DNA from: Arthrobacter pigmenti | Lineage (GTDB): Bacteria; Actinomycetota; Actinomycetes; Actinomycetales; Micrococcaceae | Assembly: GCF_011927905.1 (NCBI RefSeq) | Contig: NZ_JAATJL010000001.1 | Location: forward strand, 2,542,001 to 2,606,000 | Reading direction: 5' to 3' | Length of the DNA stretch: 64,000 nt | The notes under the pieces: generated by a model | Seen by the model: only the letters and a program-made list of their open reading frames with translations | Databases searched by the model: none | What the model was told of the DNA's origin: nothing | Shown here: piece after piece, positions 1 through 64,000 of the stretch | Layout of the letters: each line of letters begins with the position of its first letter | How positions within the stretch are numbered: the first letter of the stretch is position 1 | Program-made: the position numbers and the translations under genes

Positions 1-2
1 GC

Positions 3-773
3 GGGAAGTCCACTATGGCGTGGTCGCTGGCGGGCCTGACCCCCGCAAGCGGCGGCACCATGCGCCTGCGTGATGAGCGGGTAGGCCAGGACGGCGACCT
101 CACTCAGCCGGTTGCCCGGCGCAGCACGGACCTCCGCCGCCTGGTGCAGCTCATCTTCCAGAACGCCGATACGTCCCTGAACCCCCGACAGACCGTGGCA
201 TCAGCCATCCGCCGGCCGCTGCGTCTGTTCGGCACGGTGCCCCGGAAGGACGAGCGGCGGAGGGTTGAGGAACTCCTCACCGAAGTGGGTCTTCCCGCCA
301 GCTTCGCATCCAGGCTCCCCGCGCAGCTTTCCGGAGGGCAGCGGCAGCGCGTGGGCATCGCGCGGGCGCTCGCCGCGGAGCCGGGCCTGATCATCGCGGA
401 CGAAATCACCACCGCCCTGGACGTTTCAGTCCAGGCGGCGATTCTGGAGCTGCTCGCCGAGCTGCAGAAACACCGCGGCCTAACCACACTGTTCATCAGC
501 CATGACCTGGCGGTGGTCAAGGACGTGGCGGATCGCGTGGTGGTCATGAAGAACGGGCGCATCGTCGAGGAAGGTCCGGTGGATAGCATCTTCAGCGGAC
601 CCAATCACCCGTACACGGAATCGCTCGTTGATGCCGTACTGGAGCCGGGCGAGCTCGACCTGCCGGAACCGGGTCCCAGCGAGGACTCCTGGGAGGACCA
701 CCCCGACGGCGGATGGGACGAGCCCTCACCCGGACACCGAATCCGCAGATGGAAGGACAAAGCAACAGTATGA
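3..773 (+). CDS. Peptide-type ABC transporter ATP-binding protein (5' truncated)
   Basis: The reading frame is open through the window edge and begins inside the Walker A motif (GKST at fragment residues 2-5), so the first part of the gene lies outside. A Q-loop (LIFQN), the signature LSGGQRQRVGIARAL, Walker B (LIIADE) and the switch histidine (FISHD) follow in order. The C-terminal HPYTESL segment is the oligopeptide/dipeptide-type extension, which suggests a DppF/OppF-like subunit energising peptide or nickel-type import. The stop overlaps the start of the hydrolase gene (ATGA), so the imported substrate may be processed by that hydrolase; that link is inference. Confidence 0.9.
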   Translation, partial: GKSTMAWSLAGLTPASGGTMRLRDERVGQDGDLTQPVARRSTDLRRLVQLIFQNADTSLNPRQTVASAIRRPLRLFGTVPRKDERRRVEELLTEVGLPASFASRLPAQLSGGQRQRVGIARALAAEPGLIIADEITTALDVSVQAAILELLAELQKHRGLTTLFISHDLAVVKDVADRVVVMKNGRIVEEGPVDSIFSGPNHPYTESLVDAVLEPGELDLPEPGPSEDSWEDHPDGGWDEPSPGHRIRRWKDKATV

Positions 774-2824
774 AGTACGTGGACCCGCTTCCCGAGTCCA
801 TCACCGTGGAGGATACGTGGATCCCCCTGTCCGACGGCGTGCGCCTGCACGCGCGGATCTGGATGCCTGAGAACGCGCGCGAACAGCCCGTTCCCGGCCT
901 GCTGGAATACCTCCCCTACCGCCTGGATGACTGGACGTCTCCCCGCGACAGCGAGCGGCATCCCTACTACGCCGGGCACGGCTACGCCTCGGTCCGGGTC
1001 GACATCCGCGGCACCGGTAGTTCCGGAGGAACGTTCGACGACGAATACTCAGCTCAGGAGCAGACCGACGGTCTGGCAGTCATCGAGTGGATCGCCCGGC
1101 AACCGTGGTGCACCGGTTCCCTCGGGATGTTCGGGATTTCCTGGGGCGGTTTCAATTCGCTTCAGCTCGCCGCCCATGCGCCTGAGGCGCTCAAGGCGAT
1201 TGTCACCGTGTGCTCCACTGACGACCGCTACGACAACGACGTCCACTACATGGGAGGGGCCCTACTGGGCATCGACATGGCGGCCTGGGCCGGAACCATG
1301 TTTGCGTTCAACGCCCGCCCCCCGCGGCCGGAAGTGGTCGGGGAAGCGTGGGTAGACCAGTGGCGCGCGCGTCTTGAGCAGCACCGGCCGCTTGCCCCGA
1401 TCTGGCTCGCCCATCAGGAACGGGACGACTACTGGCGGCACGGCAGCGTCTGCGAAGACTACTACTCCATCAAGGCGGCGGTACTCGCTGTGGGCGGCTG
1501 GCATGACCCCTACCGGGATGCTGTGCTGCGCCTTGTTGCCAACCTCGATGCCCCGGCGCGCGGCATCATCGGCCCCTGGTCCCACCAGTACCCTGACCGG
1601 GAGTTTGCACCCGGCCCCGGCATCGGCTTCCTGCAGGAATCGCTGCGCTGGTGGGACCGTTGGCTGAAAGACGAGGACAACGGTGCAGACCGTGAGCCAC
1701 AGCTCCGGGCCTATCTCATGGAAGCCGAGCCTCCGGCTACGTACTATCCCGTCCGCGAAGGCAAGTGGACCGCACTTGGCGAGTGGCCGTCGTCGTCCAT
1801 TGAATCCCGGACCTTCCGGTTCGAGGACGCGCAGGGTTCGGCGCCGGGCGGTGCGGCGGTCGTGAAGTCGCCTCAGCACACCGGGATCGACGCCGGACGG
1901 TTCTTCCCCTTCGGCAATGCCACCGATCTGCCGCCGGACCAGCGGGCAGAGGACGGGCGGTCGGTGTGTCTTGACTTCGCACTTCGGGAGCGGCTGGAAG
2001 TCCTGGGCAACCCTCGGGTCCGGTTGCGGCTGGCGTGCGACAGGCCCCAAGCGAATGTCATCGTCAGGCTGTGCGACGTCGCCCCGGACGGGGCTTCCAC
2101 GCTGGTGACACGCGGCGTGCTCAACCTCAACAAACGCAACGGACGTGACCGGCGCGATGAGATGCCGGTGAACGAATCCGTTGACGTGGAAATTGACCTC
2201 GTTTCCATCGGATATGCACTGCCGGCCAGACACACGCTCCGTGTGGCGATCTCCTCAAGTTACTGGCCGTGGATCTGGCCGCACGCGGAAGAGGCGGAAC
2301 TGCGGGTGGATCTGGCGGCCAGTTCCGTTGAGGTTCCCGTGCTGGCGGAGGCCGGAGATGCGCCCGCAGTGAGCTTCAGCGAGCCGGAGCAAAGCCGGCC
2401 AATCGCCGTCGTGCCCGTTCCGCCGACGGAAAAGCAGCAGGATGTGAACGCGAAGTTTGTGGCGCCGGCGCAGCGGAGTGTGCGGCACGACGTTCAGACC
2501 GGCGAATGGGTGCTGGACGTGGACCCGGGCTACGGCGGATCCCGCCGCTACCCGGACGGGCTCGATTTCTCCGAGCACAGCAGGGAGACCTACCGTATCC
2601 GTCAGGGGCAACCGCTCAGCGCGGAAGCCACCTCGGCGTGGGCGATCACTCTCGCGAACGACGGATGGCGGGCGCACCTGGAGACGACGTCCACGGTGCG
2701 GGCGTCGGATACCCACTTTATTGTGACGAATCACCTGCAGGCGTACGCGACGACGGCGGACACCAGGGAGGAACTTGTGGCGGAGCGGACCTGGCATGAC
2801 GAAATTCCGAGGACGTCCGCATGA
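770..2824 (+). CDS. CocE/NonD family serine hydrolase (X-Pro dipeptidyl-peptidase-like)
   Basis: A 684-residue protein with an alpha/beta-hydrolase core and a C-terminal jelly-roll-type domain, the layout of CocE esterases and S15 peptidases. The nucleophile elbow GISWGG puts Ser at about 124, and the histidine in GPWSHQ is about 272. An in-frame ATG lies 57 bases upstream, but the ATG at 770 is preferred because it has a GGAAGGA ribosome site and overlaps the transporter stop as ATGA. It probably hydrolyses an ester or amide taken up by the linked ABC importer; substrate unknown. Its stop in turn overlaps the TetR start. Confidence 0.85.
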   Translation: MKYVDPLPESITVEDTWIPLSDGVRLHARIWMPENAREQPVPGLLEYLPYRLDDWTSPRDSERHPYYAGHGYASVRVDIRGTGSSGGTFDDEYSAQEQTDGLAVIEWIARQPWCTGSLGMFGISWGGFNSLQLAAHAPEALKAIVTVCSTDDRYDNDVHYMGGALLGIDMAAWAGTMFAFNARPPRPEVVGEAWVDQWRARLEQHRPLAPIWLAHQERDDYWRHGSVCEDYYSIKAAVLAVGGWHDPYRDAVLRLVANLDAPARGIIGPWSHQYPDREFAPGPGIGFLQESLRWWDRWLKDEDNGADREPQLRAYLMEAEPPATYYPVREGKWTALGEWPSSSIESRTFRFEDAQGSAPGGAAVVKSPQHTGIDAGRFFPFGNATDLPPDQRAEDGRSVCLDFALRERLEVLGNPRVRLRLACDRPQANVIVRLCDVAPDGASTLVTRGVLNLNKRNGRDRRDEMPVNESVDVEIDLVSIGYALPARHTLRVAISSSYWPWIWPHAEEAELRVDLAASSVEVPVLAEAGDAPAVSFSEPEQSRPIAVVPVPPTEKQQDVNAKFVAPAQRSVRHDVQTGEWVLDVDPGYGGSRRYPDGLDFSEHSRETYRIRQGQPLSAEATSAWAITLANDGWRAHLETTSTVRASDTHFIVTNHLQAYATTADTREELVAERTWHDEIPRTSA

Positions 2825-3495
2825 CCAGGCAGAGGCAGCCGCCGCTGGTGCGCCGCGGGCTCATCGTGGAGGCGGCGCGTCAGGTCATCATCCGCGACGG
2901 GCTGCACCGCACGAAACTGCGCGATATTGCTGCCCAGGCTGAAGTATCTGTAGGTACGGTGACCTACCACTTCAAGAGCGTTGACGAGATTTTGAGTGAA
3001 GTCGCCGAACGCGAAACAGAGCGCTTCTACACGCCGCTCCTCGAAAAGGCGCGCAACGAGCCAGACCCCGTGCGCGCACTCACTCTGCTGATCGACCCGC
3101 TGTTCGACGGAAGTGAATCGACGGCGGGCCATTGGCGTTTGTGGACCGATTACTGGACGGCGAGCGCCCGCCGACCGGGGATGGCCGAGAATGACTATGG
3201 GCGGCTGCGGGTGTGGCAAGCATGCTTTCAGGAGACGGTCGAGCGCGGCATCCGGGAAGGAGTCTTCAGTTCTTTGGCGTCTCCCTCCGCCGTGGCGTTG
3301 AAGGTTGCTGCCTACTCTGACGGAATCGCGACGCAGATGGGCATGAACGCCGACGGATTGGACCATCTGGTGGCCCGGCAGTGGCTGCGGCAGTTGCTGA
3401 CTGCCGAACTCGATGCCGTGTTCGACGACGCACCCTCCGGTGGCGCGCAGGTCATGGCGTCCGGCGGCGGATTGCCCAGGGCAGCCAAGGAATAA
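2821..3495 (+). CDS. TetR family transcriptional regulator
   Basis: A 224-residue protein with an N-terminal helix-turn-helix (about residues 10-58, including LRDIAAQAEVSVGTVTYHF) and a variable helical ligand domain with a TetR_C-like helical pattern. It starts on the ATGA overlap with the hydrolase gene, so it is probably co-transcribed and may control the importer-hydrolase operon in response to its substrate (inference). No operator can be assigned because the operon promoter is outside the window. Confidence 0.85.
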   Translation: MTRQRQPPLVRRGLIVEAARQVIIRDGLHRTKLRDIAAQAEVSVGTVTYHFKSVDEILSEVAERETERFYTPLLEKARNEPDPVRALTLLIDPLFDGSESTAGHWRLWTDYWTASARRPGMAENDYGRLRVWQACFQETVERGIREGVFSSLASPSAVALKVAAYSDGIATQMGMNADGLDHLVARQWLRQLLTAELDAVFDDAPSGGAQVMASGGGLPRAAKE

Positions 3496-3523
3496 ATACG
3501 GCGCTGTTTCGCCTTTCCCTGTT

Positions 3524-4483
3524 GTGACCAGACCGAGCAGCGCCCGTCAGCGACCTCCCCGCAGCGAAAACTCCCTGGGGATCCTCTTCGGCATCGGAGC
3601 ATACGGGCTCTGGGGCCTGCTCCCCATCTACTTCCTCATCCTGCTGCCGGCCACCGCCGTCGAAATCGTGGCCAACCGCGTGCTCTGGTCACTACTTTTC
3701 TGCGCGCTGCTGCTGACCGTCCTGCGCGGCTGGACCACTGTGCGGACAGCGTTCCGCAACCCCAGGGTGCTCGGAACCCTCACCGTCGCTGCGCTCCTGA
3801 TCGCCGTCAACTGGTTCGTCTACACCTACGGCGTGACCAACGGCCACGCCATTGAGGCCTCGCTCGGCTACTTCATCAACCCGATCGTTTCTGTGCTGCT
3901 CGGCGTCTTCGTACTCCGCGAGAGGTTGCGCCCGCTCCAGTGGGCGGCCGTCGGAATGGGGTTCGTGGCCGTCGTCGTACTGGCTGTCGGCTACGGGAAC
4001 GTGCCGTGGATTGCGCTGGCACTCGCGTTCTCCTTCGGTTTCTACGGGTTCGTGAAGAAGCGGGTGGGCCCGAGTGTCGACGCCGTTTCCAGCCTGAGCA
4101 TCGAAACCGCGGTTCTCACGCCGATCGCCGCCGCAGTCATGATCTGGCTGACGCTCTCCGGCGGCGCGACTCTGCTCACCGAAGGCACCGGCCACTTCTG
4201 GATCATGGCTGCCTCCGGCATCATCACGGCCGTACCGCTGATCTTCTTCGGCGCGGCAGCCCGCCGTCTTCCCCTCACCAGCATCGGGATGCTGCAGTAC
4301 CTTGCACCAGTGCTCCAGTTCATCCTCGCGCTCACGGTGTTCGGCGAGGAGATGCCCATCGAGCGGTGGATCGGCTTCGGCCTGGTCTGGGTGGGGCTCG
4401 CCCTGCTCACCGTGGACATGATCCGTACCGTGCGTAAGAACGCGCGGCCGCGCCGGCCGGAACTGGCTGGGGCCGCGGCCTAA
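3524..4483 (+). CDS. rarD: EamA-family permease, RarD-like
   Basis: A 319-residue, very hydrophobic protein with about ten membrane segments and the EamA duplicated fold; the start region LGILFGIGAYGLWGLLPIYF and the stretch ASLGYFINPIVSVLLGVFVL are typical of RarD (chloramphenicol-sensitive protein family). GTG at 3524 is chosen because earlier in-frame starts overlap the TetR gene and give a non-hydrophobic tail absent from the family. Likely a drug/metabolite exporter of unknown substrate. Confidence 0.8.
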   Translation: MTRPSSARQRPPRSENSLGILFGIGAYGLWGLLPIYFLILLPATAVEIVANRVLWSLLFCALLLTVLRGWTTVRTAFRNPRVLGTLTVAALLIAVNWFVYTYGVTNGHAIEASLGYFINPIVSVLLGVFVLRERLRPLQWAAVGMGFVAVVVLAVGYGNVPWIALALAFSFGFYGFVKKRVGPSVDAVSSLSIETAVLTPIAAAVMIWLTLSGGATLLTEGTGHFWIMAASGIITAVPLIFFGAAARRLPLTSIGMLQYLAPVLQFILALTVFGEEMPIERWIGFGLVWVGLALLTVDMIRTVRKNARPRRPELAGAAA

Positions 4484-4593
4484 CGCTTGTCCTCCGGAGC
4501 CTCTCGCCGCCGTCGTGGGTGTTGGGCGTATAGGCTCTTCAGTGGACTACCGTCCACCGCACCGCCAGCCGCCACACCAAGGAGAAGAGCAGC

Positions 4594-5022
4594 ATGACCG
4601 GAACCGTGATCGTCGGAGTAGACGGCAGTGAGACCGCCTTCAAGGCAGCTTCCCGCGCAGCAGCTGTGGCTGCGGGGCTGGGAGTGGAACTCACCGTGGT
4701 GAGCGCCCATGCCAGGGACAACACCGAAGTTGTGGAGATCGGCAGCGAGACCTGGGTTCTCGATGACGCTGAACGGGCACTTGAGGTCGCTTCGAAAGTC
4801 GCGGACAAACTGCGAAAAGAGCACCCGGACCTGTCTATCCGCCCGCTCGCCGTTCGTGGAAAACCACAGTACGCCCTGATTGGGGAAGCCGAACGTTCGG
4901 GCGCAGGAGTGCTGGTGGTCGGCAACGTCGGCATGAAGGGCCTCGGCCGCGTCCTGGGCAGTGTCGCGAGCAGCGTTGCGCACAATGCTCCGTGTGATGT
5001 GCTGATCGTGAGAACAGCTTAG
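4594..5022 (+). CDS. Universal stress protein (UspA family)
   Basis: A 142-residue single Usp domain. It begins VIVGVDGSE and ends with the nucleotide-binding pattern VGNVGMKGLGRVLGSVASSVAHNAPCDVLIV, corresponding to G-x2-G-x9-G-(S/T) of ATP-binding Usp proteins. An AGGAGA ribosome site precedes the ATG. It stands alone, ends next to the convergent permease gene, and no operon partner is visible. Confidence 0.9.
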   Translation: MTGTVIVGVDGSETAFKAASRAAAVAAGLGVELTVVSAHARDNTEVVEIGSETWVLDDAERALEVASKVADKLRKEHPDLSIRPLAVRGKPQYALIGEAERSGAGVLVVGNVGMKGLGRVLGSVASSVAHNAPCDVLIVRTA

Positions 5023-6531
5023 CTAGCTTGCCTTCCGTAGCGTCTCGCCGCGGAAGAACGCCGGGTTCACCCGGTACATCACCAGCATGAGCACTGCGCC
5101 GAGCAGGATCACACCCATACCGAGGACAAACACCAGGCCCACGCCGAACAGCGAGGACCCGGAACCGTACGCGGGATCCATCGAATCGGACGCTGTCTTG
5201 ACGAACATCACCAGCAGGATGACGCCGCCGAGCAGCGGTGCCAGGAACTTGAACAGGAACGCCCGGGCGGAGGAGAACGCGACCGCACGGAAGTACCAGA
5301 CGCAGGCCAGCGCCGTGATGCCGTAGTAGAAGCAGATCATCATGCCGAGCGCCGTGATCGTGTCGTACAGCGCATTCTCGGACAGCACCCGCGTGACCAC
5401 GTAGAATCCGGCGGCCGCCACAGCTGCTGCAATGGTGGCGTAGGAGGGCGACTTGTAGCGTGGGCTGACCCGCGCGTACGACGCCGGCAGCGCACGATAG
5501 TGCCCCATGGACAGCAGGGTGCGGGCAGGCGAGACGAACGTCGATTGCAGCGAGGCCGCCGAACTGCTCAGCACCGTCAGTGACATCAGGATCGCGAACG
5601 GGCCCATCACCGGTCCGGCGAGCACGGCGAAGATGCTGCCCTGGTTATCCTCGTTGCCGGCGCCGAGTTCACCGTCGCCAACCCCGGCGTAGGCGAGCGT
5701 GGCGAGCGATACCGCGAGGTACAGCACCACGATCACCAGGACCGTTACCGTGGCAGCACGCCCCGGCGTCCGCTCAGGGTCCTTGGTCTCCTCGTTCATG
5801 GTCAGGGTGACGTCCCAGCCCCAGTACACGAAGATGGACAGCGAAACACCCGCGGCGAACGCTGAGAAGGACTCCACGGCGAACGGGTTGAACCAGTCGG
5901 GTGTGATCGCCGTGGCGTCGAACGCGGTTCCATTGGCAACGTGCACGAGCGCGGCGATCGCGAACCACGCCAGCACAATCACCTGGAACCCGACGAGCAC
6001 GTACTGCACGGCCTTGGTGGTCTCCATCCCGCGGTAGGACACCCAGCAGGCCAGCGCAACGAACACCAGCGTGGTCGCAATGTTCAGGGGCAGGTTCAGC
6101 GTCAGATCGGCGAGCGCCGGGTTCCCGGTGAGCTGGGCGAGCATCAAATAGAAGAAGTCCACCGCGACGGCGGCCAGGTTCGACAGGACGATGATCGTCG
6201 CCGCGATCAGCCCCCAGCCACCCATCCAGCCCACCCACGGCCCGAAGGCGCGGGTGGACCAGGTGAAGGAGGTCCCGGCGTCAGGCATTGCGTTGTTCAG
6301 CTCCCGGTAGCCGAGGGCCACCAGCAGCATGGGGATGAAGCCGACGAGGAAGATCGCCGGCAGTTGCACGCCCACTTCCGCGACAGTGGGCCCGAGGGCT
6401 GCGGTCAGCGTGTAGGCCGGCGCGATGCAGGACACCCCGATCACCACCGCCCCGAACAGCCCTACGGTCCCTGGCTTGAGCCCCTTCAGGCTCAGCCCAC
6501 CCGCGGTTTCCTTCTTCGATTCGATGCTCAT
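5023..6531 (-). CDS. APC family amino acid/polyamine permease (paralog 1)
   Basis: A 502-residue permease with about 12 membrane segments. The N-terminal GVSCIAPAYTLTAALGP motif and YRELNNAMPDAGTSFTW are typical of the APC superfamily. It is strongly similar along its length to the second permease at 8132. The ATG at 6531 is used because upstream in-frame codons run back into putrescine oxidase. It lies 8 bp downstream of the putrescine oxidase stop, which points to uptake of putrescine or a related amine (inference). Confidence 0.88.
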   Translation of the reverse strand: MSIESKKETAGGLSLKGLKPGTVGLFGAVVIGVSCIAPAYTLTAALGPTVAEVGVQLPAIFLVGFIPMLLVALGYRELNNAMPDAGTSFTWSTRAFGPWVGWMGGWGLIAATIIVLSNLAAVAVDFFYLMLAQLTGNPALADLTLNLPLNIATTLVFVALACWVSYRGMETTKAVQYVLVGFQVIVLAWFAIAALVHVANGTAFDATAITPDWFNPFAVESFSAFAAGVSLSIFVYWGWDVTLTMNEETKDPERTPGRAATVTVLVIVVLYLAVSLATLAYAGVGDGELGAGNEDNQGSIFAVLAGPVMGPFAILMSLTVLSSSAASLQSTFVSPARTLLSMGHYRALPASYARVSPRYKSPSYATIAAAVAAAGFYVVTRVLSENALYDTITALGMMICFYYGITALACVWYFRAVAFSSARAFLFKFLAPLLGGVILLVMFVKTASDSMDPAYGSGSSLFGVGLVFVLGMGVILLGAVLMLVMYRVNPAFFRGETLRKAS

Positions 6532-6539
6532 GACATGAC

Positions 6540-7949
6540 CTAGTGCGAGTTCGCTGCCGCGTACGACGACGGCGCAGCCTCGCCTTGCGCCGCCAGAATC
6601 AGCTGCGCTGTCTTGCGGCCCATGCGGATAGCGCCGTCCACGTGCTGGTAGCCCTTGGCGGCGAAGTCGCTGCAGGAGAAGTAGATCGGGCCCACGGGCG
6701 CGCTCTGGTCCGCTCCGTAACGGGACAACCCACCGAGGTCGAAGCTTGCAGCGTACGCGCCGCGGGTCCATTCTTCGGTGCCCCAGTCGCTTTCGTAGTA
6801 CACCTCCGGGTTCAACGCTTCCGGGCCGTAGTAGGCGGCCAGGGATTCGAGGACGCGCTGCTTACGCTCTTCGGCGCTGAGGCGGAAGACGGCGTCGGCG
6901 TGTTCGTCCGAGATGAAGCCGACCAGCGTTCCACGTGCGTCCCCGTGATTGGTGTTGTCGTACGACTCGTGGACCAGCTGGTAGGGGCTGAAGCACGTTC
7001 CCGAGAGACCCTGCTCGCGCCAGAACGGCTTCTCATAGACCGCGTGAACCTTGATGACCAGGCCCAGCGAGAGGTGCTGGTGCATCTGGTGCTGGCGGCG
7101 CGGCAGCGGCGGATCGAAGCTGACCCGGGAGATCAGGTTCGGCGGAACGGCCATGATCACGCGCTTGGCGTGCACGGTGACGTTATCGCTGACAACTGTC
7201 ACGCCGTCGTCGTTCCACCTAACCGTCCGCACCGGAGTGTTCAGGTGCACGTCCTCCCCAAGGCGTTCCGCCAGGCGCAGCGGCACCTGCTGCAATCCCC
7301 CGACCACGCGCTTGTCGAGAATGAAATCGGCGTCGACCAGGTGGGTGAAGCTGCCCGCACTGGCTGCCATCAGCACGGCCTGCAGCGCGGAGAAGGAGTG
7401 CGCCGGCTTGGTCAGCATGGCGCCGGCGATGAACATACCGATATTGTCGCGGGCCTCCTGGTCATCGGTACGTTCCTCGAGCCAACGGGCGAAGGAAATC
7501 CGGTCGAGTTCCTGTGCCTTGGCATGCGCCCACGGCTCTTCGGGGCCGATCTCCGCGGTGAGGGCGTCAAGTTCCTCGATGAGCCGTTCCATCTCGGCTT
7601 CGGTCTCAGCCGAAACGGGGAACATCTCGCCGGTGAATCGGGTTTGCGCGCCGGCAGCGTCGAGGTAGAGCGACTCCCCCTCGCGGTAGCGGGAGTAGGT
7701 GTCCAGCCCCAGTTCGGCGAGGGTCTCGATCAGCGCATCCTGATCCGGTGAGACCCACTGGCCGCCGATTTCCAGCATCGCGCCGTCAATCTCGCGGGTC
7801 CAGAGCCGGCCACCGACGCGGTCCCGGGCCTCAAGGACGGCTACGCTCAGGCCGGCCTTCTTCAGCTCGGTCGCGGCGGTAAGGCCGGAGGCACCGGCGC
7901 CGATAACGACGACGTCGCGGGTAAGCGTGGGATGGTTGTCGGTATTCAT
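6540..7949 (-). CDS. puo: Putrescine oxidase (flavin monoamine oxidase family)
   Basis: A 469-residue FAD-dependent amine oxidase with an N-terminal dinucleotide fold (VVVIGAGASG, about residues 14-23), the GGRLW and EIGGQWVSPDQ blocks and a C-terminal FAD-contacting segment (GYQHVDGAIRMG). The sequence closely matches what is known of actinobacterial putrescine oxidases such as the Rhodococcus enzyme, which oxidises putrescine to 4-aminobutanal with O2, giving NH3 and H2O2. An AAGGAAC ribosome site precedes the ATG. Flanking permeases, agmatine enzymes and aminobutyraldehyde dehydrogenase support the call. Confidence 0.93.
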   Translation of the reverse strand: MNTDNHPTLTRDVVVIGAGASGLTAATELKKAGLSVAVLEARDRVGGRLWTREIDGAMLEIGGQWVSPDQDALIETLAELGLDTYSRYREGESLYLDAAGAQTRFTGEMFPVSAETEAEMERLIEELDALTAEIGPEEPWAHAKAQELDRISFARWLEERTDDQEARDNIGMFIAGAMLTKPAHSFSALQAVLMAASAGSFTHLVDADFILDKRVVGGLQQVPLRLAERLGEDVHLNTPVRTVRWNDDGVTVVSDNVTVHAKRVIMAVPPNLISRVSFDPPLPRRQHQMHQHLSLGLVIKVHAVYEKPFWREQGLSGTCFSPYQLVHESYDNTNHGDARGTLVGFISDEHADAVFRLSAEERKQRVLESLAAYYGPEALNPEVYYESDWGTEEWTRGAYAASFDLGGLSRYGADQSAPVGPIYFSCSDFAAKGYQHVDGAIRMGRKTAQLILAAQGEAAPSSYAAANSH

Positions 7950-7964
7950 CAGTTGTTCCTTGTC

Positions 7965-7979
7965 TAACAGTTGGTGTTA
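7965..7979. promoter_or_regulatory. Inverted repeat upstream of putrescine oxidase (candidate operator)
   Basis: Arms TAACA and TGTTA separated by 5 bases lie about 16-30 bp upstream of the puo ATG, where a repressor could block transcription. Short, so only a candidate; no matching site was found at the other putrescine promoters. Confidence 0.3.
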
Positions 7980-7989
7980 CTTAGCGCGT

Positions 7990-8046
7990 TGAGTGTGCAG
8001 CTCATTGCCTTTTGCGCAGCTCGTAGCCTCGTTATCTGCGCACTCA
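7990..8046. repeat. Dispersed palindromic element, family B, copy 1
   Basis: Left arm TGAGTGTGCAG and right arm CTGCGCACTCA pair at 10 of 11 positions. The right flank continues CAGCCGG. The element lies in the 182-bp gap between permease 2 and puo. Related copies are at 27101 and 46132, sharing CACTCAGCSGG and a TAATGACG or TTATCTG box. Confidence 0.6.
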
Positions 8047-8131
8047 GCCGGAGTGTCCTGGTTGGTCGCGCTCTGCCACGAACTGGGCGGCGGGGTCAGC
8101 CAGGAGTGTTGGACGGGCCGTCGTCGTGCTT

Positions 8132-9661
8132 TCATTCCGCCACCTCCAGCGCGGGAGTGTCCTTGCGCAGGGTCTCGCCGCGGAAGAAGGCTGGGTGTGT
8201 ACGGCGGACCAACAGCATCACGAGGATGCCGAGGGCGATGATTCCGACGCCGATCACAAACACCAGCCCTACGCCGAAGACCTCCGAGCCGCTGCCGAAT
8301 GCGGGGTCCCAGCTGTCGATCGCGGTCTGCAGGAACACGACGATCAGGCCGAGTCCGCCCAGCAGGGGTGCGAGGAACCGGAACACCAGGTTGCGGGCGG
8401 ACGCGAAGGCTGTGCGGCGGAAATACCAGACACAGGCCAGTGCGGTGAGCCCGTAGTAGAAGCAGATCATGAGGCCGAGCGCCATGATCGTGTCATTCAG
8501 GACGTTGTCGCTGATCACCCGCATCAGCGAGTAGAAACCGGCCGAGATCACGCCGGCAACTATGGTCGCGAAGACCGGCGAACGGAACCTCGGGTGCACG
8601 GTGGCAAACTTGTCCGGCAGGGCCTTGTAGTACCCCATAGCGAGCAGGCTACGCGCAGGCGAGACAAACGTCGACTGCAGCGACGCGGCGCAACTGGACA
8701 GCACCGCGAGCGAGAGCAGAATCGCGAACGGTCCCATGACCGGGGCGGCCAGCGCGGCGAACACATTCTCGGAAATGTCCGGGTTATTCAGGCCGACACC
8801 CTCGGTCCCGACGCCGGCGAACATCACCGTGGCGATCGCCCCGAGCAGGTAGATTCCGAGCACGACGACGGCGGTCACCGCGGCTGCGAGCCCCGCGGTC
8901 TTCTTGCCGTTGCGGGTTTCCTCGCTGACGGTGAGGCAGACGTCCCAGCCCCAGAAGGCGAAGATCGAGAGCGAGAGGCCGACCGCGAAGGCTGAGAAGC
9001 TGTCGATGCCGAACGGGTTGAACCAGTCCCAGGAGAAGGCGATCGCCTGAGGGTCTGTTCCTTGACCAATCCTGCTGAACGCAGCAATCACGAACCAGGC
9101 GAGCACCACTACCTGCAGCCCCACGAGACCGTACTGCACGGCCTTGGTGGTCTTCACACCGCGGCAGGAAACCCATACAGCCGCACCGACGAACACCAGG
9201 CACGTGAGGATGTTGAGCCAGCGGATCCCGGCGAGGTCAGCAATAGCTTCCTGCCCGGTGAGCTGTGCGAGGAAGAGGTAGAAGAAGTCGACAGCCACTC
9301 CGGCCAGGTTGGACAGCACAATGATGTTCGCCGCCAGCAGCCCCCAGCCGCCGATCCAGCCGATGTACGGCCCGAACGCCTTGGTCACCCACGTGAAGGT
9401 GGTGCCGCTGTCCGGTGTGTCCGAGTTCAGTTCGCGGTAGCCGAGCGCCACCAGGAACATCGGAATGAAGCCGACAATGAAGATCGCAGGCAGGTGCACT
9501 CCGATGCTCTGCACCGTGGGCCCGAGCGTACTGGTCAGGACATACGCCGGCGCGATGGTGGAAATGCCGATCACGACGACGGCGAGCAGCCCCAACTGCC
9601 CTGTCTTCAGGCCCTTGCTGGAGAACTTTTCATTCGTTGCGCGCACTTGAGTTGTGCTCAT
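8132..9661 (-). CDS. APC family amino acid/polyamine permease (paralog 2)
   Basis: A 509-residue permease with about 12 membrane segments, clearly paralogous to the one at 5023 (shared GWGLLAANIIVLSNLAGV-like block and C-terminal PAFFRGETLRK). An AAGGAAA ribosome site precedes the ATG. It starts 25 bp after the agmatine deiminase stop, so it is in the agu transcription unit and probably imports agmatine or putrescine. The two paralogs may differ in amine specificity (inference). Confidence 0.88.
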   Translation of the reverse strand: MSTTQVRATNEKFSSKGLKTGQLGLLAVVVIGISTIAPAYVLTSTLGPTVQSIGVHLPAIFIVGFIPMFLVALGYRELNSDTPDSGTTFTWVTKAFGPYIGWIGGWGLLAANIIVLSNLAGVAVDFFYLFLAQLTGQEAIADLAGIRWLNILTCLVFVGAAVWVSCRGVKTTKAVQYGLVGLQVVVLAWFVIAAFSRIGQGTDPQAIAFSWDWFNPFGIDSFSAFAVGLSLSIFAFWGWDVCLTVSEETRNGKKTAGLAAAVTAVVVLGIYLLGAIATVMFAGVGTEGVGLNNPDISENVFAALAAPVMGPFAILLSLAVLSSCAASLQSTFVSPARSLLAMGYYKALPDKFATVHPRFRSPVFATIVAGVISAGFYSLMRVISDNVLNDTIMALGLMICFYYGLTALACVWYFRRTAFASARNLVFRFLAPLLGGLGLIVVFLQTAIDSWDPAFGSGSEVFGVGLVFVIGVGIIALGILVMLLVRRTHPAFFRGETLRKDTPALEVAE

Positions 9662-9686
9662 GGGGTTTCCTTACCTCGTCGTAAGT

Positions 9687-10703
9687 TCAGTTGATAGCAG
9701 GCTGCTGCTGGGTGATGCAGTGGATTCCGCCGCCGCGGGCGAAGAGTTCGCGGGCGTCGACGCCTCTGAGGGTGCGCCCGGGGTAGGCGTCAGCGAGGAT
9801 GGCCAATGCCTTGTCGTCCATGGGGTCGTTGAACGTGCAGGCGATGACGCCGTTGTTGACCACGAGGTGGTTGATGTAGCTGTAGTCCACCCACCCGTCG
9901 TCGTCGGTCAGGGTTTCCGGAGCCGGCACCTCGATGATGCGCCAGGGTCGTCCGGCGGCGTCGGTGGTGGTGGCGAGGTACGCGATGATCTCGCGGCTCA
10001 CCTGGTAGTCCGGGTGCTCCGGGTTTTGCTGGCTGTGGACCAGCAGCGTTCCCGGTTCGGGGATGGTGGCGACAATGTCCACATGGCCACGGGTTCCGTA
10101 CTGTTCGGAGTCGCGGGTGAGGCCTCGTGGAAGCCAGATGACCTTGGTGGCGCCGAGGGTCCGGACGAGCTCCGCTTCAACGTCACGCTTGGTAAGGCCC
10201 GGGTTGCGGAAGGGATCCAGTTGAACGGTTTCGGTGACCAGTACGGTCCCCTCGCCGTCCACGTGGATTCCGCCGCCCTCATTGACGAGCTTCGAGGAAA
10301 TCCGCTTCACATTCGCCAGTTCCGCGACACGGGCGCCGATGAGTTCGTCCTTGTCCCAGCGGGCCCAGTCCTGCTGACCCCAGCCGTTGAACACCCAGTC
10401 GATGGCCGCGAGGCCGCCGTCGTCGTCGTGCACGAAAGTGGGACCGATGTCCCGCATCCAGGCGTCATTCAGGGGCGCGGTCTCTACTTCGATCGTGGGC
10501 CGAAGGTAGGTGGCGGCGATTCCTAAGTCGGCCGGGTCAACCAGCATGGTCACGGGCGCAAAGTCGACGACGGCGTTTGCCACCGCCGCCCAGGTGCTAC
10601 GGGCGGCGTGAGCTTCTTCGGCGGTGTCACCCAGGGTGTAACCGCCGGGAGGGAACGCCATCCACACCCGGTCCTGCGGCGTGGTTTCCGCGGGCATCCT
10701 CAT
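9687..10703 (-). CDS. aguA: Agmatine deiminase
   Basis: A 338-residue guanidino-group-modifying enzyme (peptidyl-arginine deiminase-like fold). Key blocks are NDAWMRDIGPTF, NEGGGIHVDGEG, RGHVD and the C-terminal GGGIHCITQQQP with the catalytic Cys near 329. It hydrolyses agmatine to N-carbamoylputrescine and ammonia. The ATG at 10703 overlaps the stop of the amidase gene (ATGA), giving translational coupling with the enzyme of the next step. Confidence 0.95.
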   Translation of the reverse strand: MRMPAETTPQDRVWMAFPPGGYTLGDTAEEAHAARSTWAAVANAVVDFAPVTMLVDPADLGIAATYLRPTIEVETAPLNDAWMRDIGPTFVHDDDGGLAAIDWVFNGWGQQDWARWDKDELIGARVAELANVKRISSKLVNEGGGIHVDGEGTVLVTETVQLDPFRNPGLTKRDVEAELVRTLGATKVIWLPRGLTRDSEQYGTRGHVDIVATIPEPGTLLVHSQQNPEHPDYQVSREIIAYLATTTDAAGRPWRIIEVPAPETLTDDDGWVDYSYINHLVVNNGVIACTFNDPMDDKALAILADAYPGRTLRGVDARELFARGGGIHCITQQQPAIN

Positions 10704-11674
10704 GACGCGACCAGCTTTCGCGCCGCCACTGGGTCCAGCAGGGCCTGGTAGGTGTCCGGGCGGCGGGTGGTGAGGAAGGGGAACAGTTCGAGCCAGTCGC
10801 TCCGCTGGTCGAGGTCGAGGTCCGCGACGAGCACCGCGGATTCGTCGCGGGGTGCCTGAACGAGGATGCGGCCGTACGGGTCCGAGATGAAGGACGAGCC
10901 GTAGAAGTTGACGTTTCCCTCGTTGCCCCAGCGGTTCGGGACAACCATGAACAGGCCGTTCGCAATGCCGTTTCCGACGATGACCTGCTGCCAGAGGGGC
11001 TGTGTGTCGAACTTGGGGAACGCGGGCTCGGAGCCGATGGCGGTCGGGTAGACGAGCAGGTCGGCGCCGGCCAGGGAGTAGAGGCGGGCTACCTCTGGGA
11101 ACCACTCGTCCCAGCAGGTGGGCATGCCCAGGCGCGCGCCGTTCAGCTCCTCAGGCCCGTGGACGGCGTAGGCGTCTTCAGCGGCCGGGCCCTGGCGGAA
11201 GTACTTGTCCTCCACATACCCCTCGGTGACGGGGATGTGGAGTTTGTGTGTACGGGCGAGCAGCTCGCCCTTCGGCGAGACGAGGATTGCCGTGTTGAGG
11301 CCAAGGCCGTCTGTATCGCCGTCGGGGTTTTCCGCCTTCTGGTAGAGCGAGGCGTGCACGCTGACGTCGTGCTTCCGTGCCGCTTCCGCCGCGAAGGTGA
11401 AGGTGGGGCCGGTGAGGAGGTCTTCGGCGTCGTCGGCCGGCGTGCCCTCGGGCAGGGTGTCCGCGGGGTAGCGGGACAGGGTGAGTTCGGGCAGGAAGAC
11501 AACCTTGGCGCCCTGCGCAGCCGCGCGGGCGATGCCCTCGTTGAGTTCGGCCTTGACGGCGTTCTCGTCAGGCTGCCAGCGATGCTGGACCAGGCCCACG
11601 CGGAGGGGCGTACGGACGGGCGGCGTGGTACGGGCGTAGGACTCCGGCGTCTGGCTCCGTGTCACTTCAATCAT
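10700..11674 (-). CDS. aguB: N-carbamoylputrescine amidase (nitrilase superfamily)
   Basis: A 324-residue carbon-nitrogen hydrolase with the Glu-Lys-Cys triad visible as E63 (LPELTLS), K144 (THKLHIP) and C187 (PTCWDEWFPE). The WDEWFPE motif is characteristic of N-carbamoylputrescine amidase, which yields putrescine, CO2 and NH3. About 23 extra residues precede the usual family start; the ATG is supported by GGAG 10 bases upstream. First gene of the agu operon, with two inverted repeats in its promoter region. Confidence 0.93.
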   Translation of the reverse strand: MIEVTRSQTPESYARTTPPVRTPLRVGLVQHRWQPDENAVKAELNEGIARAAAQGAKVVFLPELTLSRYPADTLPEGTPADDAEDLLTGPTFTFAAEAARKHDVSVHASLYQKAENPDGDTDGLGLNTAILVSPKGELLARTHKLHIPVTEGYVEDKYFRQGPAAEDAYAVHGPEELNGARLGMPTCWDEWFPEVARLYSLAGADLLVYPTAIGSEPAFPKFDTQPLWQQVIVGNGIANGLFMVVPNRWGNEGNVNFYGSSFISDPYGRILVQAPRDESAVLVADLDLDQRSDWLELFPFLTTRRPDTYQALLDPVAARKLVAS

Positions 11675-11706
11675 GGGGAAAGCTCCAGTGTGAGATGGGG
11701 GTCACA

Positions 11707-11725
11707 AAACGAATGGTGTTCGTTT
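11707..11725. promoter_or_regulatory. Candidate operator of the agmatine operon
   Basis: A perfect 7-bp inverted repeat, AAACGAA and TTCGTTT with a 5-bp centre, the geometry of a TetR-family operator. It lies 33-51 bp upstream of the aguB ATG and just downstream of a -10-like AT-rich stretch, so binding would block initiation. The regulator is not obvious in the window. Confidence 0.45.
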
Positions 11726-11927
11726 ATTATTGACGCTCTTGGGCCCGGATGCAAGAGCGCGCGGTTCCTCGTCGCGCCAGAACCCCCACCTGCTGAGGTG
11801 CTGCTCCCCTAATCGCGGCGTGTCGCGCGGCAACACGCTGCACATGGTCCAGAAGGTGGGCGAATCGGCACAGAAATAACGACGACGGCGGCAGGCATCT
11901 TCGGTGCCTGGAGGTGAATCATCGACA

Positions 11928-11970
11928 TTCGATAGGTTAACGACTATCGTTGTTATCGAACATCGTTAAC
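11928..11970. promoter_or_regulatory. Compound palindromic operator of the tandem membrane-protein operon
   Basis: Three nested inverted repeats occur within 43 bp: GTTAACGA (11936-11943) with TCGTTAAC (11963-11970), CGATAG (11930-11935) with CTATCG (11944-11949), and TTCGATA (11928-11934) with TATCGAA (11954-11960). They end 16 bp before the first ATG of the operon. The density suggests a site for a dimeric regulator, possibly the operon's own small HTH protein (inference). Confidence 0.5.
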
Positions 11971-11986
11971 AATCTCGGAGGTCTCA

Positions 11987-12625
11987 ATGATTACTGCACT
12001 CTCGCCCGGCAAACCGCGGGCGGCGCTGAAAGCTGTAGAGAAAATCGGCCTGCTCGGGGTCATGCTGCTGATGGGGACGGGCACCGTCGTTCTCCTCCTC
12101 ATTTCCGTTGCCGCGATCGTTCTCGGCGCGAATGGCACCACGTATCTAACGTTCCCCGCAGCCACCCCGCCTTCGAATTGGAGCCAAAGCTCGAACGTGA
12201 CTGAAGCCCAGTTCGACTCGTTCTCGATGGCAGTGCACGGCGTCAGCGGTGACGCTATGACGCCGTTCATCACAACCATGCTTGTCGCGGTGGCGCTCAT
12301 GGTCGCGATCTTCGTCGTATTCTTCTGGCTGGCCTTGCGCGTCTATCTCGAACGGCCATTCGGTCGAATGATGACCGCCGGACTGGTCGCGGTTGCAGCT
12401 CTGAACATCACAGGTGCATTCGTGTTTCCCGCAATCCTCGTGGACGCGCAGGGGGCCATCCTTGCCGACCTAGAGATTGCACTCGAAGGTGCGCCCTTCA
12501 CGAATACCTACTATTTCACGGAGTTCGATGCACTTGGACTCGTACTCGGCATCTTCTGTGCGCTCTTCGCAGGCGCCTTCCACATCGGCACGCGCCTGCA
12601 GCGCGAAACGGATGGACTGGTCTGA
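11987..12625 (+). CDS. Membrane protein, DUF2975-like (tandem paralog A)
   Basis: A 212-residue protein with four predicted membrane helices (about 22-50, 93-117, 128-150 and 175-200) and an extracytoplasmic loop after the first. It ends AGAFHIGTRLQRETDGLV, nearly the same as the end of the next protein (AGAFEAGYRLRRDTDGLI), so the two are paralogs. A GGAGG ribosome site precedes the ATG. The DUF2975 assignment rests on topology and on the downstream YozG-like HTH gene, a known pairing; function is unknown. Confidence 0.7.
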   Translation: MITALSPGKPRAALKAVEKIGLLGVMLLMGTGTVVLLLISVAAIVLGANGTTYLTFPAATPPSNWSQSSNVTEAQFDSFSMAVHGVSGDAMTPFITTMLVAVALMVAIFVVFFWLALRVYLERPFGRMMTAGLVAVAALNITGAFVFPAILVDAQGAILADLEIALEGAPFTNTYYFTEFDALGLVLGIFCALFAGAFHIGTRLQRETDGLV

Positions 12626-13231
12626 ATGGGAACAACAATGCAACGGGCTGACCGGCGCACTGCCTTGGGAATCGCCGTCGTACTTGGACTTGCCGCCGCG
12701 GCACTGTCTGTGGCCGGTGCACTGACCGCCGTCGCACCCGGCCCGCTTGAACTGGACGTACCGCTCGACAACCTGCAAACGCCGGCACTGGGCGAGGGAA
12801 TTGAGGGTGTGCAAAACGCGGAGTACGCAAACACGACGCTCACCCTGACAGACATCACGAGCGATGAGCGTTGGCTCCTCGGTTCGGCGTCCGCATTCGG
12901 GTTCCTTGCAGTGATCGTCGCTCTTGCCATGCTCGCTTGGCTGGGGTGGCGGATCTACCGGCGCGAGCCGTTCACCCGCCGACTGCCGTGGCTCATCGGG
13001 GGCACCGGGATTGCGGTCATGGTGAGCGGGACCGTTGGCTCAATGCTGCACATGTTCGGCGTTCATGCGGTTCTGGAACGAATTCAGTTGCTGCCCGCGC
13101 GGGATGACAGCGCGTTCTTCATCATGGAACTGGACCTTCTGCCGTTCGTGGTCGGGATTGGCGCGGTGCTGGTTGCCGGAGCATTCGAGGCCGGGTACCG
13201 GCTTCGACGAGATACCGACGGGCTCATCTAG
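12626..13231 (+). CDS. Membrane protein, DUF2975-like (tandem paralog B)
   Basis: A 201-residue four-helix membrane protein beginning immediately after the stop of paralog A, with the same topology: helix 1, an extended outside loop (about residues 30-70), then three helices. The C-terminal tail is shared with paralog A. The stop shares one base with the GTG of the following HTH gene, indicating one operon. A tandem pair of this type, rather than the usual single gene, suggests a heteromeric membrane partner. Function unknown. Confidence 0.7.
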   Translation: MGTTMQRADRRTALGIAVVLGLAAAALSVAGALTAVAPGPLELDVPLDNLQTPALGEGIEGVQNAEYANTTLTLTDITSDERWLLGSASAFGFLAVIVALAMLAWLGWRIYRREPFTRRLPWLIGGTGIAVMVSGTVGSMLHMFGVHAVLERIQLLPARDDSAFFIMELDLLPFVVGIGAVLVAGAFEAGYRLRRDTDGLI

Positions 13232-13467
13232 TGGCCGCAAAGGAACCTGAAGATACCGGTATCCACTGCCGCCTGGACGAGTTGCTGGCCCAACGCGGGA
13301 TGACGCTGACCGAGCTCGGCAGACGAGTGGACATGAGCATCGTAAACCTGTCGATCCTGAAGAACGACCGCGCCCGTGCCATCCGCTTCTCCACCCTGCG
13401 GGCGATCTGCGAGGTGCTGGAGTGCGACGTCGGCGACCTCCTGACCGTCAAGCGTCCGAAGGCCTGA
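13231..13467 (+). CDS. Small Cro/C1-type HTH regulator, YozG-like
   Basis: A 78-residue protein made of one HTH domain (LTELGRRVDMSIVNLSILKNDRARAIRFSTLRAICEVL is the helix-turn-helix region, residues about 24-60) with a CDVGDLL block after it, typical of the YozG-like small xenobiotic-response regulators. GTG start overlapping the preceding stop by one base. It may regulate its own operon through the palindromes at 11928-11970 and sense the state of the paired membrane proteins; both are inference. Confidence 0.8.
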   Translation: MAAKEPEDTGIHCRLDELLAQRGMTLTELGRRVDMSIVNLSILKNDRARAIRFSTLRAICEVLECDVGDLLTVKRPKA

Positions 13468-13486
13468 GGCACGGCCCAACAAAACG

Positions 13487-13531
13487 ACGACGACGGCCGC
13501 CCGGGAAATCCCAGCCGACCGCCGTCGTCGT
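13487..13531. terminator. Bidirectional terminator between convergent genes
   Basis: Perfect 11-bp arms ACGACGACGGC (13487-13497) and GCCGTCGTCGT (13521-13531) lie in the gap between the HTH gene and the convergent gabT gene. An A-rich stretch on one side (AAAA) and GTATCGAAAAA on the other make it usable in both directions. The arms are built from the GACGACGGC oligomer that recurs throughout the window. Confidence 0.6.
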
Positions 13532-13544
13532 TGTATCGAAAAAG

Positions 13545-14921
13545 CTACTTCACGGCACGGATCGCCGCCTCCAGCACGTCGAGGCCGTCGTTCAGCAACT
13601 CCTCGCCGATCACCAGCGGCGGCAGCAGCCGGACCACGTTGCCGTACGTGCCGCAGGTGAGGATGATGACACCCTCCTCGAGGCACGCGGCCGCGATGGC
13701 TTTCGTCGCCACCGGGTTGGGCTCCTTCGAACCGGGCATCACGAACTCGATCGCGAGCATGGCACCGCGGCCACGAACCTCACCGATGATGCCCGTTTCC
13801 GACTGCAACTTACGCAGGCGCGCAACCACAATCTCCTCGATCCGCCGCGCACGTGCCGACAGGTCAAGGTCCGTCATGGTGTCGATCGCCGCGAGCGCCG
13901 CCGCACACGCAACCGGGTTGCCGCCGTAGGTTCCGCCCAGGCCGCCGGGGTGGACGGCGTCGAGCAGGTCCGCCCGGCCCGTGACCGCCGAGAGCGGCAT
14001 GCCGCCGGCAATACCCTTCGCCATGGTGATGAGATCCGGGACAACACCCTCATGGTTGACGGCGAACCACTCGCCCGTCCGGCAGAAGCCCGACTGCACC
14101 TCATCCGCAATGAAGACGACGCCGTTCTCCCGCGCCCACTCGGCGAGCGTCGGCAGGAAGCCCTCGGCGGGGACGATAAAACCGCCCTCGCCCTGGATGG
14201 GCTCGATGATGATGCCCGCGAGCGACTCCACGCCGATCTGCTTCTCCATCATCGTGATCGCCCGGCGTGCCGCCTCAGCACCCGAAATCGACGGGTTCTC
14301 CTCACGGAACGGGTAGCTCATCGGCACACGGTAGACCTCGGACGCGAACGGCCCGAAGTTACCGGCAGGCCCACCCTTGTACGGAAGGGACTTCGCGGTC
14401 AGCGCCATCGTCAGGTTGGTGCGTCCGTGGTACGCGTGATCAAAGGCGACGACGGCGGTGCGGCCCGTGGCCACGCGGGCAACCTTGACGGCATTCTCCA
14501 CCGCTTCAGCGCCGGAGTTGAACAGGACGGTGCGCTTCTCGAAGTCGCCCGGAGTAAGCTCTGCGAGCTTCTCCGCAACGGCGATGTAACCCTCGTACGG
14601 GGTCACCATGAAGCAGGTATGAGTGAAGTGCTCCACCTGTTCCCTGACGGCGGCGACGACGGCGGGATCCGACGCCCCGACGCTCGTCACCGCGATTCCC
14701 GAGCCGAGGTCGATGAAGGAGTTGCCATCGACGTCGTGCACGATGCCGCCGTCGGCGTCCGCCACGTACACGGGAACGCCGGAGGCAACCCCCTTGGCGA
14801 CGACGGCGGAACGGCGCTCGTTGAGCGCGACGGACTTGGGACCTGGGAAGCTGCCGGTGATCCTGCGCTTCTGTTCAAGCCGGAACTGCGGCTGGAGTGC
14901 GTGGGTGGTCTGCGTTGTCAT
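13545..14921 (-). CDS. gabT: 4-aminobutyrate (GABA) aminotransferase
   Basis: A 458-residue class III PLP aminotransferase. Visible are FNSGAEAVENAVKVAR, AFDHAYHGRTNLTM, the PLP-contacting FIADEVQSGFCRTG and the Schiff-base Lys in MAKGIAGGMP. GABA plus 2-oxoglutarate gives succinate semialdehyde and glutamate. ATG at 14921 follows AAGGACC; an upstream in-frame codon would only add residues overlapping the dehydrogenase gene. It follows the dehydrogenase gene by 31 bp on the same strand, in pathway order. No succinate-semialdehyde dehydrogenase gene is next to it. Confidence 0.93.
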   Translation of the reverse strand: MTTQTTHALQPQFRLEQKRRITGSFPGPKSVALNERRSAVVAKGVASGVPVYVADADGGIVHDVDGNSFIDLGSGIAVTSVGASDPAVVAAVREQVEHFTHTCFMVTPYEGYIAVAEKLAELTPGDFEKRTVLFNSGAEAVENAVKVARVATGRTAVVAFDHAYHGRTNLTMALTAKSLPYKGGPAGNFGPFASEVYRVPMSYPFREENPSISGAEAARRAITMMEKQIGVESLAGIIIEPIQGEGGFIVPAEGFLPTLAEWARENGVVFIADEVQSGFCRTGEWFAVNHEGVVPDLITMAKGIAGGMPLSAVTGRADLLDAVHPGGLGGTYGGNPVACAAALAAIDTMTDLDLSARARRIEEIVVARLRKLQSETGIIGEVRGRGAMLAIEFVMPGSKEPNPVATKAIAAACLEEGVIILTCGTYGNVVRLLPPLVIGEELLNDGLDVLEAAIRAVK

Positions 14922-14952
14922 TGGAACGGTCCTTTCTAGGGTGCCGTGGAGC

Positions 14953-16383
14953 TCAGGCGTCCAGCGCACTCATGACGTGCTTGATGCGGGTGTAATCCTC
15001 CACGCCGTACATGGAGAGGTCCTTGCCGTAACCGGAGCTCTTGAAGCCACCGTGCGGCATCTCGGCGGTGAGGAGGATGTGGGTGTTAATCCAGACGGCG
15101 CCGAAGTCCAGGTCGCGGGAGACGCGCATGGCGGTGCCGTGGTCGGTGGTCCAGATGCTGGAAGCCAGGGCGTATTCGACGTCGTTAGCCATCTCGACTG
15201 CTTCGTCCTCGGTGGAGAACTTCTGCACCGTGATGATCGGGCCGAAGGTTTCCTTCTGCACGATGTCGTCGGTCTGCTTGGCGCCGGTGATGATGGTCGC
15301 CTCGTAGAAGTAGCCCTTGTCACCGGAGCGCTTGCCGCCGACCGCAACGGAGCAGTGCGAAGGCAGCGCGTCCATGACGGCGTTGACGGAATTGAAGTGG
15401 TTGATGTTGTTCAGCGGGCCGAAGTAGTTCCTGGTGTCATCGGCGTCGCCGGTTGTGAGGGTCTTGGTGTGTTCCACCATCGCGGTCACGAGGTCATCAT
15501 GCGCTTCATCCTGCACCAGCACACGGGTAATGGCCGTGCAGTCCTGACCGGCATTGAAGAAGGCGAACTCAGCGATGGCTTCGGCAGTCTTCTTCAAATC
15601 CGCATCAGCGAAAACGACGGCGGGCGCCTTGCCTCCGAGCTCAAGGTGTGCCCGCTTCAGGCCCTTTGCCGCGCCGGTCGCGACGGCGATACCAGCACGG
15701 ACGGATCCGGTGATCGAAACCATGGCGGGGGTCTTGTGCTCCACCATTGCGGCGCCGGTCTCGCCGGTTCCGAGCACAACGTTGAGGACGCCGTCGGGCA
15801 GGATGCCCTGCGTGAGGCGGGCGAGAACGAGCGTGGATTCCGGGGTGGTGTCGCTCGGCTTGAGCACAATGGTGTTGCCGGCGGCGAGCGCCGGGCCGAT
15901 CTTCCAGATGGCCATGAGGAACGGGTAGTTCCACGGTGCAACCTGCGCGACGACGCCGACTGGTTCGCGGCGGACGTAGGAGGTGTGGCCCTCAAAGTAC
16001 TCTCCGGCTGACTTGCCTTCGAGGAGGCGTGCGGCGCCGGCGAAGAAGCGCACCTGGTCGGCGCCGGCGGCAATCTCTTCGGATGCGATCATCGCGCGGA
16101 CCTGGCCGGTGTTGCGGTGCTGGGCTTCAACCAACTCGTCGCTGTTCGCTTCGATGGCGTCGGCGAGCTTGAGCAGCATCAGCTGGCGCTGGCCCGGAGT
16201 GACGGCTTTCCATGCCGGGAAGGCGGTCTTCGCGGCGCTCATCGCGGCGTCGATGTCGGCCTGCACGGAAACCGGCGACTTCGCGACAACTTCCCCATTG
16301 GTGGGATTGACGACGTCGATCAGCTCGCTGCCGGTTGGCGTAACGAACTGGCCGTTGATGAAGTTCTGCAGGGTAGTGACCAC
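14953..16383 (-). CDS. patD: 4-aminobutyraldehyde dehydrogenase (NAD-dependent ALDH)
   Basis: A 476-residue aldehyde dehydrogenase with Asn152 (WNYP), the general base Glu248 (LELGGKAP) and catalytic Cys282 (NAGQDC). Length and NAGQDCTA wording fit the gamma-aminobutyraldehyde/betaine aldehyde branch. It oxidises 4-aminobutanal, the product of putrescine oxidase, to GABA. The GTG start has AAGGAA upstream. It leads the patD-gabT pair and is divergent from the PucR-type regulator across a palindrome-rich 209-bp region. Confidence 0.88.
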   Translation of the reverse strand: MVTTLQNFINGQFVTPTGSELIDVVNPTNGEVVAKSPVSVQADIDAAMSAAKTAFPAWKAVTPGQRQLMLLKLADAIEANSDELVEAQHRNTGQVRAMIASEEIAAGADQVRFFAGAARLLEGKSAGEYFEGHTSYVRREPVGVVAQVAPWNYPFLMAIWKIGPALAAGNTIVLKPSDTTPESTLVLARLTQGILPDGVLNVVLGTGETGAAMVEHKTPAMVSITGSVRAGIAVATGAAKGLKRAHLELGGKAPAVVFADADLKKTAEAIAEFAFFNAGQDCTAITRVLVQDEAHDDLVTAMVEHTKTLTTGDADDTRNYFGPLNNINHFNSVNAVMDALPSHCSVAVGGKRSGDKGYFYEATIITGAKQTDDIVQKETFGPIITVQKFSTEDEAVEMANDVEYALASSIWTTDHGTAMRVSRDLDFGAVWINTHILLTAEMPHGGFKSSGYGKDLSMYGVEDYTRIKHVMSALDA

Positions 16384-16406
16384 GGCAGGGTTCCTTTCGT
16401 TCCCAT

Positions 16407-16463
16407 CGAGTCAGTAGAAATAGCTAGCAATGTGCCTCAGGACCAGTTATTTCTGCTGACTCG
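16407..16463. promoter_or_regulatory. Large inverted repeat in the patD/pucR-type intergenic region
   Basis: CGAGTCAGTAGAAAT (16407-16421) and ATTTCTGCTGACTCG (16449-16463) pair at 14 of 15 positions around a 27-bp centre. Position just upstream of the patD ATG-proximal region fits a control site for the dehydrogenase operon. Confidence 0.45.
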
Positions 16464-16497
16464 ACGCGGGCTGGGCTCTGATTTCCCTGCCGACCCT

Positions 16498-16515
16498 ACG
16501 TGGTGCGCACCACGT
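16498..16515. promoter_or_regulatory. Perfect 18-bp palindrome, candidate PucR-type binding site
   Basis: ACGTGGTGC followed directly by its reverse complement GCACCACGT. It lies 78 bp upstream of the regulator start and 115 bp upstream of patD, between the two divergent genes, a natural place for autoregulation plus activation of the patD-gabT operon by GABA or aldehyde. Confidence 0.5.
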
Positions 16516-16592
16516 CGCCTAGGTCCACGCGCACAATGCATTCGGAAAACCGTGATGCATCCGCACAACCTTCAAGCCTTATAGTTGACGTT

Positions 16593-18008
16593 ATGGCGAT
16601 CACACTGTCCGCTCTGTTGGCCGCCCCTGCGTTGAAGCTGCAACGGGTGGGCACAAGCCCCGTCACCGATGTCCCGGTGCAGTGGGTCGCCGTTACCGAG
16701 CTCGAAGATCCGCAGCCGTTCCTGTCCGGCGGCGAAGTGGTTCTCACTACCGGCCTGCGTCAGAAGTCCGCGACCTCCCAACGGAATTTCGTCAAGCGTG
16801 TGCACGCCTCCGGAGCGCTGGCGGTCGGATTCGGTACCGGCCTTAGCCACGAAAAGGTGCCGTCCGCATTTCTTGATCAGGCGGACGAGCTTGGACTGCC
16901 GGTTTTCCGGGTTCCTTACGAAACCCCGTTTATCGCCATCGGCAAGATCGTCGCCGATTCACTGTCCGAAGAGCACTATGCCCGTCTCGAGAACCTGTTG
17001 AAGGGCCATCAGGTCCTCGCGTCCGCCCTGCTGGGCGGTGGCGGACTCCCCCAGCTCCTGCGCGAGCTGGCCGCCCTGCTGCGCACCGACGTCGTACTGT
17101 CCCAGTACGGAACGCGTCTCTTCGCGACCGGAAGCGGCGCGGAGCAGGACCGGGAATGGCACCGCGTACCCGTGGCCACCGGACTGAAGGACCGCTGCAC
17201 CCTCGCGATCGCCGAACCCTATGAGCGTGACGCCATCGTTGCTTACGCCCAGAGCCTGATCAGCGTCGAGTTGAGCAACCAGGCGCGGCGGAGGGCGAGC
17301 GAGCGCGCCGTCGTCGGCCAACTCCTGCAGGACGTGGTGCGCGGCACCATCGCCGGGACCGACGCCGCGGCGCGCCTGGGCAGCGCGGGCATCGATACCG
17401 TGCGGCGCCAGTGCGTGGTCATTGCCGACGTCGCGACGGGGCAGCGCCGCGCCTTGCGCACCCTTCCCCTCCCGGGCAAACACGACGACGTCGTGACCGC
17501 CATCCTCGATGATCGGTTGGTGATCGCGGTGCCGGAGAGCGACGGCGAATCGCTCAGCCGCGAGATCAGTGAGTACCTGCACGGGGCGGGTTTCACCGCG
17601 AAAGTAGGTTTCGGCGGCGGGTATGCCCAGCCCAGCGGGCTGCGGTGGAGCTACTTCGAGGCTCGCGAGTCCCTCACCCGCGGCCAGGCCGTGAACCGGC
17701 CGGACCGGTTGAGCCTTACGTCACTTCTCATGGCGAGTGAGGACGTACCGCTGGCAGACCTTGCTTCGGAGGCGCTGGACCCGGTTGCTGCGTTCGATGA
17801 ACGGCACGGCGCCGAACTCATGCTGACCCTTGAGAAATACCTGGCGCTCAACGGTTCGGTGGCGGCGGTGGCCGACGTGCTGCAGCTGCACCGGAACACG
17901 GTCCGCTACCGGCTCCAGCAGATTGTGGACCTGACCGGCTACGACCCGTCCATCACGGCCGACCGCGTGCACCTCTACCTCGCGTTGAACGTTCGCGGGT
18001 TGCGATAG
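16593..18008 (+). CDS. PucR family transcriptional regulator of the putrescine/GABA operon
   Basis: A 471-residue protein with an N-terminal PucR ligand domain (LSALLAAPALKL to about residue 120) and a C-terminal PucR HTH_30 domain (GSVAAVADVLQLHRNTVRYRLQQI, last 50 residues). Upstream in-frame codons exist, but ATG at 16593 is preferred: TATAGT ends 7 bases before it, the spacing of a leaderless transcript, and family members start MAITLSAL-like. It likely activates the divergent patD-gabT genes (known role of this family in GABA and purine catabolism). Confidence 0.85.
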   Translation: MAITLSALLAAPALKLQRVGTSPVTDVPVQWVAVTELEDPQPFLSGGEVVLTTGLRQKSATSQRNFVKRVHASGALAVGFGTGLSHEKVPSAFLDQADELGLPVFRVPYETPFIAIGKIVADSLSEEHYARLENLLKGHQVLASALLGGGGLPQLLRELAALLRTDVVLSQYGTRLFATGSGAEQDREWHRVPVATGLKDRCTLAIAEPYERDAIVAYAQSLISVELSNQARRRASERAVVGQLLQDVVRGTIAGTDAAARLGSAGIDTVRRQCVVIADVATGQRRALRTLPLPGKHDDVVTAILDDRLVIAVPESDGESLSREISEYLHGAGFTAKVGFGGGYAQPSGLRWSYFEARESLTRGQAVNRPDRLSLTSLLMASEDVPLADLASEALDPVAAFDERHGAELMLTLEKYLALNGSVAAVADVLQLHRNTVRYRLQQIVDLTGYDPSITADRVHLYLALNVRGLR

Positions 18009-18012
18009 ATTC

Positions 18013-18366
18013 TCACGCACCGGCCGCGTGGTTGATGCAGAAGCGCGTCCATGGCCGGGCTTCCAGCCTGCCCTCGGCGATTGGAACATGGCATACTTCG
18101 CAGGTGCCGTAAGTTCCGGTATCCAGACGGTGGAGGGCGGCTTCGACCTCGGCGATCCGCGAATCAACATCCCGGATCAGGGTTGCCGACTGGGACAGCT
18201 CGAAAGCGATGGTGGACCCTTCGGGATCGTGTTCGTCATCGATGTTGGAGTCTCGCCGGAGGTCACTGGTCGACGCGAAATCGGCACTCAGCGCTGCCTG
18301 GGCGGCACGCGATGCCGTCCACTCCTCCTCAAGCAGGGACCGGAAACGCTCATACCCGACCGGCAC
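18013..18366 (-). CDS. DksA/TraR-like zinc-finger protein
   Basis: About 117 residues from a GTG start (upstream ATG would overlap the sigma gene by 70 bases). A helical hairpin region is followed by a zinc finger, GTYGTCEVCHVPIAEGRL and RFCINH. The last ligand pair reads C-x2-H instead of the usual C-x2-C, so the finger is CCCH. DksA-like proteins bind RNA polymerase through its secondary channel. It overlaps the 3' end of the sigma-factor gene, so the two are probably co-translated. Exact start uncertain. Confidence 0.75.
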   Translation of the reverse strand: MPVGYERFRSLLEEEWTASRAAQAALSADFASTSDLRRDSNIDDEHDPEGSTIAFELSQSATLIRDVDSRIAEVEAALHRLDTGTYGTCEVCHVPIAEGRLEARPWTRFCINHAAGA

Positions 18367-18787
18367 GCAGTAACCCAAGGTTCTCGCGGATCCTCCCGCG
18401 GATTGTTTCAGTTGACACACCGAGGCGCTTGGCGATGTCCCGGTAGGTAAGCCCGTCGAAATAGATCATGCGCAGGAGGTCCGTTTGTGTTGGCCGGGCG
18501 TCGTCGTGTTCACGCAGCTCACGCACAGCCAGCCGGTGCAGCAGGTTTATCAGCCACGTTTCAGGGCTGCCTGAGGAAGGCTTGTACTCCGATGCCCGTT
18601 CCCACACCTCGAGATACGCCCGCTCCACCAGTGTGCGGTGAGCTACTGGATCAGGCAGGAGATGCTCCGCGAGGCCACAGGCGCACGGTGCAGTAGCCGC
18701 ATAAAATTCGGTGAACGCGGCGCGGTCACCCTGCCCTACCCGGCGCAGCAAGGCGCCAAGCTTCGTGGAACTTTCAACACTACCCAT
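18350..18787 (-). CDS. Short RNA polymerase sigma factor-like protein
   Basis: A 145-residue protein with a partial sigma region 2 at the N terminus (AFTEFYAATAP, YLEVWERA) and a region 4 HTH at the C terminus (LTYRDIAKRLGVSTETIRGRIRENL). This is shorter than typical ECF sigma factors (about 170-200 residues), so region 2 is reduced. GAGGGGC precedes the ATG. Its end overlaps the DksA-like gene. It could be a minor sigma factor or a sigma-like regulator. Confidence 0.75.
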   Translation of the reverse strand: MGSVESSTKLGALLRRVGQGDRAAFTEFYAATAPCACGLAEHLLPDPVAHRTLVERAYLEVWERASEYKPSSGSPETWLINLLHRLAVRELREHDDARPTQTDLLRMIYFDGLTYRDIAKRLGVSTETIRGRIRENLGLLRAGRV

Positions 18788-18830
18788 GAGCGCCCCTCAA
18801 AATTCTCCCCGCTGCCCCGGGATAATAAGC

Positions 18831-19094
18831 CTACTTATCCGAGCCTAACGCCCCGTGATCTTCCCGACCAGCCCCCGTGGGCACATGGTCTGCTCCGGCG
18901 GTCCGGCTCAGCCGCGAGGGCACCGCGTCCCGGTGATTCGCACTGTCCACCCTGCGAGCGCCGCAGGCTCCGCACCGCACATACAGGACGTAACCCATTG
19001 AGGTGCGGTGGGACGATTCGGTTATCCACCCGTGCTCATGTTCGACGGCGGTGGGACTTGGACTCTTGGCTGTCTGTGCAGGAGTAGGAAACAT
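18831..19094 (-). CDS. Small zinc-ribbon-like protein
   Basis: An 87-residue protein with histidines (HEHGW) and one CxxC pair (VRCGACGARRVD). The stretch WITESSHRTS...VLYVRCGACGARRVD reads like a conserved small actinobacterial protein found near sigma-factor genes, which is the reason for calling it over its shadow frames; recognition is from memory and weak. It lies 43 bp upstream of the sigma gene on the same strand. Rest of the 330-bp gap before the CGNR gene holds nothing else visible. Confidence 0.5.
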   Translation of the reverse strand: MFPTPAQTAKSPSPTAVEHEHGWITESSHRTSMGYVLYVRCGACGARRVDSANHRDAVPSRLSRTAGADHVPTGAGREDHGALGSDK

Positions 19095-19120
19095 GGATCC
19101 AACGATGCTGTAATAGTCTT

Positions 19121-19645
19121 ATGCATCTCAACCCTTACGGAGAGTACGCGGTTCTGTTGGCGGCATCGCTGGCAAACGCATGGCCTGACAACCGGGCGGG
19201 CGTCGTGACACGCGCCCGCGATTTCGGCATGACCATGCAGTTTCCGGAGGGCCCGGAGGATCACGAACACACACGGCAGGTCATAGATGAGTGGCTCCGC
19301 GTCGTCGACACATCCATCCCGGACGCGCGGGCCGAGCTGTTGAATGCGCAGATGGCAGAGGCCACAGCGTACCCACGCCTGACGGATCACGATAACGAGG
19401 GTTGGCATCTGCACTACCGCGATGATGGTCAAGGGCTGCCTGCCGTGTTGCGCGCCGTGATCAGCGTCGGCACATCGCTGCACCTTGTCACCCGAGGCAT
19501 GCATCGGGTGAGCCGTTGCGAAGCGGCGCCTTGCCGCCAGGTTGTTGTTGACGTCACCCGCAACGGGCGCCAGCGCTACTGTTCAGTGCGTTGCGGCAAT
19601 CGAGCAGCGGTCCGAAGGCACCGCGCCCAATCGACGAAGCACTGA
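19121..19645 (+). CDS. CGNR zinc-finger protein (ABATE domain)
   Basis: A 174-residue protein with an N-terminal ABATE-type helical domain (LAASLANAWP onward) and a C-terminal CGNR zinc finger: CEAAPC, then YCSVRCGNRAAVRRHR. This family is proposed to be a DNA-binding, stress-linked transcription regulator in actinobacteria. A TAATAGT box lies just before the ATG, consistent with a leaderless or very short leader transcript. Confidence 0.88.
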   Translation: MHLNPYGEYAVLLAASLANAWPDNRAGVVTRARDFGMTMQFPEGPEDHEHTRQVIDEWLRVVDTSIPDARAELLNAQMAEATAYPRLTDHDNEGWHLHYRDDGQGLPAVLRAVISVGTSLHLVTRGMHRVSRCEAAPCRQVVVDVTRNGRQRYCSVRCGNRAAVRRHRAQSTKH

Positions 19646-19677
19646 ACCAAGCGGATGCCCGCCGCGGTTTCCTGGCG

Positions 19678-20256
19678 TCACACTGCCACTGGTTCTCCCA
19701 CCCGCTGGGCAGTGGTCACGATCGTGGCGAAACCACGCGCAGCCAGGATGCCGGCGGTCCGATCCATCAGGTCTTCACCGGAAACGTCTCCATAGTTCCC
19801 TCCCGCTGGAATGCCGGACGTTGTCGTGGCATCAATCACGAACTCCACGTCGAAGCCAAGATCACTGGCCACCCGCGCCGTCGTCTCGCAACACTGCTCC
19901 GTGCGGATCCCGCAGATCACCAGACGGCGGACACCCCGAAGCGTCAGTTGCTGTTGAAGGTTGGTGGTCGTGAAGGCGTTGACCGAGGTTTTCGTAACCT
20001 GCATCTCGTTGTCCGCAGGTTTGAGTTCAGGCACAACCCGGACGTGGCCGTTCACTGGATCGAACACTCCGTCAGTCCCGGGCTCAGAGTGGGTTACCCA
20101 CACAACCTGATCGCCGCTGGAACGTGCGTGCTCCACCAGCTGTGCGATGTGGTCCAGCACCTTTGGGTTGGCGGTTGCCGCCCAGTCATCAGTGCGCTGG
20201 CGGAAGGACTCCTGGGCATCGACCACCAGGAGGGCGGTATCGGTTCGCTTAGTCAT
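19678..20256 (-). CDS. Isochorismatase-family hydrolase
   Basis: A 192-residue cysteine-hydrolase domain with the Asp-Lys-Cys triad: VVDAQ (Asp near 10), KTSVNAF (Lys near 90) and RTEQCCETTARVASDLG (Cys near 120). The family includes nicotinamidases and N-carbamoyl hydrolases; the substrate here is unknown. ATG at 20256 follows AGGATC; the 17 upstream codons are not typical of the family. Convergent with the CGNR gene. Confidence 0.85.
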   Translation of the reverse strand: MTKRTDTALLVVDAQESFRQRTDDWAATANPKVLDHIAQLVEHARSSGDQVVWVTHSEPGTDGVFDPVNGHVRVVPELKPADNEMQVTKTSVNAFTTTNLQQQLTLRGVRRLVICGIRTEQCCETTARVASDLGFDVEFVIDATTTSGIPAGGNYGDVSGEDLMDRTAGILAARGFATIVTTAQRVGEPVAV

Positions 20257-20337
20257 ACAACGATCCTCGGCGCGGGCACACGCCGAAGATAGGCTGAAGG
20301 GCGCCAATTACCGGAAGTATCCGGCCATTCGGTTGAT

Positions 20338-21255
20338 TCAGCGCAGCAATGTGGCCATCCTGCCGTAGGCCACCCTCGATTCGGGAAGAAACGGTAGCGC
20401 CACGAATACGTGGAAGGCGCCAAGGTAGGTATGCACGGTGAGCCGGCCGCCGGCGTCGTGCATTCTGCTCTCGAACAGGCGGGTATCCGCCATGCAGATG
20501 TCACGGTCTCCCTGGTGGATCTCAACCGGCGGGAGCGCAGCGAGCGCGTCGGGCTGCGCGAAGACCGGACTCAGGAGGGGATGCCGTGGGTTCTCGCCGT
20601 CAGCCCACCAGGATCCGGCTTCCACCGCTCCTGGCACGGCAAGCATGGGATCCACCCGCTGGTAACGCTTTGTCTCCGGATTTGTTCCGGTGATGTCCAG
20701 CCACGGCGAGAACAGCAGGAGCTGACCCGGCGCGGGCAGTCCTTCCGCCGCGAAGTGCAGGGCCTGCCCCACGGCCAGTCCGCCGCCCGCCGAGTCGCCT
20801 GAGAGGACGACGTCGGCCGCTTCCGTGCCGTCGAGCACCCTCCGGTAGACCTCGGTCAGGAGCGCATAGCCTTCCCGGTACGAGTGCTCGGGCGCTAACC
20901 GGTAAAGCGGCACGGTGACGGCGGCGCCGGTCCGACGGACAAGTTCGGCAATGATCCACCAGTGCGGCCGCACAAGCTCATTGATATAGGTGCCACCGTG
21001 CGTATAGATGATGTGGCGGCCGGAGGGTTTCCGCGGCGTCACCGTCAGCACACGCGTACCGGCGATGCGGGATTCCTTGACGCTGCCGAGCTTGCGGATA
21101 CCATGGCGGGGCTCAACGGGCGACGGGTAGCTGCGAGCGAAGTACTCTCCGCGCATCCGCTCCGGCGACAGGTAACGCCGCTTCGTAGGACCCCTTCCCA
21201 GCAGCGCGCATGCTGCCCTCATTGCGATACTGCCGCCTGCCCCGTTGCTCGTCAT
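20338..21255 (-). CDS. Alpha/beta hydrolase, hormone-sensitive lipase type
   Basis: A 305-residue esterase/lipase with the oxyanion motif HGG (IIYTHGGTYI, about residue 88), the nucleophile elbow GDSAGG (about residue 160) and a late Asp/His pair in the family positions (EIHQGDRDIC and TYLGAFHVF). These are the marks of bacterial HSL-type carboxylesterases. A TAGATT box ends 6 bases before the ATG, suggesting a leaderless transcript. Confidence 0.85.
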   Translation of the reverse strand: MTSNGAGGSIAMRAACALLGRGPTKRRYLSPERMRGEYFARSYPSPVEPRHGIRKLGSVKESRIAGTRVLTVTPRKPSGRHIIYTHGGTYINELVRPHWWIIAELVRRTGAAVTVPLYRLAPEHSYREGYALLTEVYRRVLDGTEAADVVLSGDSAGGGLAVGQALHFAAEGLPAPGQLLLFSPWLDITGTNPETKRYQRVDPMLAVPGAVEAGSWWADGENPRHPLLSPVFAQPDALAALPPVEIHQGDRDICMADTRLFESRMHDAGGRLTVHTYLGAFHVFVALPFLPESRVAYGRMATLLR

Positions 21256-21324
21256 CCCTTCAATCTAGACTCTGTTCTGTCCAGACTCTGGCGTGGCGGG
21301 CCTGCCGCTCTCTAAGGTGAGCGA

Positions 21325-21957
21325 ATGGGAAATCAACTTCATACGAGCCTGCTGCACAGCTGGCAGGGCATCGACGACGCCGCACGCCTGGACACCGCGA
21401 CCATCAACCTCGAGCCGGGCCGCTTAAGCGCCCACGGCACCTCCCGCACTGATGAGTACGCAATGAGCTGGGCGCTGACGACGACGGAGGGCTGGGTGAC
21501 CCGCAGGCTTACCGCGACCGTCCACGGTCACGGCTGGAGCCGGCACCTGGACCTGGACCGGTCCGACGACGGCGTCTGGTCAAGTACGACGCACAGCTCG
21601 GGCGAGTGCCCGCTACCAGGCGCGGGAATCGATGACCCCTCATCGCTGACCGGTGCACTGGACTGCGACCTGGGTCTTTGCCCGGTCACCAACACCATGC
21701 CGATCCTGCGGTTGAACCTTCACTCGGAAGAACTGGCCCCGGCCGATGAAACGTCCATGGCCATGGCCTGGGTGGAGGTCCCGAGCCTGCGCGTGGTCCG
21801 TAGCCAGCAGATGTATAGCCAACTCCGTGCACCGAGCGAGGACCGAAACGGCGTTATCCTTTATAGCTCGGACAACCACGGGTTCACTGCCGAGCTTCAG
21901 ATCGACCGGGACGGGATAGTCGTCGAATATCCGGGTCTGGCAACGCTCACCGGGTGA
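21325..21957 (+). CDS. Putative glycolipid-binding domain protein
   Basis: A 210-residue protein with the PF06475-type features: WQGIDDAARLDTATI at the start, YAMSWALTTTEGW, WSRHLDLDRSDDGVW and a central LTGALDCDLGLCPVTNTMPILRL. Members are soluble beta-rich proteins with a proposed glycolipid-binding role; no enzymatic residues can be assigned. It has TAAGGT 6 bases before the ATG (leaderless candidate), divergent from the hydrolase gene with a 69-bp gap. Confidence 0.8.
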   Translation: MGNQLHTSLLHSWQGIDDAARLDTATINLEPGRLSAHGTSRTDEYAMSWALTTTEGWVTRRLTATVHGHGWSRHLDLDRSDDGVWSSTTHSSGECPLPGAGIDDPSSLTGALDCDLGLCPVTNTMPILRLNLHSEELAPADETSMAMAWVEVPSLRVVRSQQMYSQLRAPSEDRNGVILYSSDNHGFTAELQIDRDGIVVEYPGLATLTG

Positions 21958-22048
21958 ATTCCAGTTAGTTTCCTCACATTTCGACCCACCAACAGCGTGG
22001 CCGGTTATCATACGTGACCATTATCTGTACAGGGACTACCGTGGAATT

Positions 22049-23701
22049 ATGTCTACTTCTGTCCCTCAGCAGCGTCCGGAACAATCCGGACCTCCCGGGC
22101 CGTCAACCGCAACGCCAGTTAAAGGCGTGCTCGACCGCCCAGTCTTTTACACGTCCCTGGTGGTCGTGCTGGCGCTGGTGATTCTTGGTGTGGTCTTCCC
22201 CGCCGGGTTCGCCACTGTCACCAGCAGCGTCCTCGATGGATTGGTATCCAACTTCTCCTGGGCCTTCGTGCTCACCGCCACGGGCTTCGTGGTTTTCGCC
22301 GCGTTCCTCGCCTTCAGCAAGTACGGCCGCATCCGGCTGGGCAAGGATGATGAGAAGCCTGCCTTCTCCCGCGCCTCATGGATCGCGATGATGTTCAGCG
22401 CCGGCATGGGCATCGGGCTCATGTTCTACGGCGTGACGGAACCGATCTCCCATTATCTGACGCCGCCCATTGACGGTGTTGAGCCAGGTACCGACGCCGC
22501 CGCGCGTCAGGCCATGAACTACACCCTCTTCCACTGGTCGCTGCATCCCTGGGCGATCTACGCCGTCGTCGGACTTGCCCTTGCCTACTCGGCGTTCCGT
22601 AAGGGACGCGGTGCCGGTTTCAGTGCGGCTTTCGCTCCACTGTTCCGTGGCCGCACGAACATCAAGGCTCTTCGCGCGATTGACGTCTTCGCGATTTTTG
22701 CAACGCTCTTCGGTTCGGCAACTTCCCTGGGTCTCGGCGTTGTGCAGATCAACGGCGGGCTGACCGAGGTCTTCGGCATCGAGAGCAACCTCTGGGTGCA
22801 GGTAGGCCTGATCGCGCTGCTGACCGTGTGCTTCGTGGTGTCCGCGGTCAGCGGCATCTCCCGCGGCATCAAGTGGCTTTCCAACGGCAACATGATCGCG
22901 GCGCTGGTGCTGCTCGCGTTCCTGTTCGTTGTTGGCCCCACGGTCTTCATCCTCGAACTGATTCCGTCTTCCGCAGGCAACTACCTCTTCGCGTTGCCCC
23001 AGATGGCAATGCGTACCGGCGCATTCGGCGGTGAAGAGTGGCTCGCTGCCTGGACCATTTTCTACTGGGCCTGGTGGGTTTCATGGACGCCCTTCGTCGG
23101 CTCGTTCCTCGCGAAGATCTCCCGGGGCCGGACCATCCGTGAGTTCATCTTCGGCGTCGTCGCTGTGCCGAGCGCCGTGAGCCTCGTGTGGTTCGGCGTG
23201 TGGGGCGGCACCGCAATCACCGCGCAGAACAACGGCGTGGACATCGCAGCAGCAAACGCGGAGAGTCAGGAATCGGCGATGTTTGCGCTACTGGCCGAGT
23301 ATCCGCTCGCCGCGGTCACGTCGATCCTGGTGGTACTGCTCGTGGCGGTATTCTTCATCTCCGGCGCGGATGCATCGTCCATTGTGCTCGGATCCCTCTC
23401 GTCCTTCGGGTCCGAGAATCCGCGGAAGTGGCTGACCATTCTGTGGGGAACCATGACCGGAGCGGTGGCCGCCGTCCTGCTGTTCATCGGCAGTCTGGGC
23501 GCGCTGCAGACCCTGACGATCATCGCCGCAGCGCCGTTTGTGTTGATCATGGTCGGGTTGTGCGTCGCGTTGATGATGGATCTTCGAAAAGATCCTGCCG
23601 TGGCCGGCATGAAACGCCGTCGTACTCCGCCTACGCCCGCGCCGGACCCTGAGCGGCAGCCCGAAGACCTCGGGACCGCCGAGGAGGCATCCGCGAGATA
23701 A
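22049..23701 (+). CDS. BCCT family transporter (choline/glycine betaine type)
   Basis: A 550-residue protein with 12 predicted membrane segments. The motif GMGIGLMFYGVTEPISHY and the Trp-rich WTIFYWAWWVSWTPFVGSFL block are hallmarks of BCCT carriers that import betaine-type osmolytes with Na+ or H+. A short hydrophilic N-terminus and C-terminal Pro/Glu-rich tail (TPAPDPERQ) may be osmosensing. Its end faces the convergent kinase gene with a palindromic terminator-like element between. Confidence 0.92.
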   Translation: MSTSVPQQRPEQSGPPGPSTATPVKGVLDRPVFYTSLVVVLALVILGVVFPAGFATVTSSVLDGLVSNFSWAFVLTATGFVVFAAFLAFSKYGRIRLGKDDEKPAFSRASWIAMMFSAGMGIGLMFYGVTEPISHYLTPPIDGVEPGTDAAARQAMNYTLFHWSLHPWAIYAVVGLALAYSAFRKGRGAGFSAAFAPLFRGRTNIKALRAIDVFAIFATLFGSATSLGLGVVQINGGLTEVFGIESNLWVQVGLIALLTVCFVVSAVSGISRGIKWLSNGNMIAALVLLAFLFVVGPTVFILELIPSSAGNYLFALPQMAMRTGAFGGEEWLAAWTIFYWAWWVSWTPFVGSFLAKISRGRTIREFIFGVVAVPSAVSLVWFGVWGGTAITAQNNGVDIAAANAESQESAMFALLAEYPLAAVTSILVVLLVAVFFISGADASSIVLGSLSSFGSENPRKWLTILWGTMTGAVAAVLLFIGSLGALQTLTIIAAAPFVLIMVGLCVALMMDLRKDPAVAGMKRRRTPPTPAPDPERQPEDLGTAEEASAR

Positions 23702-23721
23702 GCGCCGCTTCCATAGAAAGA

Positions 23722-23775
23722 TTCGTGCAGCTCTGGGGGCTCGACACACGCTCGAACCCGCCGGAGCTGCACGAA
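23722..23775. terminator. Palindromic element family A, copy 1 (bidirectional terminator-like)
   Basis: Perfect 12-bp arms TTCGTGCAGCTC (23722-23733) and GAGCTGCACGAA (23764-23775) with a 30-bp centre, between the convergent BCCT and kinase genes. The same arms reappear at 40049 and, diverged, at 47873. Confidence 0.7.
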
Positions 23776-23791
23776 ATCCTTTAGGACGGCA

Positions 23792-25492
23792 CTACCCGAC
23801 GACGTCGTCCGCCGCCTCGCGCTGCCCCCTTTCCTCTTCGCCGGGGTTGTCAGGCAGTTCGAAAGTGAACGTCGTTCCCCGGCCTAACTCACTCCGGCAA
23901 TGAATCTGCCCGCCGTGCTCTTCGACGATGGAGCGCACAATAGCCAGGCCCAGCCCGACGCCGGGAATCGCCGCCTCGCGCACCGCCGTCGTGCGGAAGA
24001 ACTTCGAAAAGACCTCTGCAGCGTCCTCCGGGCTCATGCCCATGCCCTGGTCCACGACCTCGCACACAACTGAGCCGGGCATGCGTTGCGCCCGCACCGT
24101 CACGGTCCCGCCGGACGGTGAATACTTGACCGCGTTGGACAGCAGGTTGTCCAGCACCTGGCCGATGCGCGCAGGGTCGCAATGCGCGCTCGTCCCCTGC
24201 GGCACATCATTGACGACGACGACGCCCGCTTCCCTCCCGCGCGCTGCGATGGCACCCACGGATTCACGGGCAATGTCCCCCAGGTCGCTCGGAACCGGTG
24301 ACACATCCGGTGTGCCTGCGGCAGCGGCAAGGAGGTCGTCAACAAGCCTCCGGAGCCGGCTGACGTTTCGTTCGATGACGTTGAGGCCGGACAGTACGTT
24401 CGCCGGCGGTTCGTCGTCGAGCAGGATCTCCAGGTGGCCGACGATCACGGTAAGCGGCGTGCGCAGCTCGTGCGAAACCATCGCAACGAACTCCTCCTTG
24501 GCGTTCAACGCTTCAACGAGGTCTGTCACGTCATTGAAGGCCAAAACGGCACCCTCACGGTTTCCGGCCTCGTCCAGCATGACGCGCGCTGAAACCGAAA
24601 GAGCCCGCTGCTCGGGATGCTCCCCTATCCGGATGAGGTGGTCTGAGAAGGTGTCGCCCTGCACGGCGCGGTACGCCGGTCGCATCTCGGCGGGGACGGG
24701 GGTCACGCCGTCGGCCTCGAACAGGAGCAGGTCCTTCTCTGGTGCGTCGTCCCTCCCTTTCGGCAGGCCGATCCGGTGTATCTCATGCTGGCGCCGGTTG
24801 AACAGGATGTCGTGGCCGTCCGCGTCGATGGCGAGAAGGCCGACGTCGACGGTGTTCACCGTAGCGTTCAGCAGCCGCTCACGCTGGGCGCTTTTGTGGA
24901 GTAGTTGCTGCAGGGCGTGGTCCTTGTCCTTCATGGCCCGCTGCTGGTCCATCATGCTGGCTGTCATCACACGGATGGTCACGGCAATTCCGAAGATGAT
25001 GATCGGCAACAGAATGGATTGCGTGAGCTGGGTCACCGTGACGTTCGGATCATTCACGAACAATGGAACCCAGATCATGGCCAGCGGCCCGAGGAAGCTC
25101 AACGCCAGGCACAGCCGCGGGTACAGGTCCGAGGCGCAGAGCCACACCACCGGAAACACTGCCAGCAGGCCGATTCCGAGAAGTTCCGTTCCTGCGCCGG
25201 TCCGCAGGAAGGACACGGGAACGAAGTTGAGTACGGGAATGATGAGGAACAGCCCGTACTTCATCCGATCCCATGGGATGGCCGCGCACAGCAGCAGGAT
25301 GAGGGCACTGATGATCACACCGGCGCGGTAACTGGCGCTCTCCCACACCTGCGGATGCAGGATCGCACTTCCGAGCGCGAGTACGCCCACAGTGATGGAC
25401 ATCGGCGCCTGGCTGAGGAGCACCCGTGTCCGCATCGACATTTCGTGGAACTGCCGGGTATTGAACGTCAGATAAGACAGAACGTTGTCCAT
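23792..25492 (-). CDS. Membrane-bound PAS sensor histidine kinase
   Basis: A 566-residue kinase: about six membrane helices in residues 32-175, a linker helix, a PAS-type domain (about 205-330), a HisKA domain with phospho-His341 in SHELRTPL, and a HATPase domain with DNLLSNAVKYSP (N box), DQGMGMSP and GVGLGLAIVRSIVEEHGG. ATG at 25492 follows GAGGAGC; the ORF extends further upstream but without support. No response regulator gene is adjacent, so it is an orphan. Confidence 0.92.
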   Translation of the reverse strand: MDNVLSYLTFNTRQFHEMSMRTRVLLSQAPMSITVGVLALGSAILHPQVWESASYRAGVIISALILLLCAAIPWDRMKYGLFLIIPVLNFVPVSFLRTGAGTELLGIGLLAVFPVVWLCASDLYPRLCLALSFLGPLAMIWVPLFVNDPNVTVTQLTQSILLPIIIFGIAVTIRVMTASMMDQQRAMKDKDHALQQLLHKSAQRERLLNATVNTVDVGLLAIDADGHDILFNRRQHEIHRIGLPKGRDDAPEKDLLLFEADGVTPVPAEMRPAYRAVQGDTFSDHLIRIGEHPEQRALSVSARVMLDEAGNREGAVLAFNDVTDLVEALNAKEEFVAMVSHELRTPLTVIVGHLEILLDDEPPANVLSGLNVIERNVSRLRRLVDDLLAAAAGTPDVSPVPSDLGDIARESVGAIAARGREAGVVVVNDVPQGTSAHCDPARIGQVLDNLLSNAVKYSPSGGTVTVRAQRMPGSVVCEVVDQGMGMSPEDAAEVFSKFFRTTAVREAAIPGVGLGLAIVRSIVEEHGGQIHCRSELGRGTTFTFELPDNPGEEERGQREAADDVVG

Positions 25493-25621
25493 CGTTCGGT
25501 GCTCCTCACGGTCAACTGCGGAACGTGCGGCGCATCTGTCCGATGCACCGCACGCCGGATGCCTCCACTCTATAGAGCACCCACTCACGCGCCATCAGTT
25601 GCGCGCATAGTTGTTGAAGAG

Positions 25622-27067
25622 TTAGCTCACTTCCACTTCGGCAGTGTCCTTGCGGGAGATGGAGACCATGTCCTCACGCGGCACAACCTTGATCCGCTCC
25701 CGGACCACGCCGTCGATCTCGGTCGCGGCATCACCCAGGCCGCGTTCGTGGGCATCGAGGGCAATCCAGCCCTCCCAGGTTGTGTACTGCACGCCGCGCG
25801 CTTCAAGGAGCTCGACGACGGCGGTCTCCTCCGGCGCGTTCGCGGCCGGCAGGTTCTCCAGGTCTTCGAGCAGGTACGTGACGGTCTCCAGTGCGTCGCC
25901 CTTGGTGTGCCCGATCAGGCCGACCGGTCCGCGCTTGATCCAACCCGTGGCGTAGACGCCGGGCACGTGGGTGCCGGCGGCATCCAGGACGCGCCCGCCG
26001 TCGTTCGGGATCACGCCACGGCGGTGATCGAACTCGACCTCCGGAAGGGCGGACCCAAAGTAGCCCACCGCACGGTACACGGCCTGTACGGGGTAATCGA
26101 TGAACTCACCGGTGCCCACGGCGTTTCCGGTGCCGTCGAGTTCCGTGCGCTCGAATTTGATACCTGCAACCTTGCCGTCCTCACCGAGCACCTCCACCGG
26201 ATTGTGCAGGAAGTGCAGGTGCAGGCGGCGGGAGGCCTTGAGCTCGGAGACGTCCTCGGGCTGCTCGGCGATCCAGTTGGTCAGTGTGCCGACCATGGTC
26301 TTGGTCTGGTTGTTCGTCTGGATCTGGCGGTCGGATTCGGCGTCGAACTCGAAATCCTCGGGGTAGAGCACAATGTCGACGTCGCGCGAGTGGGACAGTT
26401 CCCGCAGCTCCAGCGGCGTGAACTTCACCTGGGCCGGTCCGCGCCGCCCGAAGACGTGCACATCCGTTACAGGGGATGCCTTGAGTCCGGCGTAGACGTT
26501 GTCCGGAATCTCGGTTACCAGCAGGTCCTCGGCGTGCTTGGACAGCATGCGCGCCACGTCGAGGGCCACGTTCCCGTTGCCGATGACGGCGATTTCCTTT
26601 GCCTCGAGCGGCCACTCCCGCGAAACATCAGGGTGCCCGTCGAACCAGGACACGAAGTCCGCCCCGCCGAAGGATCCCTCGAGCTCGATGCCCGGGATGT
26701 TGAGGTCGGCGTCCTTGATCGCGCCGGTGGCAAAGATGACGGCGTCGTAATGGGCCTGGAGGTCCTCAATGGTGAGGTCCGTGCCGTACTCGACGTTGCC
26801 GAAAAAGCGGATGTCCCCGCGGTCCAGCACCTTGTGCAGGGCGTTCACGATGCCCTTGATGCGCGGGTGGTCCGGCGCCACACCGTAGCGGATGAGGCCG
26901 TACGGCGCGGGGTAGCGGTCATAGAGGTCGATGCTGACGGTCAGCGCACCGCTCTTGACGGCCTCGCTCTTCGTGAGGATGTCCGCTGCGTAGACACCGG
27001 CAGGACCGGACCCGACGACGGCGACGCGCAAGGCACGCGCGTGGGGGAAGGTAGTGGGTTGCGACAC
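25622..27067 (-). CDS. fprA: Ferredoxin-NADP reductase, FprA/adrenodoxin-reductase type
   Basis: A 481-residue flavoprotein with an N-terminal FAD fold (VAVVGSGPAGVYAADIL), the DLYDRYPAPYGLIRYGVAPDHPRIK block, a second dinucleotide site (IAVIGNGNVALDVARML) and GWIKRGPVGLIGHTKGDA near the end. These are features of the FprA/adrenodoxin-reductase family, which moves electrons between NADPH and ferredoxin. GTG start has AGGAAC upstream. Last gene of the sulfur operon; it likely feeds ferredoxin-dependent sulfite reductase (inference from context). Confidence 0.93.
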   Translation of the reverse strand: MSQPTTFPHARALRVAVVGSGPAGVYAADILTKSEAVKSGALTVSIDLYDRYPAPYGLIRYGVAPDHPRIKGIVNALHKVLDRGDIRFFGNVEYGTDLTIEDLQAHYDAVIFATGAIKDADLNIPGIELEGSFGGADFVSWFDGHPDVSREWPLEAKEIAVIGNGNVALDVARMLSKHAEDLLVTEIPDNVYAGLKASPVTDVHVFGRRGPAQVKFTPLELRELSHSRDVDIVLYPEDFEFDAESDRQIQTNNQTKTMVGTLTNWIAEQPEDVSELKASRRLHLHFLHNPVEVLGEDGKVAGIKFERTELDGTGNAVGTGEFIDYPVQAVYRAVGYFGSALPEVEFDHRRGVIPNDGGRVLDAAGTHVPGVYATGWIKRGPVGLIGHTKGDALETVTYLLEDLENLPAANAPEETAVVELLEARGVQYTTWEGWIALDAHERGLGDAATEIDGVVRERIKVVPREDMVSISRKDTAEVEVS

Positions 27068-27100
27068 GGCTGTGTTCCTATTCTTGGGTTGAGTCGGCGT

Positions 27101-27157
27101 TGAGTGCGCAGATAATGACGTTTTGAGCGGGCTATTCGGTGTTTATCTCAACACTCA
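27101..27157. repeat. Dispersed palindromic element, family B, copy 2
   Basis: Left arm TGAGTGCGCAGATAA (27101-27115) pairs with the right arm at 27143-27157 at 12 of 15 positions. The right arm runs into the 3' end of the cysG gene. The element fills the cysG-fprA gap and shares GATAATGACG and CACTCAGCGGG with the other copies. Confidence 0.6.
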
Positions 27158-28382
27158 GCGGGAGGTGACTGGTTGGCCAGTGCGGCGAGAGGGTCACAAC
27201 ATCACCGACCACGATGACGGCGGGAGACTTCACACCGCGCACCGCCGCGAGCCCGGCGATGGTTTCGAGCGTTCCGGTGGTGACCCGCTGGGAATCCATC
27301 CATCCGTTCTCGATGATAGCGACCGGTGTGGACGGCTGCCGGCCGCCGCTAATGAGCGACGCCACGGACTTTGGTAGCAGCGACACCCCCATCAGCAGCA
27401 CCAGCGTGTGGTCGCTTCCCACCGGGATGAGCCCGGCCTGCTGAGTGATGTCCTCGTGCCCCGTGATGACGCTGAAGCCCTTCGCCACTCCCCGGTGCGT
27501 GACCGGAATGCCGGCAGCTGCGGGTACGGAAATGGCGGAGGTGACGCCGGGAACCACTTCCACGGGCACGCCGTGGTCGCGGCAGTACGCTTCTTCCTCG
27601 CCGCCGCGGCCGAGCACGTACGGATCGCCGCCCTTGAGGCGCACCACCCGGTTGCCCAGCAACGCCTGCTCAACGAGGATCCGGTTGATCTCGTCCTGCG
27701 GCACCGGATGGTTGCCGGGAAGCTTGCCCACTTCGATGACCTCGACGTCGGCGCCCAGTCCGGGAATCAGGGCGCGCGGGCCCAGCCGGTCGGCGACGAC
27801 GACGTCGGCCATCGCCAGCAGCCGGCGCCCCCGTGTTGTGATGAGGCCGGCGTCGGCAGGTCCGCCGCCCACCAGAGCGACGGAACCGACCGCGCCTTCA
27901 GAAGACGGCGAACGCCGGTGGCGCCGCAGCGGCAGCTCGCCGGAGTCCAGCGCCGCAGCAACGCCGTCGCGCAGTGCAGCGGCCCGTTTAGGATCACCGT
28001 TGGTGTTGACTGCAACACTCACGTCGTCGACCTTCGCCACAGCCGGAACCCAGGCGCGGGAGGCCTGGTGGTCGCCGCCCTTGACACACCAGACGCGGGC
28101 GGCATCGGCGTCGGCAGCCACCCGGTCCTCCACCGCGGGAGTACCGGAATGGCTGAGGACCAGCCAGGCGCCGTCGAGATCGGCGGGGACGTACTCCCGC
28201 TGCAGCCACTGAAGCGAACCAGCAGCTGCGCGCTCGCTGATGTCCTCACAGGCGTAGGGTGCGACGACGGTGACCAGGGCGCCGTCGTCGAGGAGGGCGG
28301 GGATGCGGCGCGCGGCCACAGGGCCGCCGCCGACCACGAGGACCTTGCGTCCACGTAACTGCAATCCGAGGGGGTAGGTCAT
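27132..28382 (-). CDS. cysG: Siroheme synthase, CysG type (dehydrogenase/chelatase-like + methyltransferase)
   Basis: A 416-residue fusion. Residues 1-150 form the precorrin-2 dehydrogenase/sirohydrochlorin ferrochelatase-like part (VLVVGGGPVAARRI). After a linker the SUMT part follows (VALVGGGPADAGLIT, VVRLKGGDPYVLGRGGEE, VPVEVVPGVTSAISVPAAAGIP, and GVAKGFSVITGH). It makes siroheme for sulfite reductase. The ATG overlaps the stop of the permease gene as ATGA; a chelatase gene (SirB-like) is also encoded upstream at 36311. Confidence 0.9.
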   Translation of the reverse strand: MTYPLGLQLRGRKVLVVGGGPVAARRIPALLDDGALVTVVAPYACEDISERAAAGSLQWLQREYVPADLDGAWLVLSHSGTPAVEDRVAADADAARVWCVKGGDHQASRAWVPAVAKVDDVSVAVNTNGDPKRAAALRDGVAAALDSGELPLRRHRRSPSSEGAVGSVALVGGGPADAGLITTRGRRLLAMADVVVADRLGPRALIPGLGADVEVIEVGKLPGNHPVPQDEINRILVEQALLGNRVVRLKGGDPYVLGRGGEEEAYCRDHGVPVEVVPGVTSAISVPAAAGIPVTHRGVAKGFSVITGHEDITQQAGLIPVGSDHTLVLLMGVSLLPKSVASLISGGRQPSTPVAIIENGWMDSQRVTTGTLETIAGLAAVRGVKSPAVIVVGDVVTLSPHWPTSHLPLSVEINTE

Positions 28383-29314
28383 TGTGATCCTCCGATGAGC
28401 AGGCCACGGCGGCGCAGCAGGCGGCGTTCGAGTGGACCGAAGATGAGCAGTTCCACCACGATGCCAATGAAAAGGATGAGCAGGATCGCGGCGATCACGG
28501 TTGCCATCGACGAGAACTGGCGGCCCTGGTCCAGCAGCGCGCCGAGGCCGAACCCGAGTGTGCCGCCGGTGGCGATGATTTCCGCGGCCATGAGCGAGCG
28601 CCAGGAGAACGCCCAGCCCTGCTTCAGCCCGGACACGTAGCTGGGCAGCGCGGCCGGAAGGATGATGCGGGTGGCAAGTTCCCAACGGCTTGCTCCAAGG
28701 ACGTGGCCCACGCGCCGATGCTGGTCGGGAACGTGGTCGACGCCGGCGATCAGTCCGTTGGTGATCGACGGAATGGCGCCCATGAGCACCACGAAGTACA
28801 CGGTGGCATCGCTGAGCCCGAACCAGATGACGGCGGCCGGCACCCAGGCGACGGACGGCAGTACCTGCAGGCCAGAGATAAGCGGTCCGAATGCCCCGCG
28901 GAGGATCCTGCTCTGGGCCAACAGCAACCCGAGCGGCGTGGCAATGACCACAGCGATCACGAAGCCGACGACGCCGCGCTGCAGGCTGGTCAGGACTGTC
29001 TCCACCGCTTCGCCGTTCTGCCACAGCGTGCCCAGTGTGCCGAAGACATCGGCGGGGCCGGGAAGCTGGTCAGGGCGCGGGCGGGCAATCCAGATGTACA
29101 TCTGCCAGGCGTAGATCACGGCGGCGAGCGCCGCGACCGGCAGGAGCGCCTTGGTGATGCTCGCCTTCCAGGAGGACCGGACGCTGGTTTCCTGCTGGAG
29201 GGCGTCGAGCCCCTTCTCGAGGGCGCGATCGTCCTCGGCGGTCAACGACGCCGGTTTTACTGGAACGTCCTCGATCCCGTCTTCGCGCTGGATGAGAGCT
29301 GGTTCAGGCTGCAT
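28379..29314 (-). CDS. ABC transporter permease, SsuC/TauC-like
   Basis: A 311-residue protein with a cytoplasmic N-terminal extension (residues 1-45) and six membrane helices. The EAA-type loop (LGASRWELATRIILPAALPSYVSGL) that contacts the ATPase is clear. Fits permeases importing sulfonates or nitrate/taurine-type anions. Overlaps the ATPase gene start region and the cysG start. Sulfur-gene context favours an organosulfur substrate. Confidence 0.87.
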   Translation of the reverse strand: MQPEPALIQREDGIEDVPVKPASLTAEDDRALEKGLDALQQETSVRSSWKASITKALLPVAALAAVIYAWQMYIWIARPRPDQLPGPADVFGTLGTLWQNGEAVETVLTSLQRGVVGFVIAVVIATPLGLLLAQSRILRGAFGPLISGLQVLPSVAWVPAAVIWFGLSDATVYFVVLMGAIPSITNGLIAGVDHVPDQHRRVGHVLGASRWELATRIILPAALPSYVSGLKQGWAFSWRSLMAAEIIATGGTLGFGLGALLDQGRQFSSMATVIAAILLILFIGIVVELLIFGPLERRLLRRRGLLIGGSQ

Positions 29315-30020
29315 GGCGGCGGATCTCCTTCCGCAGCTCGGTGGTGATTTCCGCCGTCAATGCCGCAGGATCCTGTTCCCCGACAACCCACTCGGAAACA
29401 ACGCGTCCCGGACGGGAAGACATGAGCAGTACGCGTTGGCCCAACCGGACGGCCTCACGGACGTTGTGCGTGATGAAAACGATGGTTCGGCCGGTCTCAC
29501 GCCATACCCGCTGCAGCTCGTCGTGCAGCAGGTCGCGGGTAATGGCGTCCAGTGCGGCGAACGGCTCATCCATGAGGAGCACGTCGCGGTTCTGGGCGAG
29601 CGACCGCGCGAGGGCCACCCGCTGGCGCATGCCGCCGGACAGCTCGTGCGGACGCTTGTGCGCTGCATCGGAAAGGTGGACCAGCTCGAGCAGCCGTGCG
29701 GCTTCCGTGCGCCGTTCCGCCTTGCCCGCACCACGCAGCTGCAGCGCCAGTTCGACGTTCGCCTGGGCGGACAACCAGGGGAAAAGCGAGGCGTCCTGGA
29801 ACATGAACGCAGCCTTCGGCGAGGCAATATTGCCCGACGTCGGCTCCTCCAGTCCGGCGATCAGGTTCAGGAGGGTTGACTTGCCGCAACCCGATGCGCC
29901 GAGCAGCGCAACGAACTCACCCTGCGCGACGCGAAGGTTGACGTCGTCGAGCACCAGCGGCGCGTCGGCGGCGAACCGTTTGGAAAGACCTGAGATCTCG
30001 ATCTGCGCGGGCGGGTTCAC
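29304..30020 (-). CDS. ABC transporter ATP-binding protein, SsuB-like
   Basis: A 238-residue ATPase: Walker A GASGCGKST, Q-loop (FMFQDASLFPW), signature LSGGMRQRVALARSLAQ, Walker B DVLLMDEPFAALD and the switch HN (FITHNVREAV). The sequence is of the nitrate/sulfonate/bicarbonate import class. It overlaps the binding-protein stop by 4 bases and the permease start by 11, giving a tight ABC cassette. Confidence 0.9.
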   Translation of the reverse strand: MNPPAQIEISGLSKRFAADAPLVLDDVNLRVAQGEFVALLGASGCGKSTLLNLIAGLEEPTSGNIASPKAAFMFQDASLFPWLSAQANVELALQLRGAGKAERRTEAARLLELVHLSDAAHKRPHELSGGMRQRVALARSLAQNRDVLLMDEPFAALDAITRDLLHDELQRVWRETGRTIVFITHNVREAVRLGQRVLLMSSRPGRVVSEWVVGEQDPAALTAEITTELRKEIRRHAA

Positions 30021-31201
30021 GGTGCTGTTCCTGCGCCGAGCCCGGCGTCTTCGTACTCCTGCAGCCCGGCTTCCACCTGTTGGTCATTGAGCAGGGTGAG
30101 GTCGAGGATGCCTGCGAGGTCCGCGTCATCCGTTGTACCGGCCTGAACCCCGTCCTTGAGCAGTTCACCGAGCGCATCAGCCAGCGGTTCCTGGGAGAAA
30201 GTGACGTTTTCCAGCGCGCGTTCGACGACCGGTGCGGCCAGCGGCTTGGCGTTCGCCGCCTCAAGGCCGGCATTGATGAGGTCCGGGGTCTGCTCCGGGT
30301 TCTCGTTCAGCCAGGTGATGGCGCGTTCCTCTGCCCGAAGGAGGGCCTTGACCTGGTTCGGGTGTTCCGCGAGGTACTGCCGGTTCACCACGAGGACCGT
30401 CGTCGCGAACTTGCCCTCGGGCCACAGCTCCGCCTCATCCACCAGGACTTCGGCTCCGGCGTCGACCACCAGGCGGGAAGCCCACGGTTCGGGAAGCCAG
30501 GCGCCGTCGATGTCGCCGTTCTGGAACAGCTGGAGCGTGGTTGCGTTCTCGGTGGGGATGATTGCTACGTCCCCGCCTCCCTCGGTTGTTGTTTCGTAAC
30601 CCTGTTCGTGGAGCCATACGCGCAGCGCGACGTCCTGGGTGTTGCCGAGCTGCGGCGAGGCAAGGGTTGCACCCGCGAGGTCCTCGGGGGAATCGATGCC
30701 GGGCTTCACGACCAGTTGCGCACCACCGGCGGTTGCACCGGCCACAATCCGCAGCGACTCACCGTTGCTCTGGACGTACGAGTTGATGGCCGGGTTTGGT
30801 CCTATGAACGTCGCGTCGATGGCACCGGCGTTCAACGCCTCGATGGCAGAAGGTCCGGCGTTGAAGGCCTGGGTAGACAGCTTTGTGTCGCCCAGTTCCT
30901 CAGCGAAGTAACCATTCTCCAGCCCCACGAGGGCGGGCGCATGGGTGAGGTTACCGAAGTAGCCCAGGCGAAGTTCCTCGGCGTCGGAGACGGGGACCGC
31001 CGTCGTCGTTGGTTCCGGTGCTGACTGCGCCGAGGCGTAGGCGGCGATTGCTGCGCCGGTCGCCACGGCGACCACCGCGAAACCGGCGATGACGCCCTCG
31101 ACCACGCGGCTCTTCAGCAGGAAGCCGCGCTTGGAGGAGCGCTTGTTCAGGTTCTCGTTAACGGGCCGGTTGATGGAATCTGTGGGGCGGTCATATGTCA
31201 T
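30017..31201 (-). CDS. ABC substrate-binding protein, SsuA-like, with N-terminal anchor
   Basis: A 394-residue binding protein of the NMT1/SsuA type (YFGNLTHAPALVGLENGYF, AGAIDATFIGPNPAINSYV). Unusually, there is a 32-residue charged N terminus and then one hydrophobic helix (GVIAGFAVVAVATGAAIAAYA) without a lipobox Cys, so it looks like a membrane-anchored protein rather than a lipoprotein. A downstream GTG at 31105 would remove the charged tail. The ATG overlaps the cysN stop by 11 bases. Probably binds a sulfonate or related anion. Confidence 0.83.
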   Translation of the reverse strand: MTYDRPTDSINRPVNENLNKRSSKRGFLLKSRVVEGVIAGFAVVAVATGAAIAAYASAQSAPEPTTTAVPVSDAEELRLGYFGNLTHAPALVGLENGYFAEELGDTKLSTQAFNAGPSAIEALNAGAIDATFIGPNPAINSYVQSNGESLRIVAGATAGGAQLVVKPGIDSPEDLAGATLASPQLGNTQDVALRVWLHEQGYETTTEGGGDVAIIPTENATTLQLFQNGDIDGAWLPEPWASRLVVDAGAEVLVDEAELWPEGKFATTVLVVNRQYLAEHPNQVKALLRAEERAITWLNENPEQTPDLINAGLEAANAKPLAAPVVERALENVTFSQEPLADALGELLKDGVQAGTTDDADLAGILDLTLLNDQQVEAGLQEYEDAGLGAGTAP

Positions 31202-32579
31202 AACGTTCGTCCTCGCGGGCCGCCAGTTCCAGGTGGTCGGATTCCACCAGGCCTGCGGCCAGGGTGTTGCCGTCGGAGGGGTCGATGACCAGGAAAGCTC
31301 CGGTGCGGCGGAAGTTCACGTAGTTGTCCACGGGCAGCGGTGCTGCCAGGCGAATGTGGACGGTCCCGATGTCGTTGAGCTCAAGGCCCGACGCCGGTTG
31401 ATCGGCGAACGTGGAGAGATCCAGTTTGTTGATGACCTGGCGAACCAGTCCCTGGACCGTCTTGCTGCCGTGCTTGATGAGGAGCCGCGAGCCCTCTTTC
31501 AGCGGCTTCGGCGACAGCCAACAGAGTGCTGCGTAGAGGTCCTGGGTGGGCTGAGGAAGGGCTGCTGCGGGTCCCGCTTCGGCGAGGAGGTCTCCTCGGG
31601 CGATGTCGATGTCGTCGGCGAGACGAAGCACCACTGACTGCGGCGCGAAAGCCTCAACGAGCTCCTGCCCTGCAAAGTCGATGCCGGTCACCGTGGTTTC
31701 ACGGCCGGACGGCTGCACCGTCACGGCGTCGCCTACGCGGATGGAGCCGGCCGCAACCTGTCCCGCGTACCCGCGGTAGTCGCGGTAGCCTTCCGCGTCG
31801 AGCCCGGGTGCCACAGCGCCCTGCGGACGGATGACCGTCTGCACGGGGAAGCGGAACGCCTCGATGTCCGTCTCAAGATCCGCCAACGCCGGCAGCTGCT
31901 CGAGGGTTTCCAGGAGCGACGGACCGTTGTACCAGGGGGTCTTCGCCGACCGGTCCACCACGTTGTCGCCTTCAAGGGCGGAAACGGGGATGATGGCAGG
32001 TTCGTCGACCTTGAGCTCCCGGGCGGCCTGCTTGAGCTGGGCCTCGACATCGCGGAAGACGGCTTCGCTGTAGTCCACGAGGTCGATCTTGTTCACCGCC
32101 ACGATGATGTGCGCGACGCGCAGCAGCCTCGACACCGCAAGGTGCCTGCGGGTCTGCTCCAGCACGCCCTTGCGGGCGTCAATGAGTACGACGACGGCGT
32201 CGGCCGTGGACGCGCCGGTCACGGTGTTCTTCGTGTACTGCACATGCCCGGGGGTGTCCGCGAGGATGAAGGTGCGGTTCGCGGTGGCGAAGTAGCGGTA
32301 CGCCACGTCGATGGTGATGCCCTGTTCACGCTCGGCACGCAGTCCGTCGGTGAGCAGCGCAAGGTCCAGTCCCCCGCGCTCGCCACCGAAACCACGCTCA
32401 GCTGAGGTGCGGGCAACGGCGTCGAGCTGGTCGGCCAGGACCGACTTGCTGTCGTGCAGGAGCCTGCCCACGAGGGTGGACTTGCCGTCGTCGACCGAGC
32501 CCGCCGTGGCGAACCGGAACAGGGTCGAGTGCTCGAGGGCGGTTTCTACTGCGGTGGTGCTCTGAACTGCTGTGCTCAT
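31191..32579 (-). CDS. cysN: Sulfate adenylyltransferase subunit 1 (GTPase)
   Basis: A 462-residue EF-Tu-like GTPase: G1 GSVDDGKST (27-35), G3 DTPGHVQYT, G4 NKIDLVD, then domains II and III. It drives ATP-sulfurylase activity (ATP + sulfate to APS + PPi) as partner of CysD. No CysC kinase domain is fused, which agrees with the APS-type CysH. Its ATG overlaps the cysD stop at one base. Confidence 0.95.
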   Translation of the reverse strand: MSTAVQSTTAVETALEHSTLFRFATAGSVDDGKSTLVGRLLHDSKSVLADQLDAVARTSAERGFGGERGGLDLALLTDGLRAEREQGITIDVAYRYFATANRTFILADTPGHVQYTKNTVTGASTADAVVVLIDARKGVLEQTRRHLAVSRLLRVAHIIVAVNKIDLVDYSEAVFRDVEAQLKQAARELKVDEPAIIPVSALEGDNVVDRSAKTPWYNGPSLLETLEQLPALADLETDIEAFRFPVQTVIRPQGAVAPGLDAEGYRDYRGYAGQVAAGSIRVGDAVTVQPSGRETTVTGIDFAGQELVEAFAPQSVVLRLADDIDIARGDLLAEAGPAAALPQPTQDLYAALCWLSPKPLKEGSRLLIKHGSKTVQGLVRQVINKLDLSTFADQPASGLELNDIGTVHIRLAAPLPVDNYVNFRRTGAFLVIDPSDGNTLAAGLVESDHLELAAREDERYDI

Positions 32580-33715
32580 TAGAAGTACCCGTCTTTCTTG
32601 CGGTCTTCCATCGCGGCTTCGGAAATCCGGTCATCTGCCCGGGTTGCGCCGCGTTCGGTGAGGGTGCTGAGGGCTACTTCGCGTACTACTGCCGCAACGT
32701 CCGCGGCGTCAGATTCGACGGCGCCGGTGCAGGACATGTCACCCACGGTCCGGTAGCGGACGGTGCGGGTTTCAACGGTTTCCTTCTCGGTGGGCAGGGA
32801 AACGTCGCCGATTGCACGCCACATCCCGTCGCGGCGGAACACCTCACGCTCATGGGCGTAGTAAAGGCCCGGCAGCTCGATGTTCTCGCGTTCGATGTAA
32901 CGCCACACGTCCAACTCGGTCCAGTTGCTGATCGGGAAGGCGCGCACATGCTGGCCGACTGTGTGCCGGCCGTTGTAAAGATTCCACAGCTCAGGCCGCT
33001 GGTTGCGGGGATCCCATTGGCCGAATTCGTCGCGCAGGCTCAGGATCCGTTCCTTGGCACGTGCCTTGTCCTCATCGCGACGGCCGCCGCCGAAAACGGC
33101 GTCGAACTTGTTGGCGTTGATGGTGTCCAGCAGCGGAACCGTCTGAAGCGGGTTCCGGGTGCCGTCGGCGCGGTCCTGCAGCTCACCGCGGTCGATGTAC
33201 TCCTGGACGGACCCGACAACGAGCCTCACGCCAAGCCGCTCGACAGTCCGGTCCCGGAACTCGATGACCTCTGGGAAGTTATGCCCCGTATCGACGTGCA
33301 GCACCGGAAACGGAACCTTCCCGGGCCAGAAAGCCTTCGTGGCAAGGTGCAGCATGACCACGGAATCCTTGCCGCCCGAAAACAGCAGCGCAGGCCGCTC
33401 AAACTCGGCAACAACCTCGCGAATGATGTGAATCGCTTCGGACTCAAGGGCGTCGAGGCTTGAGAGCCGCTTCGCTGTGGGCGCGGAGGCAGCAAATGCC
33501 GGCCCCGCCCCTTCGCCGCGCGGCTGATCTTCGATCAGTCCGCCACGCGGCTTCGACAGCGTCGGCTGGCTTCCCACCGCTCGCAAGCTCGCGGCGGTGC
33601 CCTCGCCAGCAGACTTAGATGCCACTCCCTGGCCGGCATTTGCTGCCTCTGCGCTTTGGGGGGCACCTTCAGTCTTCACGCTAGCGTCCTCAATGGTTTG
33701 GGTGGTGTGGCTCAT
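32579..33715 (-). CDS. cysD: Sulfate adenylyltransferase subunit 2 with inserted N-terminal segment
   Basis: A 378-residue ATP-sulfurylase subunit; the P-loop SGGKDS is at 113-118, followed by VLHVDTGHNFPEVIEFRD and GRRDEDKARAKERI, as expected. Family members are about 300 residues, so about 80 extra residues precede LSSLDALESEAIHIIRE. Residues about 21-79 are encoded exactly by a 174-bp palindromic element (see 33481). The ATG overlaps the cysH stop as ATGA. Makes APS with CysN. Confidence 0.93.
   Translation of the reverse strand: MSHTTQTIEDASVKTEGAPQSAEAANAGQGVASKSAGEGTAASLRAVGSQPTLSKPRGGLIEDQPRGEGAGPAFAASAPTAKRLSSLDALESEAIHIIREVVAEFERPALLFSGGKDSVVMLHLATKAFWPGKVPFPVLHVDTGHNFPEVIEFRDRTVERLGVRLVVGSVQEYIDRGELQDRADGTRNPLQTVPLLDTINANKFDAVFGGGRRDEDKARAKERILSLRDEFGQWDPRNQRPELWNLYNGRHTVGQHVRAFPISNWTELDVWRYIERENIELPGLYYAHEREVFRRDGMWRAIGDVSLPTEKETVETRTVRYRTVGDMSCTGAVESDAADVAAVVREVALSTLTERGATRADDRISEAAMEDRKKDGYF
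33481..33654. repeat. 174-bp palindromic element inserted in frame in cysD
   Basis: Terminal inverted repeats of 24 bp (33481-33504 and 33631-33654) match at 23 of 24 positions; the shared core is AGGCAGCAAATGCCGGCC. The interior holds two further hairpins, CTGATC-TTC-GATCAG and CACCGC...GCGGTG. Length is 58 codons with no stop on the coding strand, so cysD stays open. No transposase. Only one copy was seen in the window. Confidence 0.7.
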
Positions 33716-34461
33716 TGGTGGATTCCGCACTCTGTCTTCGCTAGGCCGGCCCAACGGCCGGCTCGTGGGTCTTCTCCTGGGGCTACTGGACGGGTGCAGG
33801 GCTTGCAGCCGATCGAGGGGTAGCCGTTGGAGAGGAGCATGTTGACGGGCACCTGGTGCTCTCCGGCATAGTCGAGCAGCTCGTCGAAGGTCCACGCAGC
33901 AACCGGGTTGATCTTGACCAGTTTGTGGACATGGTCCCAGGTCACCAACGGGGTGTTGGTCCGTGTGGGGCCTTCGTCTCGGCGGACACCGGTGAACCAG
34001 ACTTCGTAACCGGACAGGGCCTTCTTGAGGGGGTCCATTTTCCGGAGTGCGCAGCACTGTGCAGGGTCCCGACCGAACAGGTCCTTGCCGTATTCAGCAT
34101 CCTGTTCAGCCACGGTCTGTTCGGGCATGACATTGACGATGTTGATGTCGAGCTGCTCCGCGACTTCGTCCCGCGTGATGTGGGTTTCGGTGAAGTGATA
34201 CCCGGTCTCAAGGAACAGGACGTCAACGCCGGGATACTGCTGTGAGACCAGGTGCGGAAGCACCGCATCGGCCATGGAGCAGGCGACTGCGGCCTGGGAA
34301 ACGTCGAAGTTCCGCACAACCCACGCAATGACGTCCCGGGAATCGGCATCCCAGCCGAGTTCCTCGGCACCGGCCGCAGCCAACGCCCGCAGCTCCTCTT
34401 CTGAGCGACGGGGAAGACGCGCCTGATCCGACACGGCAGTGAACTCAGGGGCCTCACTCAC
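33712..34461 (-). CDS. cysH: Assimilatory adenylyl-sulfate (APS) reductase
   Basis: A 249-residue reductase. Two Cys pairs that bind a [4Fe-4S] cluster are present (CC at 136-137, C219 and C222 in GCKPC), and the catalytic Cys is at about 245 in KTECGIHQ. The cluster cysteines indicate APS rather than PAPS as substrate. APS plus two thiols gives sulfite and AMP. GTG at 34461 overlaps the cysI stop (GTGA). Confidence 0.92.
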   Translation of the reverse strand: MSEAPEFTAVSDQARLPRRSEEELRALAAAGAEELGWDADSRDVIAWVVRNFDVSQAAVACSMADAVLPHLVSQQYPGVDVLFLETGYHFTETHITRDEVAEQLDINIVNVMPEQTVAEQDAEYGKDLFGRDPAQCCALRKMDPLKKALSGYEVWFTGVRRDEGPTRTNTPLVTWDHVHKLVKINPVAAWTFDELLDYAGEHQVPVNMLLSNGYPSIGCKPCTRPVAPGEDPRAGRWAGLAKTECGIHQ

Positions 34462-36206
34462 TGCAGCACTCCTTCCTCGGCGCGATGCGCCCATTCGGCG
34501 AAGGTCTCGTTGTTCTTACGGTCGGCGGCGTATTGGCGGACCACGCGTTCGACGTAGTCGGGGAGATTGTCGACGGTGACCTTGAGTCCGCGGATGGTGC
34601 GGCCGAGGCCCGCCTCTTCGCGGTTGGAGTCCGCGAGTCCGCCACCGAGGTGAACCTGGAAGCCTGGCGTGGGATCGCCGTCGGGCGTTGGAAGCATCAT
34701 GCCTTTGAGGCCGATGTCCGCCGTCTGGATGCGGGCGCAGGAGTTCGGGCAGCCGTTGATGTGCAGGGCGATGGGTTGCGTCAGGGTTCCGTTGTCAACG
34801 AGGTCGGCCAGGCGGCGTTCAAGTTCGGCGATGGCCGTCGCTGCCGTCACCTTCGTCTCGACGATCGCGAGCTTGCAGTACTCGATGCCGGTGCACGCGA
34901 TGGTGGAACGGCGGAACAGTGACGGCCGGGCGGAGAGGCCCAGTGCGTCGAGTTCAGCGACGAGGGATTCAACGTGATCCTCCTCGACGTCGAGGATCAC
35001 AAGCTTCTGGTGCGGGGTGGTGCGCAGGCGCGTGGTGCCGTGTGCCTCGAGCGTGTCGGCGAGGGACGTCAGGATGGTGCCGGAGACGCGGCCCACCGTC
35101 GGCGCAACGCCGATGAAGAACTTGCCGTCCTTCTGTTCGTGGATGCCCACGTGGTCGCCGGGGGTTGGCGGCTTCGGCGCGGCCGGGCCATCCGGCAGTT
35201 CGAAGCCGAGGTATTCGTCCTGCAGAATCTGCCGGAACTTCTCCGGTCCCCAGTCATTGAGGAGGAACTTCAGGCGGGCCTTGGTGCGCATGCGGCGGTA
35301 GCCGTAGTCGCGGAAGATGCTGGTGACGCCGAGCCATACTTCGGCAGCGACATCGGCGGACACGAATGCTCCGAGGCGTTCCGCGAGACGCGCGTTCGTG
35401 GAGAGCCCGCCGCCGACCCACAGGTCGTAACCTGCTCCGAGTTCCGGGTGGACAACGCCGACGAGAGCGAAATCGTTGATCTCATGGACCACGTCCTGGC
35501 TGGGGTGTCCGGTGATCGCGGTCTTGTACTTCCGCGGGAGGTTCGCCAGTTCGGGGTCACCGATGAACCGCTCGCTCAGTTCGTGGATGAGCGGTGTGGG
35601 ATCAATGATTTCGTCTTTGGCGATACCTGCGACCGGCGAGCCGAGGATCACGCGGGGAACGTCACCGCATGCTTCCGTCGTGGAGAGGTTCACGGCCTCC
35701 AGCCGGTTCCAAATTTCAGGAACGTCCTCGACGCGGATCCAGTGGAGCTGGATGTTCTGGCGGTCAGTGATGTCCGCAGAGTCCCGCGCGAACTCCGTCG
35801 AGATTTCGCCGATGACGCGCAACTGGTGCGTGGTCAGGGCCCCGCCGTCAATGCGGACGCGGAGCATGAAGTACTTGTCTTCGAGTTCGTGCGGCTCAAG
35901 CGTGGCGGTCTTGCCGCCGTCGATCCCCTGCCGGCGCTGCGTGTACAGACCCCACCAGCGGAAACGCCCATGGAGATCGGTGCCGTCGATCGATTCGAAA
36001 CCGTTCTTGGAGTAGATCTGCTCGATCCGCTCACGGACGTTGAGCCCGTTGTCCTCCTGCTTCCAGGTTTCGTTGGCGTTGAGCGGAGTGGTGCCGTCCA
36101 CCTTCCACTGGCCATGCGGCTTGGCGGCAGGCCGGTTTGCCCGCGCAGGCTTGGTCCGCGCGGCAGCGTTGGCCTGGGCGGCGTCGGTCACGACTGAACT
36201 CGTCAT
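34458..36206 (-). CDS. cysI: Ferredoxin-dependent sulfite reductase
   Basis: A 582-residue siroheme protein with duplicated ferrodoxin-fold halves. The siroheme/[4Fe-4S] cysteines are in TACTGIEYCKLA and NGCPNSCARIQTADIGLKG. It reduces sulfite to sulfide with six electrons, probably via ferredoxin kept reduced by FprA. ATG at 36206 is preferred because TACTGT ends 6 bases upstream (leaderless pattern). First gene of the sulfur operon. No small CysX ferredoxin gene is present between cysI and cysH. Confidence 0.95.
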   Translation of the reverse strand: MTSSVVTDAAQANAAARTKPARANRPAAKPHGQWKVDGTTPLNANETWKQEDNGLNVRERIEQIYSKNGFESIDGTDLHGRFRWWGLYTQRRQGIDGGKTATLEPHELEDKYFMLRVRIDGGALTTHQLRVIGEISTEFARDSADITDRQNIQLHWIRVEDVPEIWNRLEAVNLSTTEACGDVPRVILGSPVAGIAKDEIIDPTPLIHELSERFIGDPELANLPRKYKTAITGHPSQDVVHEINDFALVGVVHPELGAGYDLWVGGGLSTNARLAERLGAFVSADVAAEVWLGVTSIFRDYGYRRMRTKARLKFLLNDWGPEKFRQILQDEYLGFELPDGPAAPKPPTPGDHVGIHEQKDGKFFIGVAPTVGRVSGTILTSLADTLEAHGTTRLRTTPHQKLVILDVEEDHVESLVAELDALGLSARPSLFRRSTIACTGIEYCKLAIVETKVTAATAIAELERRLADLVDNGTLTQPIALHINGCPNSCARIQTADIGLKGMMLPTPDGDPTPGFQVHLGGGLADSNREEAGLGRTIRGLKVTVDNLPDYVERVVRQYAADRKNNETFAEWAHRAEEGVLQ

Positions 36207-36259
36207 GTAAAAACAGTAGGACCGGCTCCTGAACCCCATCAAAGGTCCGGCAACACCCG

Positions 36260-36269
36260 TTCACGTGAA
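36260..36269. promoter_or_regulatory. Perfect palindrome TTCACGTGAA upstream of the sulfur operon
   Basis: A 10-bp perfect palindrome 54 bp upstream of the cysI ATG, inside the 104-bp cysI-sirB gap. Position fits an operator for a sulfur-status regulator, but short palindromes of this type are not rare. Confidence 0.3.
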
Positions 36270-36310
36270 GACACCTCACGTCACAATCGCGTCAGGACCT
36301 TGACAAGGAT

Positions 36311-37006
36311 TCACACGCCGAGCTGGGCACATGCTTCGTCGTAGCGGTCCAGTGCGATCTGCGCGAGCATTACTTCCGGAAGGAGTGGGTCCGTCACTAC
36401 GCTCGCACCCGCCTTCGAGAGCTGGTCATGGAAGTAGCCCGGCGCCAGGAGGTAGGAGGCGATCGCGGGCGCGGCGCCGTCGTCGTGCAGTTCCTGAACA
36501 GCCTCGGGGACCGACGGCCTGGCGCTCGCTCCGTAACCTGCGAGGATCCGGCCCGTGCGCAGTTCCGCGAGCTGTTCCAGAAGCTTGCTCACGTCTTCAG
36601 CCGCGGAAGGATCCGACGAGCCCGCGGCAGCCAGTACGACGGCGGCACCCGCCTCCACGCCCGCTTCCTCCAGGCGCTGCTGGAGCAGCTTCGCCAGCCG
36701 CGGGTCCGGTCCGAGAGGCGCTGAAGCAACGGTTCCAGGACGGCCGGCAACCGCCTCGGCAATGTCCACTTTCACGTGATAACCCACGGACAGCAGCAGC
36801 GGCACGATGACCGCGGGCCCGTCCGGAAGGGCAGCCACCACGTCCGGAAGATCGGGCTGCTGGACATCAACGTAGGCTTCACGGATGTCCAACCCGGGTC
36901 TTAGCAACCGCATCTCATCGCGCATGCGGTTGACGGCTGCCTGTCCCTCGGTGCTGCTAGTGCCATGGGAGCAGGCAACCAGGACGGGATGCTCATGTGT
37001 CTGCAT
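36311..37006 (-). CDS. Sirohydrochlorin chelatase family protein (CbiX/SirB type)
   Basis: A 231-residue protein with the duplicated CbiX fold. The metal-binding His is in LVACSHGT near residue 14, and a second block (VLAAAGSSDPSAAED) starts the C-terminal half. It would insert Fe2+ (or Co2+) into sirohydrochlorin for siroheme. ATG at 37006 was chosen over a 20-codon extension. It is upstream of cysI on the same strand, 104 bp apart, consistent with supply of cofactor. Confidence 0.87.
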   Translation of the reverse strand: MQTHEHPVLVACSHGTSSTEGQAAVNRMRDEMRLLRPGLDIREAYVDVQQPDLPDVVAALPDGPAVIVPLLLSVGYHVKVDIAEAVAGRPGTVASAPLGPDPRLAKLLQQRLEEAGVEAGAAVVLAAAGSSDPSAAEDVSKLLEQLAELRTGRILAGYGASARPSVPEAVQELHDDGAAPAIASYLLAPGYFHDQLSKAGASVVTDPLLPEVMLAQIALDRYDEACAQLGV

Positions 37007-37078
37007 GCTGGCAATTGAAGCACCCGCTAGGCAACAATTGACAGTTGTGTCCCGTGCCGCCCCCAACCGGAAGCTCCC

Positions 37079-37717
37079 ATGAACGCCGCGCTGATCCTCG
37101 ACCTGTTCGGCGTCTTCTTCTTCGCGGTGTCCGGATCGCTGCTTGCTGCACGCAAAGGCTTTGATCTCGTGGGATCGCTGCTGTTGGCCTGTCTTGTTTC
37201 ACTGGGCGGCGGCGTGGCACGGGACGTCATCATCGGCGTCGTGCCCGTGGCCTTCTCCAACCCGCTCTACCTTGCGCCGCCCCTGCTGGCCACGTCGCTG
37301 GTGTACTTCTTGTTCTCCCGGCTTGAGAAGGTCAGCAAACTCCTGGTCCTGTTCGACGCCGGTGGGCTGGCTCTCTTCTGCATCGTCGGTGCGCTGAAAG
37401 CTGTTGATGCCGGCCTGAACCCTGTGGCGGCGGTACTGCTCGGCGTGACGACCGCCGTCGGGGGCGGCCTCCTGCGCGACGTCGTTGCGAACGAAGTTCC
37501 ACAACTGTTCAATCCGGGCGACATCTATGCCCTTCCCGCATTCCTCGGCGCCGCCCTGACCGTGGTCCTTGCGAAGCTGGACTGGTTCAACGTGCTGACA
37601 GGCGTGGCCGTCGCGGGCCTGGTATTCCTGCTGCGCGTCCTGGCATGGCGTGCCGGCTGGCAGGCGCCACTGGCCACACGGGTGCCACGGCAATTCAGGC
37701 CCCCGCGGGAGGGATAG
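37079..37717 (+). CDS. TRIC/UPF0126 family membrane protein
   Basis: A 212-residue protein with seven predicted membrane segments and two GG-containing repeats: LVSLGGGVARDVIIG and TTAVGGGLLRDVVAN. These are the hallmark of the trimeric intracellular cation channel-like prokaryotic family. GGAAGC precedes the ATG. Divergent from the chelatase gene with a 72-bp gap. Likely a monovalent cation channel; no specific ligand can be given. Confidence 0.87.
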   Translation: MNAALILDLFGVFFFAVSGSLLAARKGFDLVGSLLLACLVSLGGGVARDVIIGVVPVAFSNPLYLAPPLLATSLVYFLFSRLEKVSKLLVLFDAGGLALFCIVGALKAVDAGLNPVAAVLLGVTTAVGGGLLRDVVANEVPQLFNPGDIYALPAFLGAALTVVLAKLDWFNVLTGVAVAGLVFLLRVLAWRAGWQAPLATRVPRQFRPPREG

Positions 37718-37753
37718 GATTACAGCATCCCCCTACCTTCACCTGGAGCCACT

Positions 37754-38182
37754 GTGACCGAGCTGTTCCTGGATAAATTCCGCGCCCTCGTGCCCACCTA
37801 CTTCGACGAGCCCTGGGTCGCTGAAGACGGGCTTTCCGAAAACGAACTGGCGGAGATGCGTCAGGACCAGGACTTCCCGCTTCCGCTGGCGCTGCGCGAG
37901 TTCTACCTCGCCGTCGGTGCGGCCGAGGACATCATGGAAGCGTTCCACTACGTCTGGGACCCGGACGAGCTTGAGATCGAGGACGGCTACCTGCTCTTCA
38001 TGGAAGACGTGGACGAGAAGTTCGTGTGGGGCATCCGCGCTGACCAGCTGAGCGTCCCCGATCCCATCGTGTGGCGCCGAAACAATGCCCGCGCCTCCTG
38101 GAAGAACGAGGAAGGCACCTTCAGCGAATTCATGCTGGATATGTTCGAGTGGGTGTTTGAAGACGACGTTGAGGCGGAATGA
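37754..38182 (+). CDS. SMI1/KNR4 (SUKH)-like protein
   Basis: A 142-residue acidic protein; LPLALREFYLAVG, GYLLFMEDVDEKFVWGI and PIVWRRNNARASWKNEEGTFSEFML follow the SMI1/KNR4 pattern. The SUKH superfamily includes toxin-immunity proteins, but no toxin gene is nearby, so an immunity role is unproven. GTG start after GGAG. Its stop overlaps the HIT protein ATG (ATGA), indicating co-expression. Confidence 0.6.
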   Translation: MTELFLDKFRALVPTYFDEPWVAEDGLSENELAEMRQDQDFPLPLALREFYLAVGAAEDIMEAFHYVWDPDELEIEDGYLLFMEDVDEKFVWGIRADQLSVPDPIVWRRNNARASWKNEEGTFSEFMLDMFEWVFEDDVEAE

Positions 38183-38652
38183 ACTGGGTCCGCCACGCCC
38201 CTGAGGGGTACGAGTGCCCGTTCTGTGATCTCGCCTCCGGTGAGTTCAGGTTTGAGTCCAACCTCTGCGAGCCCGGCGACCTGATCTACTCCGATGAGCT
38301 TGTCCTGGCCTTCATCGCCTCCCACGGATTCGAACCCCACCCCGGCCACGTCCTGGTGATCCCGCGGGCGCACTACGAACTGTTGTATGAACTGCCCGAC
38401 GACGTCGCCGGCCGCATCATGACCGTCAGCCGCGACATGGCGATCGCCATCAAACGCGCCTGGAACCCGGACGGCGTTTCAACCCGCCAGCACAACGAGC
38501 CGGCAGGCAGCCAGCACGTCTGGCACTACCACCAGCACATACTTCCCCGCTGGCACAAGGACGGCTTCTACTTCACGCCCAAGCGTCCGATCGTGGATCG
38601 GGCGGTGCGGGCGCGGAAAGCAGCGGAGCTTCGAGCTGCACTGGATTCCTGA
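38179..38652 (+). CDS. HIT family nucleotide-binding protein
   Basis: A 157-residue HIT-like protein with the histidine triad HVWHYHQHILP (H-x-H-x2-H... as H-V-W-H-Y-H-Q-H) near residues 113-121 and an N-terminal CPFCDLASGEF pair (C-x2-C) that may bind zinc. HIT proteins hydrolyse nucleoside phosphoramidates or diadenosine polyphosphates; substrate not assignable. Overlaps the SUKH-like gene by 4 bases. Confidence 0.9.
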   Translation: MNWVRHAPEGYECPFCDLASGEFRFESNLCEPGDLIYSDELVLAFIASHGFEPHPGHVLVIPRAHYELLYELPDDVAGRIMTVSRDMAIAIKRAWNPDGVSTRQHNEPAGSQHVWHYHQHILPRWHKDGFYFTPKRPIVDRAVRARKAAELRAALDS

Positions 38653-38693
38653 GTTCCCCCTCGGGCTCGGGTTCACGGTGCGCCGAGACCTGG

Positions 38694-39797
38694 CTAGACG
38701 TCGCGGCTGACGACAGCCTGCGCGAAGCTCGCCAGCGCCTGTTTCACGGTGGTGTCGGGCAGCGGATCCAGCGCGGCGACGGCGTCGTCAGCCCACTGTT
38801 GTGCAACCGCCCAGGCCTCCTGGGTTGCCGGGTGCTCACGAAGGGCAGAGACCGCCTCAGCCAGGGCCTCATCCGAGGTGAGGTCCCCGTCCACCAGGGC
38901 GAGCACCCGCACAGCGGATTCGTCGCCGGAAGTGGCCGCCTGCCGCAGTAGCAGCACCGGGAGAGTGGGAACGCCTTCCCGCAGGTCCGTGCCTGGTGAT
39001 TTGCCGGACTTCACCTTCAGCCCGGTGACGTCAATGACGTCGTCGGCCAGTTGGAATGCCACGCCGACCTTCTCGCCGTACGAGACCATGACGTCGACAG
39101 CTGACGCCGGCGCATCCGCGAAGATTGCACCGAGCTGACCCGAGGCTGCGACCAGCGAACCGGTCTTGTCAGCGATGACCGAAAGATAATGCGCTACCGG
39201 GTCCTCGCCGTCCTGTGGCCCCACGGTCTCATGCAGCTGCCCAAGGCACAACCGCTCGAAAGTACGGGCCTGGATCCCGAGGGCGCGGCTTCCCAGTTCG
39301 GAGACCAGAATCGACGCCCGTGCGAAGATCAGGTCTCCGGTCAGGATCGCAACGGAGTTTCCCCACACCTCGTGCGCGGTCGGAGCGCCGCGGCGGTAAG
39401 GCGCGGAGTCCATGACGTCGTCGTGATAGAGGGTGGCGAGGTGGGTCAATTCGACGACGACGGCGGCAACCACCACCTCCGGCCTCGTTGCGTTCCCGAG
39501 GTGGGAGGCGAGGATGGTCAGCAGCGGACGGATTCGCTTGCCACCGGCTTCGACGAGGTGGCGGGACGTTGCATCGGCGAGCGGGTCGGAGTTGGCGATC
39601 GCCTCACGCAGCTGCTTCTCGACCTTCGCAAGGCATGTTGACACTGCCGGACCGAGTTGGGGGTCCTCCGCAATCAGCGCAAAGCCGGCAGGCAGTCGCA
39701 AACCAGTGGCGATGACGCCGGTGGAAGTATCCATCTCGTCGACGATCGGACGCGGATGGCCGGCGCTGGTCCAGCTGCTGTGGGAGGAATCCGTCAT
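38694..39797 (-). CDS. Polyprenyl diphosphate synthase for menaquinone side chain
   Basis: A 367-residue all-trans prenyltransferase. The first Asp-rich motif is LYHDDVMDSAPYRRG (DDVMD at 126-130) and the second is QLADDVIDVTG. It condenses IPP units onto an allylic diphosphate to give a long-chain (hepta- to nona-) prenyl diphosphate. Neighbours MenJ-like reductase and MenG tie it to menaquinone. A 216-bp tandem repeat lies just upstream of the ATG. Chain length cannot be read from the sequence. Confidence 0.9.
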   Translation of the reverse strand: MTDSSHSSWTSAGHPRPIVDEMDTSTGVIATGLRLPAGFALIAEDPQLGPAVSTCLAKVEKQLREAIANSDPLADATSRHLVEAGGKRIRPLLTILASHLGNATRPEVVVAAVVVELTHLATLYHDDVMDSAPYRRGAPTAHEVWGNSVAILTGDLIFARASILVSELGSRALGIQARTFERLCLGQLHETVGPQDGEDPVAHYLSVIADKTGSLVAASGQLGAIFADAPASAVDVMVSYGEKVGVAFQLADDVIDVTGLKVKSGKSPGTDLREGVPTLPVLLLRQAATSGDESAVRVLALVDGDLTSDEALAEAVSALREHPATQEAWAVAQQWADDAVAALDPLPDTTVKQALASFAQAVVSRDV

Positions 39798-39808
39798 GTG
39801 CCTAAGCC

Positions 39809-40024
39809 TATCGGCAGGGCCCCTACTTGAGCGCCAGCGAAAGTTGGGGGGCCGGTAGGCGCTATCGGCAGGGCCCCTACTTGAGCGCCAGCGAAAGTTG
39901 GGGGGCCGGTAGGCGCTATCGGCAGGGCCCCTACTTGAGCGCCAGCGAAAGTTGGGGGGCCGGTAGGCGCTATCGGCAGGGCCCCTACTTGAGCGCCAGC
40001 GAAAGTTGGGGGGCCGGTAGGCAC
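39809..40024. repeat. Four tandem 54-bp units with hairpin potential
   Basis: Four essentially identical copies of a 54-bp unit start at 39809, 39863, 39917 and 39971; one base differs at the end of the fourth, and a few bases of a fifth follow. Each contains GGGCCCCTACTT and AAGTTGGGGGGCC, able to pair as an imperfect hairpin. The array sits 11 bp upstream of the polyprenyl synthase ATG. Frames through it give an 18-residue repeat peptide, an artefact of 54 = 3 x 18. Confidence 0.9.
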
Positions 40025-40048
40025 TATCGGTGGAGGAACGTGGGAACT

Positions 40049-40101
40049 TTCGTGCAGCTCAGGTGAGCCGATGGCGTCGGAAGCCCCCGTAGCTGCACGA
40101 A
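40049..40101. terminator. Palindromic element family A, copy 2
   Basis: Arms TTCGTGCAGCT (40049-40059) and AGCTGCACGAA (40091-40101), identical to the arms at 23722 apart from the last base, with a 31-bp centre. Placed 3' of the MenJ-like gene, as a transcript end would be. Confidence 0.7.
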
Positions 40102-40108
40102 TCTAGCC

Positions 40109-41377
40109 CTACTGGTTGCCGGTCGCCGGTACCAAGCCCTCAAGAACCCGGATGACCCGGTCCTCAAAGCCTTTCCCCTGCGTATCCGTCAGGTTGGCGA
40201 GCATCCGCACAACGAACCGCATCAGCACGGGAATCGGCATGCCCGTCCGCAGCGCCAGCCGCAGGATCGCCGGCTTGCCGATCAGGGCAGCGAAGACACG
40301 GCCGAGCGTGAAGTGGCTCCCCCAGGAATCGCGGATTAAGCCCGCGTAACCGGACAGCACGTTGTCCCGGGCAAGGCCCGGCGCAACCGCCATGGCACGT
40401 TCGATGAACTCCGCAGCGTACCTGGCCGATTCCATCGCATAGGAAATGCCCTCACCGTTGAACGGCGACACCATCCCGCCGGCATCCCCCAGCAGCAACA
40501 ATCCGGGCTGATAGTGCGGCGTCCGGTTGAACCCCATGGGCAGCGCAGCGCCGCGGATCTCGCCCTCCTGGTTTTCCTCGGAGAACCCCCATTCGGCCGG
40601 CATTCCGGCGGTCCAGTCCCGCAGCACCTGCTTGTAGTCCAGCTTGCCGAACGATGCAGAGGAATTCAGGATCCCCAGCCCCACGTTCGATGTGCCGTCT
40701 CCCACGCCGAACACCCAGCCGTACCCGGGCAGCGGCTTCCCGGTGGCATCCGGCAGCTCAAGCCAGCCCTCCATCCACGGGTCCTCGTGGCGCGGGCTGT
40801 TGAAGTACGTCCGCACGGCCACACCAAGGGGCCGGTCATCCCGCTTGGCCATGCCGAGGCTCACGGCCGTCCGCGTGGAGTTGCCGTCCGCCGCCAGCAC
40901 GACGTCGGCCGTGAAGGTCTTCTTCTCGCCGGTACGCCTCCCGTCGGGACCAAGCACATTGACGACGACGCCGGTCACCCGCCCGGTCTTGTCCCGCACC
41001 GCTTCGGTGACGGAGTGTCCCTCCAGAATCTGCGCACCGGCCGAGCGCGCGTGCGCGGCCAGCTGCTCATCGAAGCCAAACCGGGTTCGGACCAGCCCGT
41101 AGGACGGGAAGTCGGAAAGCTCGGGCCACGGCATCTCGACAGTGCGTCCGCCGGCGATGAGTCGCAGCCCCTTGTTACGCCGCCACCCCAGTTCCTCGCC
41201 GTGGGGCAGGCTCAACAGTTGGATCTCCCGCGCCGCCCGTGGCGTGAAGCCATCGCCGCACACCTTTTCACGCGGGAAGAAAGTCTTCTCGAGAACAGTG
41301 GTTTCGATGCCGGCCGCAGCCAGGTAGTACGCAGCGGTGGAACCAGCGGGTCCAGCGCCGAGGATGAGGACTGACAC
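40109..41377 (-). CDS. Geranylgeranyl reductase family flavoprotein, MenJ-like
   Basis: A 422-residue FAD protein: LILGAGPAGSTAAYYLAAAG at the start, EKTFFPREKVCGDGFTPRAAREI, and a later LLLGDAGGMVSPFNGEGISYAMESARYAAE FAD block. The family saturates isoprene units; MenJ of mycobacteria reduces one double bond in the menaquinone tail and lies in a comparable cluster with menG and a prenyl synthase. GTG start follows the menG stop directly. Specific menaquinone role is inferred from context. Confidence 0.85.
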   Translation of the reverse strand: MSVLILGAGPAGSTAAYYLAAAGIETTVLEKTFFPREKVCGDGFTPRAAREIQLLSLPHGEELGWRRNKGLRLIAGGRTVEMPWPELSDFPSYGLVRTRFGFDEQLAAHARSAGAQILEGHSVTEAVRDKTGRVTGVVVNVLGPDGRRTGEKKTFTADVVLAADGNSTRTAVSLGMAKRDDRPLGVAVRTYFNSPRHEDPWMEGWLELPDATGKPLPGYGWVFGVGDGTSNVGLGILNSSASFGKLDYKQVLRDWTAGMPAEWGFSEENQEGEIRGAALPMGFNRTPHYQPGLLLLGDAGGMVSPFNGEGISYAMESARYAAEFIERAMAVAPGLARDNVLSGYAGLIRDSWGSHFTLGRVFAALIGKPAILRLALRTGMPIPVLMRFVVRMLANLTDTQGKGFEDRVIRVLEGLVPATGNQ

Positions 41378-42142
41378 TTAGTTGGCAGCCCTGCTGCTGC
41401 GCCGCCGTCCGCGCGTCTGGGAGGCGGCCGCCGTCGTCGTAATGGCGCCCTCCGGCTTGGTGGCACGGTGTACGGCTACGATGCCGCCGTTGAGGTTGCG
41501 GTACGCAACCGAATCCCAGCCGCTTCCGCTGATCCAGGCGGCGAGTTGGTCCTGGTTGGGCCAGGCGCGGATGGACTCGGCGAGGTAGACGTATGCGTCC
41601 GGGTTGGAGCTGACCTTCGTGGCGATGGCGGGGAGCGCGCGCATGAGGTACTCGGTATACATGGTGCGCCAGAGTGCAATGGTGGGCTGCGAGAACTCGG
41701 CGATGACCAGCCGGCCGCCTGGCTTGGTCACGCGCAGCATCTCCTCAAGCGCCCTGGTGGGTTTGTCCACGTTGCGCAGGCCGAAGGAGATGGTGCAGGC
41801 GTCGAAGGAGTTGTCGGCGAAGGGGAGGTTGGTGGCGTCGCCTGCGATGAAGTCGATATCCGGCCGGCGGCGCTTGCCTACGCGCAACATTCCGAGTGAG
41901 AAATCACACGCTACGACGTTCACTCCCGCGTCAGCGAACGGCTCACTGGAGGTTCCTGTCCCGGCCGCGAGGTCCAGCACCCGGTCACCGGGCTTGGCAT
42001 CGACGGCCTCGACCACGATGCGCCGCCAACGGTGTGTTTGCCCTAGCGAGAGCACGTCATTCACGACGTCATACTTGGGCGCCACGTCGTCAAACATGGC
42101 CGCAACTTCGTCGGGACGCTTATCCAGCGATGCTCGATTCAC
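41378..42142 (-). CDS. menG: Demethylmenaquinone methyltransferase
   Basis: A 254-residue SAM methyltransferase with [19 protein letters not shown] (motif I) and [23 protein letters not shown], typical of MenG/UbiE. It methylates demethylmenaquinone in the last step of menaquinone synthesis. GTG start. C-terminal basic Ala/Arg tail. Divergent from menF over 95 bp, so both could share a control region. Confidence 0.95.
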
Positions 42143-42237
42143 TTCGCTATTGTCTCAAACATTGCACTGCACCCCCAATCACGGCAGAAACGGGCCCGAT
42201 CCAGACCTGAGCGCGGACGGGAGTACGCTAATGCATC

Positions 42238-43590
42238 ATGAGCAATCCGTCCCCTGCCGCAGTGGCGACGCCGCTGACCCAGGCGCCGGCGCTCCGCAGC
42301 ATCACCTTTGAGCGGGGCGATCTCGAGCTCAGCACGGGCCTGCTCGACTACGTGATCCGCAATGACGTACACACCTGGATCCGCCGTGGCGGTGGCCTCG
42401 TTGGCTTCGGTGAGGTTGCCCGCTTCACCACCTCCGGGCCCGGCCGGTTCGCCGAAGGGCAGCAATGGTGGCGCGAGGTGATCGCCGCCGCCGACGTCGT
42501 CGACCCCCTTGCCCGGCCCGGTACCGGACTGTTGGCTTTCGGTTCGTTCGCCTTCTCCAAAACCTCACGCCACCCCTCGCGCCTGATCGTGCCGAAGATC
42601 ATTGTGGGCAGCCGGGATGGCAAAAGCTGGCTGACCTACATCACCGACGACGACGGCGCGGAGCTGAGTCCCGCTGCAGCGGAGACGGCTCTGGCCTCCT
42701 TTCTGGACGACGTCGAACCCGAGCGGAAGCCGTCTCAGGAAGACCGGCTGGCCCCCGGCATCCTCACCGAGGAACAGTGGATGACGGCGGTAAGCCGCGG
42801 TGTTGCCCACATTCGTGATGGGGAGCTGAGCAAACTGGTGCTCGCCCGTGATGTAGTGGCTGAGCTGGGATCGCCCATCTCAACGGCCCAGGTGCTCCGC
42901 GAACTCGCCGTGCGGTATTCGGACTGCTGGACCTACTCGGTGGACGGCCTGATCGGTTCAACGCCGGAGATGCTCATCAAGGTCGAGGATCAGACGGCGC
43001 GCGCACGCGTCCTGGCCGGAACCCTGGACCGTTCCTCGGCCCCGGCCGGTGAAGCCGGGTACGCCGACCGAGTTCTCGCCGGGTCCGAGAAGCAGCAGCA
43101 TGAGCATGAAATCGCGATCGATTCCCTCACCCGCCAGCTCGAGCCGTTCACCCGCACCATGACCTCACACAGCGAACCCTTCGTGCTGGAACTGCCGAAC
43201 GTCTGGCACCTCGCCTCCGACGTCACCGCCGAATTGGCGCCCGACGGCGAGGGCCGGGTGCCGTCGTCGTTGGCCCTGGTCGAGGCGCTGCACCCGACCG
43301 CGGCCGTATGTGGTACGCCGACCACTGTGGCCGGCGAGCTGATCCGGGAACTTGAGCACCTGGAGCGCGGCCCATATGCGGGGCCGGTGGGCTGGATGGA
43401 CGCCGTAGGGAACGGCGAGTGGGGTATCGCGTTACGCGGCGCGGTCGTTGAAACACCCACCCGGGTGCGGATGTATGCCGGCTGCGGGATCGTGGAAGCA
43501 TCCCAGCCGACTGCCGAACTGGCCGAGACCTGGAGTAAGTTCCGGCCGATGATCGAGGCACTGGGCCTTCCCGTCCCATTACGGTATTGA
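42238..43590 (+). CDS. menF: Isochorismate synthase
   Basis: A 450-residue chorismate-binding enzyme. The C-terminal half carries LSKLVLARDV, LIGSTPEMLIKVE, ARVLAGTLDRS, HEIAIDSL, EALHPTAAVCGTP and GPYAGPVGWMDA, all expected of isochorismate synthases (MenF/EntC). It converts chorismate to isochorismate, first step of the menaquinone branch. TACGCT ends 8 bases before the ATG, a leaderless pattern. MenF rather than EntC because of the men neighbours. Confidence 0.92.
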   Translation: MSNPSPAAVATPLTQAPALRSITFERGDLELSTGLLDYVIRNDVHTWIRRGGGLVGFGEVARFTTSGPGRFAEGQQWWREVIAAADVVDPLARPGTGLLAFGSFAFSKTSRHPSRLIVPKIIVGSRDGKSWLTYITDDDGAELSPAAAETALASFLDDVEPERKPSQEDRLAPGILTEEQWMTAVSRGVAHIRDGELSKLVLARDVVAELGSPISTAQVLRELAVRYSDCWTYSVDGLIGSTPEMLIKVEDQTARARVLAGTLDRSSAPAGEAGYADRVLAGSEKQQHEHEIAIDSLTRQLEPFTRTMTSHSEPFVLELPNVWHLASDVTAELAPDGEGRVPSSLALVEALHPTAAVCGTPTTVAGELIRELEHLERGPYAGPVGWMDAVGNGEWGIALRGAVVETPTRVRMYAGCGIVEASQPTAELAETWSKFRPMIEALGLPVPLRY

Positions 43591-43712
43591 ATCTTTTCCA
43601 AGGACCGCTTGGTTACCAATAGGCAATACCTGTAGCCTGTGATGCACATCTCTATACAGCTAGAATCGTCCATGACGTTTCTTTACATCCCGTTCAAAGC
43701 TGAGGTATCTGC

Positions 43713-44504
43713 ATGTTCTCCAAGATCTCCAAGTCGCTTGCCGTTGTGGCAGTCGGCACGCTGGCTCTGACCGCGTGCGGCGGCGGAAACGAATCGGAAG
43801 GCGGCGCGGACAACCCGCTCGGCCTGGTCAACCCCGGAAGCCTTACGGTCTGCTCCGACATCCCCTACCCTCCCTTTGAGTTCGAGGAGAACGGCGAATA
43901 CACCGGCTTCGACATCGATCTGGTGCGTGCAATCGCCGAGGGCATGGAACTGGAACTCGCGATCGAGGATGTCGCGTTCGAACCTCTGCAGAGCGGGGCT
44001 TCATTCGCCGCCAACCAGTGCGACATCGGCGCGAGCGCAATCACCATCAACGAGGAGCGGCAGCAGAACCTCACGTTCTCGGACCCCTACTACGAGTCAT
44101 TGCAGTCGCTCCTGGTTCCTGCCGATTCGGACATCGCGAGCATCGAAGACCTCGCCGGCAAGTCCGTGGGCACCCAGCAGGGAACCACCGGCTACACCTA
44201 CACCGAAGAGAACGCGCCGGAAGGCACGGAGATTGTGCAGTTCCCCGGAGACGCGGAAATGTATGCCGCGATTCAGGCAGGCAGCATCGACGCCATCCTG
44301 CAGGATCTCCCTGTGAATATCGGGCACACCGAAGACGGCGCCTTCACCATCGCCGAGGAATACCCAACGGATGAGCAGTACGGATTCGCGATGTCCCTTG
44401 AGGGCTCCGAAGAACTGGTCGCCGCTATCAACGAGCAGCTCGCCGCGCTTCGTGAAGACGGCACCTACGACGAGATTTACAACACCTACTTCGAGGAGCA
44501 GTAA
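43713..44504 (+). CDS. Amino-acid ABC transporter substrate-binding lipoprotein
   Basis: A 263-residue precursor. The signal peptide ends at a lipobox LTAC with lipidated Cys22. The mature part has LTVCSDIPYPPFEFEENGEYTGFDIDL, the glutamine/lysine-type SBP_bac_3 signature, and TVGTQQGTTGYTYTEEN-like hinge. Binds a polar or basic amino acid such as glutamine or arginine. A hairpin separates it from the permease gene. Not menaquinone-related; the importer sits between menF and menD. Confidence 0.92.
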   Translation: MFSKISKSLAVVAVGTLALTACGGGNESEGGADNPLGLVNPGSLTVCSDIPYPPFEFEENGEYTGFDIDLVRAIAEGMELELAIEDVAFEPLQSGASFAANQCDIGASAITINEERQQNLTFSDPYYESLQSLLVPADSDIASIEDLAGKSVGTQQGTTGYTYTEENAPEGTEIVQFPGDAEMYAAIQAGSIDAILQDLPVNIGHTEDGAFTIAEEYPTDEQYGFAMSLEGSEELVAAINEQLAALREDGTYDEIYNTYFEEQ

Positions 44505-44518
44505 GCCTCACACGCCAA

Positions 44519-44546
44519 GCGGCAGTTCCCATTGTGGAACTGCCGC
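44519..44546. terminator. Intercistronic hairpin between binding-protein and permease genes
   Basis: Perfect 11-bp arms GCGGCAGTTCC (44519-44529) and GGAACTGCCGC (44536-44546) with a 6-bp loop. Such stems often reduce downstream transcription or stabilise the upstream mRNA, so that the binding protein is made in excess over the membrane parts. Confidence 0.6.
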
Positions 44547-44582
44547 TGTCGTGTCCACCTCCTGAAAGTTAGGTAGAAACAC

Positions 44583-45368
44583 GTGAAACCCTCAACCCGT
44601 AAACGGCTCTTTCAGGGCGTTCTGTATGCGGTCTTCATCATCGTTGTCGCCGTCGTGGTGCTTACCACCGACTGGGTAGTGATCCAGAACAACTTCTTCA
44701 ACCTAGAGGTTGCTGCGGAGACGTTCCCGGAGATCGTCACCATCGCGGCGAAAAACACCGTGCTGTACACAGCAATCGCCTTCGTCGGCGGCATGATCCT
44801 CGGTTTGGTCTTCGCCTTGATGAAGCTCTCACCGGTGCTGCCGTACCGCTGGTTCGCGACGGCGTACATCGAACTGTTCCGCGGACTGCCTGCCCTCCTG
44901 GTGATCTTCGGATTCGCCTACGGACTGCCGATCGCAACCGGTTGGCAACCCCCGGGCGGCAGCACCGGCGCCGGCCTGATTGCGCTGATGATCGTGTCCT
45001 CCGCATACATCGCCGAGACTCTCCGGGCCGGCATCGAAGCCGTACCCAAGGGTCAGGTCGAAGCCGCCCGGTCCTTGGGAATGCGCCCCTCCTGGACCAT
45101 GGTTTCAGTGGTGCTGCCACAGGCCTTCCGCATTGTCACTCCCCCGCTGACCAATGAGCTCGTCATCCTCATCAAGGACACCTCACTGCTGTTCATCGTC
45201 GGCATGGCGCTGGGCGAACGCGAACTCACCACCTTTGCCCGCGACGCCCTCACCACCCAGGCCAACTCAACCCCGCTGGTCCTGGCCGCTCTGCTGTACC
45301 TTGTCATCACGCTGCCGCTCACCCAGCTGGTCGCCAAACTGGAACGCCACAACAAGAGAGGCCGGTAG
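44583..45368 (+). CDS. Amino-acid ABC transporter permease
   Basis: A 261-residue His/Glu/Gln-type permease with five to six membrane helices and the EAA loop (RAGIEAVPKGQVEAARSLGMRPSWTMVSVVLPQAFRI). A GTG codon at the annotated start follows AGGTAG. It ends two bases before the ATPase gene start region, which makes a tight pair. Confidence 0.92.
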   Translation: MKPSTRKRLFQGVLYAVFIIVVAVVVLTTDWVVIQNNFFNLEVAAETFPEIVTIAAKNTVLYTAIAFVGGMILGLVFALMKLSPVLPYRWFATAYIELFRGLPALLVIFGFAYGLPIATGWQPPGGSTGAGLIALMIVSSAYIAETLRAGIEAVPKGQVEAARSLGMRPSWTMVSVVLPQAFRIVTPPLTNELVILIKDTSLLFIVGMALGERELTTFARDALTTQANSTPLVLAALLYLVITLPLTQLVAKLERHNKRGR

Positions 45369-45371
45369 ATC

Positions 45372-46124
45372 ATGGCCGCAACGAAAGAAACCGGCGTACC
45401 CGCTATCGAGGTGCGCAACCTGCACAAGAGCTTCGGCGACAACGAAGTCCTCAAGGGAATCGACTTCCACGTGGACGAAGGCGAGGTGGTCTGCGTTATC
45501 GGGCCGTCCGGATCCGGCAAGTCCACCCTCCTGCGCTGCGTGAACCGGCTGGAGGAACCCACCTCGGGAACTATTGTGGTGGAAGGGGTGGACATCACCG
45601 ACAAGGAAACGGACCTGGACCAGGTCCGCACCCGCATCGGTATGGTGTTCCAGCAGTTCAACCTCTTTCCGCACCTGAATGTCACCCGCAACCTGACGCT
45701 CGCGCAGATGCGGGCCAAGAAACGCAAGAAAGCGGAGGCCATCGAGGTTGCGAAGCGCAACCTTGCAAAGGTTGGTCTCTCAGAGAAGGCGGAAGCTTTC
45801 CCTCCCCAGCTCTCCGGCGGCCAGCAGCAGCGTGTTGCCATTGCGCGCGCGCTCTCGATGGACCCGGACATGATGCTCTTCGATGAGCCCACCAGCGCGC
45901 TGGACCCCGAACTGGTGGGTGACGTCCTGGACGTCATGAAGCAGCTCGCCCGTGACGGCATGACCATGATGGTTGTAACCCACGAGATGGGTTTCGCCCG
46001 TGAAGTAGGCGACCGTGTTGTCTTCATGGACGGCGGCGTGGTTGTGGAGCAGGGCAAGCCCGAGGACGTCCTCGGCAACCCCCAGCACGCTCGGACACAG
46101 GAGTTCCTCTCGAAGGTGCTCTAA
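45372..46124 (+). CDS. Amino-acid ABC transporter ATP-binding protein (GlnQ-like)
   Basis: A 250-residue ATPase: Walker [15 protein letters not shown]-loop ([11 protein letters not shown]), signature [16 protein letters not shown], Walker [13 protein letters not shown], switch TH (VVTHEMGFA). Typical of polar amino acid importers. Translation may be coupled to the permease gene 3 bp upstream. It ends 47 bp from the convergent menD gene with a palindromic repeat between. Confidence 0.94.
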
Positions 46125-46131
46125 CCCGTGG

Positions 46132-46171
46132 GTGCGCACATAATGACGCTTCGAGGGAATCATGTGCGCAC
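46132..46171. repeat. Dispersed palindromic element, family B, copy 3
   Basis: Perfect arms GTGCGCACAT (46132-46141) and ATGTGCGCAC (46162-46171) with a 20-bp centre starting AATGACGC. It ends directly before the menD stop codon and lies between convergent genes, so it may act as terminator for both. Related copies are at 7990 and 27101. Confidence 0.65.
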
Positions 46172-47830
46172 TCAGCGGGCCGTCCGCGTGGCCTCGCGCA
46201 CTGCGTCCTTCACCCGGGCGTGAAGATCGCGAAGACCGGCGCGGTTCGTCCGGACCTCCACGATGGACCGGCCCCCGATCGGCTCTGCCAGGGCCTCGTC
46301 AAGCTCCTCGGCTGAGGAAACCAGCCGGTGCGCAACACCGTAACTGCCCGCGATCCCGGCGATATCCGCCTCATGGGGCGTGCCGAAGAGCCGTTCCACA
46401 GCGGGACCGTAGCGTTCGATCGTAGCCGGTTCACCGTGTTCGAGCAGCCCGAAAATGCCTCCGCCCGCGTCGTTGAGCACCACGACCTGCAGGTCCGGCT
46501 CCTCTTCGCCGGTTCCAAGAAGGAGGCCACCGGCGTCGTGCAGGAAAGTCAGATCCCCAACCAGCAGGCGGGTTGGAATGCCCGCCGCCAGCGCAATCCC
46601 GCTTGCCGTGGAGATTGTCCCGTCAATTCCCGCAAGCCCGCGGTTGGCGTACACCTCGAGGGGATGCCAACCGGCGGAAGCCACCAGGTCGACGTCGCGG
46701 ATCGGGTTGGAGGACCCGAGCACCAGGTTGCCGCTGGTGCCCTCCCAGACCGCGTCCGCAACGTGCAGTCCGTTCAGTGCCGGTTCCGCTGCGAGCAGCA
46801 GCCGGATGGCGGCTTCCGCGCGAGCGCCTGCCACCTGCCACTCCTCAAGCCAGCCGTCCGCGCCGCGGCCGACGAACGTGAGCAACTCATCGAGCGCGGG
46901 GATGATGCGCTCCGGTCGCCGTCCCGTTTCGAACCACGACGCCGGCTCAGGGACATAGAGGGCGCGTTCGACGTCGGTGCGGGCCAACAGAGCAGCAACG
47001 GGCCGGGAAAGCGTGGGTCGGCCGAAAACCACCACCTTCCCGATCCGGGGACCGAACTCTTCGAGCAACAGGCGATACGGTGCAATGGCCGAGGACCCGA
47101 AACGGGCGTTGGAAGAGGGCTCTGCGAGCAGCGGCAGGCCAAGATGCTGCGCGAAAACGGCCGCGATCTCCCCCGCGCCATGCCCGGCGAGCACCACTGT
47201 TCGCTCGCCGTCCGGCACGGAGGCGGGTGACGCCGTCGTCGTTGGTTCATCGCGTTCGGTGCGTGCCGCGGAGGAGGGCGCGGCAGGCTTCGATAGGGCG
47301 GAATCGCCCGGCACGAGAGGGTCCCGGAAGGCGAGGTTCACCTGGACGGGTCCGGGAGGCTGTGTGACGCCCCGGGCTTCGGCAAGCGCACGGGCGAGGT
47401 GGGGTGCGGGGTCGGATCCGGCGGGGACGTCGACGGCAGCGCGTACGTGGACGCCGAACAGTCCCGCCTGGCGGGTGGTCTGGTTGGCGCCGGTGCCGCG
47501 AAGCTCGTCGGGGCGGTCCGCCGAAAGCACCACCAGCGGGATCCCGGCATGGTTGGCCTCCATCACGGCGGGCATCAGTTCACCCACGGCCGTTCCTGAG
47601 GTGGTCAGCACCGCGGCCGGGCGGCCGGATCCCGAGGCGAGGCCCAGCGCGGTGAACCCGGCGACGCGCTCGTCGATCCGGACGTGCAGTTTCAGCATGC
47701 CCGCCGCCTCAGTCTCGGCAAGGGCGTAAGCCAGCGGGGCGCTGCGGGAGCCTGGTGCGACTACGACGTCGGTGATGCCGTTGGCGGCAAGGGCGGCAGT
47801 AATGCGGCGGGCTGATTCGATGGAGTCCAC
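46172..47830 (-). CDS. menD: SEPHCHC synthase (2-oxoglutarate decarboxylase-type, menaquinone)
   Basis: A 552-residue thiamine-diphosphate enzyme. Signature blocks are DVVVAPGSRSAPLAYALA, the TPP activator Glu region (ERVAGFTALGLASGSGRPAAVLTTSGTA), and NDAGGGIFGLLEHGEP for Mg/TPP. It joins isochorismate and 2-oxoglutarate in the second menaquinone step. GTG at 47830 is preferred: GAGGA is 7 bases upstream, whereas the ATG 33 bases earlier lacks a ribosome site. Confidence 0.93.
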   Translation of the reverse strand: MDSIESARRITAALAANGITDVVVAPGSRSAPLAYALAETEAAGMLKLHVRIDERVAGFTALGLASGSGRPAAVLTTSGTAVGELMPAVMEANHAGIPLVVLSADRPDELRGTGANQTTRQAGLFGVHVRAAVDVPAGSDPAPHLARALAEARGVTQPPGPVQVNLAFRDPLVPGDSALSKPAAPSSAARTERDEPTTTASPASVPDGERTVVLAGHGAGEIAAVFAQHLGLPLLAEPSSNARFGSSAIAPYRLLLEEFGPRIGKVVVFGRPTLSRPVAALLARTDVERALYVPEPASWFETGRRPERIIPALDELLTFVGRGADGWLEEWQVAGARAEAAIRLLLAAEPALNGLHVADAVWEGTSGNLVLGSSNPIRDVDLVASAGWHPLEVYANRGLAGIDGTISTASGIALAAGIPTRLLVGDLTFLHDAGGLLLGTGEEEPDLQVVVLNDAGGGIFGLLEHGEPATIERYGPAVERLFGTPHEADIAGIAGSYGVAHRLVSSAEELDEALAEPIGGRSIVEVRTNRAGLRDLHARVKDAVREATRTAR

Positions 47831-47872
47831 TCCCCCATCCTCACACTGCCCGCACACGGTCATGGAACTTTA

Positions 47873-47919
47873 GTGCAGATCCGGTGCGTCCGGATCAGCC
47901 GAAGTCACCGGATCCGCAC
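47873..47919. terminator. Palindromic element family A, copy 3 (diverged)
   Basis: Arms GTGCAGATCCGGTG (47873-47886) and CACCGGATCCGCAC (47906-47919) match at 13 of 14 positions. The flank GGAACTTT-GTGCAG matches copy 2, so it belongs to the same family. It lies 3' of the phoX gene. Confidence 0.6.
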
Positions 47920-47924
47920 GTTAG

Positions 47925-50093
47925 TTACTTGTTGTTCCGGCCGCCACGGTTCTCATCGTTGCGCGGCTTTCCCTTGCCACGGCCGCGCCCGGGCTTGTCG
48001 TCGCCTTGTCGCTTCCGCTCGTCCGGGAAAACCTGGATGACGGAGGGGCGGGGCAACGCGCCCTCGCCGCGCTTGGGCGCGCTCCACTCCGGCACGTAGT
48101 CGGGGAAGAGGGAGGTGTGCGCTCCCCAGGACCCCTCTTCGCCTGGGTGCTGGACGGCGACGAAGACGTTCTGCTCGTCGTCGTGGATGATGGGGCCGCA
48201 GGTCTCGCCGTCGCGCGGTACAGCGAGGAACTGGTCCACCCGACCGCGCTCGCGGCCTTCCAGCGTTACGCGGAACAGTCCGTCGCAGTAGCCGATGGTG
48301 CCCGGCTGCCCGTCGGTGGAAATCCACAGGTTGCCCGCACTGTCGAACGCGAGATTATCGGGACAGGAGATGGGCGACACCTTGTCCGCAGGATACCCAC
48401 CGAAGTAGGTGCTCGCGTTCGTCGACGGGTCACCGCAGACGAGCAACAGGTTCCAGGTGAATCTCGTGGAGGTCTGGTCGCCGCCGTTCTCGGTGATTTC
48501 GACGACGTGGCCGTCGCGGTTGCGGGTACGCGGGTTGGCCTCGTCCACGGGAGTGTTGGAGCCGACGCCGCGATTGGTGTTGTTGGTGCAGGCAACGTAG
48601 ACCTTGCCGGTGTGCAGGTTGGGCTCAACGTCCTCTGCCCGGTCCATCTTGGTGGGGCCGACCTTGTCAGCGGCTAACCGCGTGAAGACGGCAACCTCCG
48701 CAGTGGTCATGCCCGGGACGGCCGAGCGGTTGTTGATGATGAGCGGCAGCCACTCGCCGACGCCGTCGAACGCGCCGTCGGTTGGAAGGCTCCCGGTGCC
48801 GTCAATCTCCGGAACCGAGTTGCCCTGGAAGCGCGCCACGTAGAGGGAACCCTCGGAGAGGAGGTTCATATTCGCCCGGCGGTCAGCGGGAGTGTTCCCC
48901 TTCCGGACTTTGTTCCTCGAGACGAACTTGTACAGGTAATCGAAGCGCTCATCATCGCCCGAGTACGCGACTACCCTGCCGTCGTCGGCGACTATCACGT
49001 TCGCACCCTCGTGCTTGAAGCGGCCCAGCATTGAGTGCTTCTTGGGGGTGGATGTGGGGTCGAACGGGTCAACCTCGACGATGTATCCGAAGCGGTTGGC
49101 CTCGTTCGCGTAGCCTGCGTTCCGGGTGTCGAAGCGGGGATCGTCGATCTCCCAGCGGCGTCCGGTGGGGCTGGGAGTCAGGCCGTACCGGCGGTCGGCG
49201 TCGGAGGTGCCGGGGGTGACGAAATAACCGTTGAAGTTTTCCTCGCCGGAGAGGATCGTGCCCCACGGTGTGGTTCCGCCGGCGCAGTTTCCGAGCGTGC
49301 CGAGGATGGTGCGGCCCGATGGATCGTCGATGGTTTTGACGAACTCCGTGCCCGCTGCGGGCCCGGTCAGTTCATACGGCGTTTCCATGAGGAAGCGGCG
49401 GTTCAGGCGGCCACCGACGACGTACGTCCAGGGCGCGTTCTTGTTCTTGCGAACAAGTTCCACCACCGACAGTCCGTGCGCGGCGCGCGCTGTTGCCCGG
49501 ACCTCCTCCGCCGGCATCTCCGGCGGGAACATGATGTTCTCATTGGTGTACTCGTGGTTGGCGAACAGGACCGCCCGGCGGCCCTTGCTTCCCGGGATTT
49601 CGATGATGTCCGTGTAGTCGCAGTTGTAGCCGAACTGCAGCTCCTGGGCGGCCGCAGTCTGGTTGTTGGCGTCGAATCCGGGCGAGTTGCGGAAGAGCGG
49701 GTCACCCCAGCGGATCACTGTGCGCCAGGAGTACCCGTCCGGAACCGTGAAATCGTCAACGAGGGCGTCAACGGGGTCAATCGGCGTAAAGGCGAGCTTG
49801 CTCTTTCCGCCACCGCGCTTCGCAGCGACAGCTGGGGCGATCCGCGCTCCCCCGGGCGCCGCAGCGGCGGAGTTCGCACCGACGAGCATGGTCAGGGCGC
49901 CGGCCGCCCCGGCGCCCACGACTGCGCGGCGGGACAGTTCGTTCGAGACAATGTCCCGGAAGTAGTTGTTGCTGCTCGTGTTGCACACGGCGGCAGCGCA
50001 CGCGTTGTCGCACTTGAGCGCACAGGTGACGGCGCTGCGCTTTCCGTTGGTGTGGCCGAGCATGGGCAGGAGACGGCGTTTGGTGTCGCTCAT
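47925..50093 (-). CDS. phoX: PhoX-family alkaline phosphatase, Tat-exported
   Basis: A 722-residue DUF839 protein. A long N-terminus (residues 1-50) with four Cys (C24, C28, C32, C37) precedes a twin-arginine signal RR at 55-56 (NELSRRAVVGAGAAGALTML). The body has NHEYTNENIMFP, WGTILSGEENFNGYF and other PhoX blocks. PhoX enzymes are Ca/Fe-dependent phosphomonoesterases. C-terminal tail is very basic (RGRGKGKPRN...). ATG at 50093 is chosen because the ORF extension lacks family similarity. The promoter carries a PHO-box-like repeat. Confidence 0.87.
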   Translation of the reverse strand: MSDTKRRLLPMLGHTNGKRSAVTCALKCDNACAAAVCNTSSNNYFRDIVSNELSRRAVVGAGAAGALTMLVGANSAAAAPGGARIAPAVAAKRGGGKSKLAFTPIDPVDALVDDFTVPDGYSWRTVIRWGDPLFRNSPGFDANNQTAAAQELQFGYNCDYTDIIEIPGSKGRRAVLFANHEYTNENIMFPPEMPAEEVRATARAAHGLSVVELVRKNKNAPWTYVVGGRLNRRFLMETPYELTGPAAGTEFVKTIDDPSGRTILGTLGNCAGGTTPWGTILSGEENFNGYFVTPGTSDADRRYGLTPSPTGRRWEIDDPRFDTRNAGYANEANRFGYIVEVDPFDPTSTPKKHSMLGRFKHEGANVIVADDGRVVAYSGDDERFDYLYKFVSRNKVRKGNTPADRRANMNLLSEGSLYVARFQGNSVPEIDGTGSLPTDGAFDGVGEWLPLIINNRSAVPGMTTAEVAVFTRLAADKVGPTKMDRAEDVEPNLHTGKVYVACTNNTNRGVGSNTPVDEANPRTRNRDGHVVEITENGGDQTSTRFTWNLLLVCGDPSTNASTYFGGYPADKVSPISCPDNLAFDSAGNLWISTDGQPGTIGYCDGLFRVTLEGRERGRVDQFLAVPRDGETCGPIIHDDEQNVFVAVQHPGEEGSWGAHTSLFPDYVPEWSAPKRGEGALPRPSVIQVFPDERKRQGDDKPGRGRGKGKPRNDENRGGRNNK

Positions 50094-50173
50094 TTTGAGA
50101 GAACCTTCCGGATTTGTTCGGTGTGGGGCCGGTCTCACCTTGGCAAGCGAAATGAACCGATCCGGGGTCCTTG

Positions 50174-50202
50174 GGTAAACGGGTGCGCAACTGAAGGCGA
50201 AC
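50174..50202 (-). promoter_or_regulatory. PHO-box-like direct repeats upstream of phoX
   Basis: Read on the minus strand, GTTCGCC, GTTGCGC and GTTTACC begin at 50202, 50191 and 50180, exactly 11 bases apart. This is the layout of actinobacterial PhoP sites (repeats related to GTTCACC with 4-bp spacers). It is about 80-110 bp upstream of the phoX start, so phosphate starvation control via PhoP is likely. Confidence 0.7.
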
Positions 50203-50302
50203 ACCCGGCGTTGGCAGATCGACGACGACGGCGGGCCTCCACACGTTGCTATGCCGACTGAGCAGTACATTCGAGTGAGTTGCCAACCCGAAGGAGATCC
50301 CG

Positions 50303-50911
50303 ATGCCCCGACCTGCTTCTCCCTTGCTGTCGGTCGATGCCATTGTCGATACTGCAATGGCGCTGGTGGACGAATCTGGCGATTTCAGCTTCCCGAAGGT
50401 CGCTGGCAGGCTCGGTGTCAGCCAGTCGGCACTGTATAACCACATCGATAACCGGGAGCACATTGTCGAGCTGATGCGGGGCCGGCTATTCAGGAAGCAC
50501 CCGTTCCCTATAGTCAAGGATCTTGATTGGGACATCGCCCTGACGGCTCTGATCACTGCGTATCGGGACGGGTTTGCCGCACACCCCCGTCTGGTACCGA
50601 TGCTGGTGACCCAGACCATCCAGGATCTTGATGTGATTGGCCTGTATGAGGAAGTTGCTCTCATTCTGGAGCGTGCAGGCCTTACTCCAGCGCAGATAGC
50701 CCCCGCCATCGCGACGATCGATTATCTTGCACTCGGCGCAGCCCTGGATCTGGCAGCACCCGACGTCGTCTGGTCACCGCCCGAGGGGGATTTTCCAGCG
50801 CTCAACCGTGCACTGAGCAGCAGCTCAGCGGAGGAGCGTGCCGGGACTGCCTTTCGCTTCAGCCTCGACATACTGATTTCAGGGATCCGAGCTATGACCG
50901 CAAAGAATTAG
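50303..50911 (+). CDS. TetR family regulator of the MFS-amidohydrolase unit
   Basis: A 202-residue protein; HTH at about residues 12-55 (FPKVAGRLGVSQSALYNHIDN) and a helical C-terminal ligand domain (TetR_C-like). AAGGAG ribosome site before the ATG. It is followed, 110 bp later, by an MFS gene, with a perfect palindrome overlapping its stop. Probable repressor of that transporter and of itself. Confidence 0.87.
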   Translation: MPRPASPLLSVDAIVDTAMALVDESGDFSFPKVAGRLGVSQSALYNHIDNREHIVELMRGRLFRKHPFPIVKDLDWDIALTALITAYRDGFAAHPRLVPMLVTQTIQDLDVIGLYEEVALILERAGLTPAQIAPAIATIDYLALGAALDLAAPDVVWSPPEGDFPALNRALSSSSAEERAGTAFRFSLDILISGIRAMTAKN

Positions 50912-50928
50912 TGAAAGGCTTTCACTAA
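50908..50928. promoter_or_regulatory. Operator 1 (21-bp palindrome)
   Basis: Arms TTAGTGAAAG and CTTTCACTAA around a single centre base at 50918; perfect. It overlaps the TetR stop codon. Its half-sites resemble those of operator 2. Confidence 0.65.
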
Positions 50929-50960
50929 ACCTCTTGTGTGTTGCGTGAAGATGCTCCAAA

Positions 50961-50983
50961 CTAAATGAATGACATTCGTTTAG
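50961..50983. promoter_or_regulatory. Operator 2 upstream of the MFS gene
   Basis: Arms CTAAATGAATG and CATTCGTTTAG around centre base 50972, one mismatch. Aligning with operator 1 gives half-site TWARTGAAWG with a 1-bp centre for both. Centres are 54 bp apart, about five helical turns, which favours cooperative binding. It lies 39-61 bp before the MFS start. Confidence 0.65.
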
Positions 50984-51021
50984 TGATGACGCTCACATCA
51001 TGCCTCCACAGAAGGAGCACC

Positions 51022-52260
51022 ATGTCCCATTCCAATGTTGAGTCGGCGCGAGTACCGCTGACAGCCAAACGCGCCGTTTCCGTGTTCGGGATCAGCGTTG
51101 TGGGCTTCATGACAGCAAACCTGGCCCCGATCATGATTCTCGCCCTCACCACCGAACTGGGTTTCACCGTCATCGACGCCGGTGCCCTGATCACTGCTTC
51201 CCTGCTCGCTTGTGCCCTCTCCTGCCTGCTCACCTCCCGTTGGTCCGCTGCAGGCAATGGACGCTACGTCGTCGCACGGGTTGGCCTCGCCATGACGGCC
51301 ATCGGATTCGGTGCCGCCGCCTTCGTGCCGGTACCCGCCGTCGTCGTCGGTGGCATTATTCTCGGCGGTCTCGGCGCCGGTGGTGCCGTGTCAGCCGGCG
51401 GTGCCGCGCTCGGCGCCCTGCGGAACCCCGAGCGGGTCTCGGGCATCAACGGTTTCGTGAACCGGGCGATCGTCTCGGTTCTGCTGTTCGCGATCCCCCT
51501 ACTTGGCGCAGGAATGGGCAGTGCTTTCGGGCTGCTCGCGGGCCTCGCCGCGGCTGCGCTGCTGGCTGCCTCATGGCTACCGCTTCCGGCACAGGATCCG
51601 CCCGTCAGCAATGAGCCGTCGCATGAGCGAGCCAGCGGCACATCGCGGCGAGTAAAAATTGCCGGTTTCGCCCTGTTGGCATGCTTTGCGCTATGGGCAC
51701 TGAGCGAGGATTCGTTATGGGCCGTAGCGGCCACGATGGGAGCAGCCCAGGCGAGCCTAAACGAAACCGGCATGGGGTTGGCCTTGAGCCTCTCAACCTT
51801 GGGCGGTCTCATTGCGACGGCTCTGGTTAGCCTGTTCGGCGCGCGTCTGGGTCGCACCCTGCCGTTGGCGTGCATCCTCGTGGCGGGCGGGCTCCTGAAG
51901 CTGTTGTCCGGAACGGTGACCGACCCTGACTGGTATCTGGTTGTCATCATCGCGTGGAATACGCTCTATGCTGCCGCGTTTGTCTACATCGTTGCTGTTG
52001 CAGCCGCACTGGACGCCTCAGGGCGCTGGTCCGCCCCGCTACTGGGCGTCTACCTGATCGGTTCGTCCTTCGGGCCGCTCTTCGGTACCTCGCTGTCCAC
52101 CGGCATCGGCTACGCCGGAATGGGAACGGTGCTTGCTGTGATGACTTTTGCCCTGCTGATTCCGTTCGTCCTGATTTCCCGGACATCCGTGCGGGTACAG
52201 ACGCAGACGGGTGAAGACGCCATCCAGCAGGGTGCCCGGACCAGAAGCGCGATCGCCTGA
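51022..52260 (+). CDS. MFS transporter
   Basis: A 412-residue protein with 12 membrane helices; ATG at 51022 is used as AGAAGGAG lies 6 bases upstream, whereas the longer ORF start falls inside operator 2. The sequence FMTANLAPIMILALTTELGF at the start is MFS-like (sugar/drug porter). It shares a base with the amidohydrolase start, so both are co-transcribed. It may import or export the amidohydrolase substrate. Confidence 0.85.
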   Translation: MSHSNVESARVPLTAKRAVSVFGISVVGFMTANLAPIMILALTTELGFTVIDAGALITASLLACALSCLLTSRWSAAGNGRYVVARVGLAMTAIGFGAAAFVPVPAVVVGGIILGGLGAGGAVSAGGAALGALRNPERVSGINGFVNRAIVSVLLFAIPLLGAGMGSAFGLLAGLAAAALLAASWLPLPAQDPPVSNEPSHERASGTSRRVKIAGFALLACFALWALSEDSLWAVAATMGAAQASLNETGMGLALSLSTLGGLIATALVSLFGARLGRTLPLACILVAGGLLKLLSGTVTDPDWYLVVIIAWNTLYAAAFVYIVAVAAALDASGRWSAPLLGVYLIGSSFGPLFGTSLSTGIGYAGMGTVLAVMTFALLIPFVLISRTSVRVQTQTGEDAIQQGARTRSAIA

Positions 52261-53975
52261 TGCCCACTAACTCTCCCGCACAATACGAAAGTACTGATGT
52301 GAACCAGAGCATTCTCTACTTCAACGCTGCAGTTTTCACGGCCAACGGAAGTCCCGCGGATGCCTTCGTGGTTGAAGCGTCACGATATGTCTATGTTGGC
52401 ACCGAGGAGGACGCCCGCGCCGCTGCCGGATCGACAGCGCGCGAAGTTGATCTCGAAGGTCGCTTCGTCCTGCCCGGATTTGTCGACGCCCACACTCACT
52501 TGCTGATGATGGGACAGTCCGCACAGAAGGTGCTGCTCCGCGACGCACCCGATCTGTCTACCATTCAGGAACGGTTGCGCGCGGCCGCCGCTGAGGCTCC
52601 GGACGCGCCGCGGGTCCTGGGTACGGGATGGCTTTACAGCGCACTGGGCGGGGCTGCGCCAAGTCGCCGGCTGCTCGATGAAGCTGTGCCGGACCGGCCG
52701 GTCTATCTCGACGCGAATGATCTGCACTCAGTGTGGGTGAACAGTGCGGCGCTGGCCGAACTCGGCATTGGCCACGCCACACCCGATCCGCACGGGGGAA
52801 GGATCGGCCGCGATGAGAGGGGTGAAGCGGATGGGATGCTCTATGAAACTGCAGCACAGCAGATTGTCTGGCCCGCTCTTGCGCGGGCAACAACCGACGC
52901 GGATCGTGATTCACACCTCGAAGCGGCCTTTGAGCACTACCTGTCCGTCGGCGTGACCAGCGCAGTCGACATGGCGGTGCAGGACGATGACCTTGAGGCA
53001 TTCCGCCGCGCCTTGCAACGCCACGGCGGTTCCCTGCCCCTGCGCGTCAAGGGCCACTGGCTTGTCTTCAGGCACGAGAACACCGAGGAGAACCTTGCCC
53101 AGGTGCGGCGCGCCGTCGAACTCGCCGCTGAGTTCTCCAGTGAGTGGCTGCAGATCCGCGGGATTAAGATCGTCATTGACGGTGTAATTGACAGCTGTAC
53201 CGCGGCGATGAAGGAGCCGTACGCTGACGGCAGCCAGTGCGAACCGATCTGGGACCGGGAGGCGCTGATTCCGGTCGTAGCAGCGGCTGACGCCGCCGGC
53301 CTTCAGGTTGCCCTGCACGCCATCGGGGATGAAGCATCCGATATTGCCCTCGATGCTCTGGAGGAGGCATACCGGATCAACGGCCCGCGAGACCGTCGGC
53401 ACCGCATTGAACACCTTGAAACAGTCACCGAGGCAAATATCCAACGGCTAGCCGCGCTGGGTGTGGTTGCTTCCGTGCAGCCGGTTCACGCTGATCCGGC
53501 GATTCAGGACAACTGGCAGTCGGTGCTCGGCGACGCCCGGGTCCATCGGGCGTACCCGTGGACGGAGTTTTTGGCTGCGGGAGCAACACTGGCTTTGAGT
53601 ACCGATGCTCCCACGGCGCCGCACCAGCCCCTGCCGAACATGTACGTGGCTACTACGCGAAAGTCGGCCATCGATCAGTCACTGCCGCCCAACCGTCCGG
53701 AGTACGCGCTGGGCCTCGCGGACGCCCTGTGTCATGGCACACGCGACGCCGCGTACTCCTGTCGCGCCGAGGACCGTGAGGGGCAAATAACGTCCGGGCA
53801 CCTGGCAGACTTCACCGTGCTGGATACGGACCCTTTCCGCTCCGACGCAGAAGCGCTCTTGACTAACAGCACGCGGCTGACAGTGGTGGGCGGGAGGATC
53901 CGCTTCGACGCAGCCAACTCAACTTCGGGCTACGTCGATTGCTCCACAAGCGCAGATTCTCACGCGACTCCATAA
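52260..53975 (+). CDS. Amidohydrolase (PF07969/YtcJ-like metal-dependent)
   Basis: A 571-residue TIM-barrel amidohydrolase: metal motif FVDAHTHLLMMG (residues about 78-85), later DSLHAIGD-like VALHAIGDEASDIAL, HRIEHLETV and the late Asp in STDAPT. This pattern matches the imidazolonepropionase-like/YtcJ group acting on amide or formamide bonds. The start shares a base with the MFS stop. With the upstream TetR it suggests an inducible transporter-hydrolase module for an unknown amide. Confidence 0.87.
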   Translation: MPTNSPAQYESTDVNQSILYFNAAVFTANGSPADAFVVEASRYVYVGTEEDARAAAGSTAREVDLEGRFVLPGFVDAHTHLLMMGQSAQKVLLRDAPDLSTIQERLRAAAAEAPDAPRVLGTGWLYSALGGAAPSRRLLDEAVPDRPVYLDANDLHSVWVNSAALAELGIGHATPDPHGGRIGRDERGEADGMLYETAAQQIVWPALARATTDADRDSHLEAAFEHYLSVGVTSAVDMAVQDDDLEAFRRALQRHGGSLPLRVKGHWLVFRHENTEENLAQVRRAVELAAEFSSEWLQIRGIKIVIDGVIDSCTAAMKEPYADGSQCEPIWDREALIPVVAAADAAGLQVALHAIGDEASDIALDALEEAYRINGPRDRRHRIEHLETVTEANIQRLAALGVVASVQPVHADPAIQDNWQSVLGDARVHRAYPWTEFLAAGATLALSTDAPTAPHQPLPNMYVATTRKSAIDQSLPPNRPEYALGLADALCHGTRDAAYSCRAEDREGQITSGHLADFTVLDTDPFRSDAEALLTNSTRLTVVGGRIRFDAANSTSGYVDCSTSADSHATP

Positions 53976-54156
53976 CGGCAGCGATCGATCTCGGCGTCGT
54001 CAGACACGATTGGGCGCAAGACGAACTCCGCGATGGAACGGGCTCGCTCCGTTCAGTGAATCGCACATGGGCCTCCTGCGGCATCTGAACCTGCATCGAC
54101 TGGTCGACGCGAAATCGCCGAGTGCCGGGGGTACACCGGGGCGCGTCGTACGTCCT
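53976..54156. other. Noncoding stretch with no supported feature
   Basis: This 181-bp gap contains no convincing gene. A 19-base match to the DksA-like gene (around 18265-18283, ACTGGTCGACGCGAAATCG) is the only odd thing and is most likely chance. Confidence 0.4.
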
Positions 54157-54396
54157 TCACTCCTCGGGCTGATTTGGCTGGGCTGCGTTCTTGCGCTTAC
54201 CCAGCCACTCTTCACGGTAGGCGTCTGTCTCTTTGGCCTTCTGATTGCCCCACTGGCCTCCCAGATACGCACCCAAGCCACAACCCCCAGCAATCAGTAG
54301 TGCTCCGCTATCCCAACCGAAGAGAAGGCCGCCAATAAGGAGCGCTGCTACAGCAGCACATAGCCCAGCCAGAAGAGCTTTCTTTTGCCTACTCAT
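54157..54396 (-). CDS. Small membrane protein of unknown function
   Basis: A 79-residue protein from ATG at 54396 (the ORF runs further upstream, into the VOC gene). It has two hydrophobic helices (LLAGLCAAVAALLIGGLLFG and GALLIAGGCGLGAYLGG) rich in Gly, with a hydrophilic C-terminus. No family recognised; weak ribosome site. Divergent from the VOC gene. Confidence 0.5.
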   Translation of the reverse strand: MSRQKKALLAGLCAAVAALLIGGLLFGWDSGALLIAGGCGLGAYLGGQWGNQKAKETDAYREEWLGKRKNAAQPNQPEE

Positions 54397-54480
54397 CGCA
54401 TCACAATAATTGACGCCCTGGACAATGACGAGGGTCGGATCGCCCTGGACAGTTCTGTGCGCCTTGGTAGCGTGTGGTTC

Positions 54481-54918
54481 GTGTCCATCAAACTTGAGAA
54501 TGTCGGCGTAGCTGTCCGCGACCTCGAAGCGGCGATCGCCTTCTTCACCGACCTCGGGCTCAAGCTCCTCGGCCGGGACACGGTCAGCGGAGAGTGGGCC
54601 GACACCGCCGTCGGCCTCGACGGGAACCACGCCAATATCGCCATGCTCCAAACCCCAGACGGCAATGGTCGTCTCGAGCTCTTCGAGTACATCCACCCCG
54701 ACGCGATCGAGACGGAGCCCACCCGGCCCAACGAGATCGGCATGCACCGCGTCGCTTTTTCGGTCGACGACATCGACGAGGCCCTCAAGATTGCCGCGAG
54801 ACACGGCTGTCACCCATTGCGGGGTGTGGCGACCTACGAGGACGTCTACAAACTCACATACCTGCGTGGGCCGAGCGGAATCATCGTCATGCTCGCCCAG
54901 GAACTGAAGAAGAACTGA
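54481..54918 (+). CDS. VOC (glyoxalase/bleomycin-resistance) family protein
   Basis: A 145-residue VOC-fold protein with paired beta-alpha-beta-beta-beta units: LENVGVAVRDLEAAIAFFTDLGL and IGMHRVAFSVDDIDEALKIAARHG. Metal ligands may be the His/Glu pairs (H in MHRV, E in ELFEY). GTG at 54481 is used, with TAGCGT 7 bases before it (leaderless). Substrate unknown; members include glyoxalases and dioxygenases. Confidence 0.85.
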   Translation: MSIKLENVGVAVRDLEAAIAFFTDLGLKLLGRDTVSGEWADTAVGLDGNHANIAMLQTPDGNGRLELFEYIHPDAIETEPTRPNEIGMHRVAFSVDDIDEALKIAARHGCHPLRGVATYEDVYKLTYLRGPSGIIVMLAQELKKN

Positions 54919-54929
54919 GCCACCGCGCT

Positions 54930-55661
54930 ATGGGCGCTTGCATACCCGGATTCAGCAATGCTCGCGACATTGGAGGCCTGCCGCTCCACTCTGGTGGTAC
55001 GACTGCGCACGGCGCGGTCGTACGGTCCGAGACGCCCACCAATTATCGCCTGCCAAGAAATGCCGGCTCCATGCCGAAGTTCAGTCGCGTGCTCGATCTA
55101 CGTTCGATCGAGGAAGCCGGTGCATTAGCCCACCCATTTGCCGATGACGCAGTCTATAGGTTGAGGCCTCTGATAGACCCCGCTGCTGAGGCTCTGCGAG
55201 ATCCCGAATCCGAGACCACCTTAGGCGCCATCTATCGAGGGAGCGTGAAACGAAACAGGGCGACGATCGCAGCGATCATGCTTGAGATTTCCGAAGCGCC
55301 GCAAGGCACTATTTTGATCTCGTGTGCTTCTGGAAAGGACAGAACCGGAATGATTATCGCGCTGCTGCTGCGCCTGGCAGGTGTGACAGATGAAGCTATC
55401 GGCGAGGACTACGAACGTACGGAGCACAATATGCGTGAGGTCTTTACCCAACCGCTTCGGGACGCTCCGGACGATACTTCCCATGAACGCCGAAAGTACT
55501 TGCAGAATGCGAGGGCGGAAAACATCGAGCAGATGCTTCACCACATCGACGAAATTTACGGTTCCGTAGAGCAATACCTCTCCACCATCGGGCTGAGTCA
55601 GGACCAGGTGGATCGTCTCTGCGCCCGCTTACTCGCACCTGTCCCAGAAAGAGCACTGTGA
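54930..55661 (+). CDS. Tyrosine/serine phosphatase (Y_phosphatase3 family)
   Basis: A 243-residue phosphatase with the catalytic loop SCASGKDRTG (C132 and R138 of C-x5-R) and an N-terminal NARDIGGLPL block typical of PtpB/LipA-like phosphatases. It lies 12 bp after the VOC stop on the same strand; ATG is close behind that gene. It may dephosphorylate protein tyrosine or a phosphoinositide-like lipid; target unknown. Confidence 0.87.
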   Translation: MGACIPGFSNARDIGGLPLHSGGTTAHGAVVRSETPTNYRLPRNAGSMPKFSRVLDLRSIEEAGALAHPFADDAVYRLRPLIDPAAEALRDPESETTLGAIYRGSVKRNRATIAAIMLEISEAPQGTILISCASGKDRTGMIIALLLRLAGVTDEAIGEDYERTEHNMREVFTQPLRDAPDDTSHERRKYLQNARAENIEQMLHHIDEIYGSVEQYLSTIGLSQDQVDRLCARLLAPVPERAL

Positions 55662-55726
55662 AGTGAGCACAGCCTGCTCCCGTTCGCAGCGTCAGAAACA
55701 CAGCACCTTACGAAAGGCGGCTTCCA

Positions 55727-56560
55727 TTGGGATCAACTGAACGCACCGTGAGAACGACCACACTGGCTTACGAAACCCACGGCGAAGGGATTCCCATGGT
55801 AGCGATCCACGGGCTTGGGCCCGACCGCCAACTCATGGTTGGTTGCGTGGAACCGCTTTTCACCGCGCGGGAGGGGTACCGCAGGGTTTATGTCGACCTG
55901 CCGGGCATGGGCGAATCTCCGTCGTTGGTCGGCCGTGGAGGATCAGACGAAGTACTGGAGGCCGTGCTCGGCACGGTCGACGCCCTGCTGGGATCGGAGC
56001 CGTTTCTGCTGGTCGGTGAATCCTATGGCGGATACATCGCTCGCGCCGTCCTGCAGCGTCGTCATTCTCAAGTCTTGGGCATGGCCTTGATTTGCTCCAT
56101 CGGCATGGCTGTGGTCAATGAAGCACGCACCGTACCCGCGCATCAGGCTCTGGTCGCGGACCCTGCGCTCTTGGAGCAGATCGGGGACACTGGGGAGTTC
56201 CACGACAACGCGGTGGTTCAGACCTTCGAGACTTGGCGGCGGACTCAGCACGAAATTGTCACTGGGATGGAACGAGCGGACCAGTCCGCGCTCAACCGGA
56301 TTCGAGAGCGGTATGAACTCACCGAATCACCGGATACCGGAGGAACGTTCGAGTGTCCCATTCTCATCATTGCCGGACGTCAGGATGCAGTTACTGGATA
56401 TGCGGACACCTATCCGCTCCTGGCAAATTATCCTCGAGCCAGTTTCGTCGTATTGGACAGAGCCGGACACAACCTTCAGATCGAGCAACCAGGGCTGTTC
56501 GATGCTCTGATGGTCGAATGGCTCGACCGGGTCGAAGAACAACGATCTTTCACTGAATGA
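55727..56560 (+). CDS. Alpha/beta hydrolase
   Basis: A 277-residue hydrolase from a TTG start with AAAGGCGG 8 bases upstream. HGLGPDRQ (oxyanion region), nucleophile elbow GESYGG with Ser99, Asp in GRQDAVTG and His in DRAGHNLQIE form the catalytic triad. No lid type assigned; broad class of esterases, epoxide hydrolases or dehalogenases. Confidence 0.83.
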   Translation: MGSTERTVRTTTLAYETHGEGIPMVAIHGLGPDRQLMVGCVEPLFTAREGYRRVYVDLPGMGESPSLVGRGGSDEVLEAVLGTVDALLGSEPFLLVGESYGGYIARAVLQRRHSQVLGMALICSIGMAVVNEARTVPAHQALVADPALLEQIGDTGEFHDNAVVQTFETWRRTQHEIVTGMERADQSALNRIRERYELTESPDTGGTFECPILIIAGRQDAVTGYADTYPLLANYPRASFVVLDRAGHNLQIEQPGLFDALMVEWLDRVEEQRSFTE

Positions 56561-56567
56561 ACTCACC

Positions 56568-57035
56568 TTAGGCCCGCCTGAGCGCATCGTAAGTGGACCA
56601 AAAGTCCTCCATGGAGCGGGGCTCGCCCAGGAGCAGCGCCTCAAGATACAGAAGGTGCGTATGCCAACCGGTCAGGTAATTGGCCGCCTCGCTTCCGAGG
56701 CCATCGTGCCGCAATTCCAAATGCGTTGACGCACCAGCCCGTTTGAGCGAGATTCGTACCTCCGACGTCGGTTCGTCCGGGAACTTCCATGTCATGCTCA
56801 GTAGCTGGCCCGGTTCATACGCCTGAATACGGCTGGTGCAGGAGTAGTCCTCGGCATGCTCGATCGTCACCACGTTCCCGACGCCAAACGCTCCGGAAGT
56901 CAGTTTTCCGAGCCAACATGGCAATGCCTCGGCGTCAGTGAGTCCCCACCAAACCAGGTCCGAGGGTACGGCCAGCGACCAACTGTGGGTCACCTGCCCG
57001 TCCACAGCATCAAGTGCGCGCTCAACAAGTGGCAT
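56568..57035 (-). CDS. SRPBCC-fold protein (AHSA1/polyketide-cyclase type)
   Basis: A 155-residue START-like protein with a hydrophobic-ligand pocket fold; VTHSWSLAVPSDLVWWGLTDAEALPCWLG begins it, and TWKFPDEPTSEVRISLKRAGASTHLELRHDGL is the late strand pattern. TAGGCT ends 6 bases before the ATG, a leaderless pattern. Convergent with the hydrolase gene. Confidence 0.78.
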   Translation of the reverse strand: MPLVERALDAVDGQVTHSWSLAVPSDLVWWGLTDAEALPCWLGKLTSGAFGVGNVVTIEHAEDYSCTSRIQAYEPGQLLSMTWKFPDEPTSEVRISLKRAGASTHLELRHDGLGSEAANYLTGWHTHLLYLEALLLGEPRSMEDFWSTYDALRRA

Positions 57036-57059
57036 GACGAGAGCCTAACCTCATAGGCG

Positions 57060-58040
57060 TCAGAGAAGCCCCACAACCCTCTCCAGCCGCTCGAGCCACC
57101 ATGCGCTCCGCTCGGCTGGAGCAGCGTAGCGCTCGATCAGTTCCTCGCTCACCTCCGGCGCCCGCACGGGCAACCACCCGCCGTCGGGCATCAACGGCGT
57201 AGCCGAAACGTCCCCCTCCATCAGGGACAGTGTTCCCAACCCGCACGCATAAGGCAGCTCGGGAAGGGACGCGGCAAGCGCAACACCGGCGCTGATCCCC
57301 ACGGACGTGTCCAGGGCAGAGCTTACGACGGCGGGCAGCCCGGCCTGGGCGACGATGTCCAGCGCACGCCGCACACCACCAAGCGGAGCAACCTTCACCA
57401 CGATCAAGTCCGCTGCGTCTTCGTGCGCCACCCGCAGTGGATCCTCAGCTTTTCGCACGCTTTCATCCGCCGCGATGAGAGTCGAAATCTCTCGACGACG
57501 TAGTTCCAACCGGACAGTCCGCAGGTCCGCGATACTCATCACCGGCTGCTCGGCGTACTCCAGTTCGTAAGGCGCCAGCGCCTCTAAAGCCTCCAGCGCG
57601 GCGGGCACATCCCAGCCGCCGTTCGCATCGACCCGCAGCCGGGCAACGGGCAGGAGGCGCCGCACCTCGGCGACGCGGGCGACGTCGTCGTCGAGTGTCT
57701 GACCTCGCTCTGCCACCTTGATCTTGACCGCGGGCGCTGTCCCGAAACGTGCAAGTACGGGTTCGACGTCGGACGCCGCCACCGCTGGAACCGTCGCGTT
57801 CACCGGCACACGGCCGCGCACCGGCTCCGGGAAGCCGGCCCACGCCGCTTCGACGGCGGCGCGCAGCCAGGCGGCGGATTCGATGTCGTCGTACTCGGGA
57901 AAGGGAGCGAACTCGCCCCAGCCGGCGGGACCTCGCAGCATGAGCGCCTCGCGGTGAGTCACACCGCGGAAACGGACGCGCATCGGAATCGAGACAACAC
58001 GAGCGGTGGAACGCAGTTCCTCAGCAGTGGGGGCCGGCAT
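57060..58040 (-). CDS. menC: o-Succinylbenzoate synthase
   Basis: A 326-residue enolase-superfamily enzyme. Catalytic residues are K106 and K108 (AVKIKV), D138 (RVDANGGWD), E164 (EYAEQP), D192 (IAADES) and K216 (VVKVAP). It dehydrates SHCHC to o-succinylbenzoate in menaquinone synthesis. ATG at 58040 has TACGCT 6 bases upstream (leaderless). menC lies about 10 kb away from menD, separated by non-men genes. Confidence 0.93.
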   Translation of the reverse strand: MPAPTAEELRSTARVVSIPMRVRFRGVTHREALMLRGPAGWGEFAPFPEYDDIESAAWLRAAVEAAWAGFPEPVRGRVPVNATVPAVAASDVEPVLARFGTAPAVKIKVAERGQTLDDDVARVAEVRRLLPVARLRVDANGGWDVPAALEALEALAPYELEYAEQPVMSIADLRTVRLELRRREISTLIAADESVRKAEDPLRVAHEDAADLIVVKVAPLGGVRRALDIVAQAGLPAVVSSALDTSVGISAGVALAASLPELPYACGLGTLSLMEGDVSATPLMPDGGWLPVRAPEVSEELIERYAAPAERSAWWLERLERVVGLL

Positions 58041-58074
58041 CAGTCCAGCGTATGCCGAACAGCCTCCGCTTCGA

Positions 58075-58548
58075 TCAGGCCAGGGTCGAAACGCCCAAAC
58101 TAGCCAGCACACCAAACACGACGCCCCAGATGATGATCGAAATGACCTGCCAGAGGATCACCACGTTCTTGGGTGCGCCGAAGGAAACCATCGCTGCGGA
58201 CGTGATCTGACTGGGAAGGACGGTCTGGCCGAGAAGACTGACGCCGGCAACGCCGTACTTGTCGAACCGTTGGCGTAGCTTCTCCTTGCGGGGCGAGAGC
58301 GGCTTCGGCTCTTTGCCCTGGATGGCTTTCGCCCGCACTCCGTGTGCGCTCAGCACGAAAATCAGCATCGAGACGACATTACCCACGATTGCCGCAGCAA
58401 TTGCGATCACCGGGTTGATGCCTGCAAGGACGCCGATTATGGACCCGAAGTAGGACTCCACGAACGGAATCGCAGCGGCCAGCATCACCCCCACCCACTG
58501 CAGCAGGTCAGGAAGCGAAGAAGTGAAGTCTTGCAGTTGCTCAATCAA
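58075..58548 (-). CDS. Small multidrug export-like membrane protein
   Basis: A 157-residue membrane protein of the PF06695 type; helices with IPFVESYFGSIIGVLAGINPVIAIAAAIVGN, a cytoplasmic RKEKLRQRFDKYGVAGVSLLG loop and a terminal helix. TTG at 58548 with GAAAGG 8 bases upstream is preferred over a long soluble extension. Despite the name the function is unknown. Confidence 0.75.
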   Translation of the reverse strand: MIEQLQDFTSSLPDLLQWVGVMLAAAIPFVESYFGSIIGVLAGINPVIAIAAAIVGNVVSMLIFVLSAHGVRAKAIQGKEPKPLSPRKEKLRQRFDKYGVAGVSLLGQTVLPSQITSAAMVSFGAPKNVVILWQVISIIIWGVVFGVLASLGVSTLA

Positions 58549-58715
58549 GGGAAATGCCTTTCGTGGGGTTCCAGTCGGACCAACACCTGTGCGGATCGGC
58601 CAGGATTCAATCCTCGCGCTCCCATACGAGCCCCTGTAGTGCCGCACTGTCACAGGATTCCGGACCGTATTGCATGCCCGGCCGGTGACAAATGTCATTG
58701 CTCTACGCTGGAGTC

Positions 58716-59972
58716 ATGGTCCAGTCATCGCTCCGTTCGGGTACGGCGGAGAAGCACGAGGAAACTGTGACCGGCCAGCACGACGACGCCGGCTCCGCGC
58801 ACGGACGCAGCGTCCAGTCCACCTGGCTCTACACTCTTGGCTCGATCGTCTTCTTCTGTGTTGTCCTCGACTCGCTGCTCCTTATGATGGCGTTCTCGGC
58901 GCCAGTCACATCCACGGCAAACGTGCTGGTTGGGCTTACGCTCATGGCCAGTGCCATGCAGGTCCGCTACTGCTGGTTCTTGCGGGTGGGCCGCGGCGGC
59001 GGTCAGCCACAGCTCGCTTGGACGGTGGCCCTCCTCGCCCCGGCTGCAACGATCTGGTTCCTGGGGTTCTTCCGGTCGGTCGGCGAGTTTCCAGCAGCGC
59101 TTCCGCTGTGGATCGCCCTCTGCCTCTGGGCCGCCCTGCTCGAAAAGTCACGGCGGCGGATCGTACTGGCAGCCGGAATTGCACTGGTTATCCTTCATCT
59201 GCTCCTGGCCACCCACCCTCCTGATTACTCGCTGGGCTTCGGCCCGGACTCCGGCCTTGGACCAATTCTCATCTACTCCGCTGCCTTCCCCCTGATGGTG
59301 TTGAGCAGCTTGTGGTGGTGGGAGATCGTAGTGAAACTCGACGAGCACCGCCGCACGGCTGCCGAACTCGCCGTCGCCCGGGAACGACTACGCTTCGCGG
59401 CCGACCTTCACGACATTCAGGGGCATCATTTACAGGTGATCGCGCTCAAGGCCGAGCTGGCCGAACGTATGCTCGCCATCGATCCGGATGCGTCGCGGGA
59501 GCATCTGCACGAGACCCGGGTTATTGCCCGTCAGGCGCTTGAGGAGACCCGTACACTGGTTGCCGGGTACCGTGAGGACGCCCTCGACAATGAACTCGAA
59601 AACGCCCGCTCGGTGCTCACTGCAGCCGGCGCTCACTGCGAGCTCGACGTCGGACCCCTGCCTCCTGATCCCACCTTGCGCCATGCATTCGCCATGGGCG
59701 TACGCGAGGCGACAACGAATATTTTGCGCCACAGTGACGCCACTTGGGTATCACTGCGGTTCAGCCTGTCCGCGGACCAGCAGTACGTACTTGAGATCGC
59801 CAACAGCGGCCTGATTGGTGACAGGACAGCCCGGACGCCCGGGACAGGAATTGCCGGTCTGCGCGCTCGCGTTGCTCCACTCGCTGGACAACTGGAGGTC
59901 AAGGAAGACGCCGAGAATGACCGCTTCGAGCTTCGGCTGACCATCCCTTCGCCGCAAGGTTGCCCCGCATGA
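58716..59972 (+). CDS. DesK-like sensor histidine kinase
   Basis: A 418-residue kinase with six N-terminal membrane helices and a HisKA_3 domain with phospho-His232 in FAADLHDIQGHHLQV, followed by a HATPase_c domain (MGVREATTNILRHSDATW, GTGIAGLRARVAPLAGQLEV). TACGCT ends 6 bases before the ATG (leaderless), which also decides between this and an earlier ATG. The regulator gene starts on its stop codon as ATGA, so the pair is a two-component system. Confidence 0.9.
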   Translation: MVQSSLRSGTAEKHEETVTGQHDDAGSAHGRSVQSTWLYTLGSIVFFCVVLDSLLLMMAFSAPVTSTANVLVGLTLMASAMQVRYCWFLRVGRGGGQPQLAWTVALLAPAATIWFLGFFRSVGEFPAALPLWIALCLWAALLEKSRRRIVLAAGIALVILHLLLATHPPDYSLGFGPDSGLGPILIYSAAFPLMVLSSLWWWEIVVKLDEHRRTAAELAVARERLRFAADLHDIQGHHLQVIALKAELAERMLAIDPDASREHLHETRVIARQALEETRTLVAGYREDALDNELENARSVLTAAGAHCELDVGPLPPDPTLRHAFAMGVREATTNILRHSDATWVSLRFSLSADQQYVLEIANSGLIGDRTARTPGTGIAGLRARVAPLAGQLEVKEDAENDRFELRLTIPSPQGCPA

Positions 59973-60595
59973 AAGAAGCAGCGCCGCCGGGCACCATACG
60001 ATTACTGATCGCTGATGACGAGCACCTGATCAGGGGCGCACTCGTTGCGTTGCTCGCCCTCGAACCGGATATCGAAGTGGTTGCAAGCGCCGACAACGGC
60101 TTCACCGCGGCTGAACTCGCAATCAGCGAGCGGCCGGATGTGTGCCTCCTTGACCTTGAGATGCCCGGAGCCGATGGCTTGGAGGCTGCAGCGCTCATAC
60201 TGTCCAAAGTTGCCACCCGTGTGATCATCGTGACCCGGCATGCCAGGCCGGGCGTCCTGCGTCGAGCCCTCGCAACGCGCGTCTCGGGATTTGTCCCGAA
60301 ATCAACGCCCGCCGAAGACCTGGCAGATGTGATCCGCGACGTCAGGGCCGGCAAGCGCTACATCGACGCTGAAATCGCTGCGGCGGCGCTCTCCGCCGAA
60401 CGGTGTCCGCTGACCGACCGCGAGCTTGATGCACTTCGCCTGAGCCGCTCCACGGCGTCAGTCCAGCAGATCGCCAGGGACCTTCATCTGGCTTCCGGCA
60501 CGGTGCGCAACTACCTCTCCTCCGCGATGGCCAAGCTGAATGCAGTTTCGCGGCACGACGCTGCGGAGAAAGCGTGGCAGCAAGGCTGGATCTGA
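59969..60595 (+). CDS. NarL/DesR-like response regulator
   Basis: A 208-residue regulator: receiver domain with phosphoacceptor D62 (VCLLDLEMPGADG) and acid pocket DDE, then a LuxR-type HTH (LTDRELDALRLSRSTASVQQIARDLHLASGTVRNYLSSAMAKL). Partner of the preceding kinase, with which it overlaps by 4 bases. Targets are unknown; the PAP2 gene just downstream (40 bp) is a candidate. Confidence 0.92.
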   Translation: MKEAAPPGTIRLLIADDEHLIRGALVALLALEPDIEVVASADNGFTAAELAISERPDVCLLDLEMPGADGLEAAALILSKVATRVIIVTRHARPGVLRRALATRVSGFVPKSTPAEDLADVIRDVRAGKRYIDAEIAAAALSAERCPLTDRELDALRLSRSTASVQQIARDLHLASGTVRNYLSSAMAKLNAVSRHDAAEKAWQQGWI

Positions 60596-60634
60596 ATTGA
60601 GGAACCTTATCCTCGTTGTGTCAGTGTTAAGCAG

Positions 60635-61543
60635 GTGAGCTCCACGCAGTCGACCATCGAACGCCGCTACCGGACCGCCGCCAGGCGGCCTGCGCTGTTC
60701 GTGCTCGGCTCTGTGTTCTGCTTCGCTGCACTGGGCTGGACCTATTGGGCGTTTGTGCGCACCACCACCGGCCAGTTCGCGGACGAATCCGCGTGGCGTG
60801 AGGCCGGCATAGCCGCCCCTGACAGCCAGTTGCCGTTCCTTCAGTTCCTCGACAGCCTCCCGGTCATCTCGGTGTTCATTGCGGCCGCGGTCATCCTGTT
60901 CGTGACGCTGGGACGACGACGATGGGTTGCCGCCGGGATCGCGCTCGGAACGATTCTTGGCGCTAACCTGACAACCCAGGTCCTGAAGAACCTCCTGCTG
61001 GACCGGCCGGACCGCGGCGTCCCCACGCTTGACTTCAATTCACTGCCCTCAGGTCACACCACTCTGGCGGCTTCTGCCGCAGCGGCAATCTTCCTGGTGG
61101 TTTCCCCTCGATGGCGGCCCCTCGCGGCTGCCGCGGGCGGGGCGTACTCCGTGCTGGCCGGTGCGGCTACGTTCATCAATCTTTGGCACCGACCAGCAGA
61201 TGTAGTGGCGGCGTTCCTCGTCGTCGGCGCATGGACCTTGCTTGGCGGCCTGCTGATCATGCGGACTGGAAACCCGTGGAATGTGTGGTCTGGATTCGGG
61301 GAGCACTGGGCGGCATCCCGACTTTGGCTGGTGTTCTGTTGGATTCCTGGTTTGCTTGGCCTGCTCGGATCCGTGGGTCTGTACTTCTTTGTCCAACTGA
61401 TCGGCCCGGCACCGGTTCCCGGGACCGCCAACGTTCCACTCTTCTTCTGGTCCGGCCTGGCGCTCATCGTCGGCGTGGGCTTCACGCTCAGTGCGACGGC
61501 GTGCTGGCTCTTCGCGTCCCAGGCCCGCTTGCGCCGCGACTAA
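60635..61543 (+). CDS. PAP2 superfamily phosphatase
   Basis: A 302-residue membrane protein with six helices. The PAP2 motifs are K-x6-RP (KNLLLDRPDRG), PSGHTT and SRW-like ... H-x3-D (INLWHRPADV). It removes phosphate from lipid phosphates such as undecaprenyl pyrophosphate or phosphatidate. GTG start, weak GCAGG site. The stop overlaps the convergent MFS stop by 4 bases. Confidence 0.87.
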   Translation: MSSTQSTIERRYRTAARRPALFVLGSVFCFAALGWTYWAFVRTTTGQFADESAWREAGIAAPDSQLPFLQFLDSLPVISVFIAAAVILFVTLGRRRWVAAGIALGTILGANLTTQVLKNLLLDRPDRGVPTLDFNSLPSGHTTLAASAAAAIFLVVSPRWRPLAAAAGGAYSVLAGAATFINLWHRPADVVAAFLVVGAWTLLGGLLIMRTGNPWNVWSGFGEHWAASRLWLVFCWIPGLLGLLGSVGLYFFVQLIGPAPVPGTANVPLFFWSGLALIVGVGFTLSATACWLFASQARLRRD

Positions 61544-62763
61544 CGACCAGAGAGATGCTTCTTCCGCGGCGGCACCCAGAGCCAGAGCGCCGCGGCCCCG
61601 ATCAGACCAAGTACGCCCGTAGTCCAGATCCCTCCGGCCAGGGTGACGGCCGCGGTTACGGCGGAAACGGTTCCCGGACCTGCCATGGTTCCGATGTCAG
61701 TCAGCACCCGCCAGATGCCAAGGAACTGCGGCCGGCCCGGCGACGGCGAAAAGTCAGCCCCAAGGGTCATCACAATCCCGGACCCTATCCCGTTGCCAAA
61801 CCCGATTAGCAGTGCAACGAGCAGCAGGCTGAAAGCATCCTGTGTCAGAGGAAGCAGCAGCAGCGCGGTACCCATGATCAGCATGCACGGAACCGCAACC
61901 CAGCGCCGCCCGTAAAGGTCCATGACCTTCCCAGCCGGGTAAAAAATCAGCATGTCGATGGCCCCGGAGAGACCGTAGATGACCGACGTCGTCGTCGGGT
62001 CCAGCCCTATCTCCTGCGCCCAGAGCGGCAGCACTGCCTGCCGTGTGGCCCGGACGGCGGCGATCAGCAGAACGCCGACGCCAACAGTGGCGAAGATCCT
62101 GGCGTGACTTCGCAGGATCGCGCGAACCGTCGCCGGAGGTGGCACAGGAGTCGCAGGATCCGACGGTGAACCCCGCCCGCGAACGGTGTGCTGCGGCGCC
62201 GCAAGCTCCGGCACCCGATAACTCAGCACAGCGGCTGCAAGGGTGGCGGCGGCACCCACCCAGTACGCGCCGTCGAGCCCCAGACCGCTCATCGCGAGCG
62301 CACCGGCAAAGGGACCGATAAACACGCCGATCCGGGTAACACCGCCCAACGTTGACAGGGCACGGGCGCGGAAGTCGATCGGTACGGCCTCCGTCAGGTA
62401 ACTTTGCCGCGCCAGCCCAAACACCGCTCCGGCCATCCCGACCATGAAGATCGCCGCGCCGAAAATTGCCAGGTTCGGCGCGGAAAGGGCCAGGATCATC
62501 GCCGCCGAACACCACAGCGACGCCGCGACGAGCGCCCACCGCTCGCCGAACCTTGTGGTGACCAGTGTCGCCGGGACATTGGTCAAGAGCGAGCCGATTC
62601 CGGTCAGCGTGATGATGAGCGCCGCCGTCGGAATGTCCGCACCCAGGTCACGCGCGGATAGCGCAATCACGGGCGTGATCGACCCCGTCGCCACTCCGTA
62701 CAGCAACGAGGGACCGTACGCTCCGATTGCTATCTTGCGGAGGCTGAACGGTTCCTGGGGCAC
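61540..62763 (-). CDS. MFS transporter
   Basis: A 407-residue 12-helix MFS permease (YGVATGSITPVIALSARDLGADIPTAALIITLTG start). Typical of drug-H+ antiporter 1 families. GTG start; TAGCGT, which includes the stop codon of the upstream gene, ends 6 bases before it, so a leaderless promoter may lie in the upstream gene's end. Substrate unknown. Confidence 0.85.
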   Translation of the reverse strand: MPQEPFSLRKIAIGAYGPSLLYGVATGSITPVIALSARDLGADIPTAALIITLTGIGSLLTNVPATLVTTRFGERWALVAASLWCSAAMILALSAPNLAIFGAAIFMVGMAGAVFGLARQSYLTEAVPIDFRARALSTLGGVTRIGVFIGPFAGALAMSGLGLDGAYWVGAAATLAAAVLSYRVPELAAPQHTVRGRGSPSDPATPVPPPATVRAILRSHARIFATVGVGVLLIAAVRATRQAVLPLWAQEIGLDPTTTSVIYGLSGAIDMLIFYPAGKVMDLYGRRWVAVPCMLIMGTALLLLPLTQDAFSLLLVALLIGFGNGIGSGIVMTLGADFSPSPGRPQFLGIWRVLTDIGTMAGPGTVSAVTAAVTLAGGIWTTGVLGLIGAAALWLWVPPRKKHLSGR

Positions 62764-62772
62764 CGTCCAACG

Positions 62773-63225
62773 CTAGCGCAGGGCGGCGTCCTTTCGTGGC
62801 ACCAGGAAGAAGCCGACGACGGCGAGGACCCCCGCAATCCCCTCCGCAACCGCGCTCACGGTCTTCTCGAAGAACCAGAGCGGCTCGTACATCGCCGGAA
62901 TAGGCCCGATCTGGGGCAACTGCACATACACCGACAGCACAACGGCGGCGAACGCCGAAAGCGCGACGACCGCGGCTATGGCGTAGGACAGCCTGCTACC
63001 CCGGACGAGTACGTAGATTGCAGCAAGAATTGCCACCACGGCCTGGATGCGGAACAGGTTCCCTCCGCCGATGCCGTCCGGATACGCGAACTGGTACTGC
63101 GGTGCGAGGACGAAGTGCACGTAGGCGTCAACGGCCAGTCCCACTGCGATGATCACGCGAAGGACCATCAGCAACGCGGTGGAACGACCATGCGCCGCCG
63201 GCCGTCGGGCCGCTTTCCTAGCCAT
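62773..63225 (-). CDS. Four-helix membrane protein of unknown function
   Basis: A 150-residue protein with a basic cytosolic start (RKAARRPAAHGR) and four predicted helices (about 17-37, 57-75, 80-100 and 118-142). The helix 1-2 loop contains YPDGIGGGNLFRIQA. It overlaps the cupredoxin stop by 8 bases, so it is co-translated with that lipoprotein. It may be a membrane partner for the copper protein (inference). Confidence 0.65.
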   Translation of the reverse strand: MARKAARRPAAHGRSTALLMVLRVIIAVGLAVDAYVHFVLAPQYQFAYPDGIGGGNLFRIQAVVAILAAIYVLVRGSRLSYAIAAVVALSAFAAVVLSVYVQLPQIGPIPAMYEPLWFFEKTVSAVAEGIAGVLAVVGFFLVPRKDAALR

Positions 63226-63700
63226 CGCTAGTCACCACCAGTGTGCCCGTCATGTTCGGGTGGTAGGTGCAGATGAACGGATATTCTCCCGGTTCCGACG
63301 GAGCGGTGAACGTGACCGTCTGGCCGCCCTCGGCGACGGCATCGAAATCGTCAGTCTCCGTCGTTGTCACGGTGTGCGGGGCCGTGTCCTCGTTGATGAC
63401 AGTAATCTCGGCTCCGGCCGGGACGGATTCCGGCATCTCGTACTCGAAGTTTCGGATGGTGATGACAATTTCCTCGGCCGGCGCTTCCTCGGTCGGTTCT
63501 TCCGAAGCAGTCTCAGAGGTCTCTTCCGACGGTTCCTCTGAGGCGTCCTCAGAGGTGGCTTCATCGGCGGTCGGCTCGGCAGCGCTGGTTGTCTCTGCGG
63601 GAGGGGCCTCACCCGCCTGATCGTCGCCGGACCCGCAGCCCGCCACTCCAACGAGCGCTGCAGCGAGAACTAAACCAAGGGCACTACGCGTGATGTTCAT
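63218..63700 (-). CDS. Cupredoxin lipoprotein
   Basis: A 160-residue lipoprotein: signal peptide with lipobox VAGC (Cys22), an acidic Glu/Ser/Thr linker to about residue 75, and a plastocyanin/azurin-like domain with copper ligands His (TAPHTV), Cys, His and Met in ICTYHPNM. Blue-copper proteins carry electrons. Linker resembles a cell-wall spacer. Start has a GGAG site upstream. Confidence 0.87.
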   Translation of the reverse strand: MNITRSALGLVLAAALVGVAGCGSGDDQAGEAPPAETTSAAEPTADEATSEDASEEPSEETSETASEEPTEEAPAEEIVITIRNFEYEMPESVPAGAEITVINEDTAPHTVTTTETDDFDAVAEGGQTVTFTAPSEPGEYPFICTYHPNMTGTLVVTSDG

Positions 63701-63882
63701 GGCTCTCCATTCCGGCGGGACCTACGTCCGGTGGCTCCGGGAACGTGTAACCCAGCTCATATGGTGTTCGCTGCGGCAAGCCGAACGGACTGCGATGATG
63801 GAGCAATAATGGCGCTATCAGTCGATGTCCAGTAGCCATTGCGACAATGGGTTGACAGAGCGTACACCCGCGAGAGGCAAAA

Positions 63883-64000
63883 ATGACCGGCATTCCAGGA
63901 AATCCACAGGTTCTCCGTGTGGTCCTGCTTGGGATTGACGGCGCGGGGAAAACTACGGTTGCGCGGACCCTGATGCGCGAGCTCGCCGCGCAGAGCGTCG
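63883..64000 (+). CDS. P-loop kinase, thymidylate-kinase-like (3' truncated)
   Basis: Begins MTGIPGNPQVLRVVLLG and then GIDGAGKTTVARTLMREL, the P-loop of thymidylate kinase-like proteins (GxDGxGKTT). Only 39 residues lie in the window, so the product is not settled beyond the P-loop family. GAGAGG lies upstream of the ATG. Confidence 0.6.
   Translation, partial: MTGIPGNPQVLRVVLLGIDGAGKTTVARTLMRELAAQSV

Follow-up and report, generated by a model that had tools for sequence, protein, structure and literature searches.

The 174-bp block found in frame within cysD at positions 33481–33654 of the window (the whole 64-kb stretch of DNA that was analysed) is very likely one copy from a family of small, non-autonomous, mobile palindromes that occurs in Arthrobacter-like bacteria. 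Based on sequence comparison, the window copy is one member of a dispersed family of imperfect palindromes that is confined, among the genomes searched, to the Arthrobacter-like family, and it is a composite in which a base element is joined by an extra hairpin module of 54 nt. The copy runs antisense to cysD. Dispersal, genic and intergenic sites, both orientations, a shared codon phase, covarying arms and alleles with and without the element are all evident from the comparisons, and the element is apparently mobile. Within genes it adds a stop-free, in-frame peptide to a terminus or a linker.

The arms of the window block (33481–33504 and 33631–33654) are complementary at 23 of 24 positions and lie 126 nt apart. 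A scan for 24-nt inverted repeats within 300 nt, allowing one mismatch, gave this pair alone in the window and nothing in 20 windows simulated with a first-order Markov model. The RNA fold of the single strand 33475–33660 reached −116.5 kcal/mol (z = −6.75) and the DNA fold of the same interval had z = −5.98, with none of 200 shuffles as good in either case. The sequence-only reading had described a 174-bp, in-frame and stop-free block with 24-bp arms (23/24) and two smaller hairpins; the arm match and the translation (58 codons without a stop in cysD across the 174 nt) confirmed the former, and the two inner hairpins were seen in the fold. Its statement that no other copy lies in the window also stands, as the strings for the arms, boxes, hairpin and module occur once each; the 8-nt linker string occurs twice. 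A peptide stretch such as ...GLIEDQPRGEGAG... would be expected from translation of the insert, and covariance model R1 matches the window at 33483–33653 on the plus strand. The features are as follows.

32579..33715, minus strand: coding sequence of cysD (378 aa; sulfate adenylyltransferase subunit 2), whose N-terminal extension holds the insert (translation; PF01507 at residues 108–331; 1zun_A from residue 81)
33481..33654, plus strand: whole palindromic element (composite, type II), antisense to cysD (arms, fold, covariance model)
33481..33504, plus strand: outer arm 1 (inverted-repeat match, covarying arm columns)
33503..33516, plus strand: conserved 5' box CCCCGCCCCTTCGC, mostly unpaired in the predicted fold (nearly or fully invariant in most columns of alignment A2)
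33517..33551, plus strand: inner hairpin 1, a variable covarying stem (fold, covariation)
33552..33559, plus strand: conserved linker, TTCGACAG in the window (alignment A2)
33560..33617, plus strand: extra hairpin module B (comparison of copies)
33618..33629, plus strand: conserved 3' box GATGCCACTCCC (alignment A2)
33631..33654, plus strand: outer arm 2 (inverted-repeat match)
33712..34494, minus strand: cysH, its stop overlapping the cysD start codon as ATGA (gene listing, locus comparison)

Fetched loci are denoted here by L numbers and genomes by G numbers; g10 is a genus rich in copies, and copies without module B are termed simple copies. Along the plus strand of the window, the element consists of an arm, the CCCCGCCCCTTCGC box, a hairpin with a variable stem, a TCCGACAG linker, a GGCCCGATGCCACTCCC box and the second arm. 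The boxes are conserved across copies; the outer arms differ between copies yet remain self-complementary, and these covarying arms are the most unusual feature of the element. In an alignment of 28 copies, the basic unit measured 117 nt with 27 counted pairs, and 93.4% of the cells were paired compared with 73.0% after shuffling. Cells changed on both sides of a pair numbered 135 (38.4 in shuffled data), the covariation score was 0.479 (0.111 in shuffled data, with 0/500 shuffles as high), and sliding the partner by 1–3 columns lowered pairing to 34–50%. Copies paired better with their own arm than with swapped arms in the cysD antisense, cysD sense and outside-gene sets (0/5000 permutations each); the same test was not significant for the antisense sets of cysH (2029/5000) and the DUF4194 C-terminus (jetB-C/A; 856/5000).

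The core of the window copy (33503–33629) measures 127 nt, against 73 nt in simple copies; the additional 54 nt come with module B, which occupies the place of their short GGCCCGATGCC loop. Like modules were found in L048 (the cysD of G036), in two g10 cysD genes (L239 and L264) and in two intergenic copies (L216 and L227). Separately, hairpin motifs resembling a stand-alone module B (CTTCCCA ... GCGGTGCCCTCG, the flanks being variable but complementary) occur in intergenic-looking positions at L040 and L044 and, in looser form, at L042; they apparently represent another dispersed palindrome family.

The family became visible through a comparison of cysD 5' ends. Whole-element blastn within the window's own genome and genus gave few matches because only the boxes are conserved; queries with the L050 element, and then with the element of Arthrobacter sp. 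9V (L064, in cysH), revealed copies elsewhere. The closest named relatives of the window CysD belong to Arthrobacter and Pseudarthrobacter, from which the window's family was judged to be that of Arthrobacter. Genus g10 was placed close to Arthrobacter on the identical reading of the element's surroundings in G271 (L190, genus g10) and in Arthrobacter ulcerisalmonis (L063). When the best two candidates of every genome were scored, matches at E ≤ 1e-4 came from 89 of the 395 genomes of the family, spread over 9 of 32 genera, a count that includes partial matches and two genomes (G145 and G170) in which no box was seen on reading. The covariance model built from the 28 copies gave 2–6 matches in each of six g10 genomes and 1–2 matches in four genomes of the window's genus, its own genome (one copy) included, and none in G012. 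An even draw from the order, searched with stricter filters, yielded matches in 4/119 genomes, all from the same family.

The search of the genome and its relatives that had been proposed from the sequence alone thus came out differently for the two: relatives hold dispersed copies in other genes and between genes, and none was found elsewhere in the own genome. There, the window copy was recovered alone by blastn (besides weak partial matches), by a pattern search allowing 3 mismatches and by the covariance model (150 of 4365 first-look candidates scored). Phages gave no match to the element, and an exact 23-base pattern was not found in viral contigs. Plasmids gave no match to a 113-nt query from the L064 element at E ≤ 0.01; at E ≤ 10 there were 55 records, all partial, none covering 80% of the query, and the 15 listed came from unrelated genera. 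A 251-nt query produced three weak partial plasmid matches, Arthrobacter sp. ERGS1:01 among them. As a further observation, one locus (L035, L158, L168, L210, L216, L224, L225 and L361) appears to carry the element in at least three genera with diverged, self-complementary arms, and in several of these genomes it follows a gene ending ...VQKTTLGAK..D(N/D)DK. This copy may be old and is possibly used as a terminator.

A special case of the mobile-palindrome reading, in which the element would be a classical MITE belonging to one IS family, sharing terminal repeats between copies and duplicating its target, accommodates the size, the inverted repeats and the dispersal. The inner 8–10 arm bases (GATGCCGC) are similar in most coding copies, as such a relationship would have it, but they differ in the copies outside genes, and the outer arms vary from site to site. 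No convincing target-site duplication was found, the one possible candidate being an imperfect direct repeat of 8 nt that flanks the insert in cysH. Furthermore, no autonomous partner was found in ten stretches around partial matches (genes listed for L355 only), which comprised full copies (L356, L359, L361), partial copies (L355, L357, L358, L360, L362; those of L357 and L358 adjoin masked N runs) and two stretches with no box (L363, L364). We rate this special case as rather unlikely, and the standard form of a MITE was set aside on its terminal inverted repeats, given that the outer arms differ while the boxes are conserved.

The table of copies held 71 rows, from which L154 and L275 were dropped as false matches, leaving 69 simple copies; composite copies with module B were left out, as their spacing does not fit. 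A copy was called coding when a host motif lay within about 300 nt and the frame was open from the middle of the element to that motif. By this definition 49 copies lie in genes and 20 are classed outside, the latter meaning that none of five host motifs was found (the codon score was viewed for L199–L227). No copy had its host motif behind a stop. The coding copies are distributed as follows.

cysD: 18 sense, 13 antisense
cysH: 5 antisense
DUF4194 gene, C-terminus: 6 antisense, 3 sense
DUF4194 gene, N-terminus: 1 antisense
2-oxoacid dehydrogenase E2, linker: 3 sense

Pfam searches on one or two examples of each host found PF01507 in CysD and CysH, DUF4194 beside DUF3375, and an acyltransferase with lipoyl (30–99) and E3-binding (215–249) domains in the E2 host.

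The occurrence of the element at cysD was surveyed across related genomes. In the window's genus, cysD was matched at E ≤ 1e-50 in 14/38 genomes; among ten cysH-cysD loci, the motif was present in six (the window's own and L048–L052) and absent in four (L047, L053–L055), with the cysD of L051 carrying the 3' box only, inside another palindrome. In g10, cysD was matched at E ≤ 1e-100 in 127/131 genomes and the 5' end was taken for 126. Counting one row per locus over the two genera, 33 of 134 cysD loci carry the motif (22 sense, 11 antisense) and 101 are without it, the last class including other inserts and possible footprints. A wider set of 149 loci, where named loci partly repeat genomes, contributed 142 to the count (motif sense in 23, antisense in 11 and missing from 108). 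The remaining seven were left out, five (L056–L059, L238) for want of a recognisable cysH neighbour and two (L165, L277) because of the frame check; in L165 and L238 the element is nevertheless present and the cysD frame through it is open. Presence and absence are thus mixed among cysD orthologs. The outcome that the sequence-only reading had set against its own proposal, namely that all Arthrobacter-group CysD proteins carry the segment with no dispersed copies, did not occur.

These distributions bear on whether the block could instead be a structured cis-regulatory RNA, i.e. a leader of the sulfur operon, acting as an attenuator or like a riboswitch, that is translated by chance. A very stable fold, strong covariation and the presence of cysD and cysH among the host genes are what such an RNA would show, but the element is read in either orientation in cysD, occurs also in the DUF4194 gene, the E2 linker and outside genes, and is lacking from the 101 sampled cysD loci given above. 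No Rfam structured-RNA family matched at E ≤ 1 over 33300–33900. In addition, the cysD start and the cysH stop share an ATGA in the window, and 142/142 counted cysH-cysD loci show such an overlap (ATGA or GTGA), insert present or absent; because this overlap is kept with and without the insert, the block lies inside the cysD coding sequence and not in a leader. We consider a regulatory RNA quite improbable.

The mobile-palindrome reading is further consistent with the way in which copies fit the frames of their hosts. Core length was 73 nt in 49/49 coding copies and 75 nt (15 copies), 74 nt (4) or 73 nt (1) in the 20 outside copies (Fisher p = 4e-16, with rows that are non-independent through shared descent). 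Codon phase relative to the host motif was identical (phase 0) in 48/49 coding copies, where again copies at one site share descent and do not count as independent events. The sole exception is the cysH copy of L277 (genome G475). In this genome the cysH and cysD copies are both shifted by one base in a G/C run, and it was the cysD copy that failed the frame check; the shift is probably a sequencing error, because the G475 assembly is 79% complete with 6% contamination.

The sense phase-0 frame was open in 24/24 sense, 2/25 antisense and 15/20 other copies, and the antisense phase-0 frame in 25/25 antisense, 22/24 sense and 10/20 other copies. Among sense copies nearly all six frames were open (22–24/24 each), so that an open frame by itself is uninformative for sense copies. 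Two sense frames were open in antisense copies as well (23/25 and 25/25). Openness is telling for the antisense copies, because their hairpins would stop the sense frame. The shared codon phase is telling for sense and antisense copies alike.

Frame openness also speaks to an invertible phase-variation switch, in which the 24-bp arms would recombine and flip the block to turn cysD on or off. Both orientations do occur at cysD within one genus (antisense in the window, sense in L048, both with module B), and an in silico flip of the window copy puts a stop in cysD, as it does for 23/25 antisense copies. By contrast, 22/24 sense copies stay open when flipped, so that flipping would not switch them, and the orientation-specific hairpins suggest a stable orientation. 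This switch is in our view very improbable.

The insert lies where the host proteins would be expected to accept it. In an AlphaFold2 model of the window CysD (mean pLDDT 66.9), residues 1–81 have pLDDT < 50, as do residues 213–254 and 355–378, and the first helix of the model starts at residue 86. Alignment to the solved structure of CysD, 1zun_A (sulfate adenylyltransferase subunit 2), begins only at residue 81. The suggestion that the extension lies outside the fold is upheld by both the model and the alignment. Of the 58 inserted residues, 81% are A, P, G, S, E, Q, K or R, compared with 49% from residue 86 on, and the E2 insert sits in the linker between the lipoyl and E3-binding domains. 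The ∼58 extra residues ahead of the CysD fold are probably disordered and neutral. The placement of the cysD inserts in a variable N-terminus, predicted to be disordered in the window protein, would also fit an ordinary low-complexity extension of ancestral origin that is palindromic by chance, but we find this scarcely credible. Most relatives lack the insert, the arms covary, and the reading is contradicted by homologous copies dispersed, in either orientation, through other genes and intergenic stretches.

A number of alleles that lack the full motif resemble footprints left in frame by the element. Two such cysD genes (L260, L274) retain the start of the sense peptide, one locus (L268) retains one cysH arm, and another (L340) looks like both arms joined with the core gone; being footprint-like, these four are unusable as pre-insertion sites. 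Core fragments are likewise kept in frame at the DUF4194 N-terminus of L355 and in the E2 linker of L362 (the latter read by eye). A tree of the first 345 nt of cysD gave 20 presence/absence changes by parsimony, and was set aside as a count of gains and losses, as only 8/131 inner branches were starred.

The cysD insertion region seems, from the inserts seen there, to be a hotspot for several repeat families. A second short repeat, VIEPVEI or VVEPVET (DNA GTTGAGCCTGTCGA), was found at the same N- or C-terminal sites in cysD (L309, L322, L323), cysH (L281, L282, L318) and the DUF4194 gene (L197); repeats of this type are widespread among Micrococcales. In L335, L350, L312 and L353 this part of cysD holds yet another insert (HRASEERASVSKPRGE), which in L353 has a further hairpin-like stretch inside.

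We envisage the following history for the mobile palindrome. Copies would be inserted by a putative activity, and most insertions in genes would be purged by selection. The survivors would be those that keep the frame, contain no stops and lie in disordered termini or linkers. Palindrome-prone deletion could later remove copies and leave in-frame footprints, and hairpin template switching and/or hairpin selection may rewrite one arm to match the other. Coding copies might partly have spread by gene-to-gene recombination and not by transposition.

A tentative extension of this scheme, which we hold to be possible but somewhat doubtful, is that the element keeps itself palindromic at each site, even in genes, by rewriting one arm from the other. 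At one cysD site, matched arm pairs were found as GAC/GTC (L179), GAT/ATC (L183, L234) and GAA/TTC (L182, L184), which place the amino acids T, I or N on one side and V, I or F on the other. L177, L235 and L238, from the same orthologous-looking cysD set, have one arm mismatch there. Either hairpin selection or template switching inside the hairpin could produce such a matched change. If arm rewriting holds, linked amino-acid changes on both sides of the insert would be dictated by base pairing and not by protein function, and host flank would be recruited into the growing arms.

In-frame coding palindromes are best known from the obligate intracellular Rickettsiales, and Arthrobacter-like actinobacteria are free-living and easily grown. 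The present element resembles the Rickettsia (RPE) and Wolbachia (WPE) palindromic elements in being an imperfect palindrome with in-frame genic and intergenic copies. RPEs are described as palindromes of about 105–146 bp that lie in frame in unrelated protein genes and in intergenic regions, mostly without inactivation (PMC2229807, PMC10969869, PMC4224334), with one premature stop noted among such insertions in the excerpt of PMC4224334. The 117-nt unit falls within the approximate 100–150 bp of such imperfect palindromes, the window copy reaching 174 nt through module B, and the Arthrobacter-family copies are likewise stop-free in frame in unrelated genes and present between genes (the 49 coding and 20 outside copies). 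Differences are found in the host phylum, in the conserved parts (here the internal boxes, whereas the outer arms vary and covary) and in the reading of the element in either orientation in the same codon phase. By analogy, the element appears to work like RPE/WPE and is set beside them by mode of life, without being filed as an RPE; the Rickettsia likeness drawn in the earlier reading holds to that extent, and kinship is claimed no further.

Other small palindromes were also considered. ERIC, YPAL and Correia-type elements are small imperfect palindromes, some of them fused in frame to genes (PMC2229807, excerpts), and in-frame fusion is mentioned for ERIC and Yersinia elements (PMC2229807); enterobacterial and archaeal cases of in-frame palindromes are named in PMC2229807 and PMC10969869. 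Most of the small elements listed in PMC2229807 have defined terminal repeats and a target duplication, whereas no signature of that kind was established for the Arthrobacter family. REP/BIME sequences mobilised by RAYT are palindromes near, and sometimes inside, genes, with REPs of 20–40 bp (PMC3733652, excerpts); they differ from the present family in length and in that the Y1 transposase PF01797 (Y1_Tnp, RAYT), the one transposase family sought, was found in 0/11 genomes, the same search being positive in 5/14 control genomes. No transposase was identified for the element. A REP/RAYT element was rejected on this result. Among the matches listed in the literature on Arthrobacter, Actinobacteria and Micrococcaceae, this family was described in no title and in no opening of an abstract. 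The Arthrobacter-like family would make it testable how such elements move and how proteins accept them, and also whether hairpin-driven mutation or selection is the keeper of matched arms. For the same genes, the many sequenced genomes provide sites with the element, sites without it and footprints.

Lastly, two further sets of repeats were observed in the window. A tandem array with a 54-nt unit lies at 39754–40077, where five overlapping 108-nt copies are spaced 54 nt apart, the central copies being 99–100% identical and the outer copies 65–69%. The repeat pairs 5288–5451/8418–8581 (164 nt) and 5947–6246/9077–9376 (300 nt) are 73–75% identical and 3130 nt apart, and possibly reflect paralogous neighbouring genes, judging from their similarity and spacing.
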